Shown here piece by piece: positions 1 through 60,516 of a DNA stretch of 60,516 bases. Numbering within the stretch: position 1 is the first letter of the stretch; the number at the start of each line of letters is the position of its first letter. Position numbers and translations under genes: made by a program. Location of the stretch: positions 1-60,516 of the forward strand of contig JAISXP010000058.1 of the NCBI GenBank assembly GCA_031270465.1. Direction: 5' to 3'. The stretch comes from Tannerella sp. Lineage in GTDB: Bacteria; Bacteroidota; Bacteroidia; Bacteroidales; Tannerellaceae. The notes under the pieces were generated by a model that made no database searches, was not told the DNA's origin, and was given only the letters and a program-made list of their open reading frames with translations.

Positions 1-647
1 GTTTTGCTGCCTTCCTTCAGCGTCTCGTAGAAATCGCGTATCACGCCGTTCGCCCTCACTAAATGACGGTAAGCCTCGTCGCCGGCGGATGTTCCCAGGG
101 CGATCAGGTCGTTGGCGAAATGGTCGTATTCGTCGATGATGATATAGATTTTTTTGCCGGCGGATTCCGCCGCGTTGAAGGCTTTCCGCAACGACGCGAT
201 ACCGGGCTGTTCAGCATCAATCTGTTTATAAAAATCCTTTTCAGGGAAAATATCCTTATAACCGTACAGAAAATTGCGAACAATATCCTGCACTTTCCGT
301 GAAAGCGAAATCCTGAAATAGTCCTCGCTCGAAGTGTCCAGTCCCGAAAAATCCAGGTTCAGTACAAGATAGGTATTGTGTTTGGGCGTGGGATGCTTCC
401 CGATGTACAGGTCGCCGAACAGCAGCTCGAATTTGTCCGCCTGTTTGATGTCGTAGTAGTGCGACAGCATTGAAAAAAACAGGCTTTTCCCAAACTTGCG
501 CGGACGGGTGAAAAACAGGTTCTTGTTTCCCTCGTTTTCCAGCAGTTCGACAAACCGCGTCTTGTCAACATACGCATAGTTTTCCGTCCTTACGCTTTCG
601 AAATTCGAATTGCCGTACGGCAGGCGTTTTGCTTTTTTCGGTTCCAT
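1..647 (-). CDS. AAA-ATPase-like protein, N-terminal part (cut by window edge)
   Basis: The reading frame is open from an ATG at 645-647 down to base 1, so about 215 residues of the N-terminus are present and the C-terminus lies outside the window. The protein begins MEPKKAKRLPYGNSNFE and contains a P-loop-like FFTRPRKFGKSLFFS near residue 45 and a Walker B-like IYIIIDEYDHF near residue 175. This order matches the predicted AAA-ATPase family that often carries a C-terminal PD-(D/E)XK nuclease domain and occurs in many copies in Bacteroidales genomes. The nuclease half cannot be checked here. Its cellular role is not established; mobile-element or defence functions have been suggested for the family. 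A -7 box lies 25 bases upstream. Confidence 0.8.
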   Translation of the reverse strand, partial: MEPKKAKRLPYGNSNFESVRTENYAYVDKTRFVELLENEGNKNLFFTRPRKFGKSLFFSMLSHYYDIKQADKFELLFGDLYIGKHPTPKHNTYLVLNLDFSGLDTSSEDYFRISLSRKVQDIVRNFLYGYKDIFPEKDFYKQIDAEQPGIASLRKAFNAAESAGKKIYIIIDEYDHFANDLIALGTSAGDEAYRHLVRANGVIRDFYETLKEGSK

Positions 648-672
648 ATCCGTTGCTTTTTTATTGATGATG

Positions 673-680
673 CAAAGATA
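673..680 (-). promoter_or_regulatory. Bacteroidetes -7 box for the AAA-ATPase-like gene
   Basis: On the minus strand this reads TATCTTTG, a full match to TAnnTTTG, 25 bases before the ATG. A TTTG lies 15 bases upstream, closer than the usual 19-21, so the -33 element is weak. Confidence 0.5.
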
Positions 681-783
681 CATTTTTTCTTTTGACAAAA
701 AATAGGTCACCTGCGAAAAGATACAATTCAAATTGCCGTGTGCATCACTGCAATCCTTCGTGATTCGATACAGTATGACAGCG

Positions 784-3201
784 TCAGAAATCGACAGACA
801 TGCGGAAATTCAGCTGGCGGCCGGTCAAGTAGTTCGGAACAGCGTACTGAAGGTTGTAAATATCTGTGACCCAATAGTACGAGCCGGTGTTCTTTATGTC
901 GAACAGGTTGAACAGGTCTACCCCCAGCCAGACATTCTTGAAGTGACGGAAGAAACCGCGCTCCATGACTTCGCTCTCGCCGCTTGCCAGTTGGTAGGTG
1001 ACGCCCACGTCGACCCTGCGGTAAGGCGGCGTGCGGTAATATCCGGCTTCGTATCCTTTGCGGGGAATGGTAACGGGAAATCCGCCCGCCAAGACGCCTT
1101 TGAGGTTCAACATAATATGTTTATTTCCCGGCCAGTAGTCCTGAAAGAAAAGCGAAAAGTTGTAAAGCTGGCTGTTGGGCATGGGCGCCCTGGTCGTGCC
1201 GCGGATTGTCTGTTCGGATTGCATCAGCGAAAGGCTGAACCACGAATCCGTGCCGGGGACAAACTCGCCGAAGAGTTTCATGTCTATCCCGGCAATGTAT
1301 CCCCTGGCGCAATTTTCGCCGTAGTAACGAATCTTCACGTTGTCGACCGTGTAGGGATTGACATTGTCCAACCTCTTGTAATACAGTTCGGCAGTGAGTT
1401 TGAAATTGCGTCCGGCAGCAGGAAAGGTGCAGTCGCCTCCTCCGATGAAGTGGACGGAACGCTGTGATTTCAGTTTGTTGTTCAGCGTGATGATGTGGTT
1501 TCGATTTTCGTCCGTCGTTTCGACGCGCAATTCCTTGTAAAACGGCGGCTGATAATAAAATCCGGTGGCAAAGCGGAATGTCAGGTTCTGATTGGCCGTC
1601 GGGATAAAGCCGACGGAGAGGCGCGGGCTGAAAAGCGCCTCTCTGTTGTAATCCCAGTAACTTCCCCTGACACCTCCTACGACGGTAAACATCCCTTTCG
1701 CAATCCTGAATTTGAAAACGTCCTGAACATATCCCGAAAAACGGGTACTTTCCAGTTTGTTATCCGAAAAAAGGTTGGCGATGACGTTTACTTCCGTTCC
1801 ATTTTGAGGCAACAAGTATCCGGCTGAGTCGCGACTTTCCCATTCGCTGATTTTGTCGGCAATACTTTCGCGCTGCATATTGACGCCCCATTTAAGCCAG
1901 TGCAGGGCAGAGAGTTGAGATGTGCCATACAACCCCGCGTGGGCTACGGTTGCCGACAGGCGGTTGCGCGCATGTTCATGAAAATAAGCAAGTGACAAAG
2001 CGTCGCCCGAAGTGCTTTCGGTCTCTTCCGAAGCCACGTTGTCCAGCCAGTACCAGCTCGTGATGTCATAGCTTTCTTCCTCTCGCGTGTTGAACGCCGA
2101 GGCTTGAAGGCCGATTTCCGTTTTGTCGTTCAGGTTGTATTTCAATGTCATGGCACCATACAGCGTTTCGAACCGATCTCTCTCTTTTCCATCGAAATAG
2201 ACATTAAAAGACTCTGGCGCATAGGCTGTTCCGAACGATGTTTCACGATTGTGGGGGATGAATCTGTAACTGTTCGACGACACGTTTCCGAGAAAATTGA
2301 TTTCCCATCGTGGAGCTAACCGGTAAGTCAGATAGGTTTGCAAATCCACAAACACGGGGTTGTATTCCGCATCCGTGTCCATTGTTCCCAGCAGCGAACG
2401 GTTTGTCTTGTATCGGATGCCTGTCACCTGCGTAAATCCGCCGGCGGAACTGCCGACGTAAGCGCTTGCCCCCAACATGCTTGCAGAGACAGCGCCTTCG
2501 AATGTTTTCGGCTTCTTGTATGTGATGTCCAGCACCGAACTCATTTTGTCTCCATATCGCGCTTCGAATCCGCCAGCCGAAAACTGTACGGATTCCGTCA
2601 TGCCGGGGTTGATAAAACTGAGTCCTTCCTGTTCGCCGGAACGAATCAGCAGCGGGCGAAAGACTTCAAGCCCGTTCACATACACGATATTCTCGTCGTA
2701 ACTGCCCCCGCGCACCGAATACTGCGAACTGAGTTCGTTGCTGGACGATACGCCGGCCTGTGTAACTACCAGGCTTTCGATGCTGCCACCCGAAGGGTCG
2801 GGCAGTATCTTCATGCGGTTGGCGTCTATCGTTTCCAGCGTAGTCGTGTTTCTTCGCGAAGCAGTCACTTCTACCTGTCCCAGTTCCAGCGATATATAAT
2901 TCATTTGTACGTTGACGCGCGTGTCGCCGGCCACCGAAGGAATGATTCGCTCGGCTTTATTGTAACCTAAGCAGGAAAACATCAACGTGACGGAATCGCC
3001 CGGCACAACCGAAAGGGAATAATATCCCTTCTCGTCCGTCATGGAGCCAATCATTGTGTTTTTTACCTGAATGGCAACCAGTTCAACAGGATTGCCGTCA
3101 GCATCCCTCACGTTGCCGGAAATCTTAACCCTCCTGTCCTGTGCAAATATGCCTGTCTGGATTAATAAAAAAAACACTGCGACAAAAGCGCGAATTTTCA
3201 T
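784..3201 (-). CDS. TonB-dependent outer-membrane receptor
   Basis: An 805-residue outer-membrane receptor that imports a ligand using TonB energy. Residues 1-21 form a signal peptide ending in FAQ. Residues about 24-110 are a carboxypeptidase regulatory-like beta-sandwich (VKISGNVRDADGNPVELVAIQV). The plug follows at about 115-225, with YSVRGGSYDENIVYVNGLEV and GGFEARYGDKMSSVLDI, and the rest is a 22-strand-type barrel ending in the aromatic MSVDF. No SusD partner or TonB/ExbBD gene is nearby, so it is not an obvious SusC starch-type pair and the substrate is unknown. It is monocistronic as far as the window shows: the gene upstream is divergent. The family call is firm; the ligand is not predictable. 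Confidence 0.93.
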   Translation of the reverse strand: MKIRAFVAVFFLLIQTGIFAQDRRVKISGNVRDADGNPVELVAIQVKNTMIGSMTDEKGYYSLSVVPGDSVTLMFSCLGYNKAERIIPSVAGDTRVNVQMNYISLELGQVEVTASRRNTTTLETIDANRMKILPDPSGGSIESLVVTQAGVSSSNELSSQYSVRGGSYDENIVYVNGLEVFRPLLIRSGEQEGLSFINPGMTESVQFSAGGFEARYGDKMSSVLDITYKKPKTFEGAVSASMLGASAYVGSSAGGFTQVTGIRYKTNRSLLGTMDTDAEYNPVFVDLQTYLTYRLAPRWEINFLGNVSSNSYRFIPHNRETSFGTAYAPESFNVYFDGKERDRFETLYGAMTLKYNLNDKTEIGLQASAFNTREEESYDITSWYWLDNVASEETESTSGDALSLAYFHEHARNRLSATVAHAGLYGTSQLSALHWLKWGVNMQRESIADKISEWESRDSAGYLLPQNGTEVNVIANLFSDNKLESTRFSGYVQDVFKFRIAKGMFTVVGGVRGSYWDYNREALFSPRLSVGFIPTANQNLTFRFATGFYYQPPFYKELRVETTDENRNHIITLNNKLKSQRSVHFIGGGDCTFPAAGRNFKLTAELYYKRLDNVNPYTVDNVKIRYYGENCARGYIAGIDMKLFGEFVPGTDSWFSLSLMQSEQTIRGTTRAPMPNSQLYNFSLFFQDYWPGNKHIMLNLKGVLAGGFPVTIPRKGYEAGYYRTPPYRRVDVGVTYQLASGESEVMERGFFRHFKNVWLGVDLFNLFDIKNTGSYYWVTDIYNLQYAVPNYLTGRQLNFRMSVDF

Positions 3202-3276
3202 CTCGTTAAAATAGTTTTACCATACTACTAACGAGAAAAAAGTCCGAAGCGTATATCTTCAACGTAAAAATATCAT

Positions 3277-3284
3277 TATCTTTG
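3277..3284 (+). promoter_or_regulatory. -7 box almost touching the DUF2520 start codon
   Basis: TATCTTTG lies only 6 bases before the ATG at 3291. Transcription would start near or at the ATG, suggesting a leaderless or very short-leader mRNA. Confidence 0.5.
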
Positions 3285-3290
3285 CCTTGT

Positions 3291-4145
3291 ATGAGACAAA
3301 AACAAAAGACAGGAAATGATATTTCGCTGATAAGCAGCAAAGAAAATGCGAACAGGTTTTCCGGGCTACGAATAGTCTTCGCCGGCGCAGGAAATGTCGC
3401 CACACATTTGTCGGCGGCGATGCAAAATGTCGGAAACGCTGTCATTCAGGTATACAGCCGGACGGAAGAAAGTGCGCAAACTTTGGCGAACCGTTTGCAG
3501 ACGGAGTGGACAACCGATTTGAAAAAAATTGCCCCCGATGCCGATCTGTATGTTTTTTCGCTTAAAGACGATGTGCTGGCAGAGACAGTTGTGCGTGTCC
3601 GGCCGAATAATGCGCTCTGGATACATACGGCGGGAAGCATTCCAATGGACGTGTTCGAGCGCCATGTCGAACGTTGCGGCGTTTTGTATCCGTTGCAGAC
3701 TTTTTCCTGGAAACGTGAAGTGGATTTCAGCCGTATCCCCTGTTTCGTCGAAGCCCGTTTGCCTGCAGACGAATTGCTGCTGTGCGGGTTAGCAGGGCAA
3801 ATATCCGGCAGCGTACAGGTGATTGCGTCCGAAAAAAGAAAATATTTGCATCTGGCCGCCGTATATGCATGTAACTTTACTGCACACATGTATACGATGG
3901 CGGCAAAAATACTTGAACAGCAGAATATTTCGTGGAAGGTGCTGTTGCCACTGATTGATGAGACGGCAGCAAAAATTCATCTGCTCACGCCTGTACAGGC
4001 ACAGACAGGCCCCGCTGTCCGCAACGACCGGCGGGTGATGAATATGCATGAGGATTTGCTGGCAGACGCGGATATGAAACGGATTTATCAATTAATTAGT
4101 AATCACATTTATAAAGAATCAATGCATGAGCAGTATCAATTATGA
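3291..4145 (+). CDS. Rossmann-fold DUF2520 protein
   Basis: The protein of about 284 residues has an N-terminal NAD(P)-type Rossmann domain and a C-terminal helical DUF2520 domain. The glycine motif is GLRIVFAGAGNVATHL near residue 25; the C-terminal half contains AAVYACNFTAHMYTMAAKIL, typical of the DUF2520 dimer domain. The family resembles pyrroline-5-carboxylate reductases and ketopantoate reductases but its substrate is unknown. I chose ATG 3291; the longer frame starts at a TTG that overlaps the promoter box. The stop overlaps the start of kdsC by 20 bases, so DUF2520-KdsC-Maf form an operon. Confidence 0.88.
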   Translation: MRQKQKTGNDISLISSKENANRFSGLRIVFAGAGNVATHLSAAMQNVGNAVIQVYSRTEESAQTLANRLQTEWTTDLKKIAPDADLYVFSLKDDVLAETVVRVRPNNALWIHTAGSIPMDVFERHVERCGVLYPLQTFSWKREVDFSRIPCFVEARLPADELLLCGLAGQISGSVQVIASEKRKYLHLAAVYACNFTAHMYTMAAKILEQQNISWKVLLPLIDETAAKIHLLTPVQAQTGPAVRNDRRVMNMHEDLLADADMKRIYQLISNHIYKESMHEQYQL

Positions 4146-4647
4146 CTTGAGAAAAATCAAAGGTTTTCTTTTCGACGTAGACGGCGTATTGTCAACTGAC
4201 TGCATCCCGTTGGCAGAAAATGGCGATCCGATGCGGATGGTGAACATAAAAGATGGGTATGCACTTCAACTTGCAGTAAAACAGGGTTATCATCTGGGTA
4301 TTATCACGGGAGGCTATACGGAAAGCGTCAAAATCCGTTTCAAGCGGCTGGGTATTCCACATATCTACATGCGCAGTTCGACGAAGATAGCGGATTACGA
4401 GGATTTTCTCCTGAAAACAGGATTGAAAGATGAAGAGATTGTTTATGCAGGAGATGATATTCCTGATTATGAGGTGATGTTGCGGGTCGGTTTGCCGGTT
4501 GCCCCTGCCACAGCTGCGCCCGAAATCAAGGCGATTGCAAAACATATTTCGCCACTGCGGGGCGGCGAAGGCATTGCGCGTGAAATCATTGAGCAGACAA
4601 TGAAAGCGCAGGAACGATGGATGAAAGGCGATGCCTTCGGATGGTAA
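4126..4647 (+). CDS. kdsC: 3-deoxy-D-manno-octulosonate 8-phosphate phosphatase (KdsC-like HAD hydrolase)
   Basis: A 173-residue HAD phosphatase that removes phosphate from KDO-8-P, supplying KDO for lipopolysaccharide core. The HAD nucleophile motif is FLFDVDGVLS near residue 15, the second motif is GIITGGYTES, the lysine motif is STKIADYEDFL, and the acidic motif is VYAGDDIPDYEVM. The small size without a cap domain and the glycine-rich tail PLRGGEGIAREIIEQ fit KdsC, which works as a tetramer whose C-terminal tail enters the neighbouring active site. It sits between DUF2520 and Maf genes with overlaps on the 5' side. A generic HAD phosphatase is the only realistic alternative. Confidence 0.92.
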   Translation: MSSINYDLRKIKGFLFDVDGVLSTDCIPLAENGDPMRMVNIKDGYALQLAVKQGYHLGIITGGYTESVKIRFKRLGIPHIYMRSSTKIADYEDFLLKTGLKDEEIVYAGDDIPDYEVMLRVGLPVAPATAAPEIKAIAKHISPLRGGEGIAREIIEQTMKAQERWMKGDAFGW

Positions 4648-4660
4648 AGCAGAAAACGTT

Positions 4661-5233
4661 ATGTTGGAAAATTATCATATCATATTGGCATCCAATTCTC
4701 CGCGTCGCAGGGAACTGTTGGGCGGACTGGGTTTGGCGTTTGACGTATGCGTGATTCCCGGAATTGACGAGTCGTATCCCGCAGAGCTTCCGCCAATGGA
4801 AATACCCGTTTTTATCGCCCGCCGGAAAGCTGGGGCGTATATTCCCTGCATGAAGGCAAACGATTTGATTATCACTGCGGATACGATAGTTGCACTCGAC
4901 GGCGGGATACTTGAAAAGCCCTGCGACCGGGATGATGCCGTCCGGATGCTGAAAAAACTGTCCGGCCGTACGCACACCGTTGTAACCGGAGTTGTGGTCA
5001 CTGCCGCTCACAGACAGATAGATTTTTCCGTTGCGTCGGACGTCGTTTTTGCCGCACTGGACGACGATGAAATAAACTATTATGTTGATACACATCATCC
5101 TTACGACAAAGCCGGCGCTTACGGCATTCAGGAGTGGATAGGATATGTCGGCGTGCAGGCGATTCATGGATCGTTTTACAACGTGATGGGCCTACCCGTA
5201 CAGCGACTGTATCAGGAACTGAAAGTGTTTTAA
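4661..5233 (+). CDS. maf: Maf-family nucleotide pyrophosphatase
   Basis: A 190-residue Maf protein. It begins LENYHIILASNSPRRRELL, the phosphate-binding SNSPRR motif, and has ADTIVALDGGILEKP and SGRTHTVVTGV further in. Maf enzymes hydrolyse non-canonical or excess nucleoside triphosphates (dTTP/UTP in the YhdE branch) and were once called septum-formation inhibitors. I prefer ATG 4661, which gives the usual length and puts SNSPRR at the normal distance; an upstream ATG at 4631 would add 10 residues and overlap kdsC. It ends 4 bases before the convergent apbE stop, with no room for a separate terminator. Confidence 0.92.
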   Translation: MLENYHIILASNSPRRRELLGGLGLAFDVCVIPGIDESYPAELPPMEIPVFIARRKAGAYIPCMKANDLIITADTIVALDGGILEKPCDRDDAVRMLKKLSGRTHTVVTGVVVTAAHRQIDFSVASDVVFAALDDDEINYYVDTHHPYDKAGAYGIQEWIGYVGVQAIHGSFYNVMGLPVQRLYQELKVF

Positions 5234-5237
5234 CGGT

Positions 5238-6227
5238 TTACCGCACCAGCATCGAGTCCATTTCCCTGGAATACCTGACATCAGGCGTGTCACCGTCGCC
5301 TGCGCAGATGATGTAATACGCTATTTCGGGGATGTTTTCGGCCATGCGGCAGGCGTCTTCCGCGCCCATGACCATGAATACCGTGGCATAGGCGTCGGCC
5401 GTCATGCAGTCCGGCGCAACAATCGTAGCGCTAAGTATAGACTGTTCCGAAGGATAGCCTGTGAGGGGGTTTATTGAATGTGCATATTTCTTGCCGTCTT
5501 TTACGTAAAAGTTGCGATAGTTTCCCGAAGTAGCCAACCCACATTTACTGCACAAGCGGACTATCCCGTTGATATCGTCGTCCATCAGTCCCGAGCCCTC
5601 TTTGGGTTTGCTGATGCCTATCTGCCAGCATTCGCCATTGGGATTCAATCCTTTCACCATCACTTCGCCGCCAATATCAATCATGTAGTTTTCAACGCCT
5701 TCACGTTCGAGCAACGACGCCACCACGTCGCAGGCGTATCCCTTTGCAATGGCGGAAAAGTTCAGCATGATGCGCGGGTCGTCCTTCACGACACGGTTTC
5801 CTTCAAGGCGGATTTTCCGATAACCGACAAATGCTTTCAGACTGTCAATAACGTGTGGGGAGACAGTGTCTTTCCGTTCGAAACCAAATCCCCATACATT
5901 AATTAAGGGAGCTGCCGTTACGTCGAAAAAACCTCCCGACCTTTCCGACACTTCCATCGCTTTGTTGAATACGGTTGCAAACCACACATCTACCTCTGTT
6001 TCCTCGTTGCGGTTGACTTTCGCCAGAATGGAATTAGGATTAAACGGGTTCAACGAAAGGTTGAAGGCCCGGAGTTCGGCATCGATTTTGGCTGTTAAAA
6101 TACTGTTCGATTGGTACTTGATTCGATAGTACGTGTGGAAAACGGTACCGGTCTCTTCGTAGTAGTACGCTTGTTTACAGGCCACAAACATTATGCTCAT
6201 AATAAGTAATGGCAAAATTTTTTTCAT
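5238..6227 (-). CDS. apbE: ApbE-family FAD:protein FMN transferase, lipoprotein
   Basis: ApbE attaches FMN covalently to Thr/Ser of partner flavoproteins such as NqrB/NqrC and RnfG/RnfD on the outer face of the inner membrane. The start at 6227 gives MKKILPLLIMSIMFVACKQ, a lipoprotein signal peptide with lipobox FVAC; the longer upstream frame lacks this. Diagnostic parts are LNFSAIAKGYACDVVASLL (flavin binding), YMIDIGGEVMVKG, and the Mg-binding region DCMTADAYATVFMVMG. About 329 residues is normal. No Nqr or Rnf gene is in the window. The gene has its own well-formed promoter at 6250-6282. Confidence 0.94.
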   Translation of the reverse strand: MKKILPLLIMSIMFVACKQAYYYEETGTVFHTYYRIKYQSNSILTAKIDAELRAFNLSLNPFNPNSILAKVNRNEETEVDVWFATVFNKAMEVSERSGGFFDVTAAPLINVWGFGFERKDTVSPHVIDSLKAFVGYRKIRLEGNRVVKDDPRIMLNFSAIAKGYACDVVASLLEREGVENYMIDIGGEVMVKGLNPNGECWQIGISKPKEGSGLMDDDINGIVRLCSKCGLATSGNYRNFYVKDGKKYAHSINPLTGYPSEQSILSATIVAPDCMTADAYATVFMVMGAEDACRMAENIPEIAYYIICAGDGDTPDVRYSREMDSMLVR

Positions 6228-6249
6228 ACGTTCCTTTTTTCTGACGGTA

Positions 6250-6282
6250 CAAAAGTAGCAATTTACATGGATATTATCCAAA
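6250..6282 (-). promoter_or_regulatory. Bacteroidetes promoter for apbE
   Basis: On the minus strand TTTG (6282-6279) and TACTTTTG (6257-6250) are separated by 21 bases, a full match to TTTG-N19-21-TAnnTTTG. The box lies 22 bases before the apbE ATG. Confidence 0.65.
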
Positions 6283-6381
6283 ATGTTTTTCGGTAAAAAG
6301 AGACAGTCTTTATTTTTCTTGCAGTAATACGCTGTATATGAGATATAAAAGCTCCTCCATATCAGGAGTTATGACGGGATA

Positions 6382-6411
6382 GTCCGGACGAAATGTGAAC
6401 CTCGTCCGGAC
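6382..6411. repeat. 9-bp perfect hairpin, one of two related copies
   Basis: GTCCGGACG (6382-6390) and CGTCCGGAC (6403-6411) form a perfect stem around a 12-base loop. The right half and flank (6397-6416) match 32702-32721 at 19 of 20 bases, so this looks like a dispersed palindromic repeat. No T-run follows, so it is not a simple terminator. It lies in the gene-free gap 6283-6733, whose remaining content is a candidate short RNA and its terminator. Confidence 0.55.
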
Positions 6412-6588
6412 AGAGAATTTCCACGCCTTACGTGTCTCCGTGTTTCAAAAGAGCCTTGATTTGACTACATTGCCGTGCAATCTGTACCCAACTGAAATGC
6501 ATCTGAAAGAAAAACGTGTTTTGTATGACAAACAGACGGCTTTTGGTAAGCAAACCTGGCGTTTTGTCAAATAATGGCAGCAAGGCGA

Positions 6589-6618
6589 TTGCATGACAAG
6601 ATCTTATGTTTACATTTG
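6589..6618 (+). promoter_or_regulatory. Promoter with no protein-coding gene behind it
   Basis: TTG (6589-6591), a 19-base spacer and TACATTTG (6611-6618) fit the Bacteroidetes promoter on the plus strand. No gene starts before the terminator at 6681-6713. Confidence 0.5.
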
Positions 6619-6624
6619 CACCAT

Positions 6625-6713
6625 GATATGATACTTCATATATTAGTCTTTAGTGGTAAAAAGTGAAAAGTAATTGTGAAAAATTCCGGGCGTGATGTCC
6701 GGGATTTTTTTTT
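6625..6713 (+). ncRNA. Candidate short RNA between apbE and the EEP gene
   Basis: A promoter (6589-6618) and an intrinsic terminator (6681-6713) on the same strand bracket about 90 bases. The only reading frame is a 12-codon one beginning near 6629. This could be a small regulatory RNA or the relic of a lost gene. Inferred from signals only; no RNA family was recognised. Confidence 0.35.
6681..6713. terminator. Intrinsic terminator, probably bidirectional
   Basis: AATTCCGG (6682-6689) pairs with CCGGGATT (6699-6706), with one T-G pair and a 9-base loop, followed by nine Ts on the plus strand. On the minus strand the stem is followed by five Ts, so it can also end the rhomboid-EEP operon. Confidence 0.7.
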
Positions 6714-6733
6714 CGGGCTATACGCATGGTGTG

Positions 6734-7840
6734 TTACTTTAGCTCCACTTTGCACCAAACGGGATAGTGGTCTGAAAATGATACTTTACCTATGGTCGCT
6801 TCATAAGCTTTGATATTTTGCGAATGGAGGATATGATCCAGCCTGAACCAGAAAAAATTTTGATTGTAGGTGATTCCCACACCGTTGCCTGACTCTTCAA
6901 AAGCATCCTTCAGTGAACCGCGCACCGTGCGGTATGTATACGAAATCGGGGTATCGTTAAAATCTCCGCAAACGATAAGGGTGCTGTTTTTAAGGCTTTG
7001 TATCTCTTCGGCAATGACTTCCGCCTGTTCGGCGCGGATATGGAACGCTGACCCGAGTTTGTGATGTACCGTTTCGAACAGGTTGTCGAACGTGCCGGTA
7101 TTGGCATTGTTGATAAATTCGGTGTATTTGGAACGGTCTCTCATTGTCAATTTAAAAGATTCCATGTGATTGTTTATGACGTGAACGTTTTTCCCGTTGA
7201 CACGGATTTCGTGAATGGTTGAGCCGTTGAATGCGCTGTCGTAGCGAACTTTACGAGATTTCAAAATCGGGTATTTGGAAAAAATAGCCAATCCGATAGT
7301 ATAGCGGTTGTAGTCCACTAACGGCAGGTGGTAATAGTAGGGGTACATCTTCATGACTTTCAGGATTTTTCCTTCGTAAAGCATTCTATTCGGGGATGTC
7401 CCGACCATGTATTCCTGCAAACATACGATGTCGGCATTCGAATCGATAATGTAGCGGATAATCGGATTGGGTTTCTCTTCCGTATGATCCTGATATTTAA
7501 AGCCCATTACATTGTAACTTAGTATTTTGACGATATTTTCCGCAGGCGTTTCAGGCCGGAATAAATTTATCGGCGCATAGCTTGTGAGAGGTTTCCAGCA
7601 AATCAGAAAAGAACATATCGCGATGAAGAAACGCATCCATTTTCGGAACAGAAGCCAATAGATAAGAAAAAAAAAGTTCATTATCAGGAAAAAAGGGAAC
7701 AATAATCCCAGATAGGAGAAAAACACGCATTGACTTGGCGAGACGAGGTACGAATATGCCGCAACGATGAATAATAATGTAGCAATCATGTTCAATACCA
7801 GCATTGTGCGGTGTATAAATTTGAATCTGAACGTTTTCAT
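6734..7840 (-). CDS. Membrane-anchored endonuclease/exonuclease/phosphatase (EEP) family protein
   Basis: A 368-residue protein with hydrophobic segments in the first about 95 residues (roughly 12-32, 38-65 and 70-85) and a C-terminal EEP domain. EEP hallmarks are KILSYNVMGF (start of the fold), DIVCLQEYM (metal-binding Glu), HVINNHMES, VCGDFNDTP (metal-binding Asp/Asn) and SDHYPVWCKV (catalytic His at the end). Members cut phosphodiester bonds in nucleic acids, inositol phosphates or sphingolipids; the substrate here is unknown. It is the last gene of an operon after two rhomboid proteases, 3 bases behind the second. The membrane anchor suggests the catalytic domain works at the inner membrane. 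Confidence 0.88.
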   Translation of the reverse strand: MKTFRFKFIHRTMLVLNMIATLLFIVAAYSYLVSPSQCVFFSYLGLLFPFFLIMNFFFLIYWLLFRKWMRFFIAICSFLICWKPLTSYAPINLFRPETPAENIVKILSYNVMGFKYQDHTEEKPNPIIRYIIDSNADIVCLQEYMVGTSPNRMLYEGKILKVMKMYPYYYHLPLVDYNRYTIGLAIFSKYPILKSRKVRYDSAFNGSTIHEIRVNGKNVHVINNHMESFKLTMRDRSKYTEFINNANTGTFDNLFETVHHKLGSAFHIRAEQAEVIAEEIQSLKNSTLIVCGDFNDTPISYTYRTVRGSLKDAFEESGNGVGITYNQNFFWFRLDHILHSQNIKAYEATIGKVSFSDHYPVWCKVELK

Positions 7841-7843
7841 TTC

Positions 7844-8731
7844 TTATTTTCTGCTTGCATTAAAAAGAGCTTTCTTTTCGTCGGCCGACAGGCTTTCGTA
7901 GCCCGAGCGTTTCAGTTTATCAAGTATGGCATCCAGATTTTTCATTTCTTTCTGTTTTCGCGCGTTATATTCCATGTCGGTTTCCGGGCGACGTTTGCTT
8001 CCGGTCACTTTCATGCGCGGGCGGCGCTTTTTGCCTATGTTGACAACCCGGTCAATCAGGCGATTGATGAATACTGTCAAGTCTTTTCCCTGTTGAAACC
8101 GAACGGCAAAGACGATGCCGAACAAAGCACCTCCGATATGAGCGATATGCCCTCCGGCATTTTCGGATGTGATGGACAGCAAGTCGATCAGCAACGCAAA
8201 CAAAGCCAGATAGATGAGTTTGACACGCCCGACAAGAAACAGGTTTATCTCATAATCTTTCCGGTAGAATGCGACGGCAAAGACGATTGCCATGACAGAC
8301 GCCGAAGCACCCATAAGCAAGTTGAGGGAAGATGTATCTCTGAAATACGGGAAGACGTTGTATGCAATCATAAACAGCAGAGCGCCGGCAATCCCGCCCA
8401 TCACGTACATCCCGCCCAGATGACGTTCGCTGAAAAACTGAAGGAATATTTTACCGAACCAGTACAGCCAGAGCATGTTGAACAGTATGTGAATGAAATC
8501 GGCATGAAGGAACATGTACGTCAGGATGGTCCAGGGCTGATATATAAATTCGCCCGGCGACGCCGGCATCTGCAGGTAGCGGAGGAAATCGCCGTCGCCC
8601 ATGCGAAACAGTATCGCCACGATAAAAATCAGACGGACAGCCAAAAACACAGCCACATTGATAAATATCAATTTGGCCAATACATTTCCCCGTGCGTAAA
8701 AATATTTTATCCTATTGAAAATATTGTCCAT
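7844..8731 (-). CDS. Rhomboid intramembrane serine protease (second of pair)
   Basis: A 295-residue rhomboid that would cleave transmembrane substrates inside the membrane. The serine nucleophile is in LLMGASASVMAIVF (GASA) and the catalytic histidine in GGHIAHIGGALFG. The conserved L1 region WTILTYMFLHADFIHILFNMLWLYWFG is also present. After about residue 205 a soluble basic tail follows (KKRRPRMKVTGSKRRPETD), ending in a short helical region rich in Lys and Glu (KEMKNLDAILDKLKRSGYESL); such tails are common in Bacteroidetes rhomboids. Its start overlaps the end of the upstream rhomboid gene by 20 bases, indicating translational coupling. Confidence 0.94.
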   Translation of the reverse strand: MDNIFNRIKYFYARGNVLAKLIFINVAVFLAVRLIFIVAILFRMGDGDFLRYLQMPASPGEFIYQPWTILTYMFLHADFIHILFNMLWLYWFGKIFLQFFSERHLGGMYVMGGIAGALLFMIAYNVFPYFRDTSSLNLLMGASASVMAIVFAVAFYRKDYEINLFLVGRVKLIYLALFALLIDLLSITSENAGGHIAHIGGALFGIVFAVRFQQGKDLTVFINRLIDRVVNIGKKRRPRMKVTGSKRRPETDMEYNARKQKEMKNLDAILDKLKRSGYESLSADEKKALFNASRK

Positions 8732-9419
8732 TTCCTCTTTTTTTCTTCCAGTACATAATCATGAAAAATCCGAAAATCATTCCCCCCAAATGGGCGAAAT
8801 GTGCCACATTGTCGCCACTGAAATTGGCTATTCCCAAAGACAGTTCGAGCAATCCGTATCCGATCACAAAATATTTTGCCTTGACAGGAATCGGCACGAA
8901 CATGATATATAGCGGCACATTGGGAAATAAAATCCCGAAAGCAAGCAAAATTCCGAACACCGCGCCCGACGCCCCAACGGTTACTATATGATGCACGTTG
9001 GGATCGAAAACTATTTGTTCGGCAATACTTATCTGATTTACAGAGGCTATTGATTGAATAGTCCAGAGCCACGTCAGTTCCTGTGTAAGCGCCGCGCCCA
9101 ACCCGGTGACGAAATAAAACAACAAAAAACGTTTCGGCCCCCAGACCTGTTCGAGGACGCGCCCAAACATATACACGGCAAACATGTTGAAAAAGACGTG
9201 TTCGATGGAATGTGTATCGTGCAAGAACATGTAGGTGAAAAACTGGAAAAACCGAAAATTCGATGTGCCGGGGAAATGTAGCCCGAACAGGTCTATCATG
9301 TTAATATTCACCTTTGGCAATACGATACTTGCCAACCAGCACAGTAAATTAATTATAATCAAATTTTTAGTCACAGGCGGAATACTACTTAAAAAGCCTG
9401 TTCTTCGAAACTGTTCCAT
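8712..9419 (-). CDS. Rhomboid intramembrane serine protease (first of pair)
   Basis: About 235 residues with the rhomboid core and no long tail. The nucleophile is in VGASGAVFGILLAF (GASG) and the catalytic histidine in AHFAHLGGMIFGFFM. The L1 motif is FFTYMFLHDTHSIEHVFFNMFAVYMFG. ATG 9419 (MEQFRRTG) is preferred because the longer frame starts with TTG. The two rhomboids differ in the loop lengths, tail and active-site surroundings, so they are old paralogues, not a recent duplication. It heads an operon with the second rhomboid and the EEP protein. Confidence 0.94.
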   Translation of the reverse strand: MEQFRRTGFLSSIPPVTKNLIIINLLCWLASIVLPKVNINMIDLFGLHFPGTSNFRFFQFFTYMFLHDTHSIEHVFFNMFAVYMFGRVLEQVWGPKRFLLFYFVTGLGAALTQELTWLWTIQSIASVNQISIAEQIVFDPNVHHIVTVGASGAVFGILLAFGILFPNVPLYIMFVPIPVKAKYFVIGYGLLELSLGIANFSGDNVAHFAHLGGMIFGFFMIMYWKKKRGNGQYFQ

Positions 9420-9437
9420 TCTTCTTCTGTTTTCAGG

Positions 9438-9445
9438 CAAAAATA
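9438..9445 (-). promoter_or_regulatory. -7 box for the rhomboid operon
   Basis: TATTTTTG on the minus strand, 18 bases before the ATG at 9419. No TTTG at the right distance upstream, so this is a half-supported promoter. Confidence 0.4.
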
Positions 9446-9585
9446 TATCATTAATTCTGAATGAGCTACCTAAATTTCTGTAAAAATGTCAAATTTTGAT
9501 AAAGGATTCCGTTCATTTGGCTGTTTATTTATAAAAATCGCACAGATATACACCACTAAATTTGCTGTTAATAAGCAAGATACGG

Positions 9586-9954
9586 TTAGGGCTGCCAAAA
9601 TTTCTCGAGCGTGACCGATGCGCTGTGCACTTCGCCACCCAGCGGCGGGTGAAGTTTGGACACCCTTATTTTAATGTACGCGAGTTGAGGGAAGCGCAAT
9701 TTCAATGCAGACAGAATACGCCCCGCAAGATTTTCGAGCAGTTTCGACGGCGTACTCATTTCTTCGTTCACTGTCCGGTATACGTCCGCATAGCTGATGG
9801 AGTCGCCAATGTCATCGCTTCGCACGGCATTTTCAATACAGCCGGACGCATACTCAAGATCGACCGTAAAATCGTTTCCAACCTTTCTTTCCTGCGGAGC
9901 TACACCGTGGGAAGCATGAAATTTCATCGATTTCAATTCAATCACTGTCATCAT
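9586..9954 (-). CDS. folB: Dihydroneopterin aldolase
   Basis: A 122-residue enzyme of folate synthesis that cleaves 7,8-dihydroneopterin to 6-hydroxymethyl-dihydropterin and glycolaldehyde. Family features are IELKSMKFHASHGVAPQERKVG at the N-terminus, the Tyr motif DSISYADVYRTVNEEM, the Glu motif LLENLAGRI, and KIRVSKLHPPLGGEVHSASV with the catalytic Lys. Length is normal. The next pathway enzyme, FolK, is in this window at 35.8 kb but not linked. Either of two consecutive ATG codons could start it. Confidence 0.95.
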   Translation of the reverse strand: MMTVIELKSMKFHASHGVAPQERKVGNDFTVDLEYASGCIENAVRSDDIGDSISYADVYRTVNEEMSTPSKLLENLAGRILSALKLRFPQLAYIKIRVSKLHPPLGGEVHSASVTLEKFWQP

Positions 9955-10013
9955 ATATCGTAAAAAAGATTGTGTAAAAGTAGTGAAAAAATAGCCTGAT
10001 AGTTTTTTTTTAC

Positions 10014-10021
10014 TACATTTG
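10014..10021 (+). promoter_or_regulatory. -7 box for the bactofilin gene
   Basis: TACATTTG, 22 bases before the ATG at 10044, in a T-rich stretch; no clear -33 element. Confidence 0.5.
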
Positions 10022-10043
10022 CAGAAATAAAAATATAAAATTT

Positions 10044-10475
10044 ATGGTACGTACAAAACAAAACGAAGAGGCGCCGACCAGTAATGGAGGCATACTCAAT
10101 GTGTTGGCCGTAGGAACAGCAGTAAAAGGCAGTATTGTCACAGCGTCTGATTTCCGTCTGGACGGACGAATAGAAGGAGACATCACTTGCAAAGGTAAAA
10201 TTGTTATTGGTCCGAAAGGAAGCATCAAGGGGAACATCCGTTCCGATAATGCGGAAATATTGGGCGAAGTGGAAGGCACCGTGAGGATCAAGGAAAAGTT
10301 GATTTTCAAATCGACGGCAGTCATCAAGGGCGACGTATTTATCCAGACGCTCGAGATTGAACCGGGTGCCCGATTCAACGGCACTTGTACGATGTCTGGG
10401 AAAAATCCGCTGGAGAACGACGAAACGCCGGCGAATGAGATCCCCGGAAATACAGTCGTTCCGCCGGCGAAGTAA
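10044..10475 (+). CDS. Bactofilin (polymer-forming cytoskeletal protein)
   Basis: A 143-residue bactofilin. A short disordered N-terminus leads to a right-handed beta-helix of about 90 residues (30-120) made of repeating turns such as SDFRLDGRIEGDITCKG, GSIKGNIRSDNAEILGEV and GTVRIKEKLIFKSTAVIKG, with hydrophobic residues at regular spacing. The C-terminal tail is Pro-rich. Bactofilins self-assemble without nucleotides into filaments at the membrane and help in cell shape or localising wall enzymes. Here it is a single gene with its own promoter, converging on malQ with a 13-base gap. Confidence 0.93.
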   Translation: MVRTKQNEEAPTSNGGILNVLAVGTAVKGSIVTASDFRLDGRIEGDITCKGKIVIGPKGSIKGNIRSDNAEILGEVEGTVRIKEKLIFKSTAVIKGDVFIQTLEIEPGARFNGTCTMSGKNPLENDETPANEIPGNTVVPPAK

Positions 10476-10488
10476 AAACATCATCCCG

Positions 10489-13167
10489 TCACCGGCCGCA
10501 GTCGGCCAGCATTGAGCGGATTTTTTGATTAAATTCATCGGATTCAAGAAGTTTTTCGAGTGTGAGATGCATCTTGTACTGCCAATAGTGGTGAGGATTG
10601 GCCGGTATGTTGATGCGTTCGTCTTCAGCACGCGGATGTTTCAGCGCGTCGCTTATGGCAAGCCAGTCCTGAAGCGGAATAATGGTGAGGATGGAAGACG
10701 CGCACAGATGATTTTTGAGTATCTGTGCAGCGATTTTTGCCGGGCAGGCGGCCGGCGCCGTACCGCTTTTCCGCAAGACGGACTGGTAGTATTGTTGTCT
10801 CTTTTCGGGATTTTCTTCCCACCAGAGGCGCAGTGGACTCATGTCGTGGGTCGACGTGGTGCAGACGGACAGGTAAGGCAGCCTGCTCAGGCACGCGAAA
10901 TGTTCGCCGGGCAATTTTGGCGCACGTTCCAACTCGAGGCTCAGGATGTGCAGTTGAGTCATTACCTCGTGAACGGATGCAGGTATCATGCCCAAATCTT
11001 CACCGCAAATCAACATATCCGTGCTTTCGATAAGGGGGACGAGCCGTTTGAGGGCTTCGGCTTTCCAGAAAGCATTGTGCCGTTCATAAAAGAAATGGCT
11101 GGAAAGCCGGTCGAACGCAGTTTGTGCCCGCGCGGATAATTCCGCATACGCAAACGACTTGTTCCCGGCGATGCGGGGATGATATTTGGTTTGTTCATAC
11201 GGATCCTTCAGGAAGAGGACTTCGCTGGCAATGGCAAACAGTCCGTCCATAATTTCGCCCGAAAGCGCATCGGCATGGTTTTTGAATATGCTTTCAATCT
11301 TTTTTTGCGTGTCGCATAATGGTTTAAGTATCAAATGTTCATCATCTTCGTCAATCAGGAACGCATCGAGATACTTTCGGGCTTCGGCGCTGAAAAGTTC
11401 GTCTAAAAATCGGCGGTGTATGCGCGGTTTCAGCAATCGCCCGTCCCATTCCAGGCCAAACAGCTCAATCTCATTGACGGAGAACGGCAGGGCAGGTCTG
11501 AAATGTCCACAAAGTCCTTGTACAAAATCGGTCGGCACTTCCCAGATACGGAAAAAACCGAGTATGTGGTCGATTCTGAAACAGCTGAAGTAATCTTCCA
11601 GCTTGCAAAAACGTTTTTTCCACCAGATGAAACCGTCCCTTTCCATGACATCCCAGTTGTAAGTGGGAAAAGACCAGTTTTGTCCGGTCTCGGAAAAATC
11701 GTCGGGAGGAGCTCCTGCCTGCCCGCTGCTGTTGAAATATACCGGCTCAATCCATGCATCGACGCTCGTTCGGTGGATGCCGATAGGCAGGTCTCCTTTG
11801 AGAATGACGCCCTTTTTACGTGCATAATCCGATGCTTGCCTGAATTGGGTGTGCAGGACAAATTGCAGAAAGTAAGTGAATGATAACTCGGAATATACCT
11901 TGCTGTCTTCCCTGCAAAGCGTTTGTATCCGGCGTGGGCTGTAACGGACATCTTCGCCCCAGCGGATGAAGTCGGACGTTTGATATTTTTCTCTGAAGAA
12001 ACAAAAAGCGGCATACGGAAGCAACCAGACTTGATTGGTTCTCAGGAACGATTTGAATGCCGCCGATTTCAGGATACGCGAACCTTCCTGTTCGAAAAAA
12101 TCGCGGCAATATTGCAGTTTATATTTCTCAACATTCTCGTAATCAACAACATTCTTTTTGTTAAGTATTTGTTGTTTGCGATGATAGGACGCCGTCTTCT
12201 TTTCATCTTTCAGAGCGCCCATTTCTTTCAGCGAAATGTAAACCGGATGCAGCGCATAAATCGAAATCGCGCTGTAAGGATACGAGTCTTCCCATGTATG
12301 GGTACGTGTCGTATCGTTTACAGGCAAAATCTGAATCAGGCGCTGGTTTGTATGTGCCGCCCAGTCAACAAGCAACTTGAGGTCATGCAAGTCTCCGATA
12401 CCGAAACTGTGTTCCGAACGCAGCGAAAAAAGGGGAACGACGACGCCTGCGCCTTTCCACGGCGTACGGTTGTCGCAGTATGGATATTCGGATACGACAA
12501 ATACCGCCTTTTCATGCCGGGGAAGGGGTGGCAGTGTTCTGTTTTCGCCTGCCTCCCACCGACATTCCTGCTTCGTCCTGTTGCGAAGAAGAAATTTGTA
12601 TTCAACCGGGAAAGTTATTTCGTTGATACCAAGCCTGATTTCCCATTCGGGGAAATGCGTGCAAATCATTTCCTTCGCCTTTTCGGGTTGCCACATTCCG
12701 AGCGCATCCTGATTGCCCGAAATGGCAACATGCTGATTTTTTTCAACATAAGGATTGCATACACGAATGATCACTTCCATGCCAGCCTCTTTTGCGGGAT
12801 AAGCCTGCGGTGCGCGTGCAAATATCGTCCGAGTAAATGCAGATGTGTAAAGCGCAGGATTTTCCGGTGCAATCTGCCAGTAATCAAAAAGATAATACCG
12901 CTCTTGATCGGGAGAAAATTGCACTTTGTGTTTTCTGCCGCGAGGTTCGGATATGGTTGTTCCGTCTGGCATTTTCAACACGTAGCGATAATCAAGCGTT
13001 TTGACAAAGACAGGAATTTCCACATCCAAAGTCCACTGTCCGTCGCCGCGGCAGTCCATTTCCTTTGCCGAAACGATTTGCCACGCACCCAGTTCGTCAA
13101 CAGCCCCAACAATGCAGACTTTTTGCCCGGCGTCGGTGAAATAATGGATGTTAAATGTAATTCTCAT
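10489..13167 (-). CDS. malQ: 4-alpha-glucanotransferase (amylomaltase) with N-terminal starch-binding domains
   Basis: An 892-residue GH77 enzyme that transfers alpha-1,4-glucan segments between maltodextrins in the cytoplasm. Residues 1-110 and about 125-235 resemble CBM20 domains (FNIHYFTDAGQKVCIVG, DELGAWQ; then EVIIRVCNPY and DALGMWQPEKAKEM). The GH77 catalytic part follows, with the nucleophile in FRIDHILGFFRIWEVP, the acid/base Glu in LICGEDLGMIP and the STHDMSPLR motif. The tandem CBM20 arrangement is common in Bacteroidetes and plant DPE2-like enzymes. The gene lies 18 bases behind nrdJ on the same strand and may be read from the nrdJ promoter. No other glycogen gene is nearby. Confidence 0.94.
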   Translation of the reverse strand: MRITFNIHYFTDAGQKVCIVGAVDELGAWQIVSAKEMDCRGDGQWTLDVEIPVFVKTLDYRYVLKMPDGTTISEPRGRKHKVQFSPDQERYYLFDYWQIAPENPALYTSAFTRTIFARAPQAYPAKEAGMEVIIRVCNPYVEKNQHVAISGNQDALGMWQPEKAKEMICTHFPEWEIRLGINEITFPVEYKFLLRNRTKQECRWEAGENRTLPPLPRHEKAVFVVSEYPYCDNRTPWKGAGVVVPLFSLRSEHSFGIGDLHDLKLLVDWAAHTNQRLIQILPVNDTTRTHTWEDSYPYSAISIYALHPVYISLKEMGALKDEKKTASYHRKQQILNKKNVVDYENVEKYKLQYCRDFFEQEGSRILKSAAFKSFLRTNQVWLLPYAAFCFFREKYQTSDFIRWGEDVRYSPRRIQTLCREDSKVYSELSFTYFLQFVLHTQFRQASDYARKKGVILKGDLPIGIHRTSVDAWIEPVYFNSSGQAGAPPDDFSETGQNWSFPTYNWDVMERDGFIWWKKRFCKLEDYFSCFRIDHILGFFRIWEVPTDFVQGLCGHFRPALPFSVNEIELFGLEWDGRLLKPRIHRRFLDELFSAEARKYLDAFLIDEDDEHLILKPLCDTQKKIESIFKNHADALSGEIMDGLFAIASEVLFLKDPYEQTKYHPRIAGNKSFAYAELSARAQTAFDRLSSHFFYERHNAFWKAEALKRLVPLIESTDMLICGEDLGMIPASVHEVMTQLHILSLELERAPKLPGEHFACLSRLPYLSVCTTSTHDMSPLRLWWEENPEKRQQYYQSVLRKSGTAPAACPAKIAAQILKNHLCASSILTIIPLQDWLAISDALKHPRAEDERINIPANPHHYWQYKMHLTLEKLLESDEFNQKIRSMLADCGR

Positions 13168-13185
13168 TCGTTATCAAACTGTTTA

Positions 13186-15717
13186 TCAGCATTTTGAAGC
13201 TCCGCAGTTCGAGCAGATTACACAACCCTCCTGATTAATAAGACTTTCCATTCCGCAATGCCCGCATTTTCCTTTTGTGGGGCCATTCGGCAAATATTTC
13301 CTCAAAGCCCTTTCTACGCCGTTTTTCCAGGTGTTGATAGATTCGTCATCCAGTTCCAGACCTTCTACGAGTTTGACAACCTGATCGATAGGCATTCCGT
13401 AGCGGAGTACGCCCGAAATCAGTTTGGCGTAATTCCAGTAAACCGGTTCGAACTTGCCGTCCAGCCCTTCCAGCGTCATTTTGAAACCGCGTTTGTTTTT
13501 GAACTGGAAATCATAGTGTTTCGTGCCGTCGACGTTGTATATTTTTATGATGGTGCCTTTTGTCACGTTTTTAGGCAGCATGATACCCTCGTCGTCGTCG
13601 GCCAGACCGGTAAAAATTTCGTACGGACGGTCGTTTAAAAGTCCGACGAAAGCAATCCATTTCTCCCTGTTGTTCTGAAACTTGACGACGTCGGCATCCA
13701 GTTCGCGCGGACGTTTTGCCACGATGACGGGCGGTTCGATGCATTCACGATCTTTTTTCTTTTTGCTGTCGGGCGCCAGCAATATGCCCGAACGGGAGCC
13801 TTCGCGGTATACCGTACAACCTTTACATCCCGATTTCCACGCTTCAATGTATAACCTGTTCACTAATTCTTCCGTAGCCTCGTTCGGCAGGTTGATGGTT
13901 ACGCTGATGGAATGGTCTACCCACTTTTGGACACGTCCCTGCATTTTTACTTTCTGTACCCAGTCTACATCGTTGGATGTAGCCTTGTGATAAGGTGATT
14001 TTTCGACGATTTCATCGATTTCACTTTGCGTATATTGTTTTGAGACAGAATATCCCTGCGTCTCCATCCATACGTTGAATTTATGATGAAATACGGTATA
14101 TTCTTCAAACGCATCGCCTGTTTCGTTCACGTAATCTACTCTGGCGGACTGGTCGTTCGGATTCACTTTGCGACGGCGTTTGTATACCAGCATAAAGGCC
14201 GGTTCGATGCCCGATGTCGTTTGGGTCATCAGACTGGTGCTTCCCGTCGGGGCGATGGTCAGACATGCGATATTTCGCCGTCCATATTTGACCATGTCGC
14301 CGTATAATTGCTCGTCTTCAGCCTTCAGGCGATTGATAAACGGATTGTTTTCTTCGCGTTTGGCATCGTAGATTTCGAAAGCGCCGCGTTCTTTTGCCAT
14401 AGTGACGGACGAGCCGTATGCTGCCAGAGCAAGTGTTTTTTGGATGGTTTCGGCAAAATCTGTGGCATCTTCTGTTCCGTAACGCAGATTCAGGGCGGCC
14501 AGCATATCGCCTTCAGCGGTGATACCCACTCCTGTGCGACGTCCCTGCAACGTTTTCTTTTGAATTTTTTCCCACAAGTGCCTTTCCGTCTGCTTTATCT
14601 CCTGCAATTCGGGGTCTTCGTCGATTTTTTGCAGGATTTTTCCAATCTTTTCGGATTCGAGGTCAATGATGTCATCCATAATACGCTGTGCCAAGGCCAC
14701 ATGCTTCTTAAACAAGTCGAAGTCAAAGCGGGCTTTATTCGTAAACGGGTCTATCACATACGAATACAGGTTAATCGCCAGCAGCCGGCAACTGTCGTAG
14801 GGACAGAGCGGTATTTCGCCACACGGATTGGTCGATACCGTGCGGAATCCCAAGTCGGCATACGAGTCCGGCACTGATTCGCGAATGATTGTATCCCAGA
14901 ATAATACACCCGGCTCGGCCGATTTCCAGGCATTGTGGATGATTTTTGCCCACAATGCGGTTGCGTCAATTTCCTTTTTCACTTTAGGGTTGGACACATC
15001 AACCGGATATTGCTGTGTGTAAGGCGTATGGTTGATGACAGCTGTCATGAAATCATCGTCTATCTTTACGGAAACATTGGCGCCCGTAACTTTTCCTTCC
15101 GTCATTTTGGCGTCTATAAACGATTCCGAATCAGGATGTTTGACAGATACACTCAGCATCAGTGCGCCTCGCCGTCCGTCTTGCGCCACTTCGCGGGTCG
15201 AATTGGAATATCTTTCCATAAACGGTGCCAGTCCGGTAGAAGTCAGCGCCGAATTTTTCACAGGCGAGCCTTTTGGCCGGATATGCGACAAGTCGTGTCC
15301 CACGCCTCCGCGCCGTTTCATCAGTTGCACCTGTTCCTCGTCAATGCGAATGACGGCGCCGTAAGAATCTGCGTCGCCGTCTAATCCGACCACAAAGCAG
15401 TTGGACAGGGACGCAATCTGGAAATCGTTTCCAATTCCGGTCATCGGGCTTCCTTGCGGGACGATGTAACGGAAATGGTCGAACAGGGCGAACAGTTCCT
15501 GTTCGGATAAAGGATTCGGGTATTTTTTTTCGATCCGGGCAATTTCTTTTGCCAGGCGCCGATGCATATCTTCAGGCGTTTTTTCGAAAATATTACCGAA
15601 AGCATCTTTAAGGGCATATTTGTTTGCCCAAACTTTTGCAGCCAATTCATCGCCTGCAAAATATTTCAGAGAAGCATTGTAAGCTTCGTCAAAAGAGTAT
15701 GTTTTCAAATTCGGCAT
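13186..15717 (-). CDS. nrdJ: Adenosylcobalamin-dependent (class II) ribonucleotide reductase
   Basis: About 843 residues from ATG 15717 (MPNLKTYSFDEAYNASLKYF); the longer upstream frame starts in noncoding AT-rich DNA. It reduces ribonucleotides to deoxyribonucleotides using a B12-generated thiyl radical and so works with or without oxygen. Seen: the first redox Cys in IASLSNCFVVG, the radical loop TNPCGEIPLCPYDSCRL, and APTGSTSLMTQTTSGIEP. The C-terminus CGHCGMES...CVICSNCGASKC is a cysteine-rich, zinc-ribbon-like tail typical of the long class II type. The promoter starts 21 bases before the gene, leaving no room for a cobalamin riboswitch. Confidence 0.95.
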   Translation of the reverse strand: MPNLKTYSFDEAYNASLKYFAGDELAAKVWANKYALKDAFGNIFEKTPEDMHRRLAKEIARIEKKYPNPLSEQELFALFDHFRYIVPQGSPMTGIGNDFQIASLSNCFVVGLDGDADSYGAVIRIDEEQVQLMKRRGGVGHDLSHIRPKGSPVKNSALTSTGLAPFMERYSNSTREVAQDGRRGALMLSVSVKHPDSESFIDAKMTEGKVTGANVSVKIDDDFMTAVINHTPYTQQYPVDVSNPKVKKEIDATALWAKIIHNAWKSAEPGVLFWDTIIRESVPDSYADLGFRTVSTNPCGEIPLCPYDSCRLLAINLYSYVIDPFTNKARFDFDLFKKHVALAQRIMDDIIDLESEKIGKILQKIDEDPELQEIKQTERHLWEKIQKKTLQGRRTGVGITAEGDMLAALNLRYGTEDATDFAETIQKTLALAAYGSSVTMAKERGAFEIYDAKREENNPFINRLKAEDEQLYGDMVKYGRRNIACLTIAPTGSTSLMTQTTSGIEPAFMLVYKRRRKVNPNDQSARVDYVNETGDAFEEYTVFHHKFNVWMETQGYSVSKQYTQSEIDEIVEKSPYHKATSNDVDWVQKVKMQGRVQKWVDHSISVTINLPNEATEELVNRLYIEAWKSGCKGCTVYREGSRSGILLAPDSKKKKDRECIEPPVIVAKRPRELDADVVKFQNNREKWIAFVGLLNDRPYEIFTGLADDDEGIMLPKNVTKGTIIKIYNVDGTKHYDFQFKNKRGFKMTLEGLDGKFEPVYWNYAKLISGVLRYGMPIDQVVKLVEGLELDDESINTWKNGVERALRKYLPNGPTKGKCGHCGMESLINQEGCVICSNCGASKC

Positions 15718-15737
15718 AATGTAAATTTTAATTGCTG

Positions 15738-15770
15738 CAAATTTATGAATTATTTTCCGCGCTGTCCAAA
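15738..15770 (-). promoter_or_regulatory. Bacteroidetes promoter for nrdJ
   Basis: On the minus strand TTTG (15770-15767), a 21-base spacer and TAAATTTG (15745-15738), 20 bases before the ATG. The rest of the gap 15718-16073 holds the dnaA terminator and AT-rich DNA without further signals. Confidence 0.65.
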
Positions 15771-15994
15771 TTATTCGACAAGAAAATACGGAATTGTTAA
15801 TAAGTTTTCCGCTTTTTGCATTCAATCTGCTAATATAAAACAGTATAGCAAACAGGATCTATCTCGAAAATTATCCAAAACGAAAAGGCAGCCAATGTTA
15901 TTGTTGTTCGAATGATGAATTGCAGGGAAAATGGGAAACGAAAAAAAGCGAAGTTGCTTCGTGCGTATGCAGGATAAAAATGGAAATGAAAAAC

Positions 15995-16039
15995 AAAGGC
16001 AGGTCGCAAATCGGTTTGCCCCTTAGTACGCCTGCCTTT
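15995..16039 (-). terminator. Terminator downstream of dnaA
   Basis: AAAGGCAGG (15995-16003) and CCTGCCTTT (16031-16039) are perfect inverted repeats that enclose a smaller GCAAA/TTTGC hairpin. On the minus strand the stem is followed by a T-rich GTTTTTC. It lies 35 bases after the dnaA stop. Confidence 0.6.
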
Positions 16040-16073
16040 CAAATAAAGAATTAAAGAGATTGGAAAATATAAC

Positions 16074-17405
16074 TTACTGTTTCAATTTGCGTTCAAGAGA
16101 TTCAATCATGGCTTTGAAAGATTTATCCGTTTCCATCTGGTTTTTTATCGCTTTGATTGAGTGCAGAACGGTGGCATGATCTTTTCCGCCGATGCTTTTT
16201 CCAATATGCGCAAGCGAATGGTCGGTATACTTTTTAGCCAGATACATGGATATCTGACGTGCCAGAACGATTTCTCTTTTCCGCGAAGAGGATTGAATCA
16301 ATGATTCGTCCATGTTGAAGTGTTCGCATACCACTTTGATTATTTTTTCGATGGTAATTTGACGATTCTCTATCATAACCATTTGACCGATGACTTCCTG
16401 TGCTAACGTCATATCTATTTTTTTCCTGTTTATAAATGAATTGGCCGATATTGAGATTATGACGCCTTCCAGGTCGCGTACGTTTTCCGTTACATGCTCC
16501 ACAATGTAGTTGAAGACGTCGTTGTCGATGCTAATATTTTCCTCTTCCATTAAATGTCTTAGTATCTGTTTCCTCAATTCATAATCGGGGCGATCGATTT
16601 TTGCATTCATCCCCCATTTCAGGCGGGTGATGAGCCGAGCTTCCATGCCCTGCAATGCCACGGGCGGCTTATCCGACGTCATGACAATTTGTTTCCCCAA
16701 CTGGTGCAGATTGTTAAATATCTGAAAGAAAGCATGCTGCGTTTTGTCCATCCCGATAAATTCCTGTATATCATCCATGATAAGGACGTCGAGACTTTGA
16801 TAGAAAGCCAGGAAGTCGTACGTCGTATTTTTACGGACGGCATCGATGTACTGAATGCGGAAAAGGTGTGACGAGACGTACAAAACACGTTTTTCGGGAT
16901 GAAGTTTGCGCGTTCGCAAGCCAATGGCATGACACAGATGGGTTTTCCCCACGCCCGTATCGCCATAGATAAACAGCGGATTAAATGCCGTTTTGCCGGG
17001 TTTTTCGGCGATGGACATGCCAGTACTTCGAGCCAGCCTGTTGCTTTCGCCTTCAAAGAAGTTATCAAACGTATATTTGGCAACAAGCTGAGAATCCAAT
17101 TCTTCTGCTTTTCTGTCTTTCTCAGGATGGCTTCCCGTCTCTGGCGCCGAATTTCCGACTACTACACGGTAGCTCAAGGATGTGCCCGTGCCGAAAACAC
17201 GTTCGAGCGACATGTGCAATATATGGATATACTTCTCTTCCAGATATTCGTAAAAGAACTGGCTGGGTACCTGAACCGTAATTTTCTTGTCCTGATACGA
17301 TATGGGAATGATGGGACGGAACCACCTCTCGTAGGTTGTTTCCGACACAACGCCCCTGATAACGGCTAAACATTCGCTCCACAATAACTGATAATCTGAC
17401 TGCAT
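16074..17405 (-). CDS. dnaA: Chromosomal replication initiator DnaA
   Basis: A 443-residue AAA+ initiator that binds DnaA boxes at oriC and opens the duplex. Domain I is at the N-terminus (WSECLAVIRGVVSETTYERWF), a short linker follows, then the AAA+ core with Walker A GDTGVGKTHL near residue 150, Walker B VLIMDDIQE, and sensor regions. The C-terminal DNA-binding domain IV has the signature GGKDHATVLHSIKAI. Length is normal. Downstream is nrdJ, upstream an MCE gene; dnaN and recF are not adjacent, as is usual in Bacteroidetes. Confidence 0.97.
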   Translation of the reverse strand: MQSDYQLLWSECLAVIRGVVSETTYERWFRPIIPISYQDKKITVQVPSQFFYEYLEEKYIHILHMSLERVFGTGTSLSYRVVVGNSAPETGSHPEKDRKAEELDSQLVAKYTFDNFFEGESNRLARSTGMSIAEKPGKTAFNPLFIYGDTGVGKTHLCHAIGLRTRKLHPEKRVLYVSSHLFRIQYIDAVRKNTTYDFLAFYQSLDVLIMDDIQEFIGMDKTQHAFFQIFNNLHQLGKQIVMTSDKPPVALQGMEARLITRLKWGMNAKIDRPDYELRKQILRHLMEEENISIDNDVFNYIVEHVTENVRDLEGVIISISANSFINRKKIDMTLAQEVIGQMVMIENRQITIEKIIKVVCEHFNMDESLIQSSSRKREIVLARQISMYLAKKYTDHSLAHIGKSIGGKDHATVLHSIKAIKNQMETDKSFKAMIESLERKLKQ

Positions 17406-17754
17406 TTTTTTATTGTTAAAATATCCTTATCTATATCTCCTTTTTCGCCTGTAAAGTTCGGGAATAAATTTCAAATAGAAAAGAGCGCTCTGCGGAATGT
17501 TTTTTTGCGTATATGCACTTCTCTGTTTATGAGAAGATTGCTTCTATTTATTTATGATTTTGCTTGTTACATGCCGGACTGCCATTCTCTTTTCCTTTTT
17601 TTCCGCATCATATGCGTTTACAATATTCATTGAGATTTATTGTGTTATTTTTACTCTCGCGGAAACATTCATAGAATCAATAAATTACTCTTTTCGAAAA
17701 AAATGCAGATTCTGCAAAAATTAGAATCATTCCAATCATACAGCCTGCCCTGTT
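17406..17754. other. AT-rich intergenic region upstream of dnaA
   Basis: A 349-base gap with high A+T. It contains the short palindrome AGAGCGCTCT (near 17483) and the TGCAG/CTGCA hairpin near 17704. I found no TTATCCACA-like DnaA boxes on either strand and no clear TAnnTTTG promoter, so oriC is not supported here, although the dnaA promoter must lie in it. Confidence 0.5.
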
Positions 17755-18639
17755 TCAGAAAACGGAGAAATGGATGTATTTCCTGGGGTGCTGCTGAAAA
17801 TCAATGATAAGGTTTGATGCATTATTAATTGTCTGATTGATATTATTATACAGTAAAGTATCGTTCAGAAGAAGGCCTAATGAATTGTCCGTTGCGTTCA
17901 GTTTGACGGTCGTCCTGTTCAGATTTCCAAGCGTAATATTTAACATGTCCACGCTTTCGGACAGGTTCAGCCGCTTCAAGTTGTCGCTCAGTTCGACGAA
18001 GTTTCCTGTCGTGGTTTTCAGATCGCCGGCAATGGCGGGGACGTCCTGTTCCAGCAGTCGATTCAACTGGCGGGACGATACTTCCAGACTGGCGGTCGTC
18101 TGCTCGATATGCGCCAGCGACTGCGCCAGTGAAGGATGGTTTACGAGCGTTTGCAGTCCGTAGAGGATGGAGTCCAGTTTGGGCAACATGTCGGTGAGTT
18201 GAGGAAGCAGTTGTGTCTGGACGGCTACCATCATGTCGTCCTGAGAGCGGCCTTCGATCGTCGAGCCGGGTTCAAGGTATTCGTCGACGTATGTGTTCAG
18301 GCGGATATGCAACTCTGCGCCGCTGAGAAGCGTCTTTTCAAGTGTTACGTAGCTGCCTCTGTTGATTCGCATCCCCTTGTCGAGATGGATTTCGACGCTG
18401 ATTTTGTTTGTCGTCGAATAGTCGTAGTCGATTTTGTGTACCAGCCCGACCTTGAAACCTTCCACAAAGACAGGACTTGAAACGACAACATCTTTCACAT
18501 TGGAACACGTCACGTAGTAGTAATTGACCGACTTGAACAGGTTGATACCTTTCAGATAATTGAAGCCTACATATAATAATGTAAGGCTTATGATGGTTAC
18601 AATTCCGATAACCATTTCTTTTGTAAACTTAGCTTTCAT
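17755..18639 (-). CDS. MCE/MlaD-family lipid-transport protein
   Basis: About 294 residues. A single N-terminal transmembrane helix (about residues 8-25, MVIGIVTIISLTLLYVGFNYL) anchors an MCE domain (about 35-115) containing SSPVFVEGFKVGLVHKI and GSYVTLEKTLLSGAELHI. The C-terminal half is a long helical region with SLEVSSRQLNRLLEQ. MlaD-type proteins form rings that carry phospholipids between inner and outer membranes with an ABC transporter. The MlaE/MlaF partners are not in the window. It follows the amidase gene by 56 bases on the same strand. ATG 18639 is preferred over an upstream GTG at 18657. Confidence 0.9.
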   Translation of the reverse strand: MKAKFTKEMVIGIVTIISLTLLYVGFNYLKGINLFKSVNYYYVTCSNVKDVVVSSPVFVEGFKVGLVHKIDYDYSTTNKISVEIHLDKGMRINRGSYVTLEKTLLSGAELHIRLNTYVDEYLEPGSTIEGRSQDDMMVAVQTQLLPQLTDMLPKLDSILYGLQTLVNHPSLAQSLAHIEQTTASLEVSSRQLNRLLEQDVPAIAGDLKTTTGNFVELSDNLKRLNLSESVDMLNITLGNLNRTTVKLNATDNSLGLLLNDTLLYNNINQTINNASNLIIDFQQHPRKYIHFSVF

Positions 18640-18695
18640 ACTGGTTTTGTTTTGCACAAATGCGTGCGGTTATTATTGATATTGTTATATTTATC

Positions 18696-19850
18696 TTATT
18701 TCTCATTTGGGTTTAATCTTTTGCCGTCTCTTGTCCGGATGATAAAAGCGTCTTTGAAATCCTTAGACACTTTTTTTTGTATTTGCTGTATGGCGTTGAA
18801 ATCCGTCGATTCGCCGTAAGTGTATTTATACAGTCTGTTTTCTTCATAATAATCTGCTTTATATCCTTTTAGTTTTGGCGAACCGGCAGGCAGCCTCTTA
18901 TCCGACGACAATATCTGCACTTTATAGACTATTTGCCTGTTTGCATGATTTGCCGGCGCCGTCTGCTCTTTGCCGGTCGTGTCGGCCGTTGTTTGCTTTT
19001 GTTCGTTTTTTGCCGGATTCGCACTTCCGTTGCGTATCTTTGAGGCGCTCGAACTGTCCGAATAGCTTTGTCTGCGGTCAAAATCATCCTTGTATTTCGC
19101 AAACGCGGTGTAGATGGATTTTGCCAGCTGATTTTGACCGGCTTCCGAGCGCATGTACTTTTCTTCCTCTCTGCTGGAAATAAAACCGAGTTCGATCAGG
19201 ACGCTCGGCATGCTTGTCGCCTTGAGCACAAGGAATCCGGCCTGCCGTACGCCGCGATTTGTGCGTTTGGCGGATGCAAATGCTTTCTGAATCCCGGATG
19301 CGAGCGATATGCTTTGTTCCAGATACGTGTTTTGCAGATATTCGAAGATGATGTACGATTCCGACGAGTTGGGATCGAATCCTTCGTAGCGCTGTTCATA
19401 ATTGTCTTCCAGCATGATAACGGAATTTTCGAGCATGGCGACTTCCAGATTTTCCTGTGTTTTGGCGAGTCCCAGCGTATACGTTTCCGCGCCTTTCACG
19501 CTTGAGGCTTTTTTTATGGAGTTGGCATGGATTGAAATAAACAGGTCGGCATTGTGACGGTTGGCAATATTGGCGCGCTCGATGAGTTCGACGAAACGGT
19601 CAGTCTTGCGCGTGTAAATGACATTCACATCTTTGTGTTTGTCCGAAATCATTTTGCCCAATTTCAGCGCCACGGCAAGGTTGATGACCTTTTCTTTTAC
19701 GGCAGAACCTATGCTTCCGGGGTCCCTGCCTCCGTGTCCGGCGTCAATTACGACCGTAAAAGACTGTTGCTTGTCCCTGAGTACAGGGGTTGCCCACGCA
19801 AACAAAAATGCGAGTAGTCCGACTGTCGTTATAAATGTCTTACGTTTCAT
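18696..19850 (-). CDS. N-acetylmuramoyl-L-alanine amidase (Amidase_3)
   Basis: A 384-residue secreted zinc amidase that cuts the bond between MurNAc and the peptide stem, usually for daughter-cell separation. The signal peptide is residues 1-20. The catalytic domain (about 30-245) shows VVIDAGHGGRDPGSIG with the zinc His, DLFISIHANS with the second His, and PSVLIELGFISSREEE with the catalytic Glu. A Ser-rich linker leads to a C-terminal region of about 75 residues (QIVYKVQILSSDKRLP, YKYTYGEST) that resembles a SPOR-like peptidoglycan-binding domain. It precedes the MCE gene in a probable operon. Confidence 0.95.
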   Translation of the reverse strand: MKRKTFITTVGLLAFLFAWATPVLRDKQQSFTVVIDAGHGGRDPGSIGSAVKEKVINLAVALKLGKMISDKHKDVNVIYTRKTDRFVELIERANIANRHNADLFISIHANSIKKASSVKGAETYTLGLAKTQENLEVAMLENSVIMLEDNYEQRYEGFDPNSSESYIIFEYLQNTYLEQSISLASGIQKAFASAKRTNRGVRQAGFLVLKATSMPSVLIELGFISSREEEKYMRSEAGQNQLAKSIYTAFAKYKDDFDRRQSYSDSSSASKIRNGSANPAKNEQKQTTADTTGKEQTAPANHANRQIVYKVQILSSDKRLPAGSPKLKGYKADYYEENRLYKYTYGESTDFNAIQQIQKKVSKDFKDAFIIRTRDGKRLNPNEK

Positions 19851-19878
19851 TCGTGCACCAATCCTTCGAGTACGGCGA

Positions 19879-19886
19879 CAAAGTTA
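19879..19886 (-). promoter_or_regulatory. Possible -7 box for the amidase-MCE operon
   Basis: TAACTTTG on the minus strand, 28 bases before the amidase ATG and overlapping the end of the fucosidase gene. No -33 element seen. Confidence 0.35.
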
Positions 19887-21194
19887 ATGATTTTCTACTG
19901 AATGAGAATAAAAAAGTCTCTGCGAAGCATCCATTGCGTTGCCGTCCGTCTCGAGTTCGACAATGGTATTCACCGGTTTCAGTTCCCTTGCCGAAAACTC
20001 AACCGTATAGCCCGTTTCCGTCGATGTCAGTTTCACATCCCCGCCATCGACAAGGCGACAGGAAAGAATTTTCAAGCCGATATCAGGCAACACGATTTTC
20101 ACCCCCTCCAAATCCCGGCGCAGGATGTGCAGGAAAATCCTGTTGTCTTTCCGTGTGCTGACACCCCAGACGTCCGGTTTGTAGGGGCCTCCGCGCGTAC
20201 CGTAAATTGTATGGCCGTATTTCAGAAGCCATTGTCCCATTTCTTTTAACCGCTCGACTTGAAGCGGCTCAATTTTACCGTCGGATTTTGGGCCAACATT
20301 GAACAGGAAATTGCCGTCGCCACCCGCCGAGCGTATCAGCCCATGCAGACACTGTTCGAGCGACTTGACGCGGTCGTCGGGTTTCCACGCCCACTGGTCG
20401 GCAATCGTCATACAGGTTTCCCAGGGGCGCGTATCCTGAAAATCGCCTATATACTGTTCGGGCGTATCGAAATCGCCTTTTGCTCCGGTACGGTTATTCA
20501 CCAGTATGCCGGGCTGCACCGTTCTTATCCTGTCAATCACGCTTTGGCCGCGAATGGAATCGAAGCATTGCGGGACATCGTACCACATCACCAGCAGCGG
20601 GCCGTATTTCTCGATAATCTCCACCGACTGGTTTTTCAGATATTCCGTATACCGGTCTATATTCGAGACTTCCCGCGCTACACTTCCTCCCTGACCTGTC
20701 AGCGGGAAATCCGGATGATGCCAGTCGCAGGTAGAATGATAAAAGCCCAGCGCCATTCCCTGTTCCCTGCATGCTTCGGCAAGTTCCTTCATGACGTCGC
20801 GGCAAAACGGCGAGTGCATGATATTGTAATCGGTATATTTCGTGTCCCAGTTACAAAATCCATCATGATGTTTCGACGTGAAAACGATGTATTTCATCCC
20901 CGCAGCCCTGGCAATCGAGACCCATTCGCGGGCATTGAACTTCACCGGATTAAACTTCAGGTACAGACTGTCGTATTCTGATACGGAAATTTCGCGACCT
21001 CGCGACCAGCCTATTTCGGTACCTTTCAGTGATACGGGACCCCAGTGGATAAACATTCCGAAACGGGCGTCTTTCCACCATTCCAGTTTCTCCGAATGGC
21101 TTTCGGGAAAAACCGGTTTTGCAGCATCCTTCCGCGAACAGGCTGACAGGGCTGCCGCAGCAAGAAACAGCGCTGCAAGTAAACGTAATTTCAT
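19884..21194 (-). CDS. Alpha-L-fucosidase (GH29), lipoprotein
   Basis: About 436 residues from ATG 21194, giving signal peptide MKLRLLAALFLAAAALSACS with lipobox LSAC, so it is lipid-anchored. GH29 hallmarks: WWKDARFGMFIHWGPVSLKG, YIVFTSKHHDGFCNWDTKYT, and the nucleophile region PLLVMWYDVPQ with the expected Asp. Then VGPKSDGKIEPLQVERLKEMG and a C-terminal beta-sandwich. It releases terminal L-fucose from glycans; the fucose permease and isomerase genes are 25 kb away in this window. The gene has its own promoter at 21276-21306 and an 81-base leader. Confidence 0.93.
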   Translation of the reverse strand: MKLRLLAALFLAAAALSACSRKDAAKPVFPESHSEKLEWWKDARFGMFIHWGPVSLKGTEIGWSRGREISVSEYDSLYLKFNPVKFNAREWVSIARAAGMKYIVFTSKHHDGFCNWDTKYTDYNIMHSPFCRDVMKELAEACREQGMALGFYHSTCDWHHPDFPLTGQGGSVAREVSNIDRYTEYLKNQSVEIIEKYGPLLVMWYDVPQCFDSIRGQSVIDRIRTVQPGILVNNRTGAKGDFDTPEQYIGDFQDTRPWETCMTIADQWAWKPDDRVKSLEQCLHGLIRSAGGDGNFLFNVGPKSDGKIEPLQVERLKEMGQWLLKYGHTIYGTRGGPYKPDVWGVSTRKDNRIFLHILRRDLEGVKIVLPDIGLKILSCRLVDGGDVKLTSTETGYTVEFSARELKPVNTIVELETDGNAMDASQRLFYSHSVENH

Positions 21195-21275
21195 CTTTGT
21201 GTCGTGCATATTTGTTTATTTTTATTTGATATACAAACTTGTTTAATCTTCAATTCATATCTGTTTTATTCGTGA

Positions 21276-21306
21276 CAAAAGTATAAAAATTTATTTTATC
21301 CGACAA
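21276..21306 (-). promoter_or_regulatory. Bacteroidetes promoter for the GH29 gene
   Basis: On the minus strand TTG (21306-21304), a 20-base spacer and TACTTTTG (21283-21276), 81 bases before the ATG. Confidence 0.55.
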
Positions 21307-21450
21307 TATCATTTTTTTCCTGCGGATGGGCATTTATAATTGCTGGAACGGATTCGGGATATTCGCGCCTCTGATATAAACTGCAACAGGCCGATGCCGA
21401 AGACTTGAAAGAATTGAATATGCTGGAAGAAAAAATTAAAAAAGATAATA

Positions 21451-22866
21451 CTACTTCGTGCCGTCAGGATAAGCTGTCTGCTTTCGAATCCACATCAGCA
21501 TTTCGTTCAGGACAGCCGGCGAAACGGTTTGTTCTATTGTTGCATACTCTGCCGGCAGGCCGGTGTTACATTCCTGAAACAGATGATTCAGCCCGGGAAA
21601 GACCTTTGTCGTAACCCGTTTGTTGCCGCCTCTGGCCAGCGCCGCCCGGATGGCTTCCGGATTCTCTTTGGCTGGAACCTGCAAATCCTTTTCGCCGTTG
21701 AGCGCCAGTACGGGACATTTCACCTTTTCCAGTACCGGAGCAGGGTCGTATCCGAGGAGATACCGCATCCACGGATTTGTCAGACTTTCGACTGTTGCTT
21801 TGATAAAATCGCCTGTATATGCTTCCTTTGCGGCATCCGCCGGAATACGCTTTACGGCCTGCTCCAAATAAGCTGTCAGGTCGGTTTTTAACTGTTCCGT
21901 ATCGGTCGACCGCAGTACGAGGTCAAACGCGCCTTCGTTAATGCTTCCGGCCTGTTTCCTGTCCGCCTCGCCGACGCCGGACGCTTCGGCAATCAAGTCC
22001 TGCTGCAGCAGAAGAATCCGGTCGCTCCGAAGCCCCGGGCCGGCCAGCAGGACGATGAACGCAATGTCGCTATTGCGGGCGGCAATCATCGGGGCAACGA
22101 TTGCCCCTTCGCTGTGTCCTATCAAACCGATCTGTTTTTTGTCAATCCCGTTGCGGGTTTGCAGGTATTTCACGCCGGCTTCCGCGTCTTTTGAAAAGTC
22201 GTAGCTTGTAGCCGTTTTAAAGTTTCCGGTCGAGGCTGCCGTGCCGCGGTCGTCGAAACGCAGCACGGCAATGCCGTTACGGGTCAGGTAATCGGCAATG
22301 ACGAGGAACGGTTTATGTCCCAGGAGTTCTTCATCACGGTTCTGCGCGCCGCTCCCGCTTATCAGGACGACGGCAGGAAAAACGCCGTCGTCCTGCGGCA
22401 TCGTCAGCGTGCCGGCCAGTGTAATGCCATCTTCCCTGTTTTCGAACGAAACCTCTTCTTCGCGGTACGGATAAGGCCTTTCCGGCTCCTGCGGTCGCGC
22501 CGGATTTTCCTTTTCAGCGGGTTGTCGCGAAAGATTCAACGGGAACGACTGACCCATTTGCGTGAATGTGCCGGTGATATTTCCGTCGTCGCCCAGAACG
22601 CCCTCATACGTAACGCCTATGCTGGCAACGGACAGTTTCAGAACAGCATTCCCGTAACTCACGGACGTGACGGGAATGCCTTTTGCGCCCTGGTCGGGGC
22701 TGTCCATCGTGGCGCCGTATCCCGATTCGTTTTTTTGAATATGAAAGACCAGTCGCAATTGAAAGCCCTGCACTTTCAAAATGCCGTTCCAGTCGCCGCC
22801 GATGTCTTGCCCCCAGCCCTCCGGAGATGCAAGGCAAATCATTATTAAAAACAGTAATCGCCTCAT
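21451..22866 (-). CDS. Secreted alpha/beta hydrolase
   Basis: A 471-residue exported hydrolase. Residues 1-19 form a signal peptide ending in GWGQ. The N-terminal domain (20-130) is a small beta-barrel-like region (GGDWNGILKVQGFQLRLVFHIQ, VTYEGVLGDDGNITGTFTQ) often found before this family. The hydrolase domain starts near residue 145 and has the nucleophile elbow LIGHSEGAIVAP, the acid ALNGEKDLQVP and the catalytic histidine PGLNHLFQEC. Substrate is unknown; members act as esterases or peptidases. It is single, with no obvious -7 box upstream, and is divergent from the decayed propeller gene. Confidence 0.88.
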   Translation of the reverse strand: MRRLLFLIMICLASPEGWGQDIGGDWNGILKVQGFQLRLVFHIQKNESGYGATMDSPDQGAKGIPVTSVSYGNAVLKLSVASIGVTYEGVLGDDGNITGTFTQMGQSFPLNLSRQPAEKENPARPQEPERPYPYREEEVSFENREDGITLAGTLTMPQDDGVFPAVVLISGSGAQNRDEELLGHKPFLVIADYLTRNGIAVLRFDDRGTAASTGNFKTATSYDFSKDAEAGVKYLQTRNGIDKKQIGLIGHSEGAIVAPMIAARNSDIAFIVLLAGPGLRSDRILLLQQDLIAEASGVGEADRKQAGSINEGAFDLVLRSTDTEQLKTDLTAYLEQAVKRIPADAAKEAYTGDFIKATVESLTNPWMRYLLGYDPAPVLEKVKCPVLALNGEKDLQVPAKENPEAIRAALARGGNKRVTTKVFPGLNHLFQECNTGLPAEYATIEQTVSPAVLNEMLMWIRKQTAYPDGTK

Positions 22867-22956
22867 TTATATATACTAAAATAATTTTCAAAACTTTCTT
22901 CCCGATTTGGTTTTCACCGAAGAGCAGAAATCCGCTTCCTTTCTTTTGTGAAAATC

Positions 22957-23526
22957 ATGGCAAAGTTAGCAAAAAATCGAATTCTGCCAGTATGCTGTCC
23001 CCGGGAATTCGTGAATCCAATGGGGATTACAGTCGATACGCTGAACCGGCAGGTTTATTTTTTTGACGAGGGCAAAATCGTGAAATACGATTACGACAAA
23101 AAAATCCCCACAATGTCAATAAGCCTCCCCATCGCATACAAATTCAACGGAAACCTTTATCTCAAGGATTACTGGAGCGATACCGTCTACGTAGCGGACG
23201 GAATCCATGACGCCAATGCTTACGCGGTCATACAGAAAGGAAGGTTTGTCCCCTGCGATGTGCCTGACCGGTCTCTGGTTCAGGGAGGAGAACCGTCGCC
23301 CGAAGACAGAGCTACCATATATGCCCACCCTGACCAGTTAGTCATAAAAGGCAACCATAAAATAACGGACGAACATTATGACCGGTACCGGAAAATGGTC
23401 GAAAAGCTGGACCCGGAAGACAATCCGGTGCTGATGATTCTGAAACTGAAGAAATGGGCAGTGGCGGTCCGGGGCAGAGAGGGCATTTGTAATACAGTTT
23501 CAAAGGGTGTATTTCAAAATATATAA
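22957..23526 (+). pseudogene. Decayed 6-bladed beta-propeller protein gene
   Basis: About 190 codons remain. Parts such as MGITVDTLNRQVYFFDEG, YKFNGNLYLKDYWSDTVYVADG and the closing DPEDNPVLMILKLKK match the middle and end of Bacteroidetes 6-bladed beta-propeller proteins (BF3164-like lipoproteins), which usually have about 350-400 residues and a lipoprotein signal. Here the signal and several blades are missing and the frame runs on past the normal end into WAVAVRGREGICNTV, unlike the family. The N-terminal MAKLAKNRILPVCC is not a signal peptide. I read it as a deletion remnant; a short functional protein is less likely. Confidence 0.6.
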
Positions 23527-23548
23527 CAGGAAGTTGGAAACAAATGTG

Positions 23549-23556
23549 TATTTTTG
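23549..23556 (+). promoter_or_regulatory. -7 box for the SUI1 gene
   Basis: TATTTTTG, 18 bases before ATG 23575. It supports that ATG over the ORF's earlier start, which overlaps the box. Confidence 0.5.
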
Positions 23557-23574
23557 CCGGACAAAACGAGGTAT

Positions 23575-23919
23575 ATGAAAAAGAAAGACTGGAAAGAACG
23601 TCTGGGGATTACGTATTCTACAAACCCGGATTTCACGTATCGGACGGAAGAAGAAACGGGTGCGGCCACTCTGCCCGAAAGACAGCAGGCGCTGCGTATT
23701 TCTTTGGACAGGCGTCATCGCGGCGGGAAGACGGTCACGCTCGTCACCGGATTTTGCGGCGCGGACGAAGACCTGCAGACATTAGGCCGGCTGCTGAAAA
23801 TCAGATGCGGTGCGGGAGGATCCGTCAAAAACGGCGAAATCGTCGTACAGGGCGATTTCCGGCAAAAGGCGCTGGAGATTCTTCAGAAGGAAGGTTATGT
23901 CAAAAGCCGTATTGTGTGA
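23575..23919 (+). CDS. SUI1/eIF1-family translation factor (YciH-like)
   Basis: A 114-residue protein with an N-terminal extension (KKDWKERLGITYSTNPDF) and a SUI1 fold at about 45-114. The conserved core is RRHRGGKTVTLVTGFCGADEDLQTLGRLLKIRCGAGGSVKNGEIVVQGD, ending GYVKSRIV. Bacterial SUI1 proteins such as YciH bind the 30S subunit near the P site and may affect initiation fidelity or stress inhibition of translation. Start at 23575 fits both the family and the promoter. It is 23 bases before the helicase-nuclease gene and may be co-transcribed. Confidence 0.93.
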   Translation: MKKKDWKERLGITYSTNPDFTYRTEEETGAATLPERQQALRISLDRRHRGGKTVTLVTGFCGADEDLQTLGRLLKIRCGAGGSVKNGEIVVQGDFRQKALEILQKEGYVKSRIV

Positions 23920-23942
23920 GGCATGTACCAAATAGCTGAAAT

Positions 23943-26900
23943 ATGTTGACAATATACCGCGCATCTGCAGGAACGGGCAAAACGCATACGCTGACGGGTG
24001 AATATCTCCGCCTGCTTTTCAAGGGAACCGACCTTCATCCGCACATTCTGTCCGTTACGTTTACCAACAAGGCGACGGAAGAGATGAAAAACCGCATCCT
24101 GAGCGAACTGCATCTCATGGCATCGGGCAAGCCGTCGGACTATCTCCGCCTGCTGACGGCGGAATACGACAAAACGGAAGAGCAAATCCGCCGGCAGGCA
24201 AAACATATCCTGATTCGCATTCTGCACGATTACGCATCTTTCAACGTCAGCACCATCGACCATTTTTTTCAGCAAATCATGCGGGCTTTCATCCGCGAAC
24301 TCGGATTGCAGGGAAACTACCGCATCGAAATGGATGTCGACACTGTTTTGAACGAATCGGTCGACAATCTGCTTGCCGGACTGGACAAACCCGAAAACAA
24401 AGACCTGCTGGGATGGCTTCTGCGTTTCAGCGAAGAAAAGGTCGAACGGGGCGAAAGCTGGGACATACGAAAGGAAATCATGCGGCTGAGCGCCGAACTC
24501 TTTAAGGAAAAATACAAGGCGTCGAGCAGGGATATCAAAAAGGATATTGAAGACAAACAGGCACTTGCAGAATATAAAGATATGCTCTGGCGCATCATCC
24601 GCACCGCCGAATCGGAAGCGCGGCAGTTGGGCGAACAGGCGCTTTCGATCATGGCGCGGCACGAACTGACGCCGTCCGATTTCAAGGGCAGCAGCCGCTC
24701 GCCGCTGTTTTTTTTCGAACGTCTGTTCAACGGCGTGATGAACGAGCCTTCCGCAACGTTCAGAAACCTTGCCGGCAACGAAGAAGCGCTCTGCACCAAA
24801 ACAACGCCTCCCCACAAACGGCAGGCAATCGGCGAGGCTTTCCGCAGCGGACTGGACGACTGCATACAGCGCACGATACGCTTTTTCGACCGCCTTACAC
24901 ATTATCGTACCGCCCGCGAAGTGGCGCGTTTTTACTACTCGCTGGGAATCCTTACAGACATTTCGCTCCGGATAAAAGACTGGATGGAAGAACGCAACAG
25001 CATGTTCATCGCCGACACGACCGATTTACTGAACAAAATCATCGACGGCAGCGACGTCCCCTTTATTTATGAAAAGACCGGTACACGCATCGACTACTAT
25101 ATGATCGACGAATTTCAGGACACGAGCGAGATGCAGTGGCGCAACTTCCGGCCGCTGATTCGGGAAAGTCTTTCGTACCGTCACGACAACCTGATTGTGG
25201 GCGACGTGAAGCAAAGCATCTACCGTTTCCGCAACTCGGACTGGACTTTGCTGGACGAACAGGTCGGCAAGGATTTCCCGAAAGACGCGACGGTCGAAAA
25301 AACGCTGGCCGACAACTGGCGCAGTCACCGCCTGATAGTCGAGTTCAACAACGTCTTTTTCACCGTCGCGCCGCTGCTGCTTCAAAAACAGTTCAACAAT
25401 GGCCTGGACGAATCCGCGCTTGGCGAAGAGCAGCGCAACATGTTCGCTTCGAAAATCGTTTCGGCATACGCAAAAAGCTTCCAGCACGTATCGCCGCCAT
25501 TCCGCAACAGGGACGGGCACGTGCGGATTGAATTTCTGGCCGACGGCGACGAAACGGACTGGAAAGACGAAGCGATGGCACGCCTGCCCCGCTTGGTTGA
25601 ACAGTTGCAGGACAAAGGATTTTCGCTGCGCGACATAGCCGTGCTGGTGCGTACCAAAGCCGAAGGCGTGGCGGTTGCCGACACGCTACTCGCCTGCAAG
25701 GAATCGCACGCCGATTCGCCGTACGGATACGACATCATATCCGAAGACGCGCTGATTATCGGCAACTCGCCTTCCGTACGCTTTATCGTCGCCGTGATGC
25801 AATATGTGAACCATCCCGAAGACACTCTCCTGCACAAGTTTGCGCGTATGCAGCATATTGCCCTGCGCCTCAAAGCCCGCCCCACATCCGGCGAATCGAT
25901 GGCCGATGCAATGAAATCAGGATTCCCCGAACAGATTATCCCGGAACTCAGGCGGTTGTCGCACCGTTCGTTTTACGAAATGGCGGAAGGCATCTACCGG
26001 CTCTTCGAACAGGATATTCCCGAAAAGGAACAGGTATTCGTACAGTCTTTCCTGGATCTGGTTGCCGAATATACGGCAAAGGAACCTGCCGACGCCGACA
26101 AATTCCTGCGCTGGTGGAAGGAGACGGGCTGCCGGGCGAAAATCGCAACGCCCGATACGCAAAACGCCATCCGTATACTGACAATCCACAAATCGAAAGG
26201 ACTGGGTTTCAAGGCCGTCATTGTGCCGTTTGCCGACTGGGAAACCGAACCCAGGAGCGGTACGGTTTTTTGGTGCCATCCCCGCGAAGCGCCTTTCAAC
26301 CGTTTGCATCTGGCGCCCGTAGGCTATTCCAAAGAACTTGGCAAGACAATTTTTGCCGAAGATTATTATCATGAAAAGCTATATGCCTGCATCGACAGTC
26401 TGAATGCGCTGTATGTGGCCTTCACACGTGCAAAAGAGGAACTGGTTGTCTACGCGCCCAACGCCGGAGCAAAACGCACGAAACAGATTTCCCAATTAAT
26501 TCGCGACGTCATACAGGCGGAAGGATTCGGCGAGACGGCCGAAGGCGAGAAACTCGTGGCATTGTCCGAAGGATTTCGCGAAGACGAAGACCTGTTTGAA
26601 TGGGGCGACTGGTGGCAGACGGGAACAGGCCGGGGCGATTCGCCGCAGGAGATTTCCCTGAAGCGTATTCCGTCCATCCTGCCCGACGACCGCATCCATC
26701 TGCGCCTGCATCGCAAGGGCGGGTTCTTCGACGACCGCCGCCGCCGCTACGGCATCCTGATGCACGACATCCTGAGCCTGATTCATACAAAAGCCGACAT
26801 CCCCGCGGCCGTAATGTCCAAAGAGGCGGCGGGAGAACTGCGCAGCGAAGAAACGGCGGAATTGATTGACCGGCTCGAACAACTGTCGGATAAAGAGGAG

Positions 26901-27167
26901 GTGAAGAAATGGTTTGACGGCTCGACGCTCGTGATGAACGAAACGGAAATACTCTTCGGCAACGGCAAGTCGCGCCGCCCCGATCGCATCATGATAGACG
27001 GAGACAGGGTGACGATTGTCGACTACAAGTTCGGCGAACAAAAAGATGCGCGCCACAAGCAACAAATCAAAAAATACATCTCACTCATACACGAGATTGG
27101 CTATCAGACCGTAAAAGGATATGTTTGGTACGTCGAAACGGACGAAATCGAAGAAGTATGTTCCTGA
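23943..27167 (+). CDS. AddA/RecB-like helicase-nuclease (UvrD family)
   Basis: A 1074-residue SF1 helicase with a C-terminal nuclease, acting on double-strand DNA ends for recombination repair. Motifs in order: Walker A YRASAGTGKTHTL (residue 5), VTFTNKATEEMKNRIL, Walker B YYMIDEFQDTSEMQW, VGDVKQSIYRFRNSD, LTIHKSKGLGFKAVIVP, ALYVAFTRAKEELVVYAP. The nuclease domain near residue 970-1065 has GILMHDIL, then RRPDRIMID and VTIVDYKFGEQK, matching PD-(D/E)XK. Length fits AddA-like proteins. The AddB-type partner usually next to it in Bacteroidetes is not here; lipid genes follow. The gene covers most of a GC-rich stretch. Confidence 0.92.
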   Translation: MLTIYRASAGTGKTHTLTGEYLRLLFKGTDLHPHILSVTFTNKATEEMKNRILSELHLMASGKPSDYLRLLTAEYDKTEEQIRRQAKHILIRILHDYASFNVSTIDHFFQQIMRAFIRELGLQGNYRIEMDVDTVLNESVDNLLAGLDKPENKDLLGWLLRFSEEKVERGESWDIRKEIMRLSAELFKEKYKASSRDIKKDIEDKQALAEYKDMLWRIIRTAESEARQLGEQALSIMARHELTPSDFKGSSRSPLFFFERLFNGVMNEPSATFRNLAGNEEALCTKTTPPHKRQAIGEAFRSGLDDCIQRTIRFFDRLTHYRTAREVARFYYSLGILTDISLRIKDWMEERNSMFIADTTDLLNKIIDGSDVPFIYEKTGTRIDYYMIDEFQDTSEMQWRNFRPLIRESLSYRHDNLIVGDVKQSIYRFRNSDWTLLDEQVGKDFPKDATVEKTLADNWRSHRLIVEFNNVFFTVAPLLLQKQFNNGLDESALGEEQRNMFASKIVSAYAKSFQHVSPPFRNRDGHVRIEFLADGDETDWKDEAMARLPRLVEQLQDKGFSLRDIAVLVRTKAEGVAVADTLLACKESHADSPYGYDIISEDALIIGNSPSVRFIVAVMQYVNHPEDTLLHKFARMQHIALRLKARPTSGESMADAMKSGFPEQIIPELRRLSHRSFYEMAEGIYRLFEQDIPEKEQVFVQSFLDLVAEYTAKEPADADKFLRWWKETGCRAKIATPDTQNAIRILTIHKSKGLGFKAVIVPFADWETEPRSGTVFWCHPREAPFNRLHLAPVGYSKELGKTIFAEDYYHEKLYACIDSLNALYVAFTRAKEELVVYAPNAGAKRTKQISQLIRDVIQAEGFGETAEGEKLVALSEGFREDEDLFEWGDWWQTGTGRGDSPQEISLKRIPSILPDDRIHLRLHRKGGFFDDRRRRYGILMHDILSLIHTKADIPAAVMSKEAAGELRSEETAELIDRLEQLSDKEEVKKWFDGSTLVMNETEILFGNGKSRRPDRIMIDGDRVTIVDYKFGEQKDARHKQQIKKYISLIHEIGYQTVKGYVWYVETDEIEEVCS

Positions 27168-27193
27168 ACATTTTTTTATTCGGTAAAAAAAAC

Positions 27194-27201
27194 TACTTTT
27201 G
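27194..27201 (+). promoter_or_regulatory. -7 box for psd-pssA
   Basis: TACTTTTG, 17 bases before the psd ATG. No clear -33 TTTG. Confidence 0.5.
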
Positions 27202-27218
27202 TGCGATAATAAAAAAAA

Positions 27219-27893
27219 ATGAAAGTCCATAGAGAAGGAACAGGCATATTACTCATGTTGTTTACCTTTTTGTTTGTCGTGAATCTGTCCGTTTTTTATA
27301 CGATTGGCAAAGGGATATATTTCTACATTATTATACTACCGTCCATCTTTTTGTTTCTGCTGGTGTTGAATTTCTTCAGAAGTCCGGCACGCCGTTTCCC
27401 GTACGATTCCGAAGGACTGGTTATTGCACCTGCCGACGGCACCATTGTCGCGATTGAAGAGGTGATGGAAAACGAATATTTTCACGAAAAGCGGTTGCAG
27501 GTTTCGATATTCATGTCCATTTTCAACGTACATGCCAACTGGTTTCCGGTCAATGGCGTTGTAAAACATGTGTCGCACCGGCGCGGACGTTTCAAGGCGG
27601 CATACCTGCCGAAAAGCAGCATGGAAAACGAGCGTTCGACCATCGTCATCACCACACCGTACAACGAGGATGTGCTCACGCGGCAGATTGCAGGCGCCAT
27701 GGCGCGGCGGGTAGTGACTTACGCCAAATGCAACGAACGGTGTCATGTGGATGAACAGATGGGATTTATCAAATTCGGCTCGCGCGTAGATACTTTCCTC
27801 CCTGTCGGTACGGAAATACTGGTCGAGATGGACCAGAAAGTAGTCGGAAACCAGACACCGATCGCACGCTTGCGGAAAATCAATTACAAATGA
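27219..27893 (+). CDS. psd: Phosphatidylserine decarboxylase proenzyme
   Basis: A 224-residue, short-type Psd that makes phosphatidylethanolamine at the inner membrane. Two N-terminal hydrophobic segments (about 10-28 and 32-48) anchor it. Then VIAPADGTIVAIEEV, VSIFMSIFNVHANWFPV with catalytic His, and the self-cleavage site FIKFGSRVDTFLPVG, where cutting between Gly and Ser makes the pyruvoyl group. It is followed after 13 bases by pssA, so the two steps from CDP-diacylglycerol to PE are encoded together. Confidence 0.95.
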   Translation: MKVHREGTGILLMLFTFLFVVNLSVFYTIGKGIYFYIIILPSIFLFLLVLNFFRSPARRFPYDSEGLVIAPADGTIVAIEEVMENEYFHEKRLQVSIFMSIFNVHANWFPVNGVVKHVSHRRGRFKAAYLPKSSMENERSTIVITTPYNEDVLTRQIAGAMARRVVTYAKCNERCHVDEQMGFIKFGSRVDTFLPVGTEILVEMDQKVVGNQTPIARLRKINYK

Positions 27894-27906
27894 CAGCTTA
27901 AAGCAG

Positions 27907-28674
27907 ATGAATATACGGAATCATATACCCAATGCGCTCACATGCTGCAATTTGGCAGTCGGATTTTATGCCTGTATACTTGCGCTGAACGGCAATTACG
28001 CTGGGACGATGACAGCGATTCTTCTCGCTGCCGTATTCGATTTCGCAGACGGACTGGCAGCCCGTTTACTGAAAACCTGCTCGGCGATAGGGAAAGACCT
28101 TGATTCGCTGGCCGATATTGTCAGTTTCGGAGTGGCTCCCGGCATGATTCTGTTCGACTTCATCGACCGGATGCAGCAGACCGTTGTGTGGCCTCATCCG
28201 CTTTTGGGGAAAATGTTTCTCGCCGGAGCGTTTGCCGTGCCTGTTTTCTCGGCATTGCGTTTGGCAAAGTTCAACAATGACATGCGTCAAGGCACATCTT
28301 TCATCGGCTTGCCCGTCCCGGCACATGCTGTTTTCTGGGTTTCGCTCGTCAATGCCGTTTCGTCGTCGCTTGCGGAAACGGGCTTCTGCGCAGGCTTGTC
28401 GTTTCACCGTTTTTCGGTTTATGAAACGGGCGTTCCCTTGCAGTTTGTGCTTGCCTTCACGGCTGTGCTGGCAGTCGCAACGTCGCTGCTGCTCGTTTCC
28501 ACGGTTCCGATGTTTTCGATGAAAATGTCGTCGCTGAAATGGAAAGGAAACGAAATTCGCTATCTGCTGGCCTGTTTATCAGTTGTTTTTGTTGTGTGTT
28601 TTGGCGTTTTTGGACTTACGCTGACCATTTTGTGCTATATTCTCTTGTCTATTTTTAACAGACAAAACAAATAA
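27907..28674 (+). CDS. pssA: CDP-diacylglycerol-serine O-phosphatidyltransferase
   Basis: A 255-residue integral membrane enzyme that makes phosphatidylserine. The CDP-alcohol phosphotransferase signature DGxxARx8GxxxDxxxD is complete in DGLAARLL to DLDSLAD at about residues 44-66. Several transmembrane helices follow. N-terminus MNIRNHIPNALTCCNLAVGFYA is typical. It is the second gene of the psd-pssA operon. Confidence 0.95.
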   Translation: MNIRNHIPNALTCCNLAVGFYACILALNGNYAGTMTAILLAAVFDFADGLAARLLKTCSAIGKDLDSLADIVSFGVAPGMILFDFIDRMQQTVVWPHPLLGKMFLAGAFAVPVFSALRLAKFNNDMRQGTSFIGLPVPAHAVFWVSLVNAVSSSLAETGFCAGLSFHRFSVYETGVPLQFVLAFTAVLAVATSLLLVSTVPMFSMKMSSLKWKGNEIRYLLACLSVVFVVCFGVFGLTLTILCYILLSIFNRQNK

Positions 28675-28681
28675 GAATGTT

Positions 28682-28689
28682 TATCTTTG
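28682..28689 (+). promoter_or_regulatory. -7 box for the DUF4834 gene
   Basis: TATCTTTG just after pssA, 49 bases before ATG 28739, giving a longer leader than its neighbours. Confidence 0.45.
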
Positions 28690-28738
28690 CAACGCGAATA
28701 CGGCGGCAACAATGCCGGCCTGCTTAATAATTGTTATT

Positions 28739-28978
28739 ATGTTCAGATTTTTGGCTGTTATACTTCTGATAGGCTTTGTCCTGACATCTTTGCTCGGATT
28801 CTCGATTTTCCGTTCATTCAAGTCGTTCTTTTCTTCCGATGACAGGAACAGAGAACGGCAGCGTCCTTCCTCGCGCAACAGCCGGCAACAGCGCGCCGAC
28901 AGTACGCAGAAAAAAAAACGTACGAAAGTCATTCGCGAAGATGAAGGTGAATATATTGATTACGAAGAAGTAAAATAG
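28739..28978 (+). CDS. DUF4834 small membrane protein
   Basis: A 79-residue protein with one N-terminal transmembrane helix (FRFLAVILLIGFVLTSLLGFSIF) and a charged tail rich in Arg, Gln, Lys and Glu that ends DEGEYIDYEEVK. This layout, with the acidic YIDYEEVK end, is typical of the Bacteroidetes family DUF4834, whose function is unknown. ATG 28739 is chosen because it begins the helix; the earlier start would add nine residues. It follows pssA, but has its own -7 box. Confidence 0.8.
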   Translation: MFRFLAVILLIGFVLTSLLGFSIFRSFKSFFSSDDRNRERQRPSSRNSRQQRADSTQKKKRTKVIREDEGEYIDYEEVK

Positions 28979-29092
28979 AATATAAAAATATGAGTATAAA
29001 AGGTAAGATTTTATTTTTAACAGCATTAATTTACACTTAATCAGCGCTTTCGCAGACAAACCTTGCGATAAAAACCTACATTGATTTTTTAG

Positions 29093-29388
29093 AAACTTAA
29101 AATACGAGTTCCAAAGAAATCAAATTATGCTTACTATCCTCGTGGCGCTCACGAAATCAATACGAAGTTTCCCGTAGCAGTAAATTACCGACACGCGCTT
29201 TTGGAGGATATGTTTGGACTGCAAAACACAGGGCGCTTTATGAAGAACTGGTTCGCCGTTATCAAATTGTTTAATATGGAAGCTCCGACCAAAGAGAAAT
29301 TGGAAACCTGCATGAATAAAGTAAGGAAAGCACTTATAGCGAAAAGCTTTCCGATGCTGTAAAAAAAATAGAGCAATATCTGAAATAA
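29093..29388 (+). pseudogene. Frameshifted gene remnant, family not recognised
   Basis: In one frame 29093-29362 reads through YAYYPRGAHEINTKFPVAV, HALLEDMFGLQNTGRFMKNW and AVIKLFNMEAPTKEKLET to a stop after FPML. A shift to another frame near 29340 continues SEKLSDAVKKIEQYLK to a stop at 29386-29388, a natural-looking helical C-terminus. There is no start codon at the front and an upstream stop at 29090. I read this as the 3' end of a lost gene with one frameshift. The rest of the 543-base gap 28979-29521 shows only AT-rich DNA and the next promoter. Confidence 0.55.
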
Positions 29389-29493
29389 AAAAAGCAGTTC
29401 TTTGAACGTGTTAATAATTTTGTTTCATTTGATGGTTGAACCTGCCGATTAAAAAAATGATACAATAATGATGTCCGTGTGCCAAATAAGCAT

Positions 29494-29501
29494 TATCTTT
29501 G
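29494..29501 (+). promoter_or_regulatory. -7 box for the FKBP cluster
   Basis: TATCTTTG, 20 bases before the first FKBP ATG. Confidence 0.5.
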
Positions 29502-29521
29502 CTCGCCAAAATTGATGACAA

Positions 29522-30106
29522 ATGGATAAAGTAAGCTATGCACTCGGCTTGAGCATCGGGAATAACTTCCGGAATGCCGGCATCAAAGAGTTGAATACGG
29601 AAGATTTTCTGAAAGGACTGAGCGATGTTTTTTCCGGAAACAGGACGGAAATCAGCTATGACGAGGCAAAAAAGGTGATTGACGAGTGCTTTGCGAAAAT
29701 GCAGGCGCAAAAAAATGAAATAAACAGGCAGGCGGGCGAAGAGTTCATCCGCATCAACCGCAGGAAAGCCGGCGTGACCGAGTTGCCGAGCGGTTTGCAA
29801 TACGAAATACTGAAACGCGGAAACGGCGCGAAACCCAAAATATCGGACAGGGTGAAGTGCCATTATCACGGCACACTGATTAATGGAGTGGTGTTCGACA
29901 GTTCCGTCCAGCGCGGCGAATCTGCCACGTTCGGCGTATCGCAAGTTATTCCCGGATGGACGGAAGCCCTGCAACTGATGCCTGTCGGGTCGAAATGGCG
30001 ACTGTTTATCCCGCCCCGGCTTGCCTACGGCGAAGATGGTGCGGGAAAAATGATCGAACCGAACAGCACGTTAGTGTTTGATGTTGAACTGTTGGATATT
30101 ATATAA
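29522..30106 (+). CDS. FKBP-type peptidyl-prolyl isomerase, cytosolic member of a tandem set
   Basis: A 194-residue isomerase that catalyses cis-trans proline turns in folding. It has an FkpA-like helical N-terminal dimerisation region (MDKVSYALGLSIGNNF, about 1-85) and an FKBP domain (about 105-194): RVKCHYHGTLINGVVFDSS, VIPGWTEALQLMPVGSKWRLFIPP, LAYGEDGAGKMIEPNSTLVFDVELL. Unlike the next two genes it has no signal peptide, so it should be cytoplasmic. First of three tandem paralogues. Confidence 0.94.
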   Translation: MDKVSYALGLSIGNNFRNAGIKELNTEDFLKGLSDVFSGNRTEISYDEAKKVIDECFAKMQAQKNEINRQAGEEFIRINRRKAGVTELPSGLQYEILKRGNGAKPKISDRVKCHYHGTLINGVVFDSSVQRGESATFGVSQVIPGWTEALQLMPVGSKWRLFIPPRLAYGEDGAGKMIEPNSTLVFDVELLDII

Positions 30107-30134
30107 AACAAATAATAATTTTAAAACAAAAAAG

Positions 30135-30860
30135 ATGAAAAAAATCAGTGTATTAATGATGAGTGCCACAGCGGCTATATTGATTGCCGTTTCCTGTAAT
30201 CAATTAAGCCAATTAGGCATATCGACCGGTGTGAGCCTCAAAAGTTCGATTGACAGCGTAAGTTACGCAATTGGTGTGAATTATGGAGCAGGACTGGGAA
30301 AAGCCCTGAAAACGCTTCCCGGAGGTACGGCAAATTTGAATGCCGTAATTGCCGGTTTTGCCGACGCAATCAAAAACGATTCTTCGTCACTAAAATTCGA
30401 TGAAGAAGCCGCCGCGAACTATGTGAATCAATATGTGATGGGCGAACAGACCAGAGAGGCCGAAACGACCAAAGCGGAAGGCGAAGCATTTCTGGCAGCG
30501 AACACCAAAGAAGGCGTAATCACAACCGAGAGCGGCCTGCAGTATAAAGTCCTGAACGAAGGAACGGGCATAAAACCCACCGTTGACGATCAGGTGAAAG
30601 TTCACTACACGGGCAAACTGCTGGACGGCACCGTGTTCGACAGTTCGGTAGAACGGGGTGAACCGTTCACCTCCCGTTTGACCGGCGTAATCCAGGGCTG
30701 GCAGGAAGTCCTGCAAATCATGCCCGCAGGCTCGAAATATCAGGTCTGGATTCCTTCCAACCTGGCTTATGGCCAACAAAGCGTAGGACAGATTAAACCG
30801 AACAGCGTGCTCGAATTTGAAATCGAACTGCTCGAAGTAATAAAGGGAGGAAATCAATAA
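30135..30860 (+). CDS. FKBP-type peptidyl-prolyl isomerase, lipoprotein (second in tandem)
   Basis: About 241 residues from ATG 30135; the longer frame overlaps the previous gene in another phase. The signal peptide ends in lipobox AVSC, so it is lipid-anchored in the envelope. The dimerisation region begins SSIDSVSYAIGVNYGAGLGK, and the FKBP domain has VKVHYTGKLLDGTVFDSSVERG, GWQEVLQIMPAGSKYQVWIPS and LAYGQQSVGQIKPNSVLEFEIELLEV. The segment after ERGEP (FTSRLTGVIQGW) differs from its neighbours' ATFGVxQVI, so the active-site edge has diverged. A terminator follows at 30881. Confidence 0.95.
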   Translation: MKKISVLMMSATAAILIAVSCNQLSQLGISTGVSLKSSIDSVSYAIGVNYGAGLGKALKTLPGGTANLNAVIAGFADAIKNDSSSLKFDEEAAANYVNQYVMGEQTREAETTKAEGEAFLAANTKEGVITTESGLQYKVLNEGTGIKPTVDDQVKVHYTGKLLDGTVFDSSVERGEPFTSRLTGVIQGWQEVLQIMPAGSKYQVWIPSNLAYGQQSVGQIKPNSVLEFEIELLEVIKGGNQ

Positions 30861-30880
30861 TCCTCGTCCGAACAAATCAA

Positions 30881-30920
30881 ATCGACAACTGTGTACAACG
30901 TTCATAGTTGTCGATTTTTT
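30881..30920 (+). terminator. Intrinsic terminator between second and third FKBP genes
   Basis: ATCGACAACT (30881-30890) and AGTTGTCGAT (30906-30915) form a perfect 10-bp stem with a 15-base loop, then a T-run. It would separate the third FKBP gene into its own, or only partly read-through, transcript. Confidence 0.8.
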
Positions 30921-30949
30921 TAAGTCGTACGGAAAAATATAATCCTGTC

Positions 30950-31678
30950 ATGAAAAAAAATATTTTATTAGGCATGGCCGTTGCGCTCATTACGGGTATA
31001 ACGTCCTGCCGTACAAGCCATGAAACAATTGTTAAAGAATCGGCTGCAAGTCAAGCCGTCCTGTTGAAATCTCTGTCCGATTCGGTAAGCTATGCCATCG
31101 GTGTCAATTACGGTTCCTCGTTGAGGGCCAACATGGCGTCGTTCCCCGGCGGAGAATACAGTCTGGATGCACTCGCCGAAGGATTTGCCAAATCCATCAG
31201 CGGTGATTCCGTCCTGGCAATTGCACCCGAAGCCTCGCAAGAATTTATTCAATCATATCTCCAAAGCATAATGCAGAAGGAAATCGAAGCGGAAAAAGCG
31301 CGAGGCGAAGCGTTTCTTGCCGAAAACAAAGCCAAAGACGGCGTCATCACTACCGAAAGCGGATTGCAGTACAAAGTCTTGACGCAGGGCGAGGGCAAAA
31401 TCCCCACAACCGAAGATCAGGTAAAAGTACATTATACCGGCAAGTTGCTGGACGGCACGGTTTTCGACAGTTCGGTCGCACGAGGCGAGCCGGCCACCTT
31501 CGGCGTGACGCAGGTAATCGGCGGATGGACCGAGATATTGCAGCGGATGCCGGTCGGGTCGAAATACATCGTCTGGATTCCGTCCGAACTGGCTTACGGC
31601 GTACAGGGTGCAGGACAGCAGATTAAACCGAACAGTACGCTCGAATTTGAAATCGAACTGATTGATATTGCAGAATAA
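30950..31678 (+). CDS. FKBP-type peptidyl-prolyl isomerase, lipoprotein (third in tandem)
   Basis: About 242 residues from ATG 30950. Signal peptide KKNILLGMAVALITGITSC with lipobox ITSC gives an envelope lipoprotein. It shares the FkpA-like helical region (SLSDSVSYAIGVNYGSSLRA) and the FKBP domain (QVKVHYTGKLLDGTVFDSS, VIGGWTEILQRMPVGSKYIVWIPS, AGQQIKPNSTLEFEIELIDI) with its two neighbours, and is closest to the second gene in the domain core. The preceding terminator and the lack of a clear own -7 box suggest low-level read-through or an unseen promoter. Confidence 0.95.
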   Translation: MKKNILLGMAVALITGITSCRTSHETIVKESAASQAVLLKSLSDSVSYAIGVNYGSSLRANMASFPGGEYSLDALAEGFAKSISGDSVLAIAPEASQEFIQSYLQSIMQKEIEAEKARGEAFLAENKAKDGVITTESGLQYKVLTQGEGKIPTTEDQVKVHYTGKLLDGTVFDSSVARGEPATFGVTQVIGGWTEILQRMPVGSKYIVWIPSELAYGVQGAGQQIKPNSTLEFEIELIDIAE

Positions 31679-31745
31679 AACCGCGCCGAAAACACAGCCC
31701 GACAAATATTTTAGCGGTAATTATTCTTTTTTATTGTGCAAAATA

Positions 31746-31776
31746 TTGATTGTTTCTAAAATTATATGTACTTTTG
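31746..31776 (+). promoter_or_regulatory. Bacteroidetes promoter for the Lrp gene
   Basis: TTG (31746-31748), 20-base spacer, TACTTTTG (31769-31776), 21 bases before the ATG. Confidence 0.55.
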
Positions 31777-31797
31777 TCAGTGGTTTTTTAAGTAAAA

Positions 31798-32265
31798 ATG
31801 GAAAAGATAGAGAAAATAGACAGATTAGACCGGCAGATACTCAGTATCATTTCTAAAAATGCCCGGATGCCATTCAAGGATGTGGCAGAAATTTGTGGAG
31901 TATCGCGTGCAGCCATTCATCAACGTGTGCAGCGCCTGATGGAAATGGATGTGATTCTCGGTTCGGGATATCACATCAATCCGAAAATCTTGGGTTACGA
32001 AACATGTACTTACATCGGCGTTAAACTGGAACGAAGCGCAATGTATGAAAGTGTCGTACCGGAATTTGAGAAAATTCCCGAAATTGTGGAAATCAATTTT
32101 ACGACAGGCCCGTATACCATGATGATTAAGCTGTATGCCCGTAACAACGAGCATCTTATGGAATTGCTGAACGGTAAGATCCAGCAGGTTGCAGGTGTAA
32201 CGGAAACAGAAACGCTTATTTCGCTTCGCGAAAGCCTGAAAAGGGAAATACCGTTTGCCCTGTAA
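31798..32265 (+). CDS. Lrp/AsnC-family transcriptional regulator
   Basis: A 155-residue regulator. Residues 6-65 are a winged helix-turn-helix (IDRLDRQILSIISKNARMPFKDVAEICGVSRAAIHQRVQRL), and 75-150 form the RAM effector-binding domain (VVPEFEKIPEIVEINFTTGPYTMMIKLYAR). These proteins form dimers to octamers and respond to amino acids, often controlling amino-acid metabolism or transport. No neighbouring target is obvious, so its regulon is unknown. It has its own promoter and terminator. Confidence 0.95.
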   Translation: MEKIEKIDRLDRQILSIISKNARMPFKDVAEICGVSRAAIHQRVQRLMEMDVILGSGYHINPKILGYETCTYIGVKLERSAMYESVVPEFEKIPEIVEINFTTGPYTMMIKLYARNNEHLMELLNGKIQQVAGVTETETLISLRESLKREIPFAL

Positions 32266-32350
32266 ACACAGGCGTTTGCCGACAGAGAAGTAGAAACGAA
32301 AGGGAGAGATGGAGACATGCGTATAAGCGCGTCTTCATCGTTGGAATGTA

Positions 32351-32391
32351 GTAAAGGGGAGCCGTCTGTTCGGTTTCCCTTTACTTTTATT
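32351..32391 (+). terminator. Intrinsic terminator after the Lrp gene
   Basis: GTAAAGGGGA (32351-32360) pairs with TTCCCTTTAC (32375-32384) with one G-T pair, followed by TTTTATT. Confidence 0.75.
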
Positions 32392-32515
32392 GCGGTGTGA
32401 CTTCAGTGCGTGCTCCATTTACAAAAGGGAGACAAATCTTGAATAAGGGAGTATTTGACCGCTGTTTTGACACTTCGGTTGACCGCCGTTCGGACAAGGA
32501 TCCAACTTCGTTCGG

Positions 32516-32711
32516 TCTATCCCGTGAGGTTCGGCTTCACACACAAGTGTATGTTCGCCGGAGCCTGCATCCTGTCAGGGATGCATCGCTCGGTAGAAAA
32601 TACCGTCCCCGTTCGGACGAAGTTCGCTCTCGTCCGTTTTATTCTGCAGGTTCTGCCTGCATGTGAGGAGGAACCTCACGGGATAGATTACAGACGAGGC
32701 CGAACCTCGTC
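32516..32711. repeat. Hairpin-dense noncoding element
   Basis: Within the gap 32392-32757 lies a 17-bp perfect inverted repeat (32516-32532 with 32671-32687). Between and beside its arms are consecutive short perfect stems: 32566-32572/32579-32585, 32591-32595/32601-32605, 32614-32620/32630-32636, 32645-32650/32656-32661, 32663-32668/32674-32679 and 32693-32699/32705-32711. No protein-coding signal is convincing. It may be a structured RNA, a miniature mobile element, or merged palindromic repeats; part of the last stem recurs at 6397-6416. Confidence 0.6.
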
Positions 32712-32757
32712 CGAACAGAGACGCCGCCAATCATGTTCGCGTTGCCTTACGCAAATC

Positions 32758-33618
32758 CTAAATATCTCTCAGCCATGCCGCCAGCAAATCCAGCATTTGC
32801 CTGTGAAAGGCAAAGTCGTCGCGCAAACCCCACCCGTGTCCACCTGTGGGGAAGATATGCATCGAGGCTTTCACATCGTTATCCTTCAACGCCCTGTAAT
32901 AGCGGATACTGTTTTCGGGCAGCACGCCCTTGTCGTCGTCACTGAGGAGGAGAATCGCAGGCGGCGTGTTGGCGTTGACTTGCCTCTCGTTCGAGAAGAT
33001 GTGTATGTCCGAAAGCGAAGGATTATCGCCCAGCAGGTTATTTCTCGAGCCTCCATGCGTGAAGATATCCATCGTGATGACGGGATAAAACAGGATGGAG
33101 AAGTCGGGGCGCGAACTGACGCCGGATGTCGCGAAACGGGTCGAAGCCGTAGAGGCCAAATGTCCGCCGGCAGAGAAGCCCGCGATGCCGATCCTGTCGG
33201 GTCTGACGCCCCACTCGGCGGCATGAAGACGGACATAGCGTATGGCCTGCTGCGCGTCGTCCAGCGGCACTTCCTTGTGTCCGTTCGGCATACGGTATTT
33301 CAGGATGATACCTGCAATGCCCTGCGTATTGAGCCATCGGGCAAAAAGCGTACCTTCATGGTGCGAGGCAAGACCCGCATATCCTCCACCGGGACAGATG
33401 ACGACGGCCTTGCCGTTGCCTTTCCCCTTTTCGGGCAGATAGACAGTCAGTTCGGGCGACGATACGTTCGTAATCCAGTAGTTCTGGTCGATGTTTTCCG
33501 CCGCCGTGATTTCGTTGCTTGTGGGCGGGGCGCCTTCCCACAGTTTTACAACCGTCTGCGAACCGGCCGGCAGCGCGGAGACCGAAAGGATGGCACAAAT
33601 GATACACGTCTTTTTCAT
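32758..33618 (-). CDS. Secreted alpha/beta hydrolase, acetyl-xylan-esterase-like
   Basis: A 286-residue exported esterase. Signal peptide residues 1-20 (MKKTCIICAILSVSALPAGS). The oxyanion motif is VVICPGGGYAGLASHHEG, the nucleophile elbow GIAGFSAGGHLAST, the acid LLLSDDDKGVLPENS, and the histidine in FPTGGHGWGLRDDF. These match the BD-FAE/Axe-like esterases of Bacteroidetes that deacetylate plant or host glycans; the substrate is inferred only. It is 9 bases behind the mutarotase gene in one operon. Confidence 0.9.
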   Translation of the reverse strand: MKKTCIICAILSVSALPAGSQTVVKLWEGAPPTSNEITAAENIDQNYWITNVSSPELTVYLPEKGKGNGKAVVICPGGGYAGLASHHEGTLFARWLNTQGIAGIILKYRMPNGHKEVPLDDAQQAIRYVRLHAAEWGVRPDRIGIAGFSAGGHLASTASTRFATSGVSSRPDFSILFYPVITMDIFTHGGSRNNLLGDNPSLSDIHIFSNERQVNANTPPAILLLSDDDKGVLPENSIRYYRALKDNDVKASMHIFPTGGHGWGLRDDFAFHRQMLDLLAAWLRDI

Positions 33619-33627
33619 GGCAGGCTA

Positions 33628-34764
33628 CTATTTAATTTCCGTCGTAAACCGGTAAATACACTTGCTGACGTATTTCTCGTCCGGGTGCAGTGTCGTGCTC
33701 GGGAAGCCTGGCTGATTCGGACTGTCGGGATAGTGCTGCGTTTCGAGGCACAGCGCTCCCCTGAACGGGTAGATATTGTCGGACTTGCCGACTTCCGTGC
33801 CGTCCATGAAGTTACCGGTATAGAACTGTATGCCCGGTTCGTTGGTGTATACCTCCAGCACAATGCCGCTCACGGGGCTGACGACTTTTGCCGCAAGCTG
33901 TCCGATGTTGCCTACCGTATTCAGCACCCAGTTGTGGTCGTACCCGCGTCCCTTCAGCAGTTGATCGAAAGGCTCGTCAATTCTCTGTCCAACGGGCAGC
34001 GGCCGGCGCAGATCAAGCGGCGTGCCCTCTACCGGCGCAATTTCGGAGGTGGGAATCAGCAAACTGTCCACCGGCGTGTAGTAGTCGGCATTGATCATGA
34101 CCAGATGGTCGAGAATCTGCGAGCCGGGCATGCCGGAGAGGTTGAAGTAGCTGTGATTGGTCAGGTTGACGATGGTCTCCCTGTCGGTAGTCGCCTCGTA
34201 GAGAATACTCAGCGCATTGTCGTCCGTCAGCGAATAAGTCACCGTCACATCGAGATTGCCGGGGAATCCGGCGTCGCCATCGGGCGAAAGATATTTCAGC
34301 GTCAGCGTCCGGCCGTCGGGCTGCACCGCATCCCATACCTTCGTATGATAGCCCTCCGGTCCGCCGTGCAGGCAATGACCGTTATTGTTACGGGGCAGTT
34401 GATACTCCGTCCCGTTCAACGTAAATTTCCCCTGCGCAATGCGGTTGCCGTAGCGACCTATCAGCGCTCCGAAGTTCCCGTTCGATTTCACGTAGTCCTT
34501 AATATTGTCATATCCCAGCACCACATCGGTCGGGTTACCGTTTTTGTCCGGCACAAGGATAGAGACAATCCTCCCGCCGTAGTTCGTAATACACACTTCC
34601 ATGCCCTTCGCATTTTTGAGGGCATACAACGCCGTCGGCTTGCCTGCCGTTTCCGATACAAAATCGCTGCTGTTCAGCCCCGACACGAGTGTACCTTTCC
34701 TTTCTCCACAAGACGGCAACAAACAGGCTGCCGCCAAAATTCCAACTGTCAAAACTTTTTTCAT
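33628..34764 (-). CDS. galM: Galactose mutarotase (aldose 1-epimerase), lipoprotein
   Basis: A 378-residue enzyme that interconverts alpha and beta anomers of aldoses. The signal peptide ends LLPSC, a lipobox, so it is a lipoprotein outside the cytoplasm, which is common for Bacteroidetes GalM paralogues in glycan use. Conserved features: ITNYGGRIVSILVPDKNG, GNRIAQGKFTLNG, NNNGHCLHGGPEGYH (catalytic His), NLTNHSYFNLSG (second His), and GIQFYTGNF with LCLETQHYPDSPNQP near the C-terminus carrying the catalytic Glu. It precedes the esterase gene. Confidence 0.93.
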   Translation of the reverse strand: MKKVLTVGILAAACLLPSCGERKGTLVSGLNSSDFVSETAGKPTALYALKNAKGMEVCITNYGGRIVSILVPDKNGNPTDVVLGYDNIKDYVKSNGNFGALIGRYGNRIAQGKFTLNGTEYQLPRNNNGHCLHGGPEGYHTKVWDAVQPDGRTLTLKYLSPDGDAGFPGNLDVTVTYSLTDDNALSILYEATTDRETIVNLTNHSYFNLSGMPGSQILDHLVMINADYYTPVDSLLIPTSEIAPVEGTPLDLRRPLPVGQRIDEPFDQLLKGRGYDHNWVLNTVGNIGQLAAKVVSPVSGIVLEVYTNEPGIQFYTGNFMDGTEVGKSDNIYPFRGALCLETQHYPDSPNQPGFPSTTLHPDEKYVSKCIYRFTTEIK

Positions 34765-34790
34765 CTTACATTAATATTATATTGTAGCTG

Positions 34791-34798
34791 CAAAAATA
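34791..34798 (-). promoter_or_regulatory. -7 box for galM-esterase
   Basis: TATTTTTG on the minus strand, 26 bases before the galM ATG, in a short gap shared with the divergent thyA promoter. Confidence 0.45.
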
Positions 34799-34840
34799 AT
34801 CAAAATTTCCGTTGGACGGTAAATAAATCATATTATTGTG

Positions 34841-34848
34841 TATTTTTG
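34841..34848 (+). promoter_or_regulatory. -7 box very close to the thyA start
   Basis: TATTTTTG, only 8 bases before ATG 34857, suggesting a near-leaderless mRNA. Confidence 0.5.
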
Positions 34849-34856
34849 CAGAGATT

Positions 34857-35651
34857 ATGAAACAGTATTTGGATTTACTCAATCATGTACTCGACCGGGG
34901 CGTCGAGAAGACCGACCGCACGGGTACGGGCACGCGGAGTGTGTTCGGCTATCAGATGCGGTTCGACATGCAGGAAGGCTTTCCGTTGCTTACGACGAAA
35001 AAATTGCATCTCAAGTCCATCATCTACGAGCTGTTATGGTTTCTGAAAGGCGACACCAATGTCCGTTACCTGCAGGAAAACGGCGTGCGGATATGGAACG
35101 AATGGGCTGATGCGGACGGCAATTTGGGCCATATCTACGGCTACCAGTGGCGGTCGTGGCCGGACTGCGAGGGCGGGTTCATCGATCAGATAAGCGAGGC
35201 GGTCGACGCCATACGCCACAATCCCGACTCGCGCCGTATCATCGTCAGCGCATGGAATGTGGGCGACCTCAAGCGGATGAACCTGCCGCCGTGTCACGCT
35301 TTTTTTCAGTTTTACGTGGCCAACGGACGGCTGAGCCTGCAACTGTATCAGCGAAGCGCTGATGTGTTCATCGGCGTGCCGTTCAATATTGCCTCCTATG
35401 CCCTGCTGTTGCAGATGATGGCGCAGGTCACCGGACTGGAGGCGGGCGACTTTGTCCATACCCTGGGCGATGCTCATATCTACAGCAATCATCTGGAACA
35501 AGTCCGCCTGCAACTGATACGGACGCCGCGCCCCCTGCCGAAAATGCGCATCAATCCTGCTGTAGCGTGTATTTTCGATTTCCGGTACGAAGACTTCGAA
35601 CTTGTCAATTACGACCCGCATCCGCATATCAGGGGCGATGTGGCGGTTTGA
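34857..35651 (+). CDS. thyA: Thymidylate synthase
   Basis: A 264-residue enzyme, the standard length, that methylates dUMP to dTMP with methylene-tetrahydrofolate. Start at 34857 ([15 protein letters not shown]); seven extra codons upstream would overlap the promoter. Seen: [18 protein letters not shown], the catalytic Cys in [32 protein letters not shown] and [10 protein letters not shown]. The ending GDVAV is typical. No folA follows; the next gene, folK, is on the other strand. Confidence 0.97.
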
Positions 35652-35849
35652 TTTGGCTGAGCGCGCATGGCTTTGTGCATTGAATGAACCGTTCAAAGAT
35701 TCAAGGGTTTCCGGCGGAGGCGCCTTGTGTATCAGTGAACATCTTTATCCCGCGTGAGTATAACTGATGTCGCAAACCCTGTTCATCAAAGCCAAAGAAA
35801 ACGATTTTTTCTTTCAGAAACATCCCGACTAAAGCAAAATGTCCGGACA

Positions 35850-36317
35850 TCATGAGGATATCCTGTCGAGCAATTCCGCCATGCTGCACTTCAATGCCGG
35901 ATGACGAAGCCGGGGAGCGATTTCGACCAAAGGCAGCATCACAAACAGGCGGCGATGCATGAAGGGATGCGGCAGCGTCAGTTCCTTTGTATTCATCAGC
36001 ATGTCGCCATACATCAGCATGTCAATGTCGACGGTACGGTCGCGATAGGGTGCAGCGGTCATTTCATGCATTCGTCCGAGTTCGCGCTCAATCTGTTGCA
36101 TGACTGCCAGCAAATCGGTGGGACTTAGCGCCGTATCCAGTCGGACAGCTGCATTCAGAAATGTATTCGGCGACTCGAATCCCCACGGCGCCGTTTCGTG
36201 GAAACCTGAAACGACCGGGATATCTCCCGCTCTCTCGGCAAGCAGCGACATCGCTGTAATCAGGTATCTGTGTTTGTTTCCCAGATTGGAACCAAGACTG
36301 AGATATGCGGCAGTCAT
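35850..36317 (-). CDS. folK: 6-hydroxymethyl-dihydropterin pyrophosphokinase
   Basis: A 155-residue enzyme of folate synthesis that transfers pyrophosphate from ATP to hydroxymethyl-dihydropterin. Motifs: YLSLGSNLGNKHRYL, VSGFHETAPWGF, FLNAAVRLDT, and YRDRTVDIDMLMYGD with the magnesium Asp pair, then LPHPFMHRRLFVMLPL. It is last in the run FtsX-DUF3098-UppP-TruB-QueA-FolK, 3 bases after queA. The 198 bases downstream to thyA contain a 62-codon open frame on the same strand that I could not connect to any family. Confidence 0.96.
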   Translation of the reverse strand: MTAAYLSLGSNLGNKHRYLITAMSLLAERAGDIPVVSGFHETAPWGFESPNTFLNAAVRLDTALSPTDLLAVMQQIERELGRMHEMTAAPYRDRTVDIDMLMYGDMLMNTKELTLPHPFMHRRLFVMLPLVEIAPRLRHPALKCSMAELLDRISS

Positions 36318-36320
36318 CGC

Positions 36321-37373
36321 CTACAAAATCAGCATGGCATCGCCATACGCACAGAATCTGTACTTCTCCTTGATAGCCGTTTGATATGCCTGCATGACCA
36401 GTTCGTATCCGCCGAACGAAGCCGCCATCATCAGCAGCGTCGAAAGCGGCATGTGGAAGTTGGTTATCATTGCATTCGCCACGCTAAATTCGTACGGCAG
36501 AAAGATGAACTTGTTCGTCCAGCCGTCGTATTCTTTCAGGTGTTTGTCGGTACTTACCGCCGTTTCGATAGCCCGCATGACGGACGTCCCTACGGCACAG
36601 ACCTTGTGTCCGCTGTCTATCGCTCCATTGACGGCTGCCGCCACATCGGAATTGATGAGAATCTGTTCGGAATCGATTTTGTGTTTTGACAAATCTTCCA
36701 CGTCTATTTCCCTGTAGTTTCCCAATCCCGAATGTACGGTCAGGAAGACGAATTTGCTGTCTTTGATTTCTAACCGTCGCATCAGTTCGCGACTGAAATG
36801 CATTCCTGCGGCAGGTGCAACCACGGCGCCCTCTTCGGAGGCGTAGATGGTCTGGTAGCGTTCGGTATCTTCCGGTTCGACAGCCCGCTCGATGTATTTT
36901 GGCAGCGGCGTTTCACCGAGTGCATACAAATCCGCTTTAAATTCGGCGTGTGTACCGTCGTAGAGGAAGCGCAACGTGCGCCCGCGCGAGGTGGTATTAT
37001 CTATCACTTCGGCTACCATCGACTCGTCTTCGCCGAAATAAAGTTTGTTGCCGATGCGGATTTTACGTGCAGGGTCGACCAGGACATCCCACAGGCGCAG
37101 GTTCGGATTCAACTCGCGAAGCAGGAACACTTCGATTTTGGCGCCCGTCTTTTCCTTGTTTCCATACAGCCGGGCGGGAAAGACCTTCGTGTTGTTCATC
37201 ACGAACACGTCGCCCTTCCCGAAATATTCGATTAAATCCTTGAAAATACGGTGTTCTATCACACCCGTATTACGATGAATAACCATCAGGCGCGACTCGT
37301 CACGATGAGGCGCCGGATGCGTGGCAATCAGTTCCGGCGGTAAATTGAATTTGAATTTAGATAACTTCATCAC
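36321..37373 (-). CDS. queA: tRNA preQ1(34) S-adenosylmethionine ribosyltransferase-isomerase
   Basis: A 350-residue enzyme that moves ribose from SAM to preQ1 in tRNA to make epoxyqueuosine. Family signatures: [38 protein letters not shown], and [19 protein letters not shown], then [19 protein letters not shown] and [20 protein letters not shown]. The start codon overlaps the truB stop by 4 bases, giving translational coupling. Confidence 0.97.
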
Positions 37374-38074
37374 ATATTATTTTTTATTGTTATTCGTTCC
37401 AAAAAATCGTCAATCCGGTCAGGCGACATGCACATGTCTATCGTCACATCGCCGATGCGCGTACGTTCCAGTGCAATCAGGTGCGCTCCCGACGAAAGGG
37501 CGAAGCCGATGTCGCGCGCCAGGGCACGGATATACGTCCCCTTGCTGCATGTCACCCTGATTTTTATCACGGGCAAATCGCACGCCAGCAGTTCCACTTC
37601 GTCGATCACCAGCGTTTTCTCCTTCAATGGCGCTTCCTTGCCTTTCCGTGCCAGTTCATAGGCACGTTTTCCGTCGATTTTGCAGGCGGAATAGACGGGC
37701 GGTACCTGGCGGATTTCACCGACGAACGATGCCAGCGTTTCTCTGACCCTGTCGCACGTGATGTGGGCAGTCGGGTAAGTGCAGTCGACTTCCTTCTCCA
37801 AATCGAATGAAGGCGTCGTTTCGCCCAGTTTCAGCGTTGCAATATATTCTTTTGTCTGATGCTGAAACTCTTCCATCCGCTTCGTCGCCTTGCCCGTACA
37901 GACAATCATCACGCCCGTCGCCTTGGGATCCAAAGTCCCGGCATGACCGACTTTTATTTTCCTGACTTTCAGCTTGCGCGAAAGTTTGTATCTGAAAGCG
38001 TTAACGAGGTCAAACGAAGTCCAGTCAAGCGGTTTGTTGAAATAAAGTATCTCTCCGCCAATAAAATCCATCAT
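37370..38074 (-). CDS. truB: tRNA pseudouridine-55 synthase
   Basis: About 234 residues from ATG 38074 ([20 protein letters not shown]); the TTG-started longer frame would overlap uppP. The catalytic Asp is in [18 protein letters not shown], followed by [10 protein letters not shown] and [15 protein letters not shown]. It makes pseudouridine at position 55 of the T loop. The tRNA genes truB and queA are paired here with a 4-base overlap. Confidence 0.97.
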
Positions 38075-38088
38075 CGCAACGCCGTTTA

Positions 38089-38883
38089 TCAAAGACTGTA
38101 TATGATGGCAAACAGGCCGGCCGCAATACAGTAGTATGCAAAATAAACCAGTTTGCCGTTATTCACAAGCCGTATCATCCAGCGGCACGCAAGCGCGCCT
38201 GAAATGAACGCCGACAAAAACCCGGTTATCAGCGCGAGCGACGGGATTCCCGATGCTTCGGCCGAGAAATCGCCTTTCAGCAAGTCGAGTGTTGCCTCGC
38301 CCAGAACCGGAATAATCACCATCAGGAACGAAAACTTCGCCACATTTTTTTTATTGTTTCCCAGCATGATGCCTGTTGCGATGGTCGACCCCGAACGCGA
38401 AAGTCCCGGCAGTACGGCACATGCCTGCGCAATGCCGATCACACACGCGTCGCGAAACGAAATCACCTCTTTGCCTGCCACAACCTTCACCCGGCTGGAA
38501 AAAAACAGCAGCAATGCGGTTACCAGCAGCATGATCCCAACCAGCAGCAGGCCACTGCCGAAAAGCGCTTCTACATGATCTTTCAGCAACACGCCCACAA
38601 TCCCTACCGGAATCATCGACAGCAGGATTTTGCACACCATCTGCGTCTCCTCATTCCAGCGAAACGAAAAAAGTCCCCGGAAAAGGACGGATACTTCTTT
38701 CCACAACACGCAGATGGTACTTAAAACCGTCGCCGCGTGGACGACTATCGCAAATGTCAGGTTTTCTTCGCCTTTCAACTCGAACAGCGTACCCGCAATG
38801 GCCAGATGACCACTGCTGCTGACCGGCAGAAATTCAGTGAAACCCTGAATAACACCTAAAACAAGCGCCTCAAACCAGTTCAT
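38089..38883 (-). CDS. uppP: Undecaprenyl-diphosphatase
   Basis: A 264-residue polytopic membrane enzyme that dephosphorylates undecaprenyl pyrophosphate to recycle the wall-lipid carrier. Both signatures are present: [20 protein letters not shown] near the N-terminus and [16 protein letters not shown] near residue 160. Its start overlaps the DUF3098 stop by 4 bases. High confidence; bacitracin resistance is known for the family. Confidence 0.97.
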
Positions 38884-39134
38884 TTTGCGGAATCATCGTT
38901 TTGAGTACGTTTTTTTCCGCCTTTCAGAATACCGAAAACCATCAGCAAAAAACCCGCCATTGTCACAATCGGTGCTACGACAATGCGCTGCCTGCTGAAT
39001 ATCTGGGAATTGAATGATACTCCGTCGGGCGATTCGCCACCGCTCATCAATACAAAGCCGATGATAATCAACGCGATTGAAATGCCAATCCAGATAAAAT
39101 TACTTTTTTCGAAAGCAAAATCCTTGTCCATCAT
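38880..39134 (-). CDS. DUF3098 small membrane protein
   Basis: An 84-residue protein with two transmembrane helices (about 13-31 and 52-70) and a basic tail. The pattern [20 protein letters not shown] and [18 protein letters not shown] is the DUF3098 signature. In Bacteroidetes this family is regularly found between ftsX and uppP, as here, suggesting a link to division or wall synthesis, but no function is established. Confidence 0.9.
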
Positions 39135-39163
39135 ATTTTATTATCCTTAATTATTTGTTAATC

Positions 39164-40039
39164 TCATATATAATACAACTTTCCTCTTTCCATCCGCAGA
39201 TACCTGTTCACGGCAAAATATGCGGCAATCAGCGAAATCAACATGTCGGCAACAAGCAATACGGCAAAGACGAAAACCGACTCGCGCCAGTTCAGTATTT
39301 GTCCCAAACCGGCCAGGCCGGCTTCTATATAATACAACGCGGCGGCCAGCATCAATATTGCCAGCACGGCGGCAAACAAACCGTTAATAATACTGTATCG
39401 GATAAACGGTTTCCTGATAAATCCGGGAGTAGCGCCTACCAGCCGCATCGTATAAATCAGAAAACGCTTCGAATATATCTGCAGACGAATCGTATTGCTG
39501 ATGAGTGCAAGCGATATGAGCACCAGTATGCAGATCGTGATTATCAAGACAAAGGCAATCTGCGGGACGTTGTGGTTGACGATGTTCATCATGTCTTTCT
39601 GATAAATCAGATTGGAGACATTGTTCGAGGCCGTCAGTTTTTTTTCCACGATCTTCAGGCTGTCCGCATGTGTGTACTCCGATTTCAGTTTCACTTCGAT
39701 GGAGGCAAGGAACGGATTGAAGCCGAGAAAATTCTCCGGATCTTCGCCCAACTCGCCGACCATTTCCCTGGCGGCTTCCGCCTTGGAAATGTATCTGGTA
39801 GACTTGATGAACGGAAGCACGCTCAGTTCGCGCTGCATCTGCCTGACCGTCGCATCTTTAATATCGTCTTTCAACTCGATGGAAAGAGGAAGGTTCTCTT
39901 TTATGTAGACGGACAGATCATGACCCGTCAAGCCCACAATAAAAAACACACCCATCAGAAACAGCACTAATGAGGTGCTTATAATCGTGATTAAGTTCGA
40001 ATTGAAAAAAGAAACTGGAAATGCACTCTTTTTTGCCAT
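39164..40039 (-). CDS. ftsX: Cell-division protein FtsX
   Basis: A 291-residue permease-like protein. N-terminal helix (about 15-37), an extracytoplasmic domain (about 40-165), then three C-terminal helices (about 165-190, 217-240 and 262-284). FtsX and the ATPase FtsE form a complex that activates wall hydrolases at the septum. Conserved parts: RYISKAEAAREMVGELGEDPENFLGFNPFLASIEV and MRLVGATPGFIRKPF. FtsE is not adjacent. It heads the run to folK. Confidence 0.93.
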   Translation of the reverse strand: MAKKSAFPVSFFNSNLITIISTSLVLFLMGVFFIVGLTGHDLSVYIKENLPLSIELKDDIKDATVRQMQRELSVLPFIKSTRYISKAEAAREMVGELGEDPENFLGFNPFLASIEVKLKSEYTHADSLKIVEKKLTASNNVSNLIYQKDMMNIVNHNVPQIAFVLIITICILVLISLALISNTIRLQIYSKRFLIYTMRLVGATPGFIRKPFIRYSIINGLFAAVLAILMLAAALYYIEAGLAGLGQILNWRESVFVFAVLLVADMLISLIAAYFAVNRYLRMERGKLYYI

Positions 40040-40167
40040 TACATTATTAATTCTAATATACAGCTTTTACAGGGAAGGCAACTATCTCCCCAAATTTCGG
40101 TACAAAATAACGGATTTATCATGAATCGAGCTGCATGTGATTATGTTTATTATATAAATTTAAGTCT

Positions 40168-41505
40168 TTATTGCATATCCGGGATTTCCGTCAGTGGCGT
40201 TCCGAAGAGCGTGGCCGACGTGGCGCCCGTAATTTTCACATTGACATACTGGCCGATACGGTAGTTTTGCCTGTCGAAAATCACTACTTTGTTTTGTTCC
40301 GTGCGTCCGAACAACTGTTCGCGCGAACGTTTCGAGAAACCTTCGGTCAGCACTTCAAACGTTTTGCCGATGTCGCGGCGGTTGCCGGTCTCCGACAGTT
40401 CGTTCTGCAGGCGAATCAGTCCTTGCAGCCTTCTGATTTTCTCTTCTTCCGGCACGTTGTCTTCCAGATGTCCGGCGGCATAGGTTCCCGGCCGTTCGGA
40501 ATATTTGAACAGGAAAGCCGAATCGTAGCCGACTTCGCGCATCAGCGAAAGTGTCGCTTCATAATCCTCTTCCGTTTCGGAATGATAGCCGCAGAAAAGA
40601 TCGGTCGAGATGGCGCAGTCGGGCATAATCCGCCGGATAGCGGCGATGCGTTCCAGATACCATTCGCGCGTGTATTTACGGTTCATCACCTTCAGCATCC
40701 GCGTACTGCCCGACTGTGCAGGCAGATGGACATGCTTGCAGATATTTTTGTAAGATTTCATGACGTGGAGCGTTTCGTCGCTCATGTCTTTTGGGTGCGA
40801 CGTCGTGAAGCGGATACGCATCCCGGGCGCTTCTTCGGCGACGCACGCCAGCAGGCGGGGGAAACCGAACGTCTCGCTGTCTTTCTCAAAACAGTACGAA
40901 TTGACATTCTGTCCCAGCAGCGTGATTTCGCGGTATCCGCGCACTTTCATGTCGCGGACTTCGTTCAAAATGCTCTCCACGTCGCGGCTGCGTTCCCGTC
41001 CACGCGTGTACGGCACGATACAGTAAGTGCAGAAATTATTGCACCCGCGCATGATGGAGATGAAACCGGAAATACGTACGCCGTCAAGTTTAAGGGGAAT
41101 AACGTCTTTATACGTCTCCTGTGTCGACAGTGTTACGTTAATCGCCTTTTCGCCCCGCTCGACGGCGCCCGCCAGATTCGGCAAATCCATATACGAATCA
41201 GGCCCGGCTACGAGGTCGACGCCGTGTTCGCTGAGCAACTGTTCTTTCACCCGCTCCGCCATGCATCCCAGCACGCCAATAATCAGTGCTTTGTTTTTTT
41301 TGCGAAAAGACCGGAAATATTGCAGCCGCCCGACGACGCGCTGCTCGGCATTGCCGCGTACCGAACAGGTGTTCACAAAAATGGCGTCCGCCTCTTCGAT
41401 ATTTTCCGTTATGACATATCCGTCGGTTTGCATAATGGCGGCAACCACTTCGCTGTCCGCTACATTCATCTGGCAACCATACGTTTCTATATATAATTTA
41501 CGCAT
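40168..41505 (-). CDS. miaB: tRNA-2-methylthio-N6-dimethylallyladenosine synthase
   Basis: A 445-residue radical-SAM methylthiotransferase for tRNA position 37. Three N-terminal cysteines (YGCQMNVADSE, NTCSVRGNAEQR, LGCMAERVKEQL) bind one iron-sulfur cluster and MRGCNNFCTYCIVPYTRGRERSR, split by CxxxCxxC, binds the second. The C-terminal TRAM domain (about 385-440) ends TLFGTPLTEIP. Promoter is the shared palindromic site at 41578-41598. Confidence 0.97.
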   Translation of the reverse strand: MRKLYIETYGCQMNVADSEVVAAIMQTDGYVITENIEEADAIFVNTCSVRGNAEQRVVGRLQYFRSFRKKNKALIIGVLGCMAERVKEQLLSEHGVDLVAGPDSYMDLPNLAGAVERGEKAINVTLSTQETYKDVIPLKLDGVRISGFISIMRGCNNFCTYCIVPYTRGRERSRDVESILNEVRDMKVRGYREITLLGQNVNSYCFEKDSETFGFPRLLACVAEEAPGMRIRFTTSHPKDMSDETLHVMKSYKNICKHVHLPAQSGSTRMLKVMNRKYTREWYLERIAAIRRIMPDCAISTDLFCGYHSETEEDYEATLSLMREVGYDSAFLFKYSERPGTYAAGHLEDNVPEEEKIRRLQGLIRLQNELSETGNRRDIGKTFEVLTEGFSKRSREQLFGRTEQNKVVIFDRQNYRIGQYVNVKITGATSATLFGTPLTEIPDMQ

Positions 41506-41577
41506 CTGCTATTCCGTTTTTTTGTGCACTTCCATTTATTTTTTTTCAACATGACAGTCTGTTTAAAAATAAATGCC

Positions 41578-41598
41578 TACTTTTGGATTGCAAAAGTA
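41578..41598. promoter_or_regulatory. Palindromic divergent -7 boxes between miaB and the small membrane gene
   Basis: TACTTTTG (41578-41585) and its perfect inverse CAAAAGTA (41591-41598) flank a 5-base centre. Each half is a full -7 box, pointing to the plus-strand gene (23 bases to ATG) and to miaB. The two could compete for RNA polymerase or act as an operator. Confidence 0.6.
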
Positions 41599-41608
41599 AT
41601 TAAAACTT

Positions 41609-41977
41609 ATGGACAATTTTGGAGACTGGTTGTATTATATTATTTTTTTAGTAGTTGCCATCGTTTCGTTTGCCAACTCGGCAAAGAAGAAAAATCGGAG
41701 TGAAACGGCTGAGCCGCCGCCGGCATACGAACAGACGCCGCCTGTTCACATGCCTCCGCCAAGAGCAAGAACAAAAGCGCCGCCGCCTGTTCCAAAACAG
41801 GCAAAAGGATACGTGCCGCTGTTCCAAAACGAGGGTCAGCGCGTGCTGGAAAACGCCGTATCGTTTCCGGCCGAAAAGGAAAACGAAACATCGCTCGCAG
41901 AAAAGCTGGAGTTGAAGAACGCGGACGCTTTCCGTAAAGCCGTGATTTATGCGGAAATATTGAACCGGAAATATTAG
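41609..41977 (+). CDS. Small membrane protein with Pro-rich linker, function unknown
   Basis: A 122-residue protein: one N-terminal transmembrane helix (about 7-24, WLYYIIFLVVAIVSFAN), a basic patch, a Pro-rich linker (PPPAYEQTPPVHMPPPRAR, about 36-65), and a helical acidic C-terminus ending RKAVIYAEILNRKY. The layout, an anchor and flexible arm presenting a short cytoplasmic helix, suggests an adaptor, but I do not recognise a domain. The C-terminus LKNADAFRKAVIYAEIL resembles a conserved end seen in small Bacteroidetes proteins next to miaB. It is divergent from miaB. Confidence 0.7.
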   Translation: MDNFGDWLYYIIFLVVAIVSFANSAKKKNRSETAEPPPAYEQTPPVHMPPPRARTKAPPPVPKQAKGYVPLFQNEGQRVLENAVSFPAEKENETSLAEKLELKNADAFRKAVIYAEILNRKY

Positions 41978-42166
41978 CGTTGCAGATTGTGGCGATGGAG
42001 ATGTTTTTCGACGGGACGATTGTGCTGAATACGCCCGTCGGGCTGAAACTGGCGGAACCGGGCGAAGCGGTTATAACAGCATAGCGCCCAGTCGTTTCAC
42101 ACAGCAGCGAAAACTTCACTCTGCACGTCATTAAAGAAGAAAAAGAACTACGCCACAGCAGCCCGT

Positions 42167-42403
42167 TCACACCTGACGTCCCGGAACTTTCCCGATCTGT
42201 TTATTGGAGGCGTCGTAAATCCTGCCGTCGGCATAAATCTTGCCGAATTGTCGGCCGGAAGAGTCGTAAACTGTGCCGCCGGATTCAATCATGCCGATTT
42301 GTCGGTTGGAAGCGTCGTACAGCGACTGTGCGCTGCTCATTTGCGACGCCACCAATGCAATCAGGTTCACCACAAGGATACTGAAAAAAGGGTTTAGTGT
42401 CAT
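42167..42403 (-). CDS. Small secreted protein with repeats, function unknown
   Basis: From ATG 42403 a 78-residue protein begins TLNPFFSILVVNLIALVASQMSSAQ, a signal-peptide-like stretch, followed by three near-repeats: LYDASNRQIGMIESGG, VYDSSGRQFGKIYADG and IYDASNKQIGKV. The motif YDxSxxQxGxI is a short beta-hairpin unit. The frame is open further upstream, where it encodes part of an L,D-transpeptidase remnant, so the gene probably survived next to or fused with a decayed neighbour. Ends KVPGRQV. Secreted, otherwise unknown; not certain to be expressed. Confidence 0.5.
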   Translation of the reverse strand: MTLNPFFSILVVNLIALVASQMSSAQSLYDASNRQIGMIESGGTVYDSSGRQFGKIYADGRIYDASNKQIGKVPGRQV

Positions 42404-42433
42404 AGGAAGAACGGGACAGGAAAGGTTGATCAT

Positions 42434-42688
42434 TCCGATGCCTTTGTGTCCGAGCGTCAACAGACGGATAAAGTAGGGGCCGTATGCTCCTGTTATTTCA
42501 CCTTTCCAGTCGGCGAAATCGTGTTCCCATCCCGAAGCGTTGTGAATATCGCTGATATTGAACATTCCTTCGGGCGTCTTCATATCGCCCTGTATTTTCT
42601 TGTTGCCCGGATTCTTACCGCAGGATACCGGATACCGACACAATAATTTGCCCCTGTAATCATAAACGGACAGAGAGCATAAAACCGT
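42434..42688 (-). pseudogene. L,D-transpeptidase (YkuD) remnant
   Basis: In the frame above the small secreted protein, codons 42688-42434 encode VYDYRGKLLCRYPVSCG, GDMKTPEGMFNISDIHNASGW and ITGAYGPYFIRLLTLGHKGIG, matching the centre of YkuD L,D-transpeptidases. The family then continues with HGTHD and the catalytic SHGCIR-type region, which are both absent: the match stops at KGIG and passes into unrelated sequence. The start is also missing; a stop lies at 42689-42691. The enzyme's crosslinking role in peptidoglycan is therefore lost here. Confidence 0.7.
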
Positions 42689-43203
42689 TTACGGACTTTT
42701 TCAAAGATATATTGACCCGCGGAATATGCAGGCTGCATTTTCTTGAACCGAACCTCTCCCCCGACCCCTCTCCACAGGAGATGGAGTGCAGCCGGCGGAA
42801 CGACCTGTTTTCGAATCTTTGATTTTTTGATTTTTTCCCGTTCGCGGGGTTTATCGGGAATTTTTTAGTATAAAATAAGACATTTTGCCCCTCCCGTAAC
42901 ATCTATTAATATGTCAGAGTGTTTCTTTGCAGGCATCCAGTCGGTTGTGATGCGTACATATCTCAAGGGATCCCGAGTTCGTTTCATAAAAACAATAATA
43001 AAACAGTAGAAATTAATATCGGCGTCAAAAATATGGAAAATAAAAACACTGTGCAAAAAAATGAAAAAAAATTTCAAAAGGAGAAATTTCTACAAGCGGT
43101 AGTCTGATTGACAACGGGTGCATTTCACAATTTCTTTTTTCTTCCGAAAAAATCTCCGTGTTATCCGCCGTGTCTTTGTGTTTAATTTAAAAGACTCCCT
43201 ACC
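42689..43203. other. Gene-poor intergenic stretch
   Basis: 515 bases between the YkuD remnant and the ligase stop. It includes the stem TTCCCG/CGGGAA (42835-42860) with a T-run on the plus side, and a 24-codon frame at 43033-43107 rich in Lys and Asn. No promoter or conserved gene was seen; it may be decayed DNA. Confidence 0.5.
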
Positions 43204-44868
43204 CTACAGCGTCTGATACAAATACCGTTTGATGCTTTTTTTCGGTGTTTTCTCAAATTCGGTCGGGTACAGTTCAATTTTCGAGATGTGTTCGTAGGGA
43301 GCGAGCTGTTTGTTCACGTTGATGCGGTTTTGTTCCATAATCACCGGCAGGTCGCTGGGGCTGACGAGGGTATCGTCTACCGCGTTGTAGTCGGGATAAA
43401 CCCATGCGACTAATTTGTCGCCCTTCATGTTCACCAGGCTCTCCATCACGAAAGGCATGTTGTTCAGTTTGGATTCCAATTCTTCGGGGTAGATGTTTTG
43501 CCCGTTCGAGCTGAGTATAAGCGTTTTGCAACGTCCGCGGATATATATGCGTTTCTCGGCGTCGATCATGCCGAGATCGCCCGTACGCAGCCATCCGTCT
43601 TCGGTAAACGCATCGCGCGTCGCCTCGTCGTTTTTATAATAGCCACGCATCACGTTTTCGCCGCGCACCTGAATCTCGCCGACTTCGCTGTACGGGTCTT
43701 CCGAGTCAATCCGTACGTTCATAATGTCTTTCAGGACATGACCGCACGAAGCGGGTTCAAATACACGGTGATTCGAATAGCTTATCAGCGGCGCACACTC
43801 GGTCATGCCGTAGCCTATCGTCACCGGAAACTTTATCCTGCACATAAAATCCGTCACTTCCTGGCTCATTGCCGCGCCTCCGACGATGACTTCGCAGAAA
43901 CATCCGCCCATCGTCTCCGTCAGTTTCCTGTTAATCTGCGAATAGATGTATTCGGCCAGAAGCGGAATGCTCAGCGCCAGCTTCATCGAGCGTTTGCTGA
44001 GTTGCGGCAGGATGACGTTTTTGTAAATCTTCTCCAGAATCAGCGGGACGGTGATAATCAAGTTCGGCCGGACTTCGGCGAAAGCCTTGACCAGGATCTT
44101 GGGCGACGGAAGCCTGCCGAGTATATGCACATGCGCGCCTACCGCCATCGGGGTAAGCAGATTAAAGGCACAGCTGTAGGCGTGAGCCAGCGGCAGAAAA
44201 CAGAGTTCCCTGTCGCCCGAAAACATCAGGTTCAGCGTCTTGGCGTAGGTGACGTTCCCCGCAAGGTTATTGCCCGTCAGCATCACGCCCTTGCTGAATC
44301 CTGTCGTCCCGGACGTGTAGTTGATTTCAACCAGTTCGCTGTTGTCCACGTCGGCATAGCGAATATCGTCTTTCGTGAAGCCGCCGGGATATCTGCCGGT
44401 CACAAGCGCGTCTATCGCATCGGACGACAGGTCTTCGTCTTCGCCTCCACTCTGGTAGATGCAGCGAAAATCCGTCAGGGAAAAAGCCTTGCGGATGCCG
44501 GGTATCTTTTCGTCTTCAAGCGAATCCCAGATGCGGTCGGAAACGAACAGGAGACTGGAATCGGAATGATTGATTATGTGATGGATGTCGTTCGGATTGA
44601 AATCCTGAAGAATAGGGACGATGACTGCGCCATACGTGACCGTCGCCATATAGGCAATGCACCACCGGGCGCAGTCTTTCCCTGCCAAAGCAATTTTATC
44701 TCCCCGGCCGACACGGCACTGCTCAAAGAGCAAATGCAGACGCGCTATCTCGTATGCCACTTCGCCGAAACGGAATGTCGTATCCGTTCCATAGTCCGAC
44801 AGCGACGGCAAATCCCAGCTTTCCCTGAAATTCGTTTCGTACAGTTTGATAAAATTCTCCTTAATCAT
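43204..44868 (-). CDS. AMP-forming acyl-CoA ligase-like protein
   Basis: About 554 residues from ATG 44868 (MIKENFIKLYETNFRESWDL). The adenylation motif is EINYTSGTTGFSKGVMLTG, the second is TIGYGMTECAPLISYSNH, then GWLRTGDLGMIDAEKRIYIRGR and a C-terminal domain with LSSNGQNIYPEELES and TPKKSIKRYL (catalytic Lys). It activates a carboxylate, probably a fatty acid, as acyl-AMP then acyl-CoA. It overlaps the fucose permease gene by 8 bases, so it is translationally coupled to it, an unusual partner for a sugar pathway. The substrate is inferred. Confidence 0.9.
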   Translation of the reverse strand: MIKENFIKLYETNFRESWDLPSLSDYGTDTTFRFGEVAYEIARLHLLFEQCRVGRGDKIALAGKDCARWCIAYMATVTYGAVIVPILQDFNPNDIHHIINHSDSSLLFVSDRIWDSLEDEKIPGIRKAFSLTDFRCIYQSGGEDEDLSSDAIDALVTGRYPGGFTKDDIRYADVDNSELVEINYTSGTTGFSKGVMLTGNNLAGNVTYAKTLNLMFSGDRELCFLPLAHAYSCAFNLLTPMAVGAHVHILGRLPSPKILVKAFAEVRPNLIITVPLILEKIYKNVILPQLSKRSMKLALSIPLLAEYIYSQINRKLTETMGGCFCEVIVGGAAMSQEVTDFMCRIKFPVTIGYGMTECAPLISYSNHRVFEPASCGHVLKDIMNVRIDSEDPYSEVGEIQVRGENVMRGYYKNDEATRDAFTEDGWLRTGDLGMIDAEKRIYIRGRCKTLILSSNGQNIYPEELESKLNNMPFVMESLVNMKGDKLVAWVYPDYNAVDDTLVSPSDLPVIMEQNRINVNKQLAPYEHISKIELYPTEFEKTPKKSIKRYLYQTL

Positions 44869-46174
44869 AGTGTCTTTTTCCAACCCACCGCCCAAATGCG
44901 GCAATCACAATAAAACATATCAGAGGCAGCACGAACGAGAAACGAACGGGCGAAAGCCAGCTGATCCAGTCGGCATGGTCGATCAGCAAACCTTGCAGGG
45001 GAGGCATCACACAGCCGCCACCGATGGCAAGTATCAGTCCGGCCGAAGCCAGCTTCGCCTCGTCGCCCATGCCTTTCAGCGCAATACCGTATATCGTGGG
45101 GAACATCAGCGACATACATGCCGAAATCGCTACGAGCGAATACAGCCCGACGATGCCGTGCACAAAGATGGCGCCCAGCGTAAACACTCCGCCGCCGGTG
45201 GCAAGCGTTGTCAGCAGTATGCTTGGCTTGAAATATTTCAACAGGAAAGTGCAAATGAAACGGCTCGTCACAAAGATGCCCATCGCTATCATGTTGTATC
45301 CCTGCGCCGTGGCTTTCGCCATGCCAAGTTCCAGTTCGGCATACTGGATGATAAACGTCCATACCATGATCTGTACGCCCACATAAAACGTCTGCGCCAC
45401 GACCGACAGGACGTAGCGTTTGTTTGCAAACAGATTCCTTACTGTCTGTCCGATGGAGTACACGCCCGAATCGGCGGAAACCATCCGCGGCAGCCGGGAG
45501 ATAAAAAACAGGACAAAGAAGCCCAGCACCACCAGTCCGAGCAGCAGGTATGGCCCGCTGATCGTATCGAGGTCGGATTGCTGTATCTGTATCAGGGCTG
45601 TCGGGTTGGTGTCTTTCAGCGCAAGCCGTTCCGCTTCGGTTGCCGAATTGAGGCGGGCGAGGATAAATTCCTTGGCGATCAGCATCCCCGTCAGCGAGCC
45701 GATGGGATTGAATGCCTGCGCGAAGTTGAGGCGGCGCGTCGCATTCGCGTCGGGACCCAGCGAGAGGATGTAGGGATTGGATGTCGTTTCGAGGAACGCC
45801 AGTCCGCACGTCATCACAAAATAGGCGACAAGAAACGCCCAGAAAGCCATCGCATTGCCTGCAGGAATAAATAGGAGGCAGCCGGCGGAATACAGGCCAA
45901 GTCCGACAAGGAGGCCTTTCTTGTAGTTGAACTTCCGGATAAAAAGCGCGGCCGGAATCGCCATGAAGCAGTATCCGCCGTAGAAGGCGAACTGCACCAG
46001 CGAACTCTCGAAATTGGAAATCAGCAGGATGTTTTTGAACGCCGCGACCATCGGGTTCGTGATGTCATTGGCAAAACCCCACAATGCAAAGAGAGAGGTA
46101 ATCAGCAGGAACGGGAAGAGATAGTTCTTCCCGTCTTTTTCAAATAACGATGTTTTACTGTCCATATTATTCAT
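44861..46174 (-). CDS. fucP: L-fucose permease-like sugar MFS transporter
   Basis: A 437-residue 12-helix transporter of the FucP family, which takes up L-fucose with protons. Signs: LLITSLFALWGFANDITNPMV near residue 25, LETTSNPYILSLGPDANATRRLNFAQAFNPIGSL and PTIYGIALKGMGDEAKLASAG. It sits directly after fucI with a 75-base spacer holding a strong stem-loop (46202-46229), and before the ligase gene. Either of two ATGs (46174 or 46165) could start it. Other sugars carried by this family are possible, but the isomerase neighbour supports fucose. Confidence 0.9.
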   Translation of the reverse strand: MNNMDSKTSLFEKDGKNYLFPFLLITSLFALWGFANDITNPMVAAFKNILLISNFESSLVQFAFYGGYCFMAIPAALFIRKFNYKKGLLVGLGLYSAGCLLFIPAGNAMAFWAFLVAYFVMTCGLAFLETTSNPYILSLGPDANATRRLNFAQAFNPIGSLTGMLIAKEFILARLNSATEAERLALKDTNPTALIQIQQSDLDTISGPYLLLGLVVLGFFVLFFISRLPRMVSADSGVYSIGQTVRNLFANKRYVLSVVAQTFYVGVQIMVWTFIIQYAELELGMAKATAQGYNMIAMGIFVTSRFICTFLLKYFKPSILLTTLATGGGVFTLGAIFVHGIVGLYSLVAISACMSLMFPTIYGIALKGMGDEAKLASAGLILAIGGGCVMPPLQGLLIDHADWISWLSPVRFSFVLPLICFIVIAAFGRWVGKRHYD

Positions 46175-46201
46175 TATCTGTGCAGGCAGATGTCAGACGG
46201 A

Positions 46202-46229
46202 CAGGCGCGGGAGCGCAGTCCCGCGCCTG
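46202..46229. promoter_or_regulatory. Intercistronic stem-loop between fucI and fucP
   Basis: CAGGCGCGGG (46202-46211) and CCCGCGCCTG (46220-46229) form a perfect GC-rich 10-bp stem with an 8-base loop. No T-run follows on the minus strand. It may protect the fucI 3' end or reduce fucP and ligase expression. Confidence 0.6.
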
Positions 46230-46249
46230 CCTGTCATCGTCCGGCATCT

Positions 46250-48040
46250 TCATTTTTTATACAGTGGCCCATACGTTTGACATGCTCTGTAGTCAGCGCC
46301 TTCGCTGTCCATTCCGAAAGCGTTCCACGACGCGGGGCGGAAGATGCTCTCTTCGTCCACATTGTGCATACATACGGGGATTCGGAGTATCGAAGCCAGC
46401 GTAATCAGGTCGGCGCCGACATGACCGAAGCAAACCGATCCGTGATTGGCTCCCCAGCTGTTCATCACCGAATAGACGTCTCTGAAGGCAATTTTATCCG
46501 TCAGACGCGGCGCGAACCAGGTCGTAGGCCAGCCCTTGTCCGTACGTTCATCGATTATCCTGTGTATTTCCGGGTCGATATCGACCGTCCATCCTTCGGC
46601 AAGCTGCAGTACGGGACCTAATCCCTTAACAAGATTGAGGCGTACCATCGTACAGGGCATGCCGCCTTTGGAAAGGAATTTCGACGAGAATCCGCCTCCG
46701 CGGAAATATTCGCGGTTGGCAGGCATCCAGGTCGTGGCGTCGAGGCAGGCCTGGGCTTCCTTTTCCGTGATTTCCCGGAAAGGTTTCATTGCCGGGCGTC
46801 CGTCCTTGTCGGACTGCTGTCCCGAGCCGTCGAGCGAAGCGGCGCCGGAGTTGATCAGGTGTATGATGCCGTTCGCGGCCTGGCCGGTCAGTTCTTTTCC
46901 CGTCACACGTTTGACGGCTTCGGGACTCCAGTAGGTACGCACGTCGGCAAATATCTGCGCCGTGCCGGTAAGCAGATGTCCGAAAAGCATGGCCGTGCCG
47001 TTGAGCGCATCGTTTTCGGTGGCCAGCACGAATGCTTCGCGGATGCCGTTCCAGTCGTACGACGAATTGAGGATGGCTTCCGTAAAGTCGCCGTTCGGAA
47101 AGTGGTCTGTCCACTGGCGCTGTCCTTGAAATCCGGCGACCACAGCGTTGTGTCCCAGCGATTCTTCGCCAAAGCCCAGTTCTTTCAGTTTCGGATTGCC
47201 AATCATCAGGTCGCGCACAATCAGTGTCATTTTGACGATAAATTCCCAGTCTTTCGCACGTTCGTCGGGCGTTTTGACCAGGTCTTTGCGGTTGATGGTG
47301 TCTACGCCTTCCCGGCAGTTTTGCTTTGCCCAGGCAAGCGCCTTTTCAAATTCTTCCCTGTCGTAAATGCCTTCATTCATCCGGCGGAGAATCTCGACTT
47401 CGTCAATGCCTTCGCAACGCATACCGAGATAGTCTTCGAAGAAATCCGTATTTACGATCGAGCCGGCAATACCCATGCAGACGGCGCCTATCGAGAGATA
47501 GGATTTGCCGCGCATGATGGCTGCCGCCAGCGCCGCGCGCGAGAAGCGCAACAACTTTTCTTTCACGTCGCAGGGTATCTCCTGCGTTCCGGCGTCCTGC
47601 ACGTCGTGTCCGTAGATACCAAAAGCCGGCAATCCCTTCTGGGCATGTGCCGCAAGGACTGCGGCCAGATACACGGCGCCCGGACGTTCCGTGCCGTTGA
47701 AACCCCATACGGCCTTGATGGTGTGAAAATCCATGTCCATCGTCTCGCTGCCGTAGCACCAGCACGGAGTCACCGTGACTGTTACTGCCACACCTTCTTT
47801 CCTGAATTTTTCTGCACATGCCGCGCTTTCCGCCACGCGCCCGATGGTGGTATCGGCAATCACGCACTGCACCGGCGTACCGTCGGGATACTTCAGCGTT
47901 GAACCAAGCAGGGATACTACACTTTTAGCCATATTCATGGTCTGTTCTTCGAGCGACTCGCGTACGCCGCCCATTCTTCCGTCAATTGTTGGGCGTATGC
48001 CGATTTTCGGCCATTCACCCTGAAATCTGTTTGTTCTCAT
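46250..48040 (-). CDS. fucI: L-fucose isomerase
   Basis: A 596-residue manganese enzyme converting L-fucose to L-fuculose, the first step of fucose breakdown. Conserved parts: [79 protein letters not shown] and [20 protein letters not shown]. Length is standard. It leads the operon with fucP and the ligase; fuculokinase and fuculose-phosphate aldolase are absent from the window. The 211-base gap upstream shows no clear promoter. Confidence 0.97.
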
Positions 48041-48251
48041 TTTGATAATTTAATACATTAACTTCGTGTCGTTTTATTGATATTTTTTGTCAGCGGCAAC
48101 GGGTGAGGCTGTCAATGACTGCTGCATATAATTTCACCGTCCGCTTTCGGGCGACTAAGATAGGGCTTTATTTTGAAACATTTCATCTTCCGACACAATT
48201 TAACAGTTTGCGGGAGGCTGTAACCATAATAATATAATGAAAAGATGCTTT

Positions 48252-49115
48252 TCAGTGGTTTGACGATGCCCGGTACTGTATGATGCGGGAATGGGGCGGC
48301 ACGCTGTGCGTCAGCCAGACGTTTCCGCCGATGACGGAGTCGTGACCGATGGTGATGCGTCCCAAAATAGTGGAATTGGAATAAATGACCACGTTGTTTT
48401 CTATCACGGGATGGCGCGGTATGTTCAGCGGATTGCCGCGTTCGTCGAACGTGAAACTTTTTGCCCCGAGAGTAACGCCCTGATAAAGATGTACGTTATT
48501 GCCAATGATACAAGTCTCGCCAATCACGACGCCGGTTCCGTGGTCGATGCTGAAAAATTCGCCGATTTGCGCACCGGGATGAATATCAATCCCGATTGCC
48601 GAGTGTGCCAGTTCCGTGATAATACGGGGAATGACAGGTATGCCGAGTCGCAGCAACTCGTGGGCGGCGCGATAGTGAATCATCGCCTGAATGCTTGGAT
48701 AACACAGGATGACTTCGCCATGACTGCGAGCAGCGGGGTCATTGTTGTACATGGCTTTGACGTCGGTATACAGCAATCGCTTGATTTCGAACAGCCGTTC
48801 CATAAACGCCAGCGCCAATTGCGGTGCGTCGGCTTCCGTTTTTCCTTTCGCCTGTTCCGAAAAGAAATGAAGCCCGTGCGCAATCTGCTCTTTCAGCAGC
48901 TGGTTCAGTTCGACGAGCAACACATGCACGTCGTTTTTCAATTCGTTGTAATATCCGGGGAAAACTATTTCTTTTACAAGGTCAACAAGTTGTTTCAGTC
49001 TGGGCAAGTTCGGCGAGATGCGCCCTTCTTTCGTCGGGGAGCAAATCGTTTCACTCAGACTGTTTTGTAAAAGCCGTTCTACTTTGAGCAGTATGTTCTC
49101 TTCCGAATTGTTCAT
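48252..49115 (-). CDS. cysE: Serine O-acetyltransferase
   Basis: A 287-residue acetyltransferase that makes O-acetylserine for cysteine synthesis. The N-terminal half is helical. The C-terminal left-handed beta-helix shows hexapeptide repeats: IGIDIHPGAQIGEFFSIDHGTGVVIGETCIIGNNVHLYQGVTLGAK with the catalytic His, then HPVIENNVVIYSNSTILGRITIGHDSVIGGNVWL. Bacteroidetes forms of this length are also called EpsC. It follows the methyltransferase gene by 21 bases. Confidence 0.94.
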   Translation of the reverse strand: MNNSEENILLKVERLLQNSLSETICSPTKEGRISPNLPRLKQLVDLVKEIVFPGYYNELKNDVHVLLVELNQLLKEQIAHGLHFFSEQAKGKTEADAPQLALAFMERLFEIKRLLYTDVKAMYNNDPAARSHGEVILCYPSIQAMIHYRAAHELLRLGIPVIPRIITELAHSAIGIDIHPGAQIGEFFSIDHGTGVVIGETCIIGNNVHLYQGVTLGAKSFTFDERGNPLNIPRHPVIENNVVIYSNSTILGRITIGHDSVIGGNVWLTHSVPPHSRIIQYRASSNH

Positions 49116-49136
49116 TATTATTCAACTGTTTATATA

Positions 49137-49904
49137 TTATTGTTTAATCACGCAGTAGTAACACGTCGTAAAAAAATCCCGCAAAAAAGGGACATGATTA
49201 AGTATGTATAATTTCCTTGGCTTCAAATGAAATTTCACTTCGTAGTTGGGATTAATAAACCAGTCAGTCTTTTTTAAAACTTTGTATCCGTGCATCTTTA
49301 TTATCTTATTGAAACGGCGGATGGATATGCCGGTTTGTTTGATTTCCAGCAGGCTTGCAATACATTCTTTTGATTCGCTCCTCTGCAATATCCATTTATA
49401 CATTGCATCAGGCAGAATATGATAAAATGGCAATCTCGACAGGAAACGGCTTTGCGCAATTTGCTGATGTCCTCCGAAAGGCATTCGCCAGGGCGGAAAC
49501 GCAAAGAAAATGACACCATCGGCTTTTAGGAATCGCTTGATAAAACCGACAAACTTTTCCTGATTGTGAATGTGTTCGATTACATCCCGCAGGAAAATCA
49601 CGTCGAAAGCCGGTAAATCCTGCGGGTCGACGTCATAAATATCCTTGCAAATCAGGGACACATTTCCGAAGTTGAGTTTGCTTTTGCCCAGCCTGATTTT
49701 CTCTTCATCCATGTCTATCCCGACACAGCGACAGCCCGTTTTACAGAATGGCAGCAAGTTGCCTCCTTCGCCGCACCCTACTTCCATCACGACCGTTTCA
49801 GGGCCGATGGCTTTCACTTCCCGAATATAGGGAATCACGTACTTTTCGGTCGTAGTTCCCTGTTCCTGAAAATAGATATTTCTGTTTACATGCCGTTCTT
49901 GCAT
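49137..49904 (-). CDS. Class I SAM-dependent methyltransferase
   Basis: About 255 residues from ATG 49904 (MQERHVNRNIYFQEQ). SAM motif I is VVMEVGCGEGGNLLPF near residue 40, motif II VGIDMDEEKIRLG, then FDVIFLRDVIEHIHNQEKFV and KADGVIFFAFPPWRMPFGGHQQ. The RDVIEHI motif places it with UbiE/lipid-type or glycan O-methyltransferases, but the substrate is not known. Its promoter box lies 22 bases upstream; cysE follows, perhaps in one transcript. Confidence 0.85.
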   Translation of the reverse strand: MQERHVNRNIYFQEQGTTTEKYVIPYIREVKAIGPETVVMEVGCGEGGNLLPFCKTGCRCVGIDMDEEKIRLGKSKLNFGNVSLICKDIYDVDPQDLPAFDVIFLRDVIEHIHNQEKFVGFIKRFLKADGVIFFAFPPWRMPFGGHQQIAQSRFLSRLPFYHILPDAMYKWILQRSESKECIASLLEIKQTGISIRRFNKIIKMHGYKVLKKTDWFINPNYEVKFHLKPRKLYILNHVPFLRDFFTTCYYCVIKQ

Positions 49905-49926
49905 ATCATCAGTTGTTTTTGTTGTG

Positions 49927-49934
49927 CAAAGATA
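49927..49934 (-). promoter_or_regulatory. -7 box for methyltransferase-cysE
   Basis: TATCTTTG on the minus strand, 22 bases before ATG 49904. Confidence 0.5.
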
Positions 49935-50142
49935 CATGATTTATCCGGTATCTGCGACTTTCGCCGGACGAATTTTTCATTGAACTGCGATGTGTTCCAG
50001 CGACCATTCATCGATGCCGTAGCTTTCCGCCACATTTTAAAAGTCTCGGAGCAAAAACGGCAATTTGCGATGTATTTTCTTTCCCAACCCGGTTGAGACG
50101 AAAAATACATAATGTATTTTCTCTTCCGAAGTGTTCGGAATG

Positions 50143-50178
50143 AAAAAAGGGCGCCGAACCGCTGCCGGTCCCGCGCCC
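50143..50178 (-). terminator. Terminator after the 1221-residue T9SS gene
   Basis: GGGCGC (50149-50154) and GCGCCC (50173-50178) form a stem followed on the minus strand by six Ts. It ends 25 bases after the gene's stop. Confidence 0.7.
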
Positions 50179-50202
50179 TGAAAAACACAAATAAACAGAA
50201 AC

Positions 50203-53200
50203 TTATTTTACAAATGCCTTATACACTGTTTTATTATTCAATTCTACAAGATATAGTCCGGAGGATAAGGCTGCGACCGTCGTCTGCCCTGCTTCTGCAG
50301 AAATCGTTTTCACCCGGTTGCCAGTGACATTATATACGTTGACTTCGGTGGCCTCCGTGACGGAGATATACAGACGGCCTCCGGCGCTCCATACCTTTTC
50401 CGCACCTGCGACCGGCAGATTTGCCGCCGGAATCACGTTGATGTTCACTTCTTCGTATATATCACGAATGACGACGGTATAGGAAATACCGTCACTGTCC
50501 GGCGTCACGGTCACGCCGATGGAATCGGGCATGTGCCGGCGGCCTGTCGTCACTTTGGGGATGCCGACGTGGCTGCCGACGGGTGTGAGGACAAAGGTAA
50601 AGTCGGAGCCGCTCTTCACGTAATATACGTTTGACTCCGGGACGGTAATCATCCCGTCGACAGCGGGCAGCATCACTCTCCGCGAACGGTATTCTTCCGT
50701 AAACGACATGATCCATACGGTCAGTTCCTGTGTCGCGGGAGCAAACATGTTTCCTGCGCTGGCGGCCTTGACCGTGATGATATATTTGCCTTCCGGCCCG
50801 GCGGGCGTGCCGCTGATGACGCCGTTCCTGAACGTCAGTCCGGCAGGCAGCGTGCCTTTTTCCAGCGTCCATACAATATCGGGGCGGTTGAATACGGATA
50901 CTTCCGCATAATAGGGCGTTCCTTCGATACCGTCCGGAACGAACCTCGCAAAGACGGGCGGGACGCTCAGCGGAGACGGCCGTATGATGATGCGTCCCGT
51001 CCGGATTGCGGACGAGCCCCATGCATTCGAGGCTATGAAGCTGACATTATAAACGCCGTCGGCCGTCGGCGTACCGCTGACGATTCCGCTACCGCTCAGC
51101 GACAGTCCCGGAGGTGCACCGGTCCATGACCACGTGGAGGGATTGTTGATTGCCGTGACGGTCGCACCTGTATATGTTTCGCCTGCCGTGCCGTCCGGCA
51201 GCGTGAATGCGTCGATGACCGGCGGTGGCGACGGTGGCTGTACGGTGAGCACAAAAGATTTGCTTGACGACCCTTCCGCATTGCCTGCTTTTATTTTGAA
51301 GGTATATGTCCCCGGATTGGACGGAATGCCGGAAACAGACCCCGGCGACGCGGCGAACGTCATGCCTACCGGCAGCAGGCCGCCTTCCCACTGAAGCGTG
51401 GCAGGCCGGTCGGTCACGAAGTCGATGCGGCTGAACAGTCCCTGTGCGGCAGCGGGCAGCGTCGACGGTGTTATGATGGCCGGCACATCGGCAATCACTA
51501 CGGTAAGCACATACGTGATGCCGACGGAATCGGGACCGGACAGGCTGGCCGGTTTGGTAGCCGGGTTCTTCGCCCACAGATGCAGGTTGTACGTTCCGGC
51601 TGTTCCCTGAACGGGTGTACCGAGAATTTTTCTTGTAGACGGATCGAACGTTATTCCGGTCGGGAAGGTTGACGGGTCATAATGTATATTGATATACTGG
51701 CTGCCCGTGACCTGTATGGTCGTATCGGCAAAGGGTGTGTTTTCCTTCACCTGCGACGACGTGCCGAGATCTTGCGTGACAAAATACGGCAGTGCCGGGT
51801 TTGGCGACGCCGTAAGAATCGATACCGTATACGACTGATAGCCGTACGTTCCTTCCGTCTCGGCGCATATCGTGAAGTTCTGGGTCTCGACGGTGACAGG
51901 CGTGCCGTGCAGCGTACCGTCTTCTTCGAGCGTCAGGCCGGCAGGCAGATTGCCGGATGTCATGTAAAACTTTACCGAAGGCAGACCTGTACCCGGCTGC
52001 AGTTTGAACCGGAAACTGTATGGCATGGCGAGATAGCCCTGCGCCGAGTCGACTGCCGCCAGATCGGCTTGTGTAGTGGCGATAACCGGCGGGACGATGG
52101 CGCTTACCGCGATGCTGAACTGTCGCTCGTCGGAGCCGGCCGGATTTTGCACCCTGACTTTGAAAGTATGATTTCCGGCCGAACCGGCACTCAGCGTACC
52201 GGATATTCTGCCCGTAGAGACATTCAATGCCAGCCCCGGAGGCAGCGAACCGGCGCTCAGGGCAAATTTGGGCGCAGGCGAACCGGCGACGGAAAGTTTC
52301 ACCGTATCGCTGTACGTTCTTCCTTCGAAACCGTTCGAAAGTGTGCCGGCCGCAATCCGGGGTACCTCGAGCGAAACTCCTGAGACGTATACGTCAAACA
52401 GTACGGGCGTGCCGGCATAATCCGGCTTGCCGGTCGTATTGATTATCTCGTTGAACACTTTCAGCGTGTAGGTGCCCGGCGTCACACCCGAAAAGTCGAG
52501 GGTGACCGGCGCCGTCGAACCGGTACAGGTCGCAGCTTTCGTATAATACCTGATGCCGCCGCTGTCTTCAAGCAGACAGGAAATATAGGAATTTGCAGCG
52601 CTCTCGCCGCCACTGCAGGCCAGCGCAAGATTGCCGCTTACCGGGATGTAGCCGTCCACCGGCGATATGGCGGAAGATGCCGAGAAGGGCGAAACGGCAT
52701 CATCGACCAGCGTAAGTTTTAGCGTATTCGAAGGAGAAAAAGTCGTCGCCGTAAATGATGAGCTTGTGCCTCCCGGTTTACTCTGGGATACCATCAGCAC
52801 CCTGTCGCGGCTGAGGTGCAATGCCGGACGCACCGGTTTTTTCGAGGTTGCCGCTTCGGCGTTTTTCGCGCCGGTACCCCGTGTGATTTGCGTTACAAAT
52901 CCGGGGAACGGTGCAGAACTGTGCGTGCGCGTAAGCCAGTCGTCGTCCGCAGGCGCCGATGTCGTGTTTTCGTACGACATCACATAGCGGGTGTTCACGC
53001 TTCTGCGGGTTGCCGCAACAGGATATACTGTCTCCACAACATCTGCTGCGGGCAGGAATATCATGTCCGTCGTGGAAACATTGTCGGGATTGGCGCCAAA
53101 CGTCGGATTCGTCAGCAGAGAATGAACGATGGCATCCTTTTCCGCCTGAGTGAAGAAGTCTGTCCGGGCGGCGGCGCCTGTTGCAGTCCACACGGCAGTG

Positions 53201-53868
53201 GTCGAGCCGGCGGGCGGTGTCATAAGGTCGCTGTGAGGATAGACCGTACCGATCAGGTCGTTGAATTTCCCGACATCCGAGATCGGCGTCGCCGGATAAG
53301 AAGTCAGAGAAGCCTTGTAGACCGACGGAATCGAATCGTGGCTGTGTCCGTTCAGGAAGTGAGACGTGAACCAGTCGCGTATCGAAGCATTCTCCCATCT
53401 CCCGTTCCACGACGGATTGTCAACCTGATCGTTATACGCCTGCACGTCTATGTTGCCATCCGTAAGCAGCAGGAAGCCTTCCGCATCGTCCTTTACGATC
53501 TGCCATTTGAGCGGCTCTGCATGAATGATGGTTGCCTGACCGCGCGGAGACTTGCCAAACGACAGTGCTCCTCCGTTGAACACCTGATTGTCCGATTTGA
53601 CCACAACAAACGGCCCTGCGGGATACAGTGACACGGGCGAATGATCCATGGCCTCGAGCACCGCGTAGAAAAAGGTTTGCGGATAAATACCGAAATACAC
53701 GGTATTGTAGGGTGCGGCAGTTTTAGCCGCCTGACCGATGCTTCCCAAATTCTGCGCAACGGACGTATGTACGGCCGCGGCAAGCATAATGGTCGCCGCA
53801 AGAAGGGAAGAGATGAGCCCGGAATGGACGCTCTTCTTTCCCGATGATGTGAATACTGGTTTATTCAT
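50203..53868 (-). CDS. Large secreted Ig-repeat protein with T9SS sorting domain
   Basis: A 1221-residue exported protein. Signal peptide 1-39 ending HTSVAQ. Residues about 55-345 resemble a DUF6273-like domain (TVYFGIYPQ, LKWQIVKDDAEGFLLLTDG, WENASIRDWF, DAIVHSLL, MIFLPAADVVE). About 500-1055 hold six putative-Ig (He_PIG-type) repeats with the pattern LPxGLxxxxxGxISGTP. At about 1065-1150 is a module shared with the two upstream T9SS proteins (VKSGSDFTFVLTPV, PKVTTGRRHMPD, IRDIYEEVNINV), and the last about 65 residues are a type A sorting domain (VWSAGGRLYISV, GLYLVELNNKTVYKAFVK). Likely on the cell surface as an adhesin or glycan binder. It follows the 1451-residue gene by 39 bases, probably co-transcribed. 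Confidence 0.85.
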   Translation of the reverse strand: MNKPVFTSSGKKSVHSGLISSLLAATIMLAAAVHTSVAQNLGSIGQAAKTAAPYNTVYFGIYPQTFFYAVLEAMDHSPVSLYPAGPFVVVKSDNQVFNGGALSFGKSPRGQATIIHAEPLKWQIVKDDAEGFLLLTDGNIDVQAYNDQVDNPSWNGRWENASIRDWFTSHFLNGHSHDSIPSVYKASLTSYPATPISDVGKFNDLIGTVYPHSDLMTPPAGSTTAVWTATGAAARTDFFTQAEKDAIVHSLLTNPTFGANPDNVSTTDMIFLPAADVVETVYPVAATRRSVNTRYVMSYENTTSAPADDDWLTRTHSSAPFPGFVTQITRGTGAKNAEAATSKKPVRPALHLSRDRVLMVSQSKPGGTSSSFTATTFSPSNTLKLTLVDDAVSPFSASSAISPVDGYIPVSGNLALACSGGESAANSYISCLLEDSGGIRYYTKAATCTGSTAPVTLDFSGVTPGTYTLKVFNEIINTTGKPDYAGTPVLFDVYVSGVSLEVPRIAAGTLSNGFEGRTYSDTVKLSVAGSPAPKFALSAGSLPPGLALNVSTGRISGTLSAGSAGNHTFKVRVQNPAGSDERQFSIAVSAIVPPVIATTQADLAAVDSAQGYLAMPYSFRFKLQPGTGLPSVKFYMTSGNLPAGLTLEEDGTLHGTPVTVETQNFTICAETEGTYGYQSYTVSILTASPNPALPYFVTQDLGTSSQVKENTPFADTTIQVTGSQYINIHYDPSTFPTGITFDPSTRKILGTPVQGTAGTYNLHLWAKNPATKPASLSGPDSVGITYVLTVVIADVPAIITPSTLPAAAQGLFSRIDFVTDRPATLQWEGGLLPVGMTFAASPGSVSGIPSNPGTYTFKIKAGNAEGSSSKSFVLTVQPPSPPPVIDAFTLPDGTAGETYTGATVTAINNPSTWSWTGAPPGLSLSGSGIVSGTPTADGVYNVSFIASNAWGSSAIRTGRIIIRPSPLSVPPVFARFVPDGIEGTPYYAEVSVFNRPDIVWTLEKGTLPAGLTFRNGVISGTPAGPEGKYIITVKAASAGNMFAPATQELTVWIMSFTEEYRSRRVMLPAVDGMITVPESNVYYVKSGSDFTFVLTPVGSHVGIPKVTTGRRHMPDSIGVTVTPDSDGISYTVVIRDIYEEVNINVIPAANLPVAGAEKVWSAGGRLYISVTEATEVNVYNVTGNRVKTISAEAGQTTVAALSSGLYLVELNNKTVYKAFVK

Positions 53869-53907
53869 GTCTGTATGTTTTAATTTTATTACTCTGTTAT
53901 TTAATGT

Positions 53908-56900
53908 TTACTTGACGAACGCCTTGTACGCTGCACCGTGGAACGAGACAATATATATTCCGGCAGGCAAAGGCATGGCCATCGTCTCGCCTTCTTTCAG
54001 CGAAACAACCGCAATCTGCGCCCCCGGAGCATTGTAGACAGTCGCTATTCCCGGCTCGGCGGCGCGGATATGCAACTTGCCCTTTTCTCCCCAGGCTTTT
54101 GCCGCGGCGATTTTTTCGTTTGCGTCCGGCGTCTTTCCGTTGATATATATCGAGATTGATTCCTGTATCCGGCGAACCGTTACGAAATAATATGCACCGT
54201 CATCTCTCGGTTCGACGGTGACGCTTTCCGCATCGGAGCCGATGCGGCGGTTAGTCGTCACTTTCGGCACGAGCAGGCGCGTCTCGTCGGATACCGGGAC
54301 AAGATAGAACGTAAAGTCACGGCCGCTTTCGATGTGATGAATTCCGACCGGCGGATCTGTGACATATCCCTCCGCTTCGGGCATAGTCACTTTGCGTTCA
54401 AGAACTGCGGCCGGCATTCTCTCCGCAATGATTTCGCCCGTATTGAGAGTCACCTCCTGTGCGGGCACGGTATGCAGTTTCAGCGTAAAGACGAAATGAC
54501 CGTTCGAACCCTGCGGCGCACCTCCCGTCCCTTCGATGGCCGAATCGAAGTCGGTAAACGTGATGTCGCCTTCCGAAACCGTCAGGTCGAAGTTGCGAAG
54601 TACTTCGATGGCGTTGAGTTGAGGTACGAGCCACGTCCTCACTGAGGGCAGCGTATTGGCCACCCGCTGCGACACGACGTGATGCGTGTTTTTGACCGTC
54701 TGTATCAAGTCGTCGACGGCAGATTTCACCGTCGTGCTGTCGGCGACGAAGGGCAGTTCCGAACTGTATTCCGGGACGGGTGTCGGCGTACCGTCCACAT
54801 CGTACCACAGTTCGAAGACGTAGACTGCAGGACTGGCCGACAAGTTTTTTTCTGTCGTAAAGGCCTTACCCAGCGGAATCACAACGTCGCCCAGTGTCAT
54901 GGGAGGGACTACGGGGATAACCGCAGACATATACGCGCCGTCTTTTTTCACACGGATAAGCGGATTGTTGCCGAATACGGAATTCAGATGGAAAAGGTTT
55001 TCGCCGACCAGTTTGAGGTCTACCGTTCCGCCTTCGAATGTCTGGGTGTGCGGCCAGGCGTGAAGCCCTTCCCTGTATCCCAGCGCGGTCTGTGTCGTGT
55101 CGATGATAGCTGTTGCGGGACTGACGGTAGCCGTCAGGTCGGGCGTGACATCCGTCAGCGGCAGCCGACCGATCAGCCGTATCGTAAAGTCGTATGCCTG
55201 CGATGAGACAGACATGTTCGGCGGCAGGACGACATCGACGTATGCCGTCGTGTCTGTGAATTGGACAGATGGAACGTATACTTCCTGATCGACAGCGTAG
55301 CCGGGAATGGCGTTGCGGAATACGATGGCTAATCTGCCTTTGGCAGCCGACAGGTGCCTGCCGTAAACCCATATCCGCACGGGGCCGCCGGCAGCGTCCA
55401 GCGTAGAAGGAACGATTGCGCCTCCCAGACCGGCTCCGTCCGGTATATCGGGCGTCCGGACGCTGAAGTGCAGTTTCGTATTCGACAGACTGTTCCCGTC
55501 GTAGTTGTGGATATAGCCGGCAGGTATGTCCAGTTCATAGTCGCCGTTTGGAAATCCGGCGGGTGCAGGAGAACCGATTTTCAGATTGTTTCTGTCCACT
55601 ACTGTGAGTTGATATTGCCCCGGCGTACCGATGTCCAGCGATGTCGAAGGCAGTCGTGTCAGGTGGAAGTTCGTCTGCAGACTGCTCAGCCCGCCCGTTG
55701 CCGTAAACGGCCTTCCGGAAACATATACGCTGTCTTCCTTGCCGGGGATAATACCGTTTCCGTTGATGTATACCAGAACGGTATCGAGCGACGGAAGCGC
55801 CTCACCTTCAGCCACACTGAACACCACGTACGGGCCTCCGGAACTAAAGGTTACGAGTTTTGGATTCGATACCGTGCGGGTATTTGCGCCTCTCGGATCT
55901 TCGGCCGCATCCTGCTTGACAAAAATCGAAATCGATGTCCTGTCGGGCAAGCTGGAAGCAGGTGTGATGTCGATTATCCAGTCGGAGAAATATCCTGCCG
56001 GGCTTTCAGTCGAGGGCACCGGGGTAACGGCCGTGACGACACCGTAGTCGACAAAAATATCGTCTGTCACCAGATCTTTTACGCCATACGGATAAACGCC
56101 TGTCTGGCTTTTGAATTTCGCGCGAATCCTGAAAGGGCCGCTGACGACCGTGTCGGCCGGAGTTTCCATCGTCAGGTCGGGCGGCAGAAGAAACTTGTCG
56201 AGTACATTAATGTTAAACTGTTTGGGCGTAGGGGCATCAGGCAGATTGTCTGCACTGAAGAGTATCCAGCCGTCGTACGATGTGCCCGGATTTTTACCGG
56301 CTTTCAATCGCAGAACAATATCAAAAGTTACGCCAACCGGAATATAAAATTTGCCTGCGTCGGATGCCAGTTTGCCGGCAAGCGCAGTATCGACAGCCGT
56401 CTGCAGCGGTGTACCCGGACTTGAAATCAGTTCGTAGTCGTCGCCGATAATCGTAATTCGGGGATTATAGAGTTTTTGATTGCCCGTATTGCCTATTGTC
56501 AGCGTAATCTTGTTGTTCGAATTCGTTTCGGCATATCCTGCAGTCAACTCCGGAGGCGTATCCGGTACAAGCTGCACGCTGGGGGTATATGTCGGCGCAA
56601 TCATTACGAAACGCGGGACAGGCCGGGAAACGGCGCTGCCGGTAGCATAATGAGAGGCGGCCGGAGAATCGCTATTGTAATAGGTATCAAGAGGCGGATA
56701 ATTGAGGCCGTACGTGGTTATTCCTCCGGTCAGAAAGCATACATATCCTGTTGCGTTGCTCATCGTGGCCACCGGGGCATAGGAGTGGTTTTTCTCCGTC
56801 TTGGCCGAGGTCAGAAATGCGACATTCATGCTTGAAGGAACGAAGCCGCCGTTCAGCAGCAAAACATGTTTGTCCGCTCCCTGTGCGATGACGGGACTTG

Positions 56901-58263
56901 TCGTCGCCGCCCAGTCGGTATAATTGGGTCTATGCTGACCGTAGGCATTGTCGCCGGCCGGCCAGTTGTTTTTTGTCTTGCCCAGAGGCAGGTACGAGGG
57001 ATTCATGCCGCCGCCCAGCCGTTCGATCACGCTTCTTACGGCGGCATTTTTACTCATGTCGAGAAACATGTCGACCTCGCGGTAGTCTTCCGTGTAGAGG
57101 GCAAGTCTCGAATCGTCCGGATTGCCGAAATAAATCACATTTGTCATTTGCCCCAGCATGGGTCTTCCCGGGTCGTAGCTGGCGGAATAAACGTTTGCTA
57201 CAGGCAAAATGACAATGGAGCCGTTGCCGCCGGCACAGCCTCCGCCGATACCGGCGCCATGCTGTCCGCCCCACGATTCCACCGTGCCGCCGTAAATCAG
57301 CACATCGGCACGGTATATGCCTGCCGTACCCCAGGCACCGCCGATGCCGGCTCCATGCGATGCTGCAATGGCAATTACCACAGGATTACCGCGGATTATT
57401 ACATTGCCGCCGCTGCCTCCGACATCCCCGGCGCCGATACCGGCTGCTCCGGATCGTCCGCCATTATTGTAAGACTGTACGGATTCCCGAATGGAAGCGT
57501 CGCCATCCGTATTCCAGTAAGGCGATCCCTGAGGATGGGCATGAGTTGCCAGACGCGGGGAACTGTTTGCATAGTAATTGCGTGTGGTAGACGATTTGGC
57601 CAGCAGAGAACCGTCGCCTTCGATGTATACGGAACTGCCCTTCCATACTTCGAGGCCGGCGCGGTTGCAGGCGACAATATTCCCGCTGTACAGCATGTTT
57701 TTTCCTTCCAGCCTGACCACTACATTGGAACCGTCAGGCTTGTTTTGAAAGTCCGACGTGCCATTATTTGCATCCACCCCGTCGATAATAAAAGCTGCGT
57801 TATTCACACCTTGAGTCAATATACCCACATTTCTTAAGATAACGGTCACGTTTTTCAGTCCGGCGCCTACATAAATACCGTGATTTTCGGTGCCGATAAG
57901 AAGGAGATTGGTCGAGGCCGCATTCGTCCAGGGAGTTTTCCGCTCGGCGCTTTGTGCGACAGTAATTTTTGTTCCGGCATAGCCGGACGGCGAGCCATAA
58001 TCGCCGCAATAGTTTCCCTCAATGGTATAAGTCCCGTTGGCAAGGATTTTCAGAGGGAAAGAGGTCGAACTGCTGATGGAAACAGCAGTTCCTGCCGTCA
58101 GCGTCGTTCCTCCGGCCGGTATTCCGACCTGAACGGCATTCGCCTTTGCGGCAATCAAAAAGGCGGCTGCAAGAATCATCACACAGCGGAACGCCATCCA
58201 GCCGTCTTTTCCGGGGCGTATTCGCATACGCGCCTGTACGAAAAAATTCAATTTGTGTTTCAT
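53908..58263 (-). CDS. Very large secreted beta-helix/beta-sandwich protein with T9SS sorting domain
   Basis: A 1451-residue exported protein with a long signal region; an internal Met at residue 23 could also start it (FRCVMILAAAFLIAAKANA). Residues about 45-370 are Gly/Asn-rich and beta-helix-like (GIYVGAGLKNVTVILRNVG, GAAGIGAGDVGGSGGNVIIRG, SWGGQHGAGIGGGCAGGNGS). The middle (about 550-1200) consists of several Ig/TIG-like beta-sandwich domains. At about 1290-1375 lies the shared pre-sorting module (IESGRDFTFYLVPV, PKVTTNRRIGSD, VRRIQESISIYI), then a T9SS domain ending PAGIYIVSFHGAAYKAFVK. No enzyme motif is seen; surface adhesin or matrix protein is likely. Long leader with an attenuator-like hairpin. 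Confidence 0.82.
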   Translation of the reverse strand: MKHKLNFFVQARMRIRPGKDGWMAFRCVMILAAAFLIAAKANAVQVGIPAGGTTLTAGTAVSISSSTSFPLKILANGTYTIEGNYCGDYGSPSGYAGTKITVAQSAERKTPWTNAASTNLLLIGTENHGIYVGAGLKNVTVILRNVGILTQGVNNAAFIIDGVDANNGTSDFQNKPDGSNVVVRLEGKNMLYSGNIVACNRAGLEVWKGSSVYIEGDGSLLAKSSTTRNYYANSSPRLATHAHPQGSPYWNTDGDASIRESVQSYNNGGRSGAAGIGAGDVGGSGGNVIIRGNPVVIAIAASHGAGIGGAWGTAGIYRADVLIYGGTVESWGGQHGAGIGGGCAGGNGSIVILPVANVYSASYDPGRPMLGQMTNVIYFGNPDDSRLALYTEDYREVDMFLDMSKNAAVRSVIERLGGGMNPSYLPLGKTKNNWPAGDNAYGQHRPNYTDWAATTSPVIAQGADKHVLLLNGGFVPSSMNVAFLTSAKTEKNHSYAPVATMSNATGYVCFLTGGITTYGLNYPPLDTYYNSDSPAASHYATGSAVSRPVPRFVMIAPTYTPSVQLVPDTPPELTAGYAETNSNNKITLTIGNTGNQKLYNPRITIIGDDYELISSPGTPLQTAVDTALAGKLASDAGKFYIPVGVTFDIVLRLKAGKNPGTSYDGWILFSADNLPDAPTPKQFNINVLDKFLLPPDLTMETPADTVVSGPFRIRAKFKSQTGVYPYGVKDLVTDDIFVDYGVVTAVTPVPSTESPAGYFSDWIIDITPASSLPDRTSISIFVKQDAAEDPRGANTRTVSNPKLVTFSSGGPYVVFSVAEGEALPSLDTVLVYINGNGIIPGKEDSVYVSGRPFTATGGLSSLQTNFHLTRLPSTSLDIGTPGQYQLTVVDRNNLKIGSPAPAGFPNGDYELDIPAGYIHNYDGNSLSNTKLHFSVRTPDIPDGAGLGGAIVPSTLDAAGGPVRIWVYGRHLSAAKGRLAIVFRNAIPGYAVDQEVYVPSVQFTDTTAYVDVVLPPNMSVSSQAYDFTIRLIGRLPLTDVTPDLTATVSPATAIIDTTQTALGYREGLHAWPHTQTFEGGTVDLKLVGENLFHLNSVFGNNPLIRVKKDGAYMSAVIPVVPPMTLGDVVIPLGKAFTTEKNLSASPAVYVFELWYDVDGTPTPVPEYSSELPFVADSTTVKSAVDDLIQTVKNTHHVVSQRVANTLPSVRTWLVPQLNAIEVLRNFDLTVSEGDITFTDFDSAIEGTGGAPQGSNGHFVFTLKLHTVPAQEVTLNTGEIIAERMPAAVLERKVTMPEAEGYVTDPPVGIHHIESGRDFTFYLVPVSDETRLLVPKVTTNRRIGSDAESVTVEPRDDGAYYFVTVRRIQESISIYINGKTPDANEKIAAAKAWGEKGKLHIRAAEPGIATVYNAPGAQIAVVSLKEGETMAMPLPAGIYIVSFHGAAYKAFVK

Positions 58264-58360
58264 TTGTCCTCACATTAAAATTATTATCGAATAAACTGTT
58301 ATCTATTCCGTTGGGAAGTAAAAGTGTAGTCGCACACGGGTGTAACAGGGGGCAGTGAAG

Positions 58361-58398
58361 AAAAAAAACTGTCCGGCTCGCCTTTTCAGTCGAGCCGG
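58361..58398 (-). terminator. Terminator-like hairpin in the leader of the 1451-residue gene
   Basis: On the minus strand CCGGCTCG/CGAGCCGG (58373-58380 and 58391-58398) form an 8-bp stem followed closely by eight Ts (58368-58361). It lies between the promoter box (58557-58564) and the ATG (58263), so it could be an attenuator or the end of a short RNA. Confidence 0.55.
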
Positions 58399-58556
58399 CA
58401 GTAGTCAAAATGACATCGCAGACATCAATCACTCTCTCTAATTCACGCACAAATGGAAAAAAAGATATTCCATTTTGAAACATATTATTGTTCATAACAA
58501 TAAAACACGCTTTTGCATACGTCTCTCTAATTACACTCTCTCTCAATTCTCGGAAG

Positions 58557-58564
58557 CAAAGGTA
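58557..58564 (-). promoter_or_regulatory. -7 box for the 1451-residue T9SS gene
   Basis: TACCTTTG on the minus strand, with a weak TTG 23 bases upstream. It lies 293 bases before the ATG, implying a leader of roughly 280 bases, much longer than elsewhere in the window. Confidence 0.4.
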
Positions 58565-58730
58565 AGACAAATATTGTTCGGGTACGGCAAGATTGTGTGC
58601 AAAAAAGCATAAATCAACTCATAAATAATTAAAAAAGAGGATATTTTGAGTTCGGAGACGGTTACGGGGGATGTCTCGACTGCGCTGCGCTGCGCTCGAC
58701 ATGACGGGACGGTACATCTGGGGGGATGAT

Positions 58731-58851
58731 CTGTTTCTACCAACATTGTGTCCCTACGGGACACCGGAGAAACCGTTATGTCCTGTTTATTTCACATCCC
58801 TAAACAGCATGTAACGGTTCGATTCCATGCCCCGTAGAGACACCGGAAAAC
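58731..58851. repeat. Direct repeat unit, copy A
   Basis: About 121 bases beginning CTGTTTCTACCAACATTG; nearly identical to 59000-59121, with a few mismatches and one 1-base indel in the second hairpin. Confidence 0.85.
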
Positions 58852-58870
58852 TGTTATAGTTCGGTTCCCT

Positions 58871-58899
58871 GTCCCGTAGGGACATAATGTTGGTAGAAA
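58871..58899. repeat. Inverted partial copy of the repeat unit
   Basis: The reverse complement matches 58734-58762 at 28 of 29 positions. It includes the GTCCC/GGGAC hairpin and the TTTCTACCAACATT end. Confidence 0.85.
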
Positions 58900-58999
58900 A
58901 TGCATGCTCCACACCCCGCCCCCGTCCCGTCAGGGACGGAATGTGCTGGGAAATCCACATTTCGTCCCATACGGGACGATGCATCGGATGGTGGATTGC

Positions 59000-59121
59000 C
59001 TGTTTCTACCAACATTGTGTCCCTACGGGACACCGGAGAAACCGTTATGTCCTGTTTATTTCACATCCCTAAATAGCATGTAACGGTTCGATTCCATGTC
59101 CCGTTAGGGACACCGGAAAAC
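59000..59121. repeat. Direct repeat unit, copy B
   Basis: Second copy of the unit, 269 bases after copy A. Its last hairpin GTCCC-GTTA-GGGAC is intact, whereas that of copy A is degenerate. Confidence 0.85.
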
Positions 59122-59157
59122 CGCTACATGCTATTTATTTCGATGGCCTTAGATCGA

Positions 59158-59191
59158 AAAATCCCGGACATGCTGTGATGTCCGGGATTTT
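59158..59191 (-). terminator. Terminator after the 416-residue T9SS gene
   Basis: A 14-bp perfect stem (59158-59171 with 59178-59191) around a 6-base loop, with five Ts on the minus side. Its 59175-59191 half is identical over 17 bases to 6692-6708 in another terminator. Confidence 0.8.
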
Positions 59192-59221
59192 ATCATACAG
59201 TTAAACAAAAGGAGGAAAACA

Positions 59222-60472
59222 CTATTTCAAAATCACCTTATATGCCTTACCGTTCAGCGTAACAATATAGAATCCAGCGGGGAGAGACACTGCCGTCGTT
59301 TCACCTGCGCCGAGCGTCAGCTGTTTGACTAAGGTGCCTGTTGCACCGTATATCTGTGCCGTTGCAGCCGTCACGCCGGTCACGTAGAGCTGTCCGCCTG
59401 CACTCCATACGCTGCTGCCATCCACAGCCTCGCTGCCGGCCACGAGGTCGATGCCCAGGTTGATCGGCGAAGTGACGCGCTTTATCGTGATTTTATATAC
59501 GCCGTTGCCCAAATATTCGCTGACCACATCCTGATCTGCCGGAAGATTGCGTCCCGTCGTGACCTTCGGTTCTTTCGTCTGGTCGGCCACCGTGATTGTG
59601 AGGACGAAGTCCTTACCACTCTCTGCGAATACAAGACCCGTGTGAGACAGCGTAGCGCCGCTTACCGGCAGAATCGTAATCGCGCGCGGGATTATCGGAT
59701 ACGGCGGATTCTCAGCCCAGAGTTCATAAGATATATACGTCGGAGTGTTCGGCTCCTTAAAGTAAATAACTCTGGGTATGTTACTGATTTCCGTATCCGA
59801 AAGCTTTATAATTTTACCGTCCTTATCATAAACTTTGAACCACGTAACACCGCCGGTCAGGGAATACTGCAACAATTTGGAACCGCCCACAACCGAAATA
59901 TCAGCCTTGCCGTCATAATTCGGGCTTGGTTCTACATAGCTCACCGTGATTTTGGGGTAGTTGTAAAAGTTAGCATACCAACGATTTAATATGTTAGATG
60001 GCGACAACGAGTACACAGGAGGCTTAGTGGCATTTTTATCTGACCTTAAAGCAACCACATAAACACTATCATATACACCACCATTCGGTACGGGAAGATC
60101 CGATATGGAGAATTTAACGGTAATCGAATCTTTAGCTGGAACTGTAAATTTCTTTCCCCTTACATTTTCACTCAAATAGGCTGTAAGGGAATCAGTTCCA
60201 ATTTTCGTACCATCACGCTTGACTTCTCCATATAGAGCAATATAAAAATATTGATTCTCTAAAGAACTAGTAGATTTGACTTCTACTTCATATTCAGAAT
60301 TGGAGTATATCGGAGAACTTGCCTCCACAAAGTCATTTGGCGAGACACCAGCATTGGAATAAGGGTAAGCCTTATACGCTTTCTCAAATACGGCAGTCTG
60401 CGCCATGGCCGTAAAGGCCGCACCACTCAGCAAAAAGCTGAGGCAAATCAAAGTAAAAATTTTCTTTTTCAT
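59222..60472 (-). CDS. Secreted protein with T9SS sorting domain
   Basis: About 416 residues from ATG 60472, giving signal peptide KKKIFTLICLSFLLSGAAF ending AMAQ; the longer frame starts with TTG. Residues about 25-250 are beta-rich without a recognised domain (FVEASSPIYSNSEYEVEV, KDSITVKFSISDLPVP). At about 262-345 lies the module shared with the next two genes (AESGKDFVLTITVADQTKEPKVTTGR, ITIKRVTSPINLG). The last 65 residues are a type A sorting domain (VWSAGGQLYVTGV, PAGFYIVTLNGKAYKVILK). Exported through the outer membrane by T9SS; role unknown. A terminator follows at once. Confidence 0.85.
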   Translation of the reverse strand: MKKKIFTLICLSFLLSGAAFTAMAQTAVFEKAYKAYPYSNAGVSPNDFVEASSPIYSNSEYEVEVKSTSSLENQYFYIALYGEVKRDGTKIGTDSLTAYLSENVRGKKFTVPAKDSITVKFSISDLPVPNGGVYDSVYVVALRSDKNATKPPVYSLSPSNILNRWYANFYNYPKITVSYVEPSPNYDGKADISVVGGSKLLQYSLTGGVTWFKVYDKDGKIIKLSDTEISNIPRVIYFKEPNTPTYISYELWAENPPYPIIPRAITILPVSGATLSHTGLVFAESGKDFVLTITVADQTKEPKVTTGRNLPADQDVVSEYLGNGVYKITIKRVTSPINLGIDLVAGSEAVDGSSVWSAGGQLYVTGVTAATAQIYGATGTLVKQLTLGAGETTAVSLPAGFYIVTLNGKAYKVILK

Positions 60473-60516
60473 AAGCAATTTGTTTTAAAAATTATTATTC
60501 ATATTTGGTTAAAAAT

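Follow-up and report, generated by a model that had tools for sequence, protein, structure and literature searches.

Gingipains and PPAD of Porphyromonas gingivalis carry an IgSF domain before the C-terminal sorting domain (CTD), the same arrangement as that of the module analysed here. The gingipain-type IgSF domain is said, in work by Sato from 2018, to be needed for cargo stability during secretion. According to the accessible part of a report on RgpB (PMC4804311), an Ig-like sandwich of about 84 residues is followed by a flexible linker of about ten residues and then by the CTD. In the KLIKK proteases of Tannerella forsythia, as far as the available portion of their description goes (PMC4404884), sharing is confined to the last 86 residues (the CTD) and a 30-residue motif, which a variable region separates. 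Mature C-termini bearing a glycolipid remnant have been published for three T. forsythia cargos, namely FGPDHV for Tanf_02425, TKEDPV for TfsB and KSPL for TfsA (Veith et al. 2020, PMC7468200, available in part), and an excerpt on Prevotella intermedia likewise places the cuts in a flexible linker between folded domains (PMC11969387). The T9SS literature that we found centres on the CTD, and a pre-CTD Ig-like domain is discussed there for a few P. gingivalis proteins. Here we describe one domain family that stands on many unrelated cargos of Tannerella; in other cargos of the same cell it was not found.

Three cargo proteins with a common tail

The window, a contig stretch of 60,516 nucleotides from Tannerella sp., contains on its minus strand, between 50203 and 60472, three frames with the tails that a preliminary description had reported. 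Protein A (50203..53868, minus strand, 1221 aa) starts with an N-terminus that appears signal-like by eye, followed by DUF6273 and repeated He_PIG Ig domains. Its module of 84 residues (residues 1063-1146; 50431..50682, minus), predicted to form an Ig-like sandwich, leads into a linker of 12 residues (50395..50430, minus) that overlaps a low-confidence zone of the structure model, and then into a T9SS type A sorting domain (50206..50394, minus). Protein B (53908..58263, minus, 1451 aa) shows a single, weak beta-helix repeat match in its N-terminal part, below the Pfam cut-off, and ends in a module of 86 residues whose structure was modelled alone (residues 1290-1375; 54139..54396, minus), a 14-residue linker (54097..54138, minus) and a sorting domain (53911..54096, minus). 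The last is found at E 3.8e-21 by a profile built from related tails, B's own among them. The N-terminal region of protein C (59222..60472, minus, 416 aa) gave no convincing Pfam family; it is followed by a module of 81 residues (residues 263-343; 59444..59686, minus), a linker of 11 residues without the A/S-N pair considered below (59411..59443, minus) and a sorting domain (59225..59410, minus). Contrary to the preliminary description, module and sorting domain do not adjoin directly, being separated by these linkers.

Protein A scored above the cut-offs of TIGR04183 and PF18962, and C fell just under that of TIGR04183 (E 1.4e-4, 21.7 bits where 23 are required). No NCBIfam model matched protein B at full length, and its CTD was missed by TIGR04183. 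When the tails were isolated, all 47, those of A, B and C included, matched TIGR04183 at E values up to 1. The CTD lies at the extreme C-terminus and has a fold of the RgpB type. The same genome encodes the sortase PorU in a 1141-aa frame (G000:C140), with NF033707 above its cut-off. The gene pair B + A recurs elsewhere in this genome (G000:C89:13300-22500, L149) and in congeneric genomes (G010:C21, G016:C102 and G016:C234), most copies being of similar length.

A new sequence family with a predicted Ig-like fold

A segment of about 85 residues had been claimed as common to A, B and C, and we recovered it as 81-86 residues with significant pairwise similarity. By BLASTP, the three module pairs were 41% (E 1e-20), 35% (7e-9) and 28% (8e-7) identical, and the observed score was reached by 0 of 2000 shuffles for each pair. 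All three modules contain the motifs SG(S/R/K)DF and PKVTT(G/N)R as well as the closing strand. In contrast to the modules, the N-terminal regions had been described as unrelated, and indeed none of them matched another significantly (lowest E 0.54).

As had been suspected, no profile in the Pfam and NCBIfam libraries searched covered the module. A set of 47 modules produced scattered Pfam matches, each in 1-3 members (best E 0.0011), none above cut-off, and 19 out-of-genus modules behaved likewise (best E 0.0027); within the genus, no known Ig-like profile covered the module. The recurring NCBIfam matches were T9SS tail models. The modules of the genus and those beyond it are clearly homologous (hhalign 99.7%, E 7.5e-26). 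A literature search, with most subscription papers beyond its reach, returned no description of the module in print. We regard it as a new sequence family whose shared use across the genus we did not find in print.

Conservation, linker and glycosylation-motif figures were taken from 68 distinct copies out of 73 rows, each of at least 30 bits and covering nearly the whole model. Mean pairwise identity was 31% for the module, 31% for the CTD and 18% for up to 100 residues upstream. Three polar positions of the module stand out as constant, namely Arg1 (84%), Thr46 (93%) and Arg48 (69%). An origin of the module by duplication of the CTD was rejected, the profile comparison giving 26.5% probability over 26 columns, which we took as no relation (the printed E of 0.0007 refers to a single pair). 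A phage or viral origin was rejected as well: PHROGs matches were single and weak, and viral contigs held no relative of A's tail in a search that detects close relatives only.

Structure prediction supported the Ig-like character of the module, which is predicted to be an Ig-like beta-sandwich. As this predicted fold is Ig-like, the new family would fall inside a known kind, that of Ig-like domains before a T9SS signal. Foldseek listed Ig domains for the module, none at E 0.001 or better, although absence from such a listing does not exclude a family. The structural matches were generic: the likeness to filamin-type and other Ig domains is one of fold level, with 7-10% identity in the two best matches. 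A PDB sequence search gave no solved relative for either the genus profile or the out-of-genus profile. Other candidates were also discarded. A coat protein match (E 1.6e-4) was located in the tail, in two stretches that failed alone, and we ascribed it to chance; a weak match to Endonuclease I (0.0049) lay in the CTD; and the E-set family TcfC, found in 9 of 47 module-plus-tail sequences (best 5.5e-4), was absent from the module-only scan.

Distribution and pairing with the sorting domain

A 3-row profile built from the modules of A, B and C found 19 places in the own genome, and a 47-row profile found 21. With the latter, 57 of 98 genomes in the family sample were positive, comprising all 29 of the own genus and 28 of 69 from other genera. 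The 3-row profile was positive in 16 of 18 other genus genomes and in 0 of 12 genomes of other families. Its two negatives were G013, which became positive with the 47-row profile, and G002, which lies outside the 98-genome family sample and was searched with the 3-row profile only. Wider scans, in which part of the candidates of each genome were scored and weak copies may be missed, gave 4 of 295 genomes in the order at E 1e-4 (three within the family, G381 marginal at 7.3e-5) and 2 of 395 in the phylum at E 1e-3, both within the family. Taken together, these scans point to a domain of one family; as far as the profiles reach, the module appears restricted to Tannerellaceae and densest in Tannerella.

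It had further been proposed that module and sorting domain travel together as a two-domain tail. This proposal held in the genus but only in part outside it, as counted at loci of at least 20 bits that were mostly best search matches and not an even sample, with a CTD profile (also used for the tail counts below) built from module-bearing tails. Among 75 unique genus matches, L123 and L074 were set aside, their frames running off the fetched stretch; in 73 of 73 complete frames the module was followed by the CTD and the stop, and no complete frame had a module without a CTD. Outside the genus there were 48 matches, a set that includes one from another family (L129); 35 had a CTD behind the module, and 13 did not. 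Seven of these exceptions belong to tandem arrays, where they precede a later copy (four in L104, three in L145); the remaining six are partial, internal or without recognisable CTD. In L107 and L112, also outside the genus, the module adjoins repeats that we take, by eye, to resemble InlB-type repeats.

The reverse pairing fails. In the own genome, the module stands on 19 of 33 CTD-like tails by the 3-row profile and 14 gave no match, the 47-row profile adding two places; in G050 and G061 it was found on 8 of 18 and 4 of 29 CTD tails, respectively. Sixteen module frames of the own genome outside the window, 7 of them cut at a contig end, fall into seven N-terminal groups with no match detected between groups. 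Their cargo domains include LRR, DUF6273 plus He_PIG, beta-helix, IgGFc_binding, YDG and MBG. One frame cut at a contig end (L156, G000:C131) joins IgGFc_binding (E 1.3e-27) and beta-helix to module and CTD.

Nearly identical tails (94-98% DNA identity) were observed in L040, L121 and L122 of G004 and in L126 and L127 of G061, with contigs ending in or near them; in the G061 copies the identity stops at the stop codon. Such tails at contig ends may explain why cargo genes lack their ends in draft genomes.

The linker and the probable cleavage point

In 63 of the 68 related copies, the linker is 13-21 residues long if counted as far as the first Trp in the CTD. An A/S-N pair occurs in the linker of 35 of 68 copies, whereas shuffled linkers give 14.9 (sd 3.1). 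Cleavage sites published for T. forsythia cargos correspond to the linker between module and CTD. In G061, adjacent frames of 1369 and 1178 residues hold the TfsB and TfsA peptides near the C-terminus, the TfsB peptide being followed by ANE and the TfsA peptide by ANA. We take these frames to be TfsB and TfsA, and G061 to be T. forsythia or very near it. No module was found in either of these S-layer proteins. Against the tail profile, the TfsA CTD scored E 0.0014 and that of TfsB was unlisted up to 0.01 (L078); the profile hardly detects them, so these CTDs lie far from those of module-bearing cargos.

In L069, from another genome of the genus, the peptide published for Tanf_02425, FGPDHV, stands right behind the last strand of the module and is followed by SNEL and the CTD, and variants of it occur in L059, L066 and L073. 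The connection consists of an identical hexapeptide in a congener, Tanf_02425 being known here from its peptide and not from a full sequence. A search of G061 did not recover this exact peptide; at least two contigs of that genome start within near-identical copies of the CTD. The position of FGPDHV and the excess of A/S-N pairs together make it likely that the cut falls in the linker and that the mature protein has the module as its last domain. By analogy with the A/S-N pattern of the published sites (PMC7468200), the sortase would likely cut protein A before Ala1149-Asn1150 and protein B before Ala1381-Asn1382.

Role of the module

The reading that we prefer, at a probability of roughly 0.6, is that the module, a small Ig-like sandwich, is the final folded domain of the mature cargo and acts as an insulating and stabilising stalk, with PorU cutting in the linker behind it. 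The cargo in the periplasm would end in two independent sandwiches, module and CTD, on a flexible linker. The CTD would take the cargo through the T9SS, and PorU would cut the linker and join the new C-terminus to the glycolipid, so that the module would remain as the domain nearest to the membrane. It may insulate N-terminal regions of widely differing kinds from the CTD, keep the linker exposed and stable, and serve as a short stalk. Observed are the family itself, its pairing in the genus, a PorU frame in the same genome and the match between a published mature C-terminus and the linker of a module-bearing congener protein; the fold is predicted, the insulating and stabilising role is suggested by position and fold, and cleavage in A, B and C themselves is presumed. 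Of the three functions suggested in the preliminary description (spacer, docking site, signal for glycan anchoring), the spacer or insulator fits best. For the T9SS route as such, the module is dispensable, given TfsA and TfsB without it and the 14 of 33 own-genome tails without a match. Further points against this reading are the looser pairing outside the genus, with 13 of 48 matches lacking a CTD behind them, and the generic nature of the structural matches. The constancy of Arg1, Thr46 and Arg48, however, exceeds what a passive spacer would need and thus leaves room for a binding role.

Such a binding role would be central if the module were the second half of a bipartite export or attachment signal, contacting the CTD or PorV/PorU/PorZ and needed for recognition or cutting of a subset of cargos, which we consider unlikely. 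The module is as well conserved as the CTD and better than the upstream region, and its polar positions are constant; moreover, according to the part of a report available to us (PMC11285876), exchange of an RgpB CTD residue at the contact with the preceding domain left the protein periplasmic. Module distances correlate with CTD distances at 0.30 and with upstream distances at 0.17 over 68 copies, with a poor upstream alignment and one row (L052) being a placeholder. Yet 999 of 999 permutations were exceeded in each of the three comparisons, that with the upstream region among them, and the correlations may therefore reflect shared ancestry of the paralogues. Many CTD tails of the same genomes also lack the module, as the counts for G050 and G061 show, and TfsA and TfsB reach the surface by the T9SS without it (PMC4175972, accessible in part). 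A bolder form of the idea, in which a genus-wide Ig-like docking domain presents the CTD to the attachment complex and then becomes a common glycolipid foot, the module sequence deciding which cargos are anchored together, is rather doubtful.

We find it improbable that the module is no more than the terminal copy from a lineage of Ig-like repeats, duplicated along with the CTD, its pairing being a matter of history and its function at most that of a generic stalk. Copies outside the genus do occur in tandem within one frame (L104, L145) and away from the end (L107, L112), they are homologous to those of the genus, and recent copying is evident from near-identical tails, with 94-97% identity over 695-782 bases in several G004 genes and 98.4% over 182 bases in G061. 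But the genus pairing is without exception in the complete frames, and since the 68 copies average 31% identity and are still paired, the pairing has been kept over a long divergence. A platform for D(S/T)X-type O-glycans is highly improbable and was rejected. Although several copies, that of protein A among them, show a PDS(I/V/T)GV loop, the D(S/T)X motif is present in 17 of 68 copies and is depleted against shuffled modules: 19 broad motifs were observed against a mean of 33.7 (sd 5.2), a number reached by 999 of 1000 shuffles, and 14 narrow motifs against 24.1. The suggestion of glycan anchoring survives in one respect, as published cleavage and anchoring fall just after a matching position, but not as far as O-glycosylation motifs are concerned.

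With one domain family on many unrelated cargos and a published cleavage point that matches the position just behind a close counterpart of the module, the question of spacer versus docking is directly testable. The module profile could also reveal Tannerellaceae surface proteins whose CTD is too divergent for present models, such as protein B.

Comparison with known systems

The T9SS type A sorting domain (TIGR04183 / PF18962) is the tail behind the module, and the module is a separate upstream domain. DUF6383 (PF19910) likewise belongs to the tail: it matched weakly the CTD region of B (below cut-off) and of C, as well as 27 of 47 module-plus-tail sequences, but in B and C it starts behind the module, and it was absent from the module-only scan. 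With the KLIKK proteases, the likeness lies in a C-terminal tail common to different cargos.

The closest likeness is to the gingipain-type IgSF domain, since the module too is predicted to have an Ig-like fold and stands before the CTD, a flexible linker joining the two. This likeness appears to be one of common arrangement. In a PDB sequence search with the 47-row profile, RgpB, Kgp and PPAD were not among the 21 sequences up to E 10, and the RgpB IgSF domain was not among the best 50 listed matches of the module alone in either structure search. Whereas the P. gingivalis examples, in the sources as far as available, are Kgp, RgpB and PPAD, the module is one sequence family on many unrelated cargos of its genus. 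We therefore take it as a counterpart of the gingipain-type IgSF domain without detectable sequence relation. The module tail is of interest to T9SS specialists, and is not a new kind of system.
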